IMG/VR virus record: IMGVR_UViG_3300045945_000202
Location: 1-24,649 of that record
Strand: one strand, 5' to 3'
Origin: a virus
Length of the DNA: 24,649 nucleotides
Each line of letters begins with the position of its first letter. Within the stretch, counting starts at the first letter, position 1. A program made the position numbers and the translations under genes. Shown here piece after piece: positions 1 through 24,649 of the stretch. Below the pieces are notes generated by a model that saw only the letters and a program-made list of their open reading frames with translations, was not told where the DNA came from and did no database searches.

Positions 1-3
1 GGC

Positions 4-735
4 CTACTTCGCGCCGGCGGCTTTTATGCGCGTGATCGCCTCCTTGGCCGCGTCGCGAGCGTCGGAGTTCCAGCCCACGCGGAAGTGGGCGGCCGCCTCC
101 TCGAGTGCCGGCAATGCAGCAGCGGCTTCACTGCCCAGCTTGCCGAGCTGCTCGGCCGCGAAAATGCGCTCGCGCTGATTGTCAGATCTCAAGGACCCGA
201 CGAGCTCATCCAATCGCAAGCGTCTGCCGCGGACCGCGCTCAGGCGTTGCGCGGTCTGATCCGCGAGCGCCTCGGCAGCGGCGAAATCGGAGCGGTACAC
301 CTTGGAGCCGACGTCGAGTTGCTCCAGGGCGAACGACCAGATCGTCCGCTGCACGTCGTCTGGATGGTCGAAGGAGAAGTGACCGTAGTAGATCGCCAGC
401 TCCCTCCCAGCCTCTGCGGCCTCGCGGTCCGCACGGTCGACCTTGGCGCGCCAGACGGTCGCGCCGTGCCCAAGCGTGCTGAGCGCCAGCGTGTAGACGT
501 CGAGGAGCTGCTTCTCCCGCCTCGTCGACGCTATGTCCTTGGCGATCGAGACTTCAGTGGCCAAGGCTTGCAGCAGTTCGGTGAAGCGAGAGAACGTCCC
601 GCCAACCGCCAGCGATCCCTCGATCGCCTTGCCCGCGCGGTAGAGAGCCTGGAACTTCTGCAGGTCAATCGCCTCGGTGGCTGGCGGCGTCCGCACTTGC
701 AGCAGTGGGACTGCGAGGGTCAGAAGTGTCAGCAC
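4..735 (-). CDS. Exported protein with HEAT-like C-terminal repeat
   Basis: This is a 243-residue protein of unknown role. It starts at GTG, about 4 bases after a good GGGAGGAG ribosome binding site. The first 14 residues (MLTLLTLAVPLLQV) are a short hydrophobic segment that may be a signal peptide, although it lacks the usual positive charges. The middle is helical and charged. Residues about 180-240 look like one or two HEAT-type repeats, with the pattern EQLGKLGSEAAAALPALEEA followed by a second helix pair ending in EAITRIKAAG. HEAT repeats bind other proteins. The gene lies 52 bases downstream of the ribbon-helix-helix gene on the same strand, so the two probably share a transcript. It could be a moron (a phage-carried host-modifying gene). 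That is inference. Confidence 0.7.
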   Translation of the reverse strand: MLTLLTLAVPLLQVRTPPATEAIDLQKFQALYRAGKAIEGSLAVGGTFSRFTELLQALATEVSIAKDIASTRREKQLLDVYTLALSTLGHGATVWRAKVDRADREAAEAGRELAIYYGHFSFDHPDDVQRTIWSFALEQLDVGSKVYRSDFAAAEALADQTAQRLSAVRGRRLRLDELVGSLRSDNQRERIFAAEQLGKLGSEAAAALPALEEAAAHFRVGWNSDARDAAKEAITRIKAAGAK

Positions 736-787
736 CGGCTCCTCCCTGGACGCGTTGCCAGGGACGCTACCACAGGCAGTGCCGGGG

Positions 788-961
788 CTAGGCGCCGCGC
801 CTCTTTAGGTACTCGTCGAGGGCTTCGTTGACGATCGCCTGCAGGGTCGACTTCGTCTTGATCGCCAGAATCCGCGCTCGCTCGTGCAGGTCTGGGTCGA
901 GGCGCAGCGACGTCACCTTGGCTGGCGGTGGCGCCTCTTTGGACCGTCGCGGCTTCGCCAT
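788..961 (-). CDS. Ribbon-helix-helix DNA-binding protein (Arc/CopG-like)
   Basis: This 57-residue protein has a basic N-terminus (MAKPRRSKEA) followed by the ribbon-helix-helix pattern: a short strand VTSLRLDPDL, helix one HERARILAIK and helix two TLQAIVNEALDEYLKRRG. Proteins of this fold dimerise and insert the paired strand into the major groove of palindromic operators. They act as phage repressors, antitoxins or plasmid copy regulators. It is divergent from the HTH gene at 1051, across an 89-bp gap with repeated half-sites that overlap both predicted promoters, so auto-repression is likely. No toxin gene is recognisable next to it. The fold assignment is confident; the biological role is inferred. 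Confidence 0.85.
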   Translation of the reverse strand: MAKPRRSKEAPPPAKVTSLRLDPDLHERARILAIKTKSTLQAIVNEALDEYLKRRGA

Positions 962-971
962 CTACGCGCCG

Positions 972-979
972 AGTCTATA
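972..979 (-). promoter_or_regulatory. Candidate -10 box for the leftward RHH/HEAT pair
   Basis: Read on the minus strand, TATAGACT lies 10 bases upstream of the RHH start codon. No clear Shine-Dalgarno sequence lies between. The matching -35 position falls on the TAGCGCAA/CTTGCG palindrome, so a protein bound there would block this promoter. Only a weak -35 match (TTGCGC) is visible. Confidence 0.4.
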
Positions 980-987
980 CACGAGCG

Positions 988-1048
988 CTTGCGTAGCGCA
1001 AGAAGTATCTGTTGACTGGCTTTCTATAGCGCGTGTAGTATTGCGCTA
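988..1048. promoter_or_regulatory. Candidate operator cluster between divergent regulators
   Basis: Three related sites lie in the divergent gap. TAGCGCAA at 994-1001 is part of a palindrome CTTGCG-TAG-CGCAAG at 988-1002. TAGCGCGT is at 1027-1034. TTGCGCTA, the exact inverse of the first, is at 1041-1048. The last two form TAGCGC-N10-GCGCTA. They sit on the predicted -35 of the leftward promoter, between the -35 and -10 of the rightward promoter, and at its start point. This is the arrangement expected for repressor sites. Confidence 0.5.
1012..1041 (+). promoter_or_regulatory. Candidate sigma-70 promoter for the HTH gene
   Basis: TTGACT at 1012-1017 (5 of 6 with the -35 consensus) and TAGTAT at 1036-1041 (4 of 6 with -10) are separated by 18 bases. 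The expected start point is within a few bases of the GTG at 1051, and no Shine-Dalgarno sequence is present. The message would therefore be leaderless or nearly so. Confidence 0.55.
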
Positions 1049-1050
1049 AC

Positions 1051-1611
1051 GTGCCCGCCCGCGAGAAGGTGTCGGTCCAGCAAGTCGTCAGCGCGCTCGT
1101 GAAGTGGCGGGGCAACGTCAAGGCAAGCGCGACTGAATTGGGTCTTAGTCCACAGGGTTTGTGGCAGCGACTCCGCCTCCTGAACCTGGATCCAGCCCCG
1201 TACCGGAAGCTTGATTCAACAGTGTCAACAATGCCTGTTGCGTCAAGAGACACAAGCTTCACAGGTCAACGAAAGTCCATCTCGAAAAATGAAGGTGCCC
1301 ACTTTACGAGCCGCGGCGGCGCGGCGAGTATCGGGCCCGTGGGCAGCACGGCGGCCGCAGCGACGTTCCCGACGGCGACGCGGAAGGCGCCGCGGATCCC
1401 GCCCGATCACCTCGACCGACTGACGCAGGCGAAGTACGACATGCAGGCGCTGCTGCGCCGCGACGTGACGGAGCAGCAGATCCTGGAAATGTGCCTCGAC
1501 GACTGCCTGGTGTCGTGGATCGAGCAGAAGCTCGCGGGCCTGCGCCGCGGGGAGCAGCCGGAGAAGCCGGCGCCGGAGAAAGACCGCCGGCGGCGTGGAG
1601 AGAAGGCGTGA
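1051..1611 (+). CDS. Fis-type helix-turn-helix DNA-binding protein
   Basis: This 186-residue protein starts at GTG. Residues about 8-45 form a helix-turn-helix of the Fis/bacterial-activator C-terminal type (SALVKWRGNVKASATELGLS followed by PQGLWQRLRLLNLDP), in which the second helix would read DNA. A Ser/Thr-rich linker follows (about 52-85), encoded by a stretch visibly richer in A/T than the rest of the window. The C-terminal part has a helical segment (DHLDRLTQAKYDMQALLRR, then EQQILEMCLDDCLVSWIEQK) and a charged tail. The gene is transcribed away from the ribbon-helix-helix gene, and the pair may form a developmental or early/late control switch. The HTH call is secure; activator or repressor status is not determined. 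Confidence 0.75.
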   Translation: MPAREKVSVQQVVSALVKWRGNVKASATELGLSPQGLWQRLRLLNLDPAPYRKLDSTVSTMPVASRDTSFTGQRKSISKNEGAHFTSRGGAASIGPVGSTAAAATFPTATRKAPRIPPDHLDRLTQAKYDMQALLRRDVTEQQILEMCLDDCLVSWIEQKLAGLRRGEQPEKPAPEKDRRRRGEKA

Positions 1612-1664
1612 GGGTCATCTTCTCGGCCGCGCACGCTGGCTTCGTCGCCGAGAAAGACGGCGTC

Positions 1665-2129
1665 CTAGTCGAGCTGGCGGGGCGGCAACCCGAGGCTGGC
1701 CGCGTTCACCGGGTTGAGGTCCAGTGGCGCGAAGGCAGCCAGTCGGCCGTCGATCTCCAACACGAGCTGGTGACGCCCGGGCTTCCACAGGCCCAAGCGC
1801 AGGGGGAGCGGGCTCGTGAAGATCAGTGAATCCACTCCGGCCCCGGGCATCGGCATGATCTCCGAACTCGTCAGGATCTTCCCGTTCGGGTCCGCGAAGC
1901 AGAAGCGCAACGTGTGTTCTGCGCGGTCCCCGTTGCGCTCGATGGCGACGAAGGCCGTGAGATCAATCCGGATGGTCGTCGAGTCCGATGGCAGCAGCAG
2001 CTCGGTGATCGCGGCGCGAATGTCGAATGCGCCATCGGATCGCGGCTCCGCCTCGCCGCAGATGATCAAGGCGCGCACGAACGGCCCTGGACCAGGGCTG
2101 AGAACGTGCGTCGGGGTTTGGGTGCTCAT
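1665..2129 (-). CDS. DUF6941-like protein
   Basis: This 154-residue protein contains VRALIICGEAEPRSDGAFDI, a beta-rich middle (TLRFCFADPNGKILTSSEI) and a C-terminal FTSPLPLRLGLWKPGRHQLV with a strand of the type LVLEIDGRLA. This layout resembles what I recall of the DUF6941 family, small beta-sandwich proteins of unknown function that begin with an ALICDEA-like motif. I cannot confirm that without a profile search. The start ATG has a TAGGAGG site about 11 bases upstream on the minus strand. The gene faces the rightward genes on both sides, so it needs its own promoter, and none is obvious. It may be an accessory gene. Confidence 0.7.
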   Translation of the reverse strand: MSTQTPTHVLSPGPGPFVRALIICGEAEPRSDGAFDIRAAITELLLPSDSTTIRIDLTAFVAIERNGDRAEHTLRFCFADPNGKILTSSEIMPMPGAGVDSLIFTSPLPLRLGLWKPGRHQLVLEIDGRLAAFAPLDLNPVNAASLGLPPRQLD

Positions 2130-2212
2130 GGGAGATGGTGCCTCCTATGGGCGCAAGTCGCGCCTGGGGCTTGATCCCCCGGGCGCGGCGCCCTTGAACG
2201 CGGAGTCTCGCG

Positions 2213-2240
2213 CGGCCGGCTGCCAGGGGAGGACCGGCCG
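2213..2240 (+). promoter_or_regulatory. Inverted repeat presenting a Shine-Dalgarno in its loop
   Basis: CGGCCGG at 2213-2219 is the exact inverse of CCGGCCG at 2234-2240. The 14-base loop contains GGGGAGGA, the ribosome binding site for the GTG at 2241, which begins directly after the stem. The stem could present or limit the site. Confidence 0.4.
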
Positions 2241-2588
2241 GTGAGATCGACTTCGGTCGAGGCAGCGCGGCCGGTGTCTGGGGAGCGGCGCGAGAAGCTG
2301 ATCCTCGCGATCGGCGACGTCCTGGGCTGCCTGAAGGCGATGCTCGAGGACGAGCGCGCCGCCGCCGCGGAACCCGCGCCGGCCGACGAGATCCTCAGCC
2401 TGGCAGAGGCCGCGGCGGAGCTGCGCGAGCCCGTGACCACTGTCCGGGTGAAGTGCCAGCGGGGTGACATCCGCGCTGAGAAGCGCGGCAAGTTGTGGAA
2501 GGTCTCGCGCGCGGAGCTCGCGCGCTACCGGGCCCGCTGCGCGCGTCGCGGCCGGCTCAGGGCGGTGGAGGGGAAGCCGGAAGCGTAG
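2241..2588 (+). CDS. MerR/excisionase-type helix-turn-helix protein
   Basis: This 115-residue protein starts at GTG after GGGGAGGA. Residues about 46-95 have the HTH_17/excisionase pattern: ILSLAEAAAELREPVTTVR is helix-turn-helix and is followed by GDIRAEKRGKLWKVSRAEL, the wing seen in excisionases and MerR N-termini. The N-terminal 45 residues are helical and acidic and may mediate assembly. Proteins of this kind bind DNA as recombination directionality factors or as small transcription factors. No integrase is visible in the window, so a regulatory role at the head of this operon is as likely as excision. Confidence 0.75.
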   Translation: MRSTSVEAARPVSGERREKLILAIGDVLGCLKAMLEDERAAAAEPAPADEILSLAEAAAELREPVTTVRVKCQRGDIRAEKRGKLWKVSRAELARYRARCARRGRLRAVEGKPEA

Positions 2589-2647
2589 CCGTCGACAGTC
2601 AAGTCCAGTCGGGCAAGCCGCACAACCGAACGGGGAGGGTGTAGCCG

Positions 2648-2875
2648 GTGAGCGACGAGCGTGTGTCTGCGGACGATGCGGCGGGCGTCGAGAACGTCGC
2701 GCCGGCTCCTCGCGACATCGAGCAGCTGACGATCGTGTGTGCCTGGTGCAAGAAGGTGATGCACCAAGGCGAGCCCGGCGCTGAAACCATCGCCGGCATC
2801 TGCGAGACGTGCGGGCCGAAGACCGCAGGCTTCATCGAGCTCGGGCCGGACGGCAAGGCGGAGTTCCTCGCGTGA
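2648..2875 (+). CDS. Small CxxC zinc-ribbon-like protein
   Basis: This 75-residue protein starts at GTG, about 8 bases after GGGGAGGG. It has two CxxC pairs, CAWCKKVM at about 36-43 and CETC at about 57-60, in a compact segment with the pattern IVCAWCKKV...GICETC. This is the short ribbon motif that also occurs as a tail on some regulators, so metal binding is likely. The first 30 residues are acidic and probably disordered. Its stop overlaps the GTG of the next gene by a base-sharing GTGA, which indicates translational coupling. The specific role is unknown. Confidence 0.75.
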   Translation: MSDERVSADDAAGVENVAPAPRDIEQLTIVCAWCKKVMHQGEPGAETIAGICETCGPKTAGFIELGPDGKAEFLA

Positions 2876-3168
2876 GGCGCCCGGCACGTGGCCGCGAGCC
2901 GGAGCTGCTCCGCGAGCGCTACTACCTGCCCGACGAGCTGCTCAAGGTCGGCGCGCCGGTGCAGATCCTGGCCGCCGGTGGCTGGCCCTACGAGGCGATC
3001 ATCGTGAGCCTCGGACCGAAGCGCGTCCGCGTCGAGTGGCAGACGCGCGTGGGCGGCCACCGCGAGCGAGTCTTCGACCGGCGCGACATCTTCCGCCCTG
3101 GCGCCTTGCAGTCGCTGCGAGCGGAGCGCGCGGCGGCGCCGGGAGCAGCAGCCCAGGAGGTCCCATGA
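2872..3168 (+). CDS. Small hypothetical protein, early operon
   Basis: This 98-residue protein starts at GTG within GTGA, overlapping the previous stop. It is basic, with a region LKVGAPVQILAAGGWPYEAI and IIVSLGPKRVRVEWQTRVGG that reads as small beta strands. This could be an SH3-like or Tudor-like barrel of the sort found in nucleic-acid-associated proteins. I do not recognise the family. Translational coupling to its neighbours is clear because both ends overlap adjacent genes by 4 bases. Confidence 0.7.
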   Translation: MRRPARGREPELLRERYYLPDELLKVGAPVQILAAGGWPYEAIIVSLGPKRVRVEWQTRVGGHRERVFDRRDIFRPGALQSLRAERAAAPGAAAQEVP

Positions 3169-3296
3169 GCTCGGCGGAGCTGCTCGACCTGGCCACGTTC
3201 GCCGTTGGCGTCGTCCTCGCGGGCTTCCTTTTCGGGCTGGGGTTCATCGGAGCGTTCGAGGTCCTCGACGCGCTCAAGAGCAGGGGCTCGCGGTGA
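3165..3296 (+). CDS. Single-span membrane microprotein
   Basis: This 43-residue protein starts at ATG four bases after AGGAGG, and the ATGA overlaps the preceding stop. Residues about 8-32 form one hydrophobic segment (LATFAVGVVLAGFLFGLGFI), and a short charged tail ends in KSRGSR. It should be an inner-membrane microprotein with a cytoplasmic basic tail. No family is recognisable. Its stop overlaps the next GTG. Confidence 0.65.
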   Translation: MSSAELLDLATFAVGVVLAGFLFGLGFIGAFEVLDALKSRGSR

Positions 3297-3634
3297 GCGT
3301 GCGCCTGGTCGTCGACAACGCCCGCCCGTGGCTCGCGATCCCGCCGGAGCTCCGGGAGCGGGCGCGCGCGCGGAACGCGGCGATCCACGCTATCACGCGT
3401 CCGAGGATCCTCGCGTTTAAACGGGCGAAGCATGAGGGGGGCGACGGCGTCCGAGGGGTTCACCTTCCGCTCCCCGGGCCGGCCGCTGGGGCTCCGGCCC
3501 CCACACGTTCCGTGGACCGGCCCCGCCGTCCCCCTCATCCGTCGTTCCCGCAGCTGATCGCCGCGCACCCGTACGCGAGCGGCGCGATCGCCACGCTGCT
3601 GTCCTGGGCGCTCGCCGCCCTGGGAGGCGTCTGA
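3293..3634 (+). CDS. Hypothetical protein with C-terminal membrane segment
   Basis: This 113-residue ORF starts at GTG overlapping the previous stop. The N-terminal 50 residues (VRLVVDNARPWLAIPPELRE and following) look like a normal folded domain. The middle (about 50-85) is Pro/Gly/Arg rich. The end (LIAAHPYASGAIATLLSWAL) is a likely membrane segment. A second short frame, 3431-3556, reads MRGATASEGFTFRSPGRPLG and is also plausible. The ORF may therefore be two small genes, or may contain a frameshift near 3425. An AT-rich palindrome CGTTTAAACG sits at that point. Confidence 0.55.
   Translation: MSVRLVVDNARPWLAIPPELRERARARNAAIHAITRPRILAFKRAKHEGGDGVRGVHLPLPGPAAGAPAPTRSVDRPRRPPHPSFPQLIAAHPYASGAIATLLSWALAALGGV
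3412..3424. repeat. CGCGTTTAAACGG copy 1 (palindromic core)
   Basis: This 13-base sequence contains the 10-bp palindrome CGTTTAAACG and recurs exactly at 9735-9747. Six consecutive A/T bases are rare in such GC-rich DNA. It lies inside a weakly supported ORF. Confidence 0.5.
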
Positions 3635-3795
3635 TGCCCACTCCCTGGGAGCTCGGCCTCGTCGTCACCGGCGTGCTCCTGGTGCTCGCACTCGCCGCGC
3701 TCTGGCTGCGCCGCGCCTTCCGCGCAGCTGATGACACGAAGCGCGTCTCCGATCCATGGCTCAAGCGCCAGGCGGAGGAGGAAGCAAAGCAATGA
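3634..3795 (+). CDS. Single-span membrane microprotein
   Basis: This 53-residue protein has its ATG sharing a base with the preceding TGA (TGATG). Residues about 6-25 are hydrophobic (LGLVVTGVLLVLALAALWLR). They are followed by a basic, then acidic, helical tail ending in KRQAEEEAKQ. It is predicted to be an inner-membrane protein with a cytoplasmic tail. Its stop overlaps the next ATG (ATGA). The role is unknown; it could take part in lysis control or superinfection exclusion, but nothing in the sequence decides this. Confidence 0.65.
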   Translation: MPTPWELGLVVTGVLLVLALAALWLRRAFRAADDTKRVSDPWLKRQAEEEAKQ

Positions 3796-3992
3796 TGCGT
3801 GTCTTCGGCGGTCTCGACCTCGGCCCGATTCACGTCGAGCCGCGCTTCGTGCCGACGGGGCAGTGGGACGCCTGGCGACGGCACGTCCGGCCCTGGCTCC
3901 GCGTTGCGGCAGTGGTCTGGATCTTCAACCTGCTGTTGCTGTGGGCGATCGTCGTGCACTGGCTCGCCAGCAACGTCCGGTTCACGGGGTAG
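3792..3992 (+). CDS. Single-span membrane microprotein
   Basis: This 66-residue protein starts at ATG overlapping the previous stop (a second ATG follows at once). After a 35-residue N-terminal region (MMRVFGGLDLGPIHVEPRF and following) comes one membrane span, VAAVVWIFNLLLLWAIVVHW, then a short polar end. It is the third membrane microprotein in a row. The family is unknown. Confidence 0.65.
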   Translation: MMRVFGGLDLGPIHVEPRFVPTGQWDAWRRHVRPWLRVAAVVWIFNLLLLWAIVVHWLASNVRFTG

Positions 3993-3999
3993 CGGGGCC

Positions 4000-4224
4000 G
4001 TGAGCTTCCTGCAGATCGCTTGGTACTGCACCTGCGGCAAGAGCTTCAAGGCCGAGCTGCGCCGCGGGCCCGTCCTCGACCAGGCCCGCGAGGCATGGGC
4101 TCAGCTGCACACGGGCCCCGGGCACGAGCCGGACCGTGACGCCTACAACGCGGCGATGGACTCATCGATCGAGGAGCTCCGCCAACTGATCGAGGAAGCA
4201 ACAGCGTCGGAGCCGCCGCTGTGA
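4000..4224 (+). CDS. Small hypothetical protein with CxC motif
   Basis: This 74-residue protein starts at GTG. The N-terminus carries WYCTCGKSF, a half zinc-ribbon-like pattern. The central QARAEWAQLH-like stretch and the paired histidines (LHTGPGHEPD) might complete a metal site. The C-terminus is an acidic helix (SSIEELRQLIEEATASEPPL). Its last bases overlap the next GTG (GTGA). The family is not recognised. Confidence 0.65.
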   Translation: MSFLQIAWYCTCGKSFKAELRRGPVLDQAREAWAQLHTGPGHEPDRDAYNAAMDSSIEELRQLIEEATASEPPL

Positions 4225-4517
4225 CGCCCGAGGATCTCAGCCGGATAGTCGCGGCCGCGATCCAGCGTCACGAGGGCGTCCCGCCCGCGACCCGCCAGCT
4301 GCGCGCGGCCGGCGAGGAGCTCGAGGTCCTGGTCCCGCTGTCAGCCGCGATCGGTGCCTGCAAGACACCGGAGGTGCAGGTGCGCCTCTGCGACGAGATC
4401 AAGGACGCGCTCCTCCGCGCGATCGCGCACGTCGAGGAGGCGAAGACGCTCATCGAGGCTGACGCGGCGGCGGCGTTCGCCCCGCGACCTAAACCTGACG
4501 GGGAGCCAGGGCTATGA
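4221..4517 (+). CDS. Small helical hypothetical protein
   Basis: This 98-residue protein starts at GTG overlapping the preceding stop. It is almost entirely helical (EDLSRIVAAAIQRHEG, EVQVRLCDEIKDALLRAIAH, VEEAKTLIEADAAAA) with a Pro-rich tail. It has no recognisable motif. Its stop overlaps the ATG of the MazG-like gene. Confidence 0.65.
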   Translation: MTPEDLSRIVAAAIQRHEGVPPATRQLRAAGEELEVLVPLSAAIGACKTPEVQVRLCDEIKDALLRAIAHVEEAKTLIEADAAAAFAPRPKPDGEPGL

Positions 4518-4873
4518 GCGAGCTCTCGATTCAGCACCTGCAGCAGCTGAACGCCCAGCGCGCGAAGCGCTGGCACAACGGGGACCTGCACGCATGGAGC
4601 CCGCTCGAGTGGGGCGGCGCCCTGGCGGGCGAGGCCGGCGAGGCCTGCAACGCGGCAAAGAAGCTGCGGCGTGACCAACTCGGTCTCGCGAACAGGGACG
4701 GCCGCGCGGCGACCGAGGGGACCGACTACCGCCACAAGGTCGCCAAGGAGTGCGCCGACACGATCCTCTACGCGCTGCTCTTGATCGAGGTCGTCGGCCA
4801 TGACGCCGAGCAGACCCTGTGCGAGGTCTTCAACGCGAAGTCGGTCGAGTACGACTTCCCTGAGCGGCTGTGA
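4514..4873 (+). CDS. MazG-like nucleotide pyrophosphohydrolase
   Basis: This 119-residue protein has the all-alpha NTP pyrophosphohydrolase pattern. LAGEAGEACNAAKKLRR (about 38-53) has the E-x2-E pair (E40, E43). KECADTILYALLL (about 78-90) has the E-x2-D pair (E79, D82). These four acids bind the Mg2+ ions that hydrolyse NTPs or dNTPs to NMP and pyrophosphate. In phages such enzymes clean the nucleotide pool or lower (p)ppGpp signalling. The length fits a single-domain MazG-like subunit, which works as a dimer or tetramer. It overlaps the upstream gene by ATGA. The substrate is not predictable from sequence. Confidence 0.85.
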   Translation: MSELSIQHLQQLNAQRAKRWHNGDLHAWSPLEWGGALAGEAGEACNAAKKLRRDQLGLANRDGRAATEGTDYRHKVAKECADTILYALLLIEVVGHDAEQTLCEVFNAKSVEYDFPERL

Positions 4874-4881
4874 GCGAGTTC

Positions 4882-5151
4882 CTAGTGCTCGTTCTTCTTG
4901 CCGGCGCCGATCGGGCCCGGGCTGAGCATGATCCGCGCGCGCTCCGCCTGGGTCCTTGCGTTGGCGAGCTGGTACTGGAGGTCGACGCAGCGCGACGCAG
5001 CGCAGACGCCCCATTCCTCCCAGCAGTCGATGCAGATGTTCTGCTCGCACACCCAACACGAGTTCTCGTCGCGCTTGGTCGTGCAGGTTCTGGCGCAGCG
5101 CATGCACGGCTGCGGGGCGATCGGGGCGTTCGGGTCGTAGGCCTCGGCCAC
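4882..5151 (-). CDS. Cysteine-rich zinc-finger-like protein on the reverse strand
   Basis: This 89-residue protein starts at GTG. Residues about 16-55 contain eight cysteines in the order CMRCARTC, SCWVC, ICIDC and CAASRC, a spacing that suggests two metal sites like a treble-clef or B-box finger. The last third is a helical, basic tail. A rightward ORF covers the same bases but has no such motif and unnatural composition, so the leftward frame is preferred. It is the only reversed gene inside a 6-kb rightward operon and therefore needs its own promoter. TAGGAT at 5158-5163 on the minus strand ends 6 bases before the GTG. The function is unknown. Confidence 0.75.
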   Translation of the reverse strand: MAEAYDPNAPIAPQPCMRCARTCTTKRDENSCWVCEQNICIDCWEEWGVCAASRCVDLQYQLANARTQAERARIMLSPGPIGAGKKNEH

Positions 5152-5157
5152 GAGGGG

Positions 5158-5163
5158 ATCCTA
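5158..5163 (-). promoter_or_regulatory. Candidate -10 box (TAGGAT) for a leaderless message
   Basis: On the minus strand TAGGAT (TANNNT pattern) ends six bases before the GTG at 5151. Transcription would begin at or next to the start codon. No Shine-Dalgarno sequence and no convincing -35 box are visible. Confidence 0.4.
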
Positions 5164-5165
5164 GC

Positions 5166-5450
5166 GTGACGGATCTCTCGAAGTGCAGCCGCTGCGGCAG
5201 CAGCATCCGCTGGGTCGAGACGAACCACGGCAAGCGGATGCCGCTCGACCCGCCGCGGAAGGAGTTCGAGCCTCCGTTCCCGGCGCCGCCGAACGTCTAC
5301 GTGAACGACGACACGGGGATCGCCCGCGTGCTCTCTGCGGTCGAGCTCGAGGTCTGGCCCGAGCACCTTAAGTCGAAGTTGTACCTTGCGCACTTCGTGA
5401 CCTGCGCCGCGGCCGCCGCGGCCGCGCGCTTCCATCGGAGGCCGGCGTGA
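5166..5450 (+). CDS. Small phage zinc-ribbon protein
   Basis: This 94-residue protein starts at GTG. The N-terminus has KCSRCGSSIRWVETNHGKRM followed by PLDP. This is a small ribbon found in many actinophage-like and metagenomic phage proteins, with a second cysteine near the end (HFVTC, about 80) that could complete the site. The middle (NVYVNDDTGIARVLSAVELE) is beta-like. It follows the reversed zinc-finger gene and overlaps the next gene by GTGA. Metal binding is likely and the function is unknown. Confidence 0.7.
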   Translation: MTDLSKCSRCGSSIRWVETNHGKRMPLDPPRKEFEPPFPAPPNVYVNDDTGIARVLSAVELEVWPEHLKSKLYLAHFVTCAAAAAAARFHRRPA

Positions 5451-6130
5451 CTACGACAAACCCCGACCCGATCCGCGACGGTGACGCCCTGCCAGGCAAG
5501 CACGTTCGCGTGTGCGAGGAGCACGGGGTCCAGCTCGTCGAACGCCCCGGCGACCGGCTGTTCTGCGAGGGCAGTCGCGTCCTTGGGTGGCGTGCTCACT
5601 TCGTCACGAGCTGGAAGGTCGTCGACAGGCACAAGCGAAGGGCCGTCGCCCGCGCCGAGGAGGAACGCCGCAGTGACAGGTCCGGCGGGACGGGAATCCA
5701 GGACCTGAAGGAGGAGCTGATGCCACGAGGACCGCAGCCCAGGTCTACGCCGCCGCCAGCGGCCGCGCCGTCGGCGCCGACGCCGAAGAGCGCTTCCAAG
5801 CGGACGCTCTCTCGCGCGAAGTTCACGGCCGCGGGCGAGGTCCTCTGGCTTCGCGTTCTGCAGGTCGTCACGAAGCTCGGAGGCGACCCGTTCCGAGTGA
5901 CGTGGGAAATCGGCGCCGGCAAGAAGGGCGCCGGCCAGCGGATGACGTTCGGGATCGTCAGCACGCACGCCGACTCCGCTGCCGCGGAGGGGCGCTACCA
6001 GGAGGCGCGCGCGGGCGCGCTCAAGGACGGATGGAAGGAGGTGCCAATCCTTCCCGGCCGGAGGCCGATCGCCTTCATGCCGGTCCCGAAGCCCGGCACG
6101 TTGGCCAAGACGAAGGGAGGACCTCGATGA
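5447..6130 (+). CDS. Two-part hypothetical protein with a possible internal start
   Basis: This 227-residue ORF starts at GTG. The N-terminal part (about 1-60) has a small Cys/His region, VRVCEEHGVQLVERPGDRLF, with a further cysteine just after. After a charged linker there is an in-frame ATG at 5720 preceded at good spacing by AAGGAGG. From there MPRGPQPRS opens a Pro/Ala-rich segment and then a folded domain of about 100 residues (AGEVLWLRVLQVVTKLGGDP and RMTFGIVSTHADSAAAEGRY). A full-length and a short form may both be made. The family is unknown. It overlaps the ParB-like gene by ATGA. Confidence 0.65.
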   Translation: MTTTNPDPIRDGDALPGKHVRVCEEHGVQLVERPGDRLFCEGSRVLGWRAHFVTSWKVVDRHKRRAVARAEEERRSDRSGGTGIQDLKEELMPRGPQPRSTPPPAAAPSAPTPKSASKRTLSRAKFTAAGEVLWLRVLQVVTKLGGDPFRVTWEIGAGKKGAGQRMTFGIVSTHADSAAAEGRYQEARAGALKDGWKEVPILPGRRPIAFMPVPKPGTLAKTKGGPR

Positions 6131-7746
6131 ACGCAACCGCGCTCGCACCCGCCGCATCCAGGACCGTGCTCCCGGAGCTCCGCCTGATTCCGATCGAGCA
6201 GCTGAAGGAGCACCCGCTCAACGTCCGCAAGACCTTCCCGGCCGACGCGATGGCGGAGCTCGCCGCCTCGATCCGGGAGAAGGGGATCCAGACGCCGCTG
6301 CTCGTCCGGCCGCACGCCAAGGCCTTCGAGATCATCGCCGGCCATCGGCGCTACCGCTGCGCGAAGACGGTGGGCCTGCCGGAGGTCCCGGTGCTGGTGC
6401 GGGAGCTGAGCGACGACGACACGCTCGAGCTGCTGCTGATCGACAACCTGCAGCGCGCCGACCTGCACCCGCTCGAGGAGGCCGAGGGCTATCGCCACCT
6501 GATGCAGAAGTCGAAGTACGACGTCGAGCGGATCGCCGAGCGCATCGGTCGGTCGGTCAAGTACGTGTACGACCGGGTGAAGCTGCTGCAGCTGACCGCG
6601 CAGGCGCAGAAGCTGTTCCGCGACGGCGAGATCACCGCCGGCCACGCGATCCTCTTGGCGCGGCTTCGCCCGGAGGATCAGAAACGCGCTGTCGACGGCG
6701 TCGACGGGAACAGCCCGCTGTTCGACGACGAGCAGCTCACGTTCAAGCCGTGGCGCAGCGACGACAAGGCGCCGCGCGGCCAGGCGGAGCAGGACCCCCG
6801 CAAGCCGATCAGCGTGCGCGAGCTGCAGGCCTGGATCGACGAGCACGTGAAGCTCGAGGCTGCGGACGCCGACCCCATGTTGTTCCCGGCCACCGTCGAC
6901 ACCCTGAAGGCGGCTGAGGCCGAGAACGAGAAGGTCGTCCGGATCACCTACGACGAGATGACGCCGGACGAGCTCAAGGACGGGCCCCGCGCGATCCTGG
7001 GCCGGTCGTGGAAGCGCGCTGACGGGACGCGCGGCTCGAAGACCTGCGACAGCTCCGTGATCGGGATGGTCGTCCTCGGCTACGGCCGCGGTGAAACCTT
7101 CCGCGTGTGCGTCGACAAGAAGGGCTGCAAGGTCCACTGGTCCGCGGAGCAGAAGGCGTCGAAGCAGCGCTCGACGTCTGCTTCGCGGGAGGCACGGTCG
7201 ACGGGACAGGACCGGTGGGAGCTGCAGCGGAGAAAGGACAAGCAGGAGAGCAACCGGCTCGTGATCGCTCACGACCGCTGGAAGAAGGCCGCGCCGGCGA
7301 TCGTCAAGGCCCTGGCGGCCGCCGTGAAGAAGGCGCCCGCGCGGGCGAAGGGTGTGCTCGCCGACGCCGTCGTCGCTGAGTGCCTGGGCCATATGCGCGC
7401 GGTCGAAGTCAGTGGCTTCAGCCGGGGAACGACGGCCGAAGACCTCGTGCGCTACGCGGCGTTCCTCCTGTTCGTGCGGGACCTCAAGGAGTGGTCGGGG
7501 CCGCGCGAATTCCCCAAGGTCGCCAAGATGCTGGGGTTCGACGTCGTCAAGATCGTCGACGCGCACGCGCCGATGCCCCCCAGCTGCAAGAAGTGCGGCT
7601 GTACCGAGGCCCACGCCTGCAGCGATAACGGACACGGCTGCTCGTGGGTCGAGTCGCCCGACCCGAAGACGAAGCTCGGCCTGTGCAGCGTGTGCGCGCC
7701 GAAGCCGAAGGACGACGACAAGGCCGCGAAGCGGAAGAAGGCCTGA
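6127..7746 (+). CDS. ParB-like protein with phage zinc-binding C-terminus
   Basis: This 539-residue protein starts at ATG overlapping the previous stop. Residues 19-100 form a ParB N-terminal domain: RLIPIEQLKEHPLNVRKTF, then the GERR-like box AGHRRYRC at 71-78 that contacts nucleotide in ParB CTPases. Residues about 100-190 hold the helix-turn-helix (EEAEGYRHLM, AERIGRSVKYVYDRVKLLQL). The central part is a charged accessory region. Residues about 475-520 carry a Cys-rich motif (CKKCGCTEAHAC, GCSWV, LCSVC) that recurs as a small module in phage proteins. Chromosomal ParB is about 280-300 residues, so this is a fusion. It could act in phage DNA partition, transcription control or DNA processing. 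No parA partner is present, so classical partition is doubtful. Confidence 0.85.
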   Translation: MNATALAPAASRTVLPELRLIPIEQLKEHPLNVRKTFPADAMAELAASIREKGIQTPLLVRPHAKAFEIIAGHRRYRCAKTVGLPEVPVLVRELSDDDTLELLLIDNLQRADLHPLEEAEGYRHLMQKSKYDVERIAERIGRSVKYVYDRVKLLQLTAQAQKLFRDGEITAGHAILLARLRPEDQKRAVDGVDGNSPLFDDEQLTFKPWRSDDKAPRGQAEQDPRKPISVRELQAWIDEHVKLEAADADPMLFPATVDTLKAAEAENEKVVRITYDEMTPDELKDGPRAILGRSWKRADGTRGSKTCDSSVIGMVVLGYGRGETFRVCVDKKGCKVHWSAEQKASKQRSTSASREARSTGQDRWELQRRKDKQESNRLVIAHDRWKKAAPAIVKALAAAVKKAPARAKGVLADAVVAECLGHMRAVEVSGFSRGTTAEDLVRYAAFLLFVRDLKEWSGPREFPKVAKMLGFDVVKIVDAHAPMPPSCKKCGCTEAHACSDNGHGCSWVESPDPKTKLGLCSVCAPKPKDDDKAAKRKKA

Positions 7747-7749
7747 CCC

Positions 7750-7998
7750 GTGTCGAGGCCCACGACCGGCAGCCACGGCTGGATGCAAGCGGCGTGGGCG
7801 CGCCGCCGGCACTACTTCGTCCGAGGCCGATCGCTCTGCGGCGAGTGGACTCGTGGCAGGGGCTGCTGCTGGAAGGGCGACGGCGTCATCCCGCCGCACT
7901 TCCGGCAGCCCGAGTGCGCCGACTGCCGGCGCCGCCACGATCGCGGCGACGTCCCGCGCCTGCGGCGGAGTGGTGACGCTGGGCCCACAGGAGTCTGA
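7750..7998 (+). CDS. Small Cys-rich phage protein
   Basis: This 82-residue protein starts at GTG four bases after the ParB-like stop. It has RHYFVRGRSLCGEWTRGRGC and, near residue 56, ECADCRRRHD. The pattern (HYF, RSLCG, then CxxCRR) is common in small zinc-binding proteins that sit beside replication genes in phages with this layout. A role in replication or nucleic-acid binding is possible but unproven. Its last base is shared with the ATG of the initiator gene. Confidence 0.75.
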   Translation: MSRPTTGSHGWMQAAWARRRHYFVRGRSLCGEWTRGRGCCWKGDGVIPPHFRQPECADCRRRHDRGDVPRLRRSGDAGPTGV

Positions 7999-8924
7999 TG
8001 GCGCGCGGGCACCTGCCGAAGGCGTACCTGCGCATCGACCCCAACCTCGACCAGCACGCGGACGCGGAAGGGATGCTGTTTCTGATCTGCGCTGCAGCGC
8101 GCCAGCCGCGCCGTGGGCGCTTCGAGGACGTGTCGTTGATCGAGCGAGTGCTCGGTAGCCGAAAGCGCGCCCAGGCGTTCCTGACGCCGCGGAGGCCAGG
8201 GAAGGAGCCCGACGTCGTGCAGCTCGAGGACGGGACCTACTACCTCGCCGGATGGGACGAGTGGCAAGAGGGTGACTTCACCGTTTCAGAGCGCGTGCGT
8301 CGGGTGCGCGCGAAGCGTGACGCGGGCGTTTCCGAGCCGTTTCATTCACCGTTACACGAGCCGTTACAAGATGGCTTCTCGACCGTTACTCAGCCCGACT
8401 CCCCTCGCCCTCTTTCCCCCACACCCCCTATTACCCACACCCCTCGGGCGAGAGGCGTTGTGCGTTGTGCGAGAGACGGATCCCCTACCGGGGATCCTGC
8501 GAGCGGCGAGCGTAAGCCTGCTACTGGGCCGTCTGCCGGCGTCACGCCGCCGCTCGCCGCGCCGCCCCAGGGTGAACCACCCCCGACACCGGCGACGCCA
8601 GCGGAGGCTCGCGCTCGGGCGCTGAGCGTTCTGGGCCCACCACGGCAGCTCATCGCGATCGACCACGACCCCGACGACGAGCTCCAGGCCGAGATAGTCC
8701 GCCGCTGCGAGGACCTGGCGCGCCGCATTGCCGCGCGCGACGGCCGGGAACCGGAGCCCGATGAGGCGCTCGAGGTTCTACGAGCCGTCAGCACGACGCC
8801 CGGGGGTCAGTTCCTGGAAAGCCTGCGATTCGCCTCAGCGGAGTGGCTCGCCGTCACGCTGGCATCGTGCGACGCGTTCGAGCGCGACCAGCTCGGTCAG
8901 GAGCCGCGGGGGAGCGCCGCGTGA
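7998..8924 (+). CDS. Replication initiator / helicase-loader-like protein
   Basis: This 308-residue protein starts at ATG sharing a base with the preceding TGA. Its N-terminus (HLPKAYLRIDPNLDQHADAE and the following helices with IERVLGSRKRAQAF) resembles a replisome-organiser-type winged-helix region, and the motif YYLAGWDEWQEGDFTVSERV fits that class. Residues about 113-200 are a Pro/Ser/Thr/Gly-rich linker encoded by a run of CCGTTWC repeats and a long pyrimidine tract. The C-terminal 100 residues are helical and acidic. A DNA-binding N-domain, flexible linker and C-terminal partner domain is the plan of lambda O-like initiators, whose gene also contains the origin. Position between ParB-like and RusA genes supports this. 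No ATPase motif is seen. Confidence 0.65.
   Translation: MARGHLPKAYLRIDPNLDQHADAEGMLFLICAAARQPRRGRFEDVSLIERVLGSRKRAQAFLTPRRPGKEPDVVQLEDGTYYLAGWDEWQEGDFTVSERVRRVRAKRDAGVSEPFHSPLHEPLQDGFSTVTQPDSPRPLSPTPPITHTPRARGVVRCARDGSPTGDPASGERKPATGPSAGVTPPLAAPPQGEPPPTPATPAEARARALSVLGPPRQLIAIDHDPDDELQAEIVRRCEDLARRIAARDGREPEPDEALEVLRAVSTTPGGQFLESLRFASAEWLAVTLASCDAFERDQLGQEPRGSAA
8281..8390 (+). repeat. Iteron-like CCGTTWC repeats inside the initiator gene
   Basis: Copies of CCGTTTCA or CCGTTACA/T lie at 8281-8288, 8337-8344, 8349-8356, 8361-8368 and 8383-8390. The middle three are spaced exactly 12 bases, and the next is 22 bases on. A pyrimidine-rich tract follows (about 8391-8450). The repeats encode the low-complexity peptide EPFHSPLHEPLQDGFSTVTQ. 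The arrangement matches a candidate replication origin embedded in an initiator gene. Confidence 0.5.
8478..8497. repeat. Perfect inverted repeat beside the iterons
   Basis: GGATCCCC-TACC-GGGGATCC is an 8-bp perfect stem with a 4-base loop, about 90 bases after the last iteron-like repeat and within the linker-coding part of the initiator gene. A tandem GCGTTGT pair lies just before it (8455-8468). Confidence 0.6.
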
Positions 8925-9298
8925 TCGCGATCCGGTGGTCCCTGCCGATTCGCCTTGAGAGCGCCGCCAACCTGCACGAGAGCCACTGGCGGCAGCGAGC
9001 TGACCGCGTGAAGCGTGAGCGCATGCTCGCGTCGATGGTTTGCCGCACGAACCTCCCCGATCGGTGGCACGAGGTCTGGTCGCGCGCGACTGTGACCCTG
9101 ACCCGCAGCGCTCCGCGGGAGCTGGACTCCGACAACTTGGCGTCGGCCTTCAAGGCGATCCGGGACGGCATCGCCGACGCGCTCGAGCTCAACGACGCAG
9201 ACCCCCGGCTGACTTGGCGGTACGAGCAGACCCGCGGGCGGCCGCGGGAGTACTCCGTTCAGGTCGAGATCGCGCTCGCTGAAGCCGGGGGCCCGTGA
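8921..9298 (+). CDS. rusA: RusA-like Holliday junction resolvase
   Basis: This 125-residue protein starts at GTG within GTGA, overlapping the initiator stop. The signature of the RusA family is present: RELDSDNLASAFKAIRDGIA with the Asp pair D69 and D71, followed by an acidic NDADPR (D92, D94) and the strand LTWRYEQTRG. Three aspartates in this arrangement bind the Mg2+ that lets RusA cut four-way junctions symmetrically. The length matches E. coli RusA (about 120 residues). In phages the enzyme resolves recombination intermediates or debranches DNA before packaging. Placement after the initiator gene fits replication and recombination. Confidence 0.88.
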   Translation: MIAIRWSLPIRLESAANLHESHWRQRADRVKRERMLASMVCRTNLPDRWHEVWSRATVTLTRSAPRELDSDNLASAFKAIRDGIADALELNDADPRLTWRYEQTRGRPREYSVQVEIALAEAGGP

Positions 9299-9306
9299 CG
9301 GGCAGG

Positions 9307-9705
9307 CTAGCGAGCCTTCGTCCGGTTCTGCTCTGCAGCCGGCGACGCCGCGCCTACGTCTTGTGCTTCGCAGGTCCTGCCGTCAGGATGGCGCACGAGC
9401 CGCAGGTGCCCGCGACCCGGCCGATAGTCGATGCTCGAGCCGATCGCCGGCGCGCCGCACTCGGGGCAAGGGAGTTGCCCGGGCCACGGCTCGCGAGCGA
9501 CGGCCTCGGCCTTTGCGGTGAGCGCCTCGAGGTAGCGCGCGGCCGCGCTCGTCCGCCGGCGGAGGTGGTGGAGGTGCCGGGCCAGGCGTTGCACGATCGC
9601 GAGCAGCTGGCGCCGCTCCTCGAGGAGCCGGTCGATCCACTGCTTGGCGTTCGGGTCGCTGGTCCGGAGCTCGGAGAGGCGCCGGGCTTGCTCCTCGGTG
9701 AGCAT
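9307..9705 (-). CDS. Coiled-coil protein with C-terminal zinc ribbon
   Basis: This 132-residue protein is on the reverse strand. I chose the ATG giving MLTEEQARRLSELRTSDPNA because the upstream extension is Pro/Arg/Gly-rich and would cross the divergent promoter region. Residues about 1-75 are a long, charged helix likely to form a coiled coil (DRLLEERRQLLAIVQRLARH). At about 95 comes PCPECGAPAIGSSIDYRPG, a CxxC knuckle. The later histidine and cysteine (RLVRHPDGRTCEA) complete a possible zinc site, as in ribbons that bind nucleic acid. It is divergent from the small gene at 9747. The function is unknown. Confidence 0.7.
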   Translation of the reverse strand: MLTEEQARRLSELRTSDPNAKQWIDRLLEERRQLLAIVQRLARHLHHLRRRTSAAARYLEALTAKAEAVAREPWPGQLPCPECGAPAIGSSIDYRPGRGHLRLVRHPDGRTCEAQDVGAASPAAEQNRTKAR

Positions 9706-9722
9706 GGCGAAGAACAGGCGAA

Positions 9723-9732
9723 AGTCTACCCT
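9723..9732. promoter_or_regulatory. Overlapping divergent -10-like boxes
   Basis: In the 41-bp gap between the reverse gene (start 9705) and the forward gene (start 9747), AGTCTA at 9723-9728 reads TAGACT leftward, and TACCCT at 9727-9732 reads rightward. No good -35 is visible for either. The CGTTTAAACG palindrome lies just to the right. Confidence 0.3.
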
Positions 9733-9734
9733 GC

Positions 9735-9747
9735 CGCGTTTAAACGG
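9735..9747. repeat. CGCGTTTAAACGG copy 2 (palindromic core)
   Basis: This is identical over 13 bases to 3412-3424. Here it lies between divergent genes and abuts the GTG at 9747, a natural operator position. Confidence 0.5.
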
Positions 9748-9968
9748 TGATGGCCCGCCCGGCGCCGGTAGCGGACCCAGGCGAGATCGACGGGGAAGTC
9801 CTCGAGCGCAACGACCGGCACTTCGCATGGCTCGTCGACCGCTGCCGAGGCCTCGCCCGGGCAGCCAGGCGGCGTCGGATGCGGAGAGAAGCGCATGTCG
9901 TCCTGACGTTCGACGAGGCCGGCAGGGTGAACCTTCGTTTCCGTCCTGAGGAGACCCCCGACAGCTGA
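9747..9968 (+). CDS. Small basic hypothetical protein
   Basis: This is a 73-residue protein. Consecutive GTG (9747) and ATG (9750) codons could both initiate, and ATG is preferred. No Shine-Dalgarno sequence precedes it. The centre is strongly basic (CRGLARAARRRRMRREAH), followed by a beta hairpin (VVLTFDEAGRVNLRFRP). The composition suggests a small DNA- or RNA-binding protein or a single-domain regulator. The family is unknown. A weak hairpin follows its stop. Confidence 0.6.
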   Translation: MMARPAPVADPGEIDGEVLERNDRHFAWLVDRCRGLARAARRRRMRREAHVVLTFDEAGRVNLRFRPEETPDS

Positions 9969-9989
9969 AACGACGGGCCCTCCCTTGGC

Positions 9990-10014
9990 GTGCGCTCCAG
10001 GCGCACTTGTAAAA
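9990..10014 (+). terminator. Weak terminator-like hairpin
   Basis: GTGCGC-TCCAG-GCGCAC (9990-10006) is a 6-bp perfect stem followed by TTGTAAAA. It lies 21 bases after the stop at 9968 and before an AT-richer promoter-like stretch. The tail is not a clean U-run. Confidence 0.35.
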
Positions 10015-10033
10015 TCGCGAGTGCGCTCACGAA

Positions 10034-10067
10034 TTGTGAATAAACAGGGAGTGCTATCCCGTATTAT
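10034..10067 (+). promoter_or_regulatory. AT-rich promoter-like region
   Basis: The stretch contains TTGTGA (10034-10039) and TATTAT (10062-10067, 5 of 6 with the -10 consensus). Their 22-base spacing is too long for a normal sigma-70 pair, so only the -10 is credible. It ends 5 bases before the ATG at 10073 and 29 bases before the tRNA-like element at 10097. No ribosome binding site lies between. Confidence 0.35.
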
Positions 10068-10072
10068 CCTGC

Positions 10073-10840
10073 ATGAGCGCGATGGCTGAGAACAGTGGGG
10101 CCGGTCAGGTGGCGGGAACAGGGCTTACACCTGAGTCCCGGGGGTTCGAGTCCCCCCGGCTCCATCCCCTTGCGGACGGCCAGGCTGCCGAGGTCACTCA
10201 CGAGGAGTTCGTGCACGCGGTCCGCGCGGCCGTCGTCGGCCGGGTGGGCAGCGAGTCGGAACGCGCGCGCCTCCTGTCGGCCAAGCTGGTCTACGGCGGC
10301 GGGACCTCGGGGATCCGGGGGCTCTGCTACTTCGGCGCGTGGCAGAACGGCAGCCAGCATGACTTTCTCGAGATCTCAGCGATCGGCGAGGAGAACTTCG
10401 TGCAGCTCGCCGGGACGACGATCCACGAGCTGGCCCATTCGCTCGCCGGCCGCGAGCACGGCCACGGCCCGGTGTGGAAGGCGGCGTGCGCGGTCCTCGG
10501 GCTGCAGATGGCGCAGGCTGCCGGCCAGTCGTACGCGCCCGCGCACTTCGAGCCGTCGGTGTGGGTGGCGATCGAGGCGCTCCCGCACCCGTCCGACGGC
10601 AAGCCGGCTTTCGCGCCCGGCGCCGCGGGCCCGGTGGTGCGGCGGCGGCCGATGCCGTGCCCGCTCGGCGTGGGGACTCGCGGCGGCCGCTCGCGCGGCG
10701 TGGGCTCAGGGTCGCGACTCCGGCTCTGGCTCTGCGGCTGCCCGGAGGGCGCGAAGGGTCGGAAGGTGCGCGTCGCCACCGACGATTGGGACGCGACCTG
10801 CAACCGCTGCAGCAAGAAGTACGCGCGGCAGGATGTCTGA
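10073..10840 (+). CDS. SprT-like zinc metalloprotease
   Basis: This ORF has 255 residues from the first ATG. The metalloprotease signature is THELAHSLAG (HExxH at about 118-122), followed by GHGPVWKAAC, where a further histidine can bind the zinc, as in SprT/Spartan-like proteases. The C-terminus is a zinc ribbon (LWLCGCPEG, then TCNRCSKKY). Spartan relatives cut proteins crosslinked to DNA; the phage substrate is unknown. The start is uncertain. Codons 9-31 are also a tRNA-like element (10097-10164), no Shine-Dalgarno sequence precedes ATG 10073 or 10082, GTG 10109 lies inside the element, and GTG 10211 has GAGGAG only 3 bases upstream. Residues from about 40 look protein-like, which favours a start before 10211. 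A hairpin follows the stop. Confidence 0.8.
   Translation: MSAMAENSGAGQVAGTGLTPESRGFESPRLHPLADGQAAEVTHEEFVHAVRAAVVGRVGSESERARLLSAKLVYGGGTSGIRGLCYFGAWQNGSQHDFLEISAIGEENFVQLAGTTIHELAHSLAGREHGHGPVWKAACAVLGLQMAQAAGQSYAPAHFEPSVWVAIEALPHPSDGKPAFAPGAAGPVVRRRPMPCPLGVGTRGGRSRGVGSGSRLRLWLCGCPEGAKGRKVRVATDDWDATCNRCSKKYARQDV
10097..10164 (+). tRNA. Degenerate tRNA-like element 1
   Basis: The acceptor stem is GGGGCCG (10097-10103) with CGGCTCC (10157-10163), seven pairs including one G-U, plus discriminator A. The T-arm GGGGG-TTCGAGT-CCCCC (10140-10156) is fully canonical. The 36-base core is shorter than in normal tRNAs. There is no D-stem, and the anticodon arm has four pairs (CAGG/CCTG) around GCTTACA. 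That loop would place UUA in the anticodon, complementary to the ochre stop, but base 33 is C rather than U, so the assignment is unsafe. CCA is not encoded. A competing 7-bp repeat TCAGGTG/CACCTGA exists. It could be a decayed tRNA, an attachment-site remnant, or a tRNA mimic in the mRNA. Confidence 0.5.
10114..10128 (+). repeat. 15-bp direct repeat, copy A
   Basis: GGGAACAGGGCTTAC lies in the anticodon region of the first tRNA-like element and recurs exactly at 10879-10893. The two copies bracket the protease gene. Confidence 0.6.
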
Positions 10841-10846
10841 AACACG

Positions 10847-10874
10847 ACGGGCCGCCGATCCGCCGGCGGCCCGT
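10847..10874 (+). terminator. Strong GC hairpin after the SprT-like gene
   Basis: ACGGGCCGCCG (10847-10857) pairs perfectly with CGGCGGCCCGT (10864-10874) over 11 bp around a 6-base loop. It begins seven bases after the TGA. There is no U-run, so it may be a pause, an RNA-stabilising 3' end, or an incomplete intrinsic terminator. Confidence 0.45.
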
Positions 10875-10878
10875 GACG

Positions 10879-10893
10879 GGGAACAGGGCTTAC
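10879..10893 (+). repeat. 15-bp direct repeat, copy B
   Basis: This is an exact copy of 10114-10128, placed directly after the hairpin that follows the SprT-like gene. The flanks show no tRNA structure here. Confidence 0.6.
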
Positions 10894-10934
10894 GAGGCGA
10901 GAGTAAGTTGGTCGACGGGGAAAGGTCAAGAGCG

Positions 10935-11405
10935 ATGGCTACACTACAGAGCGTGGCGAAGCATCCCGCGGTCGAGGCCGGGTGCGCATCGGCTACTCGC
11001 ATCACCGTCTGGAGTTGCCGTTGCAAGAAGTGCGGCAAGAAGTGGGAGACGCTGGGCGATGAGATCCCCGATTACTGCCCAGGCTGTCGCAAGGAGGAGT
11101 GGTGGATCAAGCGGCCTCGCGGCCGGCCGCTGAAGGTGCGTGCCGATATCTGGGTCGGGCGCGGACCGGTCCTTGCTCAGCCGACGGAGACGAACACAGT
11201 CCAATGGGAGGTTACCGATTCGGAAACGGGGAAGACATGGCTGCTTCGTCGCGTCCATCTTGGCCCCAAGTGGCAAATCCTGCGGCGCGGGCCCAATGGA
11301 CGGAGCTGGAAGCTTGATGAGACGGAGTACCCCGACAAGGCGGCCGCCCTGGAGGTCATCGAGAGCGAGTGCGAGGAAAGCATCTTGACGAACGAACCAA
11401 AGTAG
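10935..11405 (+). CDS. Zinc-ribbon protein of unknown function
   Basis: This is a 156-residue protein from ATG 10935 (MATLQSVAKHPAVEAG), with AAAGG about 10 bases upstream. An earlier in-frame ATG at 10833 would overlap the SprT-like gene and its hairpin and is less likely. Residues about 25-60 form a ribbon: CRCKKCGKKWETL followed by DYCPGCRKEEWW. The C-terminal half is beta-rich (TVQWEVTDSETGKTWLLRRV, GRSWKLDETEYPDKAAALE). It may be a DNA- or RNA-binding accessory protein. It shares ribbon architecture, but no clear sequence, with its neighbours. Confidence 0.7.
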   Translation: MATLQSVAKHPAVEAGCASATRITVWSCRCKKCGKKWETLGDEIPDYCPGCRKEEWWIKRPRGRPLKVRADIWVGRGPVLAQPTETNTVQWEVTDSETGKTWLLRRVHLGPKWQILRRGPNGRSWKLDETEYPDKAAALEVIESECEESILTNEPK

Positions 11406-11479
11406 CGCGATAGTTGGGCCCGACGTAGCAGAGCCCCCACCCGAGTCGTGGACGGGCCGGGGCTGGCGGGGACCGGACG

Positions 11480-11515
11480 AAGGCCTCGCGTTTCCGAAAG
11501 GAGCGCGAGGCTTTT
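11480..11515 (+). terminator. Intrinsic-terminator-like hairpin overlapping the endolysin start
   Basis: GCCTCGCG (11483-11490) pairs with CGCGAGGC (11504-11511), extendable with G-U/A-U pairs, and is followed by TTTT (11512-11515). The 13-base loop holds GAAAGGAG, a good Shine-Dalgarno sequence. The TTG start of the endolysin (11514-11516) falls in the U-tract. Confidence 0.6.
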
Positions 11516-12110
11516 GTCGTCTCAGGGCCCCAAGCAGAGCACGCTCGACGCCGCCCTGCGCTGGCTGTTCCGCGCCGAGGGCGGCTTCGTCAACAACCCC
11601 AAGGACCCCGGCGGAGCGACGAACCTTGGGATGTCTCTTCGCGCGGTGTCGCGCCTCGACGCCGACGGCCACCTGGCGCCGCACCTCCGCGAGCTGCTCG
11701 ACGTCGACGACGACGGCGACATCGACGTCGAGGACGTGAAGCAGTGGACGCCGGAGATCGCGACCGAGTTCTACCGGCGGTTCTACTGGGACGCCGCGCG
11801 CTGCGACGAGCTCCCGTGGCCCCTCTCGCTGGCTGTCTTCGACTCCTGCGTCCTGGAGGGGAAGGTGGTCGCCGTCCATCACCTGCAGCAGGCGATAGGA
11901 CTGGCCGGGCCACAGCTCGACGGGATCCTCGGCCCGAAGACTCTGCAGACGGCTGCGCTCGTCATGTCGGCCGTGCCCGATCACACGCTTCGAGAGCTGA
12001 TCGTGCTCCGCCTTGAGCGTCTCTCGGGACTGCACAACGCACCGACGTTCTTCCGCGGCTGGGCGGCGCGAATGCTGGACCTGTACGTCGAGGTCCTAAA
12101 GGAGGCGTGA
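11514..12110 (+). CDS. GH108-type endolysin with peptidoglycan-binding C-terminus
   Basis: This is a 198-residue protein. I chose the TTG at 11514. It is the only start near the expected N-terminus, and GAAAGGAG lies 10 bases upstream. The lysozyme-like motif AEGGFVNNPKDPGGATNLGM (about 21-40) matches the GH108 E-G-G-Y pattern, with E22 as the catalytic acid that cleaves the glycan backbone. Residues 63-74 (DVDDDGDIDVED) fit an EF-hand calcium loop exactly. YRRFYWDAARCDELP continues the GH108 core. LQQAIGLAGPQLDGILGPKT (about 145) is a peptidoglycan-binding repeat. There is no signal peptide, so it depends on a holin. It is the first gene of the lysis block and 1 base upstream of the lipoprotein gene. 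Confidence 0.88.
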   Translation: MSSQGPKQSTLDAALRWLFRAEGGFVNNPKDPGGATNLGMSLRAVSRLDADGHLAPHLRELLDVDDDGDIDVEDVKQWTPEIATEFYRRFYWDAARCDELPWPLSLAVFDSCVLEGKVVAVHHLQQAIGLAGPQLDGILGPKTLQTAALVMSAVPDHTLRELIVLRLERLSGLHNAPTFFRGWAARMLDLYVEVLKEA

Positions 12111-12111
12111 G

Positions 12112-12729
12112 ATGCAGATGCTTCGATGCGTGGGCGCCCTCGGCGCGGCCCCCGGTGTCCAACAGGGGGAAGGCGGTTCGAGCCCGCCCCCACGCTCCAC
12201 CTTCCGCGCACTCGCGGCCGCGCTTCTGGTCCTGTTGCTGGTCGGTTGCGGGAATGACCCCGCAGCGCCGACAGCAACCGCGACGCCTTCGCCGAGCCCG
12301 ACGCCGGCGCCGGTCGCGACGGAGTGCGTCATCGAGACGGTGCTGGTGACCGCGGCGATCGACGAGCCGGGCCGCCGAAACACCCCGATCCCCGCGTGGG
12401 GCCTCGGCCAGATTGCGCTGCTTACGGCGAGGCCCGTCAACCGGTTCCTCGACGTCGTGAGCCGTGACTGCCCGCACTACTCCCTGGTCACGGCCGCGCC
12501 CTGGTCGGTCCGCGGTGCCGCGTGCTTCGTGCAGGGCCCCGATCAGACGTCGGAAGTCCGGCTGAAGTGCAACCAACCGGGCGACGTGCGCGTGACCGCC
12601 ACGCTCCACGGCACCGATGACAAGGGCAACCGCATCACGAAGACGGGCAGTGCCGAGTTCCGTGTCGTCGGCGGCGAGACAGCCTCTCGTCTCTCCGCCG
12701 TTCCCTTGAAGCCTTGGAGGTCGAGATGA
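12112..12729 (+). CDS. Lipoprotein with lipobox
   Basis: This is a 205-residue ORF. The ATG at 12112 follows AAGGAGG at ideal spacing, just past the endolysin stop. The signal peptide hydrophobic core (ALAAALLVLLLVGC) ends in a lipobox LVGC with the cysteine near residue 45, and is followed by a Pro/Thr/Ser linker (TATATPSPSPTPAPV). The mature part is beta-like (VRVTATLHGTDDKGNRITKT), with four cysteines in the middle. Codons 6-29 coincide with a tRNA-like element (12128-12199), so the signal peptide N-region is unusually long and Gly/Pro-rich, and no later start can serve the signal peptide. Position suggests lysis (an outer-membrane spanin partner) or a cell-surface change. It is longer than typical Rz1 proteins. 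Confidence 0.75.
   Translation: MQMLRCVGALGAAPGVQQGEGGSSPPPRSTFRALAAALLVLLLVGCGNDPAAPTATATPSPSPTPAPVATECVIETVLVTAAIDEPGRRNTPIPAWGLGQIALLTARPVNRFLDVVSRDCPHYSLVTAAPWSVRGAACFVQGPDQTSEVRLKCNQPGDVRVTATLHGTDDKGNRITKTGSAEFRVVGGETASRLSAVPLKPWRSR
12128..12199 (+). tRNA. tRNA-like element 2 with encoded CCA
   Basis: Acceptor GCGTGGG (12128-12134) pairs perfectly with CCCACGC (12189-12195), followed by T and encoded CCA (12197-12199). The T-arm is GGCGG-TTCGAGC-CCGCC (12172-12188). The core is 37 bases. A three-pair D-stem GCC/GGC (12136-12138 with 12147-12149) closes a GG-containing loop. The anticodon arm can be drawn as CCCGG/CAGGG with one G-A mismatch around TGTCCAA, which would put UCC (Gly) in the anticodon with G instead of U at position 33. 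An alternative is a CCCCC/GGGGG stem with an 11-base loop. It lies wholly inside the 5' end of the lipoprotein ORF. Identity and function are uncertain. Confidence 0.55.
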
Positions 12730-13445
12730 GAACCCGCCGCTCCGTCGCCGTCCGACGTCGACTTCGTTCGCAGCGACGCCACAAGCGGAACCTGGCCATG
12801 CGAATGCTGACCGCCGTGCTGTCGTTGCTGCTCCTTGTGTTGCCGGCGCAGGAGGCGGAGGCCTCGCCGACGGCCGACGAGCCCGCCCTCGCGGTGAGCC
12901 TCTACACCGGGACGCTGGGAGTCGTCACGCGTGAGGAGAGGCGCGAGTACTTCACCGGGCGAGTCGGGCTGCTCGCGCCCATCCACCAGAACGTGCGCGC
13001 GATCGGCAGGTGCGACCTGACGGCGACCCAGGATGGCGGGGCCCTCGAGGATCCGAGTTCCTTCCAGGTCGTCGAATGCGCGGCGGGCCCCGAGGTGCAG
13101 CTGGGCCCGCTCGGCGTCGCCGGCGTTGCTGGCGTGACCTGGAACGCCGACGGCGACGCGACTCCGCGCGATTCGCGATTGTGGACGGTCGTGGTCCTGG
13201 GAAGCGTGGACATCGGCGATGGCGGCTACTTCCGCGTCGGGGGAGGGCACTTCGGTCCCGTCGGAGGCTGGGCGGCCGTGGCGGCCGCATCGATCCCGAT
13301 TGGCGGGAACGCGTTCACGACCGTCGACTTCGCGCTGCCCTTCGACACGAACGCCCTGCGTGAAAGGACCTGGCTGCTCAAGGTCGGCGCGAGCGTGCGC
13401 GTCAAACGCTTCGCCTTCGGGGGCAAGTCCACGGCTGGGCCTTAG
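12726..13445 (+). CDS. Exported beta-rich protein, possible outer-membrane barrel
   Basis: This is a 239-residue protein starting at ATG within ATGA, overlapping the lipoprotein stop, with GGAGG upstream. An arginine-rich N-region (about 1-25) precedes a signal peptide (LTAVLSLLLLVLPAQEAEAS). The mature part alternates hydrophobic and polar residues in strands (ALAVSLYTGTLGVVTREE, GGYFRVGGGHFGPVGGWAAV, TWLLKVGASVRVKRFAF), ending near an aromatic residue, as in small outer-membrane barrels. Ail/Lom-like or decoration barrels are known morons in phages. No family match is certain. Coupling to the lipoprotein gene suggests they act together at the envelope. Confidence 0.6.
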   Translation: MRTRRSVAVRRRLRSQRRHKRNLAMRMLTAVLSLLLLVLPAQEAEASPTADEPALAVSLYTGTLGVVTREERREYFTGRVGLLAPIHQNVRAIGRCDLTATQDGGALEDPSSFQVVECAAGPEVQLGPLGVAGVAGVTWNADGDATPRDSRLWTVVVLGSVDIGDGGYFRVGGGHFGPVGGWAAVAAASIPIGGNAFTTVDFALPFDTNALRERTWLLKVGASVRVKRFAFGGKSTAGP

Positions 13446-13448
13446 TCC

Positions 13449-13781
13449 GTGGGCCTGATCGACGTCGTGGCCGTCTGGCGTGGGAAGGCGTGGCTGAAAG
13501 CCGCGCGGAAGGGTGAGAAGGCAGAGGGTTCGATGCAATTCGTCAAGGCACTGGACGGGAACAACCGGATCATCGCGCTGGTGATCCTGTTGCTGGTGGG
13601 TGCGGTGCACGCGCTCTTCGGCGTGGACCTCCAGCAGTACGCGGACGTCGCTCTCAAGGTGATGGGCTTCGACGGGGCGTGGCTCCTGGAGCTCGGGGTG
13701 AGCGCCAAGCCGTCCGAGGTGACCTTCGCCGCCTACTCGCTGTTCGCGATCCTCAACGCCGTCCGCAAGAAGGGTCGCTGA
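13449..13781 (+). CDS. Holin-like membrane protein
   Basis: This is 110 residues from the GTG at 13449. An in-frame ATG at 13533 follows GAGGG at better spacing and would give an 83-residue protein beginning MQFVKALDGNNRI. There are two likely membrane segments: IIALVILLLVGAVHALFGV, and EVTFAAYSLFAILNAVRK near the basic C-terminus. A small protein with two spans and a basic tail next to an endolysin fits a class II-like holin, which permeabilises the inner membrane at the time of lysis. The call rests on topology and position, not on a conserved motif. The dual start resembles holin/antiholin pairs, which is inference. Confidence 0.6.
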   Translation: MGLIDVVAVWRGKAWLKAARKGEKAEGSMQFVKALDGNNRIIALVILLLVGAVHALFGVDLQQYADVALKVMGFDGAWLLELGVSAKPSEVTFAAYSLFAILNAVRKKGR

Positions 13782-13789
13782 GGGAGGCG

Positions 13790-14119
13790 ATGCCGGATCC
13801 TCGGCTTGCGCTTGACGTCGCGGTCCTGGTCTTCGGGATCGTGGGCGCGTGGTTCACGATGCGCGCCCAGCTCGGGGACGCGCGCCGGGAGGCGGCTGAA
13901 GCACGCCGCAGCGCCACCGCAGGACACAGCCGGCTCGACGATCACGAGAAGCGCCTCATCGGCCTCGAGCGCGACATGGGCTACCACTCGAAGCGGCTCG
14001 AGGAATCCCTGCTGGAGATCAAGGCGCAGCTCGTCCGTGAGTTCGGCCTTGTGAACTCGCGCCTCGACAAGCTCGCCGAGCGCGGCGTGCACTGCAGCCA
14101 CTGCCACACGGAGGAGTGA
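13790..14119 (+). CDS. Membrane-anchored coiled-coil protein (possible spanin or holin accessory)
   Basis: This is a 109-residue protein starting at ATG after GGGAGG. The N-terminus is one membrane span (LALDVAVLVFGIVGAWFTM). A long charged helix follows, with heptad-like repeats (AGHSRLDDHEKRLIGLERDM, RLEESLLEIKAQLVREF, VNSRLDKLAER), and the tail is CSHCHTEE, a possible metal-binding or disulfide end. A membrane anchor plus periplasmic coiled coil is the plan of an inner-membrane spanin (Rz). It could pair with the lipoprotein at 12112. Cytoplasmic orientation cannot be excluded. Confidence 0.6.
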   Translation: MPDPRLALDVAVLVFGIVGAWFTMRAQLGDARREAAEARRSATAGHSRLDDHEKRLIGLERDMGYHSKRLEESLLEIKAQLVREFGLVNSRLDKLAERGVHCSHCHTEE

Positions 14120-14129
14120 AAGGCTCCCG

Positions 14130-14492
14130 ATGACGCCCTGTTCGATATGCGAGACGGAAGCGCCGAGCGGGCGCGCGGACGGCTACTGTCCCGACTGCTT
14201 TGACAAGGTCCAGCGTGCGATGAACGGCGAGCTGATCCGCCGCGGTCGCGCCCCACTGTTGTCTGCGCCGGCACTCGAGCTTGCCCGGCTCGAGGAGATC
14301 GGAGCGCGCCGCCGGCCGCCGTCTATCGCCGAGCAGTTGGCAACCGTCACGTCACCCTTTCAGGTCGACGTGATCCTCGACGACTTCAAGCGCTTCGCGC
14401 GTGTGTCGGGCAGCCAACGCCAGCGCGTGATCGAGCAGCTCAGCCGAACGGCACATGTTCGGAAGTGCCAGCTTGCGGGTGTGCTGCCCTAG
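14130..14492 (+). CDS. Small zinc-ribbon protein
   Basis: This 120-residue protein starts at ATG. The N-terminus is a compact ribbon, CSICETEAPSGRADGYCPDC, followed by a helix. The rest is helical and basic (SIAEQLATVTSPFQVDVILD, SGSQRQRVIEQLSRTAHVRK). It abuts the HNH gene, which begins directly after its stop. It may assist DNA handling before packaging. The family is unknown. Confidence 0.7.
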   Translation: MTPCSICETEAPSGRADGYCPDCFDKVQRAMNGELIRRGRAPLLSAPALELARLEEIGARRRPPSIAEQLATVTSPFQVDVILDDFKRFARVSGSQRQRVIEQLSRTAHVRKCQLAGVLP

Positions 14493-14849
14493 ATGCCCGC
14501 GCGCGCCTCCCGTCCGTGCGTCGTCTGCCGCCGCCCATCGTTGCCCGGTCTGCAGACATGTGCACTTCATCCGCAACCGCCCAAGGCGTGGGGTCCGAGT
14601 GCGGGGCAGGGGCGCCGCGGCGTCTCGCCGTCGCTGCGAGCGCAGGTCCTGCGCGAGGAGCCTCGCTGTTGGCTCTGTCACGAGCGGTCCAGCTCCGAGG
14701 TCGACCACGAAAGGCCACGCTCGCAGGGCGGGACGGACGAGCGCCCCAACCTGCGCGGTGCGTGCGCGCTGTGTCACGCGAGCCGCAGCGGCCGCCAGGC
14801 GCGCGCGGCCCGGGGGGGCCTCAAATCTCTGGAGACCTTCAACCCTTGA
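14493..14849 (+). CDS. HNH endonuclease
   Basis: This 118-residue protein has its ATG right after the preceding TAG. The HNH fold is plain: CWLCHERS, then EVDHERPRSQGGTDERPNLR with the catalytic His in VDH, then ACALCHASRSGR, giving two CxxC pairs that hold the structural zinc and the central histidine that activates water. N-terminal CVVCRR and CALH may form a second zinc site. In HK97-type phages an HNH protein encoded beside the terminase genes is needed with TerL for cutting and packaging concatemers, and this position matches. Confidence 0.88.
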   Translation: MPARASRPCVVCRRPSLPGLQTCALHPQPPKAWGPSAGQGRRGVSPSLRAQVLREEPRCWLCHERSSSEVDHERPRSQGGTDERPNLRGACALCHASRSGRQARAARGGLKSLETFNP

Positions 14850-14918
14850 CCCGCGCTTGGGCCCGTTGCACGCGCGGACGGAATTGGGGGTCTCCGGATC
14901 GCGCTTTTCTGCCCGCCC

Positions 14919-14937
14919 CCGACGGCCCGCCCGTCGG
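14919..14937. other. Inverted repeat in the gap before terminase (cos/pac candidate region)
   Basis: The 100-base gap 14850-14949 between HNH and small terminase holds CCGACGG-CCCGC-CCGTCGG, a perfect 7-bp stem, after a short TTTT. Gaps just upstream of small terminase genes often contain the packaging cut site. No cohesive-end sequence can be recognised directly. Confidence 0.3.
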
Positions 14938-14949
14938 CCGCCGGCCGCG

Positions 14950-15432
14950 ATGAGAGGCCGGAAGCCGCGGCCGAACGCGGAGAAACTCGCCAAGGGCGAG
15001 ACGAGGCCTTCGCGCGTCAACTACGAGGAGCCGGAAGTTCCCGCGCCGTCCGCGGGCGCGCTCGAGCCGCCGAAGGACCTCCGGGGCGCCGGCTTCCGTC
15101 TGTGGCGCGATCACGCGAAGACGATGACTGAGTCGGGCCAGCTGCGCGCGACGGACATGCCGGCGTTCCTCGCGCACTGCAAGACAGAGGCTGACATCGA
15201 GGGCTGGGAGAAGGAGCTGAAGCTAAAGGGCCTCGATCGCGCCGACCGCCTCACGATCCAGCGGACGCTCAACCAGCTCCGCAGCCTCTCACTGCGCCAG
15301 GCCGCCGAGCTCGGCATGACGTCGGTGGCGCGCTCGCGGGTGAAGGCGGTCACGAAGCCGCCGGTCGAGAAGCCGAAGCACGAGCGTTTCTTCGGAGGCA
15401 TCCGTGGCGTCATCCCCGGCGGCCGCAAGTAG
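14950..15432 (+). CDS. terS: Terminase small subunit, P27-like
   Basis: This is a 160-residue protein from ATG 14950 (MRGRKPRPNAEKLAKGETRP), the typical basic opening of P27-family small terminases. It continues with a helical DNA-binding/oligomerisation region (AGFRLWRDHAKTMTESGQLR, DMPAFLAHCKTEADIEGWEK) and a C-terminal segment ending IRGVIPGGRK. The length fits the family (about 130-170). It recognises phage DNA and loads the large terminase. It overlaps the TerL start by 29 bases, so translation is coupled. Confidence 0.88.
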   Translation: MRGRKPRPNAEKLAKGETRPSRVNYEEPEVPAPSAGALEPPKDLRGAGFRLWRDHAKTMTESGQLRATDMPAFLAHCKTEADIEGWEKELKLKGLDRADRLTIQRTLNQLRSLSLRQAAELGMTSVARSRVKAVTKPPVEKPKHERFFGGIRGVIPGGRK

Positions 15433-17293
15433 CCGACCCACGGCGCGTCGCCGCCGCGGCCGCGGGAGGCCTGCGCCCTGGTGGGGCGAGGGCCCGCCGC
15501 CGCACGAGCGCTGGCCGGGCGTCACGATCGAGATCCGCGCGGTCTGGTCGAAGAAGCGCGAGCGCTGGGAGAGCCCCGACGGGCGCTACTACTTCGACGA
15601 GGCCGCGGCGGATAAGGCCTGCGACTTCTTCCCGACCTTCCTCAGCCACCATATCGGCGAGCACGCGGGCCAGCCTTTCGAGCTGCTCGACTATCAGCGC
15701 GCGCTGATCATCCGGCCGATCTTCGGGTGGAAACGGGCGACGACGGGGCTCCGCCGCTTCCGGTTCCTGTTCGCGTTCCTGCCGAAGGGGAACGGCAAGA
15801 GCCCGCTCGGCTCCGGGATCGGCCTGTACCTGGCGCTCTGCGACGACGAGCCAGCGGCGGAGGTCTACGCCGTCGCCGGCGACAAGGACCAGGCGAAGGT
15901 GGTCCACGAGACCGCCAAGGTGATGGTCGAGGAGTCGGCAGACCTCCTTGAGCTCTGCCAGGTCCTGCGCGACTCGATCTACTGTCCGAAAGGTCGCCAG
16001 AGCTACAAGGTCCTGTCAGCCGACGCCCCCGGCAAGCACGGGAAGCGGCCGCACGGCGTGATCCTCGACGAGCTCCACAACCAGCCGAACCGCGACCTCT
16101 TCGAGGCACTCCGGAAGTCGCTGCTCAAGCGCCGCCAGCCGCTCTTTGTGATGCTCTCCCACGCCGGCGACGACGACGAGTCGATCTGCTATGAGGAATA
16201 CGAGTACTCGAAGCGCCTGCTCAGCGGGACCGGCAGCGACGAGTCCTACCTCCCGGTGATCTTCGAGGCCGGCCCGAAGGACGACTGGACGAAACGCCGC
16301 AACTGGGAGAAGGCCAACCCCGGGTTTGGCATCACGATCAACCCAGAGATCTTCGAGGCCGAGTGCCGCGCGGCGCAGGAGGAGCCACGGAAGCGGAACG
16401 ACTTCCTCCGCTTCAACCTCAACCGCTGGGTCGGCCAGGCCGTGGCGTGGCTCCCGATCGAGTGGTGGGACGAACGCTGCGCAGCCGAGCTCCAGGATGG
16501 TCATCTGCAGCAGCTGCGCTGCGCCGCCGGCCTCGACATGGCGCAGAAGATCGACTTCGCGTCCTTCGTCATCGACTTCATCGAGTTCCTCGAGCGCGGC
16601 GGTGAAGAGATCGAGGTCGTCACCGGGGAGGAGGGCCAGGCGCGCGAGGTCGTGAGCCTCTCGCTGAACTACCGCATCTACAGCCGGGCCTGGTACTGGC
16701 TGCCCGAGGACACGCTGCGCGAGCGCGAGAAGGAGAGCGGCTTGCCGCTCACGCTGTGGCGCGAGCAGGGCCACCTGGTGGCGACGTCGGGGGGCTCGAT
16801 CGACTACGACCGGGTCTACCGCGACATCACGCAGAAGATCGCCCCGCGCTTCCCGTTGCTGAAGCAAGGGGAGATCGGCTACGACCCCGCGTTCGCTACG
16901 GACATCGCGAACCGGCTACGCGACCGCGGAGGATTCACCACGGTCGAAGTCCTCCAGAACTACAAGCACTTCTCCGAGCCGAGCCAGGTCTTCGAGGCTC
17001 TGGTGAAGAGCGGCCGCTGGCAGCACGACGGGCATCCGATCCTCCGGTGGAACGTCGAGAACGTGGCCGTCAAGCGCGACGACGCCGGGCGGATCCGGCC
17101 CGTGAAGCCGCGGCGGGCGAGCAAGCGGATCGACGGAGTCGTCGCCGCGATCATGGGCCTGAGCCGCCTGATGGTGCAGCCGGAGCGGAAGCGTTCGAGA
17201 TACGAGGACGACGATCCGCGAGTGCTCGACCTCGAGGAACTGCAACGCCGTGAGGAGGAACGGGCTCGCGGCGGCCAGGGAGCTCGGCCGTGA
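15404..17293 (+). CDS. terL: Terminase large subunit
   Basis: This 629-residue protein starts at GTG after GGAGG, inside the end of terS. The packaging ATPase domain has Walker A PKGNGKS at about 127-133 and Walker B VILDELH at about 219-225. The nuclease domain begins near 376 with AGLDMAQKIDF, where D378 is a likely metal ligand. It continues with IGYDPAFATDIANRL and ends with KRIDGVVAAIMGLSRLM, typical of the Terminase_1/HK97-like group. It cuts concatemers and pumps DNA into the prohead through the portal. A basic N-terminal extension of about 35 residues precedes the conserved part. Confidence 0.95.
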   Translation: MASSPAAASSRPTARRRRGRGRPAPWWGEGPPPHERWPGVTIEIRAVWSKKRERWESPDGRYYFDEAAADKACDFFPTFLSHHIGEHAGQPFELLDYQRALIIRPIFGWKRATTGLRRFRFLFAFLPKGNGKSPLGSGIGLYLALCDDEPAAEVYAVAGDKDQAKVVHETAKVMVEESADLLELCQVLRDSIYCPKGRQSYKVLSADAPGKHGKRPHGVILDELHNQPNRDLFEALRKSLLKRRQPLFVMLSHAGDDDESICYEEYEYSKRLLSGTGSDESYLPVIFEAGPKDDWTKRRNWEKANPGFGITINPEIFEAECRAAQEEPRKRNDFLRFNLNRWVGQAVAWLPIEWWDERCAAELQDGHLQQLRCAAGLDMAQKIDFASFVIDFIEFLERGGEEIEVVTGEEGQAREVVSLSLNYRIYSRAWYWLPEDTLREREKESGLPLTLWREQGHLVATSGGSIDYDRVYRDITQKIAPRFPLLKQGEIGYDPAFATDIANRLRDRGGFTTVEVLQNYKHFSEPSQVFEALVKSGRWQHDGHPILRWNVENVAVKRDDAGRIRPVKPRRASKRIDGVVAAIMGLSRLMVQPERKRSRYEDDDPRVLDLEELQRREEERARGGQGARP

Positions 17294-17544
17294 GGCGGCG
17301 ACTCGCCGACGCGTTCGGGCGCCTGGCTGAGCTGGTCGGCGCCGCTGCGCGCCTCGTCGTGACCGCGATCGTCGACCTCGTCGGCCTTGCCGGCTTCGGC
17401 GCGACGGTCGCTGGCGTGCTCGAGCTCTGGGGCCGCGGCTGGGCTTTGCTCGTTGCCGGTGTGCTGTTGCTCGTCGCCTATGCGATGGCGGAGTTCGTGC
17501 TGCCGCTCCGCCTCAGGCGGCGGCCAAAGCGGTCGGAGGGCTGA
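17290..17544 (+). CDS. Small two-span membrane protein
   Basis: This 84-residue protein starts at GTG overlapping the terL stop and ends one base into the portal ATG. Hydrophobic segments are LVVTAIVDLVGLAGFGATVA and GWALLVAGVLLLVAYAMAEF, followed by a basic tail (RLRRRPKRSEG). Small membrane proteins between TerL and portal occur in several phages without known function. Confidence 0.65.
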   Translation: MRRRLADAFGRLAELVGAAARLVVTAIVDLVGLAGFGATVAGVLELWGRGWALLVAGVLLLVAYAMAEFVLPLRLRRRPKRSEG

Positions 17545-19166
17545 TGGGTCTTCTGCTGCGCGCCGCTGATAGCCGGGTCTTCGAAGACCACTGGTGGACG
17601 CCTGGGAACGTGGTCGTGATGCCGGACGGAGGCGCCGGCGCCGCTGGGCCGACGGAACCGCTCAAGGTGTCGACCGTCTGGCGCGCGGTGAACGTCCTCG
17701 CCGCCGGTGTCGCGATGCTGCCCGTGGACGTGTTCAAGCGCCTTGAGCCGACCAAGCCCGGGCGCCCCGCAGGTGCGGAGGTGGCGCGCGAGGAGCCCTG
17801 GCACAACAAGATCCGGCTGGGCCCCAGCCCTTTCCAGAGCAGCTTTACTTGGCGGCACCAGTTGGTCGGCCAGGTGGTCCTCGGCGGCAACTACTACGCG
17901 CAGAAGATCCGCCGCGGGGGCGCGAGCGGCCCGATCGAGTGGCTGTGGCCGCTCGATCCCGCGCGCTGCCGACCGATCGACCTGCGCGGCGACGGGACGA
18001 TTCAGTACGAGTACATCCAGAAGAACGGCATCCCGCGCGCCGACCTGACGCAGCGCGAGATCTTCCACGTCCGCGGCTTCACGCGCGACGGCGTCTTGGG
18101 GATTTCGGTGATCGAGCTCATGCGCGACACGGTCGCGCAATCGCTCGCGGCGAAGCGACAGCGCACGGCGTTCCTCAAGAAGGAGCTGCGCCCGTCGGTC
18201 GTGATCAAGCACCCGCTCGAGATCGGAGACAAGGCCTGGGAGAAGCTGTCGTCGCGTTTCCTGAAGGCCTACGGCGGCCCATCGAATGCGGGCACCGCGA
18301 TGATCCTCGACGAGGGAATGGACATCGCGACTTTCCAGGTCTCGAGCCGCGACGCTCAGTACATCGAGGGCGAGCACTTCAACGTCGAGGAGTTCCTGCG
18401 CTACATCGGCGTGCCGGGCGTGCTCGCGGGCTACCCCGACAAGACCGCGACCTACGCGAGCGCCGAGAGCTTCATGCAGATGTTCGTGAGCCACGGTCTG
18501 ATGCCGGTCACGAAGAACCTTGAGCAGGACTTGACGGGCGCCCTGTACGGACGAGACCAGGACGAGCTCTCCGTGCGCTTCAACCTCGACGCACTTCTGC
18601 GCGCGGATTCGCAGGCGCGCGGCGAGTTCTACCGCGTGCTCGTCGAGCTCGGGATCCTGACGCGCAACGAGGTGCGCGAGCTCGAGAACCGCAACCCGCT
18701 CGACGGCCTCGACGAACCCCTGACGCCCCTGAACATGAGCGCCGGCGACGGGGAGCCCACGCCCAAGAAGGGCGAAGCCCGGCCGCCTGCCGGCGATGGA
18801 CCACCGTCGCGTCGACCGTCCGAGCCGGCACCCGATGAGGAGGACCAGGCCCGCGCGCGTGCGATCCTGCGGCGGGTCGCCGCCCGGGTGCTGCGGAAGG
18901 AGATCTTCGCCTTCGCCGGCGCGCCAGGGAAGAAAGGCGCCGCCGAGCGGTTCGCCGGCGACGCCGAGGGCTGGCGCGCCGAAGTCTCCAAGTTCTACGA
19001 GCGGCACGTCGAACTGCTCGGCGAGGCTTTGATGATCGAGCCGGCCGCAGCCGCGGCGTACTGCGCTGACCATCGCCGGCAGCTCCTCGAGGCCGGCCTG
19101 GCGGCGGTGCAGCTGTGGGGCGAGGAGGAAGTCGATCGACTGCTCGGCCTGGCGCTGGGCCGATAG
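17544..19166 (+). CDS. Portal protein, HK97 family
   Basis: This 540-residue protein starts at ATG sharing a base with the previous stop. Portal hallmarks include KVSTVWRAVNVLAAGVAMLP (about 33-52), VDVFKRL, a central WRHQLVGQVVLGGNYYAQK, and the clip/stem region EEFLRYIGVPGVLAGYPD and ESFMQMFVSHGLMPVTKNLE. It forms the dodecameric DNA gate at one capsid vertex. Residues about 430-540 are an extension after the core: an acidic Pro-rich linker, then helices (RVAARVLRKEIFAFAGAPGK, EGWRAEVSKFYERHVELLGE). Such tails are seen in some portals of this type. Packaging context is conserved on both sides. Confidence 0.93.
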   Translation: MGLLLRAADSRVFEDHWWTPGNVVVMPDGGAGAAGPTEPLKVSTVWRAVNVLAAGVAMLPVDVFKRLEPTKPGRPAGAEVAREEPWHNKIRLGPSPFQSSFTWRHQLVGQVVLGGNYYAQKIRRGGASGPIEWLWPLDPARCRPIDLRGDGTIQYEYIQKNGIPRADLTQREIFHVRGFTRDGVLGISVIELMRDTVAQSLAAKRQRTAFLKKELRPSVVIKHPLEIGDKAWEKLSSRFLKAYGGPSNAGTAMILDEGMDIATFQVSSRDAQYIEGEHFNVEEFLRYIGVPGVLAGYPDKTATYASAESFMQMFVSHGLMPVTKNLEQDLTGALYGRDQDELSVRFNLDALLRADSQARGEFYRVLVELGILTRNEVRELENRNPLDGLDEPLTPLNMSAGDGEPTPKKGEARPPAGDGPPSRRPSEPAPDEEDQARARAILRRVAARVLRKEIFAFAGAPGKKGAAERFAGDAEGWRAEVSKFYERHVELLGEALMIEPAAAAAYCADHRRQLLEAGLAAVQLWGEEEVDRLLGLALGR

Positions 19167-19174
19167 GGAGGGGC

Positions 19175-20086
19175 ATGATGTTTCTTCACCACGTTGTGGG
19201 GCGGCCGTGGGCGGTCACGCAGGAGATCGCCGACCAGGTCCAGCAGATCCTCGAGGCCGAGGGCTATCGTGGGCTGCGCCAGCTGGCGGAGCTGCACCGC
19301 GACGCACGTGCGCACGCCGAGGCCCGCGGCGGCCAGCGAGCCGGCGGACGGTCGACCGGCAGCGTCGCCATCATCCCGGTCTTCGGATTCCTGACGCACC
19401 GCGGCGACGTCGTCAACAGCATGGAGACGACGTCGACCGCTGCGCTCGCCGAGGCCGCGCGCACGGCGGCGGCGGATCCGGCAGTCGACTCGATCCTGCT
19501 TGAACTCGACAGCCCGGGCGGCGAGGTGTACGGCGTGACGGAGGCGGCCACGGCCCTCCGCCAGGCTCGCGCCTCGAAGCCCCTGATCGCGGCCGTCAAC
19601 ACGCACGCGGGCAGTGCGGCCTACTGGCTCGCGGCGCAGGCTGACGAGATCGTGGTGACGCCCTCGGGCGAGGTCGGCTCGATCGGCGTGTTTGGCGCAC
19701 ACGAAGACAAGTCAGAGGCCCTGAAGGCGCAAGGACGGAAGCTCACGATCGTCTCGGCTGGGAAGTACAAGGTCGAGCGCAGCGCCCACGCGCCGTTGAG
19801 CGACGAGGCTCTCGGCGCCATGCAGGCTGACGTCGACCGCTACTACGGCATGTTCGTCTCGGACGTCGCGAAGGGCCGTAAGGTGCCTGTCGACTCCGTG
19901 CGCTCCGGATTCGGCGAAGGCCGGATGGTCGGGGCGAAGGAATCGGTCGCGGTGGGCATGGCGACTGCCGTGGGGACCCTCGACGACGCGGTCCGCCGCG
20001 CGGCGTCGCTGGGCGCCGAGAGGCGGCGTTCGATGTCTGCTCTCGCGGCTGCACAGGTGTCGCGCGCGACCCTCGACGTGGGGTAG
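19175..20086 (+). CDS. S49-family prohead maturation protease
   Basis: This is 303 residues from ATG 19175 (a second ATG follows), with GGGAGGGG just upstream. The S49/ClpP-like core has SVAIIPVFGFLTHRG (about 63-77), LLELDSPGGEVYGV (oxyanion region, about 108-121), NTHAGSAAYWLA with the likely nucleophile S147, and SAGKYKVERSAHAP, where K197 or K199 is the candidate general base. It removes the scaffolding-like N-terminus of the capsid protein during head maturation. Its position between portal and capsid genes is diagnostic. The C-terminal 25 residues are variable. Confidence 0.92.
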   Translation: MMFLHHVVGRPWAVTQEIADQVQQILEAEGYRGLRQLAELHRDARAHAEARGGQRAGGRSTGSVAIIPVFGFLTHRGDVVNSMETTSTAALAEAARTAAADPAVDSILLELDSPGGEVYGVTEAATALRQARASKPLIAAVNTHAGSAAYWLAAQADEIVVTPSGEVGSIGVFGAHEDKSEALKAQGRKLTIVSAGKYKVERSAHAPLSDEALGAMQADVDRYYGMFVSDVAKGRKVPVDSVRSGFGEGRMVGAKESVAVGMATAVGTLDDAVRRAASLGAERRRSMSALAAAQVSRATLDVG

Positions 20087-20101
20087 CGTCGAAGAAAGTC
20101 C

Positions 20102-20294
20102 TTGACAGGGCCCAGGGTGGCTCTGGCAGGATCTTGACCGTTGACGTACCCGGTCAGCTCATAGAGCCGGCCGGGCCCGCTGGGAAAACCCGGGTCTCCT
20201 TCGAGCGCCCGTGACTCAGTGGCACCGATAGCGCGTTCGCTTTTCGGTGCCCGGAGCACGGGCTTTCGTGCTTTCAGGCACCAGGAGGACCGGG
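20102..20294 (+). promoter_or_regulatory. Structured leader of the capsid gene (promoter plus switch-like RNA)
   Basis: Three TTGAC motifs lie at 20102 (TTGACA), 20134 and 20141, but no good -10 follows at standard spacing. Hairpins are CCAGGG/CTCTGG (20111-20125), TGACCG/CGGTCA (20135-20156), GCTC/GAGC (20157-20167) and a long stem GGCACCGA/TCGGTGCC (20221-20228 with 20244-20251) with inner AGCG/CGCT. Next is AGCACG/CGTGCT (20255-20272). GGTGCC at 20246-20251 can instead pair with GGCACC at 20277-20282, directly before the AGGAGG at 20283-20288. The alternatives are mutually exclusive. No known RNA family is recognised. This is the longest non-coding stretch in the window. Confidence 0.5.
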
Positions 20295-21767
20295 ATGATG
20301 AGACTCGCGGCGCTGCGACAACAGCGCGAAACCCTCAAGGCCGAGTTCCGCGCCTGGCTCGACGGCGTGATCGCCACGGCGCACAAGGAAGGCCGCGGCC
20401 TCAACGCCGAAGAGGAGGCCAAGCAAAAGGAGTATCAGAACAAGCTCGCCAACGTCGACGGCCTGATCAGGGCCGAGGAAGCGCTGGCGACGCTCACGCC
20501 CGACAACACGTTGACCCCCGCGCTCGACGCCGGCCCGATCGGCGGCGGCTCCGCAGCGCCGGCGCCGCCCGCTGCCGCGCTCGAGCAGCTCGAGCCGGGC
20601 CTGGCAGTCGCCGGCCTCGGCCACCGCGCGGCGATCGAGGCCGCGACCCGCGTTCTCGTGGGCCGGTCCTCGCGCGGGATCCATGTGGCGCCCCCGAACG
20701 TCGCGCAGGATCCGATGCGCGGATTCCGCAACGTTGGCGAGTTCGCGATCGCGGTCCGCAACGCGGGCATGCGCCCGATGGCGGCCGATCGCCGACTGCT
20801 CGACGGCGGTCTGCTCGGCGCGCTGGGCGCCGGGGCGCTGCAGGCAGCGGCATCCGCGGGGACGTATCACCAGGAGTCCAACACCCCCGAGGGCGCGATG
20901 GTCCCGCCGGCGATGAGCCAGGCGATCTGGCAGATCGTCTTCGCCGACCCGCTCCTCGACTTGCTCACGGTCGAGCCGACCGAGAGCAACGCCGTCGACC
21001 TGCTGAAGGACGAGACGACTCCCTGGGGCGCCGCCGGCGTGCAGGCGTCCTGGCGCGCCGAGGGCGTGCAGATGACGCCGTCGAAGCTCGACACCAAGAC
21101 GGTGCAGTGCCGCGTCCAGGAGCTCTACGCGTTCGTCCTGGCGACGGGCGAGCTGCTCGACGACGCGCCGCGCCTGAACGACCGCCTGGCCGTGAAGGCG
21201 CCGGCGGCGATTCGGTGGAAGCTCGTCGAGTCGTTCATGTTCGGCACGGGCGCCGGCCAGCCGCTCGGCTGGGCGCACGTGAACTATGCGGGCCGGCTGC
21301 TCATCACCCGCACGACCGCGACGCAGGTCAAGCCCGACGACTTCGTGAACATGTTCGCGCGGCTGCTCGTGAGCGACGGCCCGGACCGTTCCTTCTGGGT
21401 CGTGAACCGCGACACGCTGCCGGACATCATCCTCAAGTCGATCGTCGGCAACATCCCGGTCTGGATGCCGCCCTCCGGCTTGGCCGGCGCGCCGCAGGGC
21501 ACGATCCTCGGCCGCCCGCTCTTCTACAGCGAGCACTGCCAGACGAAGGGCACGGCCGGCGACGTCCAGTTCGTGAACCCCGACGGCTACTACGCCCTGC
21601 AGCGTGGGCCGGCGAAGTTCGACGTCTCGATCCACCTGTTCTTCGACCAGAACATCTCCGCGTTCCGGTGGATGTTCCGGTTCGGCGGCCAGCCGCTGCT
21701 CTCCGCCGCCGTGTCCCCCGCGAAGGGCTCGAACACCAAGAGCCACTTCGTGATCCTGAACACGTAA
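20295..21767 (+). CDS. Major capsid protein, HK97 fold
   Basis: This is 490 residues from ATG 20295, six bases after AGGAGG. Residues about 5-65 are a coiled-coil delta-like domain (LRQQRETLKAEFRAWLDGVI, EEEAKQKEYQNKLANVDGLI) that acts as internal scaffold. An Ala/Pro linker (about 75-100) is the likely protease site. The capsid core begins near 190 (TYHQESNTPEGAMVPPAMSQ) and has the typical motifs FVLATGELLDDAPRLNDRLA, ESFMFGTGAGQPLG and HLFFDQNISAFRWMFRFGGQ. It builds the icosahedral shell. The stop is TAA, unlike most genes here, which end in TGA or TAG. The structured leader upstream suggests regulated high expression. Confidence 0.93.
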   Translation: MMRLAALRQQRETLKAEFRAWLDGVIATAHKEGRGLNAEEEAKQKEYQNKLANVDGLIRAEEALATLTPDNTLTPALDAGPIGGGSAAPAPPAAALEQLEPGLAVAGLGHRAAIEAATRVLVGRSSRGIHVAPPNVAQDPMRGFRNVGEFAIAVRNAGMRPMAADRRLLDGGLLGALGAGALQAAASAGTYHQESNTPEGAMVPPAMSQAIWQIVFADPLLDLLTVEPTESNAVDLLKDETTPWGAAGVQASWRAEGVQMTPSKLDTKTVQCRVQELYAFVLATGELLDDAPRLNDRLAVKAPAAIRWKLVESFMFGTGAGQPLGWAHVNYAGRLLITRTTATQVKPDDFVNMFARLLVSDGPDRSFWVVNRDTLPDIILKSIVGNIPVWMPPSGLAGAPQGTILGRPLFYSEHCQTKGTAGDVQFVNPDGYYALQRGPAKFDVSIHLFFDQNISAFRWMFRFGGQPLLSAAVSPAKGSNTKSHFVILNT

Positions 21768-21794
21768 CGACGAAGGGCAAGGAGGAGAGACACA

Positions 21795-22244
21795 ATGCAC
21801 TCGAACGTCAAGCCGAGCGACCAAGTCACGTTGCTCGACAAGCTCCCGCCGATCTCCCAGGGCGTGGCGACGGTGACCACGGGCTGGGTGAAGGCCTCGG
21901 ACTACAACCAGCTGCTGGCGCTGCTCGCGCTCGGCGTCATGGGCGCGTCGGGGACGGTCGACGCGAAGCTGCAGCAGGCGACAGACAGCGGCGGCAGCGG
22001 TGCGAAGGACGTTACCGGCTCGAACATCACGCAGATGGTGAAGGCGACCGACGACAACAAGTTCTCGTTCATCAACCTGGACCCGCAGAGGCTGGACGTG
22101 AACGGGGGCTTCTCGTACGTGCGCCTGTCCGTCACCGTGGGCACCGCCGCGTCGCTGATCTACGGCGCGCTGCTCGGCCTCAACCCGCGCTACGGGATCG
22201 CGTCGCACGGGACCGGCTTCAAGGAAGCCATCAACGTCAACTAG
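21795..22244 (+). CDS. Capsid-adjacent structural protein (decoration-like)
   Basis: This is 149 residues from ATG after AAGGAGGAG. It contains the pattern GTVDAKLQQATDSGGSGAKD, then ITQMVKATDDNKFSFINLDP, and a C-terminal beta region (GFSYVRLSVTVGTAASLIYG). Proteins with this pattern regularly follow the major capsid gene in siphoviruses and are thought to be small virion or head-surface proteins. The exact role is unproven. A strong hairpin follows its stop. Confidence 0.75.
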   Translation: MHSNVKPSDQVTLLDKLPPISQGVATVTTGWVKASDYNQLLALLALGVMGASGTVDAKLQQATDSGGSGAKDVTGSNITQMVKATDDNKFSFINLDPQRLDVNGGFSYVRLSVTVGTAASLIYGALLGLNPRYGIASHGTGFKEAINVN

Positions 22245-22263
22245 CGCCGGCGCCGGTCTCTGA

Positions 22264-22300
22264 CCCGGGGTCGGCGTTTCCGGCCCCGGGCCTTCACTTT
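22264..22300 (+). terminator. Strong hairpin after the capsid module
   Basis: CCCGGGGTCGG (22264-22274) pairs with CCGGCCCCGGG (22280-22290) over 11 bp (one T-G) with a CGTTT loop, followed by CCTTCACTTT. It lies 20 bases after the stop at 22244. The U-tract is interrupted, so read-through into the connector genes is likely. This would step down expression after the capsid genes. Confidence 0.6.
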
Positions 22301-22307
22301 CGGCAAG

Positions 22308-22320
22308 CAGGAGGCTCCTG
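22308..22320 (+). promoter_or_regulatory. Shine-Dalgarno buried in a small hairpin
   Basis: CAGGA-GGC-TCCTG (22308-22320) forms a 5-bp stem that contains the AGGAGG site and ends directly before the ATG at 22321. It would limit initiation on this gene unless opened by upstream ribosomes. Confidence 0.4.
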
Positions 22321-22596
22321 ATGCTCGTTCGCGCAGTGAAGCAAGTCGAGTTCCAGTACGGCCAGCGGCAGCGCCGCCTGGAAGTCGGCGAGACGATCGA
22401 TGCCGGCGCGATCCACCCGCGCGAGCTGAAGGCGTACCTCGACGCGGGCACCCTCGTCGAGGACGAGCCTGGCGCAGGACAGGCGCCGGTCGTGGACGAA
22501 GGCGGCGAGGAGACCGGCGAGAAGGGCAAGACGGGCAAGGAGCGGGCCGGCGGCGCCGCGGCCAAGGGTCGCGCCAAGGGAGCGGCCGCGAAGTAG
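22321..22596 (+). CDS. Small hypothetical head-region protein
   Basis: This is a 91-residue protein. The first 50 residues form a small beta/alpha domain (VEFQYGQRQRRLEVGETIDA, GAIHPRELKAYLDAGTLVE). The C-terminal 40 residues are a low-complexity tail rich in Glu/Gly, then Lys/Ala (GEKGKTGKERAGGAAAKGRA). Such short proteins between capsid and connector genes are common and uncharacterised. Its ribosome binding site lies in a hairpin. Confidence 0.65.
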   Translation: MLVRAVKQVEFQYGQRQRRLEVGETIDAGAIHPRELKAYLDAGTLVEDEPGAGQAPVVDEGGEETGEKGKTGKERAGGAAAKGRAKGAAAK

Positions 22597-22605
22597 GCCT
22601 CGCGC

Positions 22606-23595
22606 ATGGCGGCCCTCGACGTCATCACGCTCCAGGACCTGAAGGCGTACTTCGCGCCAGGCGGGTCGAGCCGCGACCCGATGTTGCGGACCTGGATCAC
22701 CGTGGCGTCGCGGATCCTCGAGAACGAGCTCGGGCGGCGTCTCGTCTACCGCGCGCCACTCGAGGTGGCCACCGGCGACAACATCGTCGTCGACGGGGCG
22801 CTCGCGAACGGCGCGCTTGCGCTCGCCGGCCAACCGAACAGCGCCGGCCGCAACGTCGTCGTCACCATCCTCGACGCGAACCGGTCGCTCACGGCGGGAC
22901 AGCTCACCGTCACCGGCACCGTCGCCGGCGTGGTGGGCGTCACCGAGATCTTCGACCTCGCGGCCTTCGTTCAGCAGTCTTTCGACGCGTCGGGGTTCCT
23001 CCGGCTCTACGGGACGAAGTTCTTCACGGCGATCTCGGGCGCGAGCATCGCGAACGCGGCGGGCAACGATGGTGCCGACAAGATCCGAGTCGGGACCTCG
23101 CTGGGCTACGTCGAGTACCACACGCCGCGGCGCGGCGACTGCGAGCTCTGGTCGCTCGAGTGGCCGGTCCTGAGCGTCCTCGAGATCAACGAGGACACGA
23201 GCCGCAGCTACGGCAGCGGGACGAAGCTGACGCTCAGCACCGACTACGTGCTCGACCTCAGCGAAGGCAAGTTCACGCGCGTGGCCGGCCAGCTGCCCTT
23301 CTACTGGCTCTCGAGCTGGCGATCCCAGCGGCTGGTGTATTCGGCCGGCTACGCGAACGCGCTCACCGTCCCCGAGGACGTCAAGGACATCTGTCGGCGA
23401 CTGGTCGTCTTGCTGTTCCAGGAGGTCGACAAGGGCCGCATCGGGATCAGCGGCGCCAGCGATCCCGGTGGCAATTGGACGCGATTCGGACCCTCGAAGT
23501 TGACCAGCGAGATGCGCGACCAGCTCGAGGCCTACCGCCGGCGACGCTTCGGCACGGACACGGGCGAGCGTGAGTTCGACCTGGAGGCCGCATGA
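22606..23595 (+). CDS. Head-tail connector (gp6-like adaptor) with inserted beta domain
   Basis: This is a 329-residue protein. Residues 1-50 (TLQDLKAYFAPGG, WITVASRILENELGRRLVYR) and about 167-329 (VEYHTPRRGDCELWSLEWPV, TLSTDYVLDLSEGKFTRVAG, YSAGYANALTVPEDVKDICR) match the gp6-type adaptor that forms a ring below the portal. Between them, about 55-165, sits an extra beta-sandwich-like segment (RNVVVTILDANRSLTAGQLT, EIFDLAA, GNDGADKIRVG). Usual adaptors are about 100-200 residues. It overlaps the next gene by ATGA. Confidence 0.8.
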   Translation: MAALDVITLQDLKAYFAPGGSSRDPMLRTWITVASRILENELGRRLVYRAPLEVATGDNIVVDGALANGALALAGQPNSAGRNVVVTILDANRSLTAGQLTVTGTVAGVVGVTEIFDLAAFVQQSFDASGFLRLYGTKFFTAISGASIANAAGNDGADKIRVGTSLGYVEYHTPRRGDCELWSLEWPVLSVLEINEDTSRSYGSGTKLTLSTDYVLDLSEGKFTRVAGQLPFYWLSSWRSQRLVYSAGYANALTVPEDVKDICRRLVVLLFQEVDKGRIGISGASDPGGNWTRFGPSKLTSEMRDQLEAYRRRRFGTDTGEREFDLEAA

Positions 23596-24194
23596 GCCCA
23601 GCCGAAGAGATCCGCGGGACTGCGATTCGCCTCCGGCAGCTGCCCAGCGAGCTGCAGAGGGTGGAGCGCAGCGCCGGCCGGCGCGCGGCGCGGAAGCTCC
23701 GCCAGGCCGCGCTCGACCGGTTCACAGCGACCGGACTGGGCCGGGCGATCTTCCGAGCCAGAGCGGCGAGCGCCGACGAGAAGGCGTCGCGCACCAGGGC
23801 CCTGCGCGCGGTTTTCCCGATGCCGCGCGTCGAGTCGCCGGCGGAGGGAGCGCTCCGCATCAGCTACAGCCTGAAGGGCACCGCCGCGCTCGTCCAGCAG
23901 GGCGGGAGGACGAAGGCCCACGAGATCGTCGCGCCGCGCGCGAAGTTCCTGTCCCGGCGCGGGGCCGCACGGCTCGAGATGGCGCGCCGCGGCTTTGTTC
24001 CGCCGTCGCTCGCGGGCCTGGGGCGCGTGCTGGCGCTCAAGAGCTCGGGCGGGACCCGCTTCGCCGTCACCGTGAAACATCCGGGCTCGCGGATCCCGCA
24101 GAACCGCTTCCTAGACGCCGCCGGCGCCGACGCGCTCCAGGTCCTGCAGTTCGACCTCGAGCAGGGCTACCAGAAGGCGACGGGGAAGGTGTGA
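23592..24194 (+). CDS. Head-tail joining / tail-completion protein (HK97 gp10-like)
   Basis: This is 200 residues, starting at ATG overlapping the connector stop. It is basic, with an N-terminal helix (IRLRQLPSELQRVERSAGRR), a segment SLKGTAALVQQGGRTKAHEI, the stretch VTVKHPGSRIPQNRFLDAAG and a C-terminal helix. The V-x-H-P-G-x-x-x-x-N-F-like pattern followed by a last helix is typical of minor tail or neck proteins of the HK97 gp10 group. Genome position between connector and tail terminator supports this. Confidence 0.72.
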   Translation: MSPAEEIRGTAIRLRQLPSELQRVERSAGRRAARKLRQAALDRFTATGLGRAIFRARAASADEKASRTRALRAVFPMPRVESPAEGALRISYSLKGTAALVQQGGRTKAHEIVAPRAKFLSRRGAARLEMARRGFVPPSLAGLGRVLALKSSGGTRFAVTVKHPGSRIPQNRFLDAAGADALQVLQFDLEQGYQKATGKV

Positions 24195-24197
24195 AGG

Positions 24198-24649
24198 ATG
24201 CCCGACGCGAGAGCGCAACGCATCGTCGAAGCCGTCAAGGGGATCCTCGCGGGGATCGTCGGCGACGGCGGCGTCAACTACTGGAAGACGCCCGACGTGG
24301 TCGTGATCGTTCCCGATCTGAGCGGGGAGCTGCTCGACACGACCATCTCGACCCCGGATCCCGCCGGTCCAGCGATCTACGCGATCGTGCCCGTGCGCTG
24401 GACTCGCGCCCCGCGCACCAACCGCCAGTCGGAGATGGACTTCATCCTCGACCTGTTGCTCGCGCAGCGCTTCAACTTCGACAACGAGTCGCCATTCCCC
24501 TCGGCCGCCTATACGCCCCCCGACCCAAATCGGTTCGAGGTTCAGACACGGATGCAACGGGACGTCGAGAAGGCGCTCTGCGGCGGCGACCTGACCCTCG
24601 GCATCCAGAACGGGCCCTGGAACACGCAGATCGTCGAGTGGGACGTCAG
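24198..24649 (+). CDS. Tail-terminator-like protein, cut by window end
   Basis: An ATG at 24198 opens a frame without stop to the window end (at least 150 residues). It begins MPDARAQRIVEAVKGILAGI, a helix, followed by a strand-rich part (KTPDVVVIVPDL, GPAIYAIVPVRWTR) and NRQSEMDFILDLLLAQRF, then LTLGIQNGPWNTQIVEWDV. An N-terminal helix, beta sheet and second helix with this gene order fit a tail terminator or minor tail protein that caps the tail tube. Family membership is inferred mainly from context. The 3' part is missing. Confidence 0.65.
   Translation, partial: MPDARAQRIVEAVKGILAGIVGDGGVNYWKTPDVVVIVPDLSGELLDTTISTPDPAGPAIYAIVPVRWTRAPRTNRQSEMDFILDLLLAQRFNFDNESPFPSAAYTPPDPNRFEVQTRMQRDVEKALCGGDLTLGIQNGPWNTQIVEWDV

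Follow-up and report, generated by a model that had tools for sequence, protein, structure and literature searches.

A structured leader upstream of a phage major capsid protein gene and its relationship to a candidate family of leader pseudoknots

Results

The stretch of DNA analysed here, referred to below as the window, is the whole of a 24,649-nt IMG/VR virus record (24.6 kb) whose genes include a packaging and head module of the HK97 tailed-phage type (Table 1). Between the end of the head protease gene (20086) and the ATG of the major capsid protein (MCP) gene (20295) lies a gap of 208 nt (20087-20294), and it is the RNA leader specified by this gap that concerns us.

Table 1. Genes and leader features of the window (SD, Shine-Dalgarno sequence; MFE, minimum free energy fold)
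Feature	Position	Strand	Basis or remark
Small terminase			window packaging/head module
Large terminase	15404-17293		
Portal	17544-19166		
S49-type head protease	19115-20086		
Promoter-like site, TTGACA (20102-20107)-N19-CAGGAT (20127-20132)	20102-20132	+	sequence
Small hairpin GCTC-ATA-GAGC	20157-20167	+	CTC-NNNN-GAG variant
Anti-SD strand CCCGGGTCTCCT	20189-20200	+	pairs with AGGAGGACCGGG (20283-20294), 11/12, one G-A mismatch; MFE
CTCC-NNN-GAG motif CTCCTTCGAG	20196-20205	+	local CUC-CUUC-GAG hairpin possible
S1 5' arm GCCCGTG-a-CTC (7 bp, 1-nt bulge, 3 bp)	20207-20217	+	predicted fold
Inner hairpin 5' arm GGCACCGA	20221-20228	+	predicted fold; contains first GGCACC
Inner hairpin 3' arm TCGGTGCC	20244-20251	+	its GGTGCC (20246-20251) doubles as candidate S2
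S1 3' arm GAG-CACGGGC	20254-20263	+	predicted fold
L3 linker TTTCGTGCTTTCA	20264-20276	+	TTTCGYG..TTTC string shared with relatives
Candidate pseudoknot 3' strand S2' GGCACC	20277-20282	+	directly 5' of SD; position homologous to covarying canonical S2'
SD AGGAGG	20283-20288	+	6 nt 5' of MCP ATG
MCP, HK97-type	20295-21767	+	PHROG 10 major head protein, 1.9e-33
Head-tail genes			window, same head module

A preliminary description of this locus had proposed that a structured leader precedes the MCP gene, and this is borne out. The leader fold (209 nt) has a z-score of -4.13 against dinucleotide shuffles, none of 200 shuffles being as stable; its last 116 nt alone give -4.31, and when a 160-nt frame is slid along the + strand, the leader ranks first by structure among 613 positions (z -4.17). 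The predicted ground state (MFE) combines the helix S1, an inner hairpin enclosed by it (GGCACCGA with TCGGTGCC) and a long-range helix of CCCGGGTCTCCT with AGGAGGACCGGG over the SD, and we regard the nested structure of S1 plus inner hairpin as solid. Other + strand stretches with fold z-scores below -3 are found at 9961-10120, 11441-11600, 8401-8560 and 2041-2200, and a strong terminator-like hairpin (11 bp, 10 GC) is located at 22264-22290, upstream of the gene at 22321.

The promoter-like site near the start of the gap has a long N19 spacer and was missed by a strict sigma-70 scan. Its TTGACA is at -193 relative to the MCP gene, and in sister leaders (see below) the same hexamer occurs at -198 to -238, for example as TTGACA-N19-TAGAAT at -206 (L013), TTGACA-N18-CAGAAT at -198 (L016) and TTGACA-N17-CACAAT at -206 (L018). 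Such TTGACA sites are 8-fold denser in MCP leaders than elsewhere (0.197/kb vs 0.024/kb). Transcription would presumably start near 20139, so that the transcript would cover every leader element. A start downstream of 20250, which the preliminary description had named as the circumstance that would speak against it, is not suggested by the sequence, since this probable promoter lies 5' of all of the elements.

In the predicted ensemble the core of the SD has a probability of being unpaired near 0, and equal burial is seen in 15% of leaders with shuffled upstream sequence. The strand responsible overlaps a recurrent motif. CTCC-NNN-GAG caps small hairpins whose lower stems vary, and as CTCCNNNGAG (CUCC-NNN-GAG) it is 21-fold enriched in MCP leaders, with 1.05/kb vs 0.05/kb elsewhere. 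It lies at -99 in the window and at -93 to -105 in L009, L013, L016, L177 and L189, and it occurs in betaproteobacterial relatives too. The CUCCU of the window copy doubles as anti-SD, while its GAG has two possible uses, closing the local hairpin or lengthening S1 by pairing with UUUC. When the CUC-CUUC-GAG hairpin is forced in the model, at a cost of 6.7 kcal/mol, the probability that the SD is unpaired rises from near 0 to 0.2-0.9. Judging by these modelled folds, it is the local hairpin and the anti-SD helix that, of all alternatives in the window, most clearly resemble the two states of a switch, ahead of the three hexamers discussed next. Covariation at the additional anti-SD pair, which joins the nucleotide 3' of CTCC to the one 5' of GGAG, is weak (p 0.04), and several Chloroflexota-type relatives retain the CTCC hairpin despite a non-matching SD (GAGG).

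It was with three hexamers that the preliminary description had been most concerned, the middle one being thought able to pair with either flank. All three are present where they had been placed (GGCACC at 20221-20226, GGTGCC at 20246-20251 and GGCACC at 20277-20282), and the last of them directly abuts the AGGAGG instead of ending one base before it, as had been stated. An exact tripartite set of 6-mers with the same spacing and distance to the start codon arose in 14 of 2000 shuffles (p 0.007), which is unusual, but not overwhelmingly so because any pattern could have been picked out. Pairing of GGTGCC with the downstream GGCACC would create the second helix (S2) of an H-type pseudoknot with S1, having an L2 of 2 nt and an L3 of 13 nt. 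Absent from the preliminary description are the promoter-like site, the CTCCTTCGAG motif, the 12-nt complement of the SD region (20189-20200 with 20283-20294) and the stem S1 around the inner hairpin.

To place this arrangement among its relatives, 179 MCP loci were drawn from prokaryotic genomes as well as viral contigs and reduced to 137 non-redundant leaders; the MCPs nearest to that of the window are about 41-57% identical to it. Many of the relatives carry compact, here called canonical, H-type pseudoknots, an example of which reads CCTGTCAC-GC-[GCCGGGC]-GTGGCGGG-N14-[GCCCGGC]-AGAAAGGA...ATG. A search with fixed geometry (S1 and S2 of at least 5 bp, L1 of at most 6, L2 of at most 2 and L3 of 8-25 nt, with the end 8-32 nt before the start) detected such a pseudoknot at p<=0.01 against 100 dinucleotide shuffles in 51 of the 137 MCP leaders (43 of them at 0/100), compared with 20 of 504 starts of non-MCP genes at these loci. 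With everything up to the end of S1 fixed and shuffling restricted to the sequence beyond it, there were still 26/137 MCP leaders against 6/504 controls (odds ratio 19, p 1e-13), and the second helix therefore has a signal of its own. A named phage with a canonical MCP-leader pseudoknot is the Bradyrhizobium phage ppBdUSDA122-1 (OP596612.1; L008, 3614-3716), which would make a convenient model for experiments.

Many of the best control matches fall before the gene just 3' of the MCP gene, which is often preceded by strong hairpins or a pseudoknot-like element (L065, about 3533-3643; L085, upstream of 3527; L078, upstream of 3629). This element could be a second copy or, alternatively, the terminator of the MCP gene.

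The helices of the canonical leaders are built from many different sequences: among 50 leaders, S1 comes in 37 versions and S2 in 32. Because S2 sequences are alike, a loop-swap test against foreign downstream strands was powerless, and the automatic choice of S1 also swallowed S2. Covariation across both pairings was the check that had been proposed at the outset. Strong covariation is found in the canonical relatives, where a MAFFT alignment of 26 leaders scored 0.373 against 0.190 (sd 0.018) for column shuffles, none of 500 reaching it; a control with slid partners gave at most 0.157, and 10 of the 15 pairs change on both sides. In this subset of 26 the covariation is mostly in S1, with S2 contributing mainly at its ends. 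For S2 of the window itself the statistical support is modest, as described below.

In a tree of the MCPs, canonical leaders cluster in a single clade, where 45 of the 58 members score positive; its hosts, where known, are Pseudomonadota (mostly Alphaproteobacteria), Verrucomicrobiota, Planctomycetota and Chloroflexota; both phages and prophages are represented. The window type is nearly confined to a sister clade (8 of 23), in which the window is placed together with L009, L011, L013, L016, L018, L177 and L189. The leaders of these eight are longer and their S1 encloses an inner hairpin. The S1 plan of 7 bp, a bulge and 3/4 bp is common to the window, L009, L013 and L016; the TTTCGYG..TTTC linker follows S1 in the window, L009 and L177 and, more loosely, in L013; and the leader elements are in register in the window, L009, L013, L016, L177 and L189. 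As a whole the window-type leaders are too divergent for a reliable MAFFT alignment, while six trimmed ones align partly.

The window shares the canonical geometry of S1, L2 and L3: an S1 of 7+3 bp with a bulge surrounds the S2 strand, and L3 is within 8-25 nt. Its S2' ends 12 nt before the ATG, again between the protease and MCP genes, whereas the distance is 13-32 nt (mostly 13-28 nt) in canonical leaders. Where it departs from them is in L1, which is short (0-6 nt) and without a competing hairpin in the canonical type but about 28-32 nt in the window, where it holds the inner hairpin. Moreover, the window goes undetected at E<=1 by a covariance model built from canonical leaders, a model that picks up the L009 and L016 leaders at no better than E 0.2-0.3. 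It is because of the long, hairpin-bearing L1 and this lack of a covariance-model match that we treat the window as a sister form and not as a plain member. A scan of the genome family with the same model admitted, under strict filters, few candidates and is informative for its own seed only, and the sole relevant match of the DNA pattern CTTTCRYGCTTTCNGSSSCC in viral contigs was the contig of L009 itself. As far as sequence comparison can tell, then, the window leader is a member or a sister of a widely conserved, uncatalogued family of MCP-leader pseudoknots.

How well the pseudoknot is supported in the window type itself depends on what is shuffled. The extended pseudoknot was matched by 6 of 300 shuffles for the window, 7/300 for L013, 2/300 for L016, 0/300 for both L011 and L018, and 0/100 for both L177 and L189, but these low counts owe much to S1. 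With S1 given, and only the downstream bases shuffled, S2 of the window was equalled in 230 of 2000 cases (conditional p about 0.12); the counts were 24/2000 for L177, 66/2000 for L011 and 171/2000 for L018, no signal was seen in L009, L013, L016 and L189, and the eight window-type leaders combined give a Fisher p of 0.017. An arrangement similar to the tripartite set of the window is also present in L018, L177 and L011. L013 and its sister L016 share the inner hairpin, yet there is a good downstream S2 partner in L013 and hardly one in L016. In all eight window-type leaders the 3' arm of the inner hairpin overlaps the S2 strand, which is not independent proof of switching because the requirement for a short L2 partly builds the overlap in.

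The modelled energies favour the inner hairpin, whose 8 bp are far more stable than the alternative 6-bp pairing. Freeing the S2 strands would cost 22.6 kcal/mol, of which the S2 stack would repay 14.3, so the modelled pseudoknot state is at least about 8 kcal/mol less stable than the inner-hairpin state, and in the modelled fold freeing the S2 strands alone leaves the SD unexposed. The idea of a middle element that pairs with either flank is only modestly upheld: the second pairing does fall at the S2 site of the family, but the inner hairpin is far stabler and the downstream partner is inconsistently kept. By homology with the canonical leaders, the GGTGCC-GGCACC pseudoknot is nevertheless likely to exist in the window.

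Discussion

The reading that we favour, and hold to be reasonably probable, is that the window leader acts in cis as an RNA element of the MCP message, setting MCP translation (or the survival of the message) apart from that of the portal and protease. The analysis establishes the strong structure, the covarying pseudoknot of the family, the promoter-like site and the enrichment of the motif; that control would be translational, and the direction and effector of the switch outlined here, we infer. Most likely the leader would move between a ground state with the SD covered and a state with the SD exposed. In the canonical relatives a compact H-type pseudoknot would have its S2 loop strand paired immediately 5' of the SD; the window would be an elaborated sister form of it under a promoter of its own. 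In the ground state S1 and the inner hairpin would be formed and the GAG of CTCCTTCGAG would join S1; the CCCGGGTCTCCT strand, being freed, could then mask the SD and start region and keep translation low. Formation of the CUC-CUUC-GAG hairpin, or of the GGTGCC-GGCACC pseudoknot at the expense of the inner hairpin, or perhaps of both, would expose the SD. Candidates for the factor that tips the balance are the MCP or another phage protein, the ribosome, and co-transcriptional timing. Autogenous control by the MCP would be an appealing possibility, given that the leader of T4 gene 32 operates in this manner with a pseudoknot (PMC3014915). A bolder version, which at present we think rather doubtful, would have the new RNA family, common to a large set of tailed phages and prophages, couple MCP translation to virion assembly, autogenously through the MCP or a partner, the window being a switching version with an anti-SD/anti-anti-SD module.

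Other explanations must be weighed against this. The structure could be constitutive, insulating the ribosome site of the MCP gene or aiding initiation, with the three-part set a chance by-product of a GC-rich hairpin. A p of 0.007 is, after all, what a freely chosen pattern attained, S2 is weak in the window, and the S2 partner of L013 is not kept in L016; against such an account, the S2' of the window occupies the well-supported canonical S2' position, S2 has a combined p of 0.017 over eight relatives, and a similar arrangement is present in L018, L177 and L011. We judge it unlikely, if still credible. Much the same can be said, with a little more scepticism, of a processing or stability element, in which the structure would keep RNases off the MCP message, or off the 3' end of the message preceding it, and yield high levels of MCP with no switching at all. 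The structure does sit exactly at the junction of low-copy (portal, protease) and high-copy (MCP) genes, the canonical pseudoknots occupy gaps of about 85-105 nt within polycistronic units, for the most part with no promoter match, and the gene after the MCP gene also has strong hairpins more often. On the other hand, shielding does not need the narrow distance between S2' and the start codon, and the window type possesses the anti-SD complement and the CTCC motif.

The preliminary description had also entertained an attenuator or a riboswitch. Transcription attenuation, in which alternative hairpins would govern termination before the MCP gene, could draw on their mutual exclusivity and on the betaproteobacterial relatives, which have a terminator-like hairpin and U-run before the SD. 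We disfavour it as very improbable for the window, where no U-tract terminator is predicted in 20087-20294, nor is there one in the canonical leaders inspected. The betaproteobacterial prophage leaders in question (L139-L165, e.g. L144 and L163) have a CTCCGTTGAG hairpin and a GACCCGTTGGTC hairpin followed by the terminator-like hairpin, with its U-run 15-20 nt before the MCP SD, and these leaders, unlike that of the window, could be attenuators. A metabolite riboswitch is scarcely to be expected. Some riboswitches do use H-type pseudoknots beside the SD, an architecture like that seen here, but the Rfam search that had been suggested for known classes gave no match above the gathering cut-off in Rfam 15 for the window or 20 relatives, a permissive search yielding only noise. 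Furthermore, the helices of the canonical leaders vary freely and no strongly conserved unpaired core of the kind that a ligand pocket has was seen in them.

If the favoured reading of a cis-acting leader is correct, it bears on a problem of dosage. From adjacent genes, tailed phages produce capsid proteins by the hundred but only a dozen portals, a disparity often attributed to how strong the promoter or SD is. With a covarying pseudoknot fixed at the MCP start codon in phages of four bacterial phyla, RNA-level control of capsid dosage would become directly testable; it would also give Rfam a new family and provide an MCP-gene marker for metagenomic phages.

Several known systems invite comparison. 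The SAM-II and preQ1 riboswitches are compact H-type pseudoknots with their 3' strand at the SD; the MCP leaders differ from them in lacking an Rfam match and a conserved ligand-binding core, and in the gene that they precede. The coat-protein operators of RNA coliphages such as MS2 consist of a conserved hairpin tip on a variable stem adjoining the start of a phage gene. The CTC-CNNN-GAG motif likewise looks like a conserved tip on a variable stem, but its sequence is different and the phage here is a tailed dsDNA one. The MCP-leader pseudoknot family itself is absent from Rfam 15 and from the open papers searched, an earlier description being possible, and the word 'capsid' does not appear in PMC2864571 or PMC8040213. 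The E. coli rpsO (S15) mRNA also has a pseudoknot within a translational operator (PMC3014915), that of a host ribosomal protein and of unrelated sequence. Closest in kind is the gene 32 leader of T4, T2 and RB69 (PMC3014915), an H-type pseudoknot with coaxial helices before a phage gene, through which the gene's own product exerts translational control and which, according to a 2010 review, is possibly the sole viral case in translational autoregulation (PMC3014915). The gene 32 pseudoknot sits 67 nt 5' of the start codon, and the tract on which it nucleates gp32 is rich in A+U (PMC3014915), whereas the candidate pseudoknot described here abuts the SD, is GC-rich and precedes an MCP gene. A pseudoknot leader that controls a phage gene is, as T4 gene 32 demonstrates, a known kind of element.
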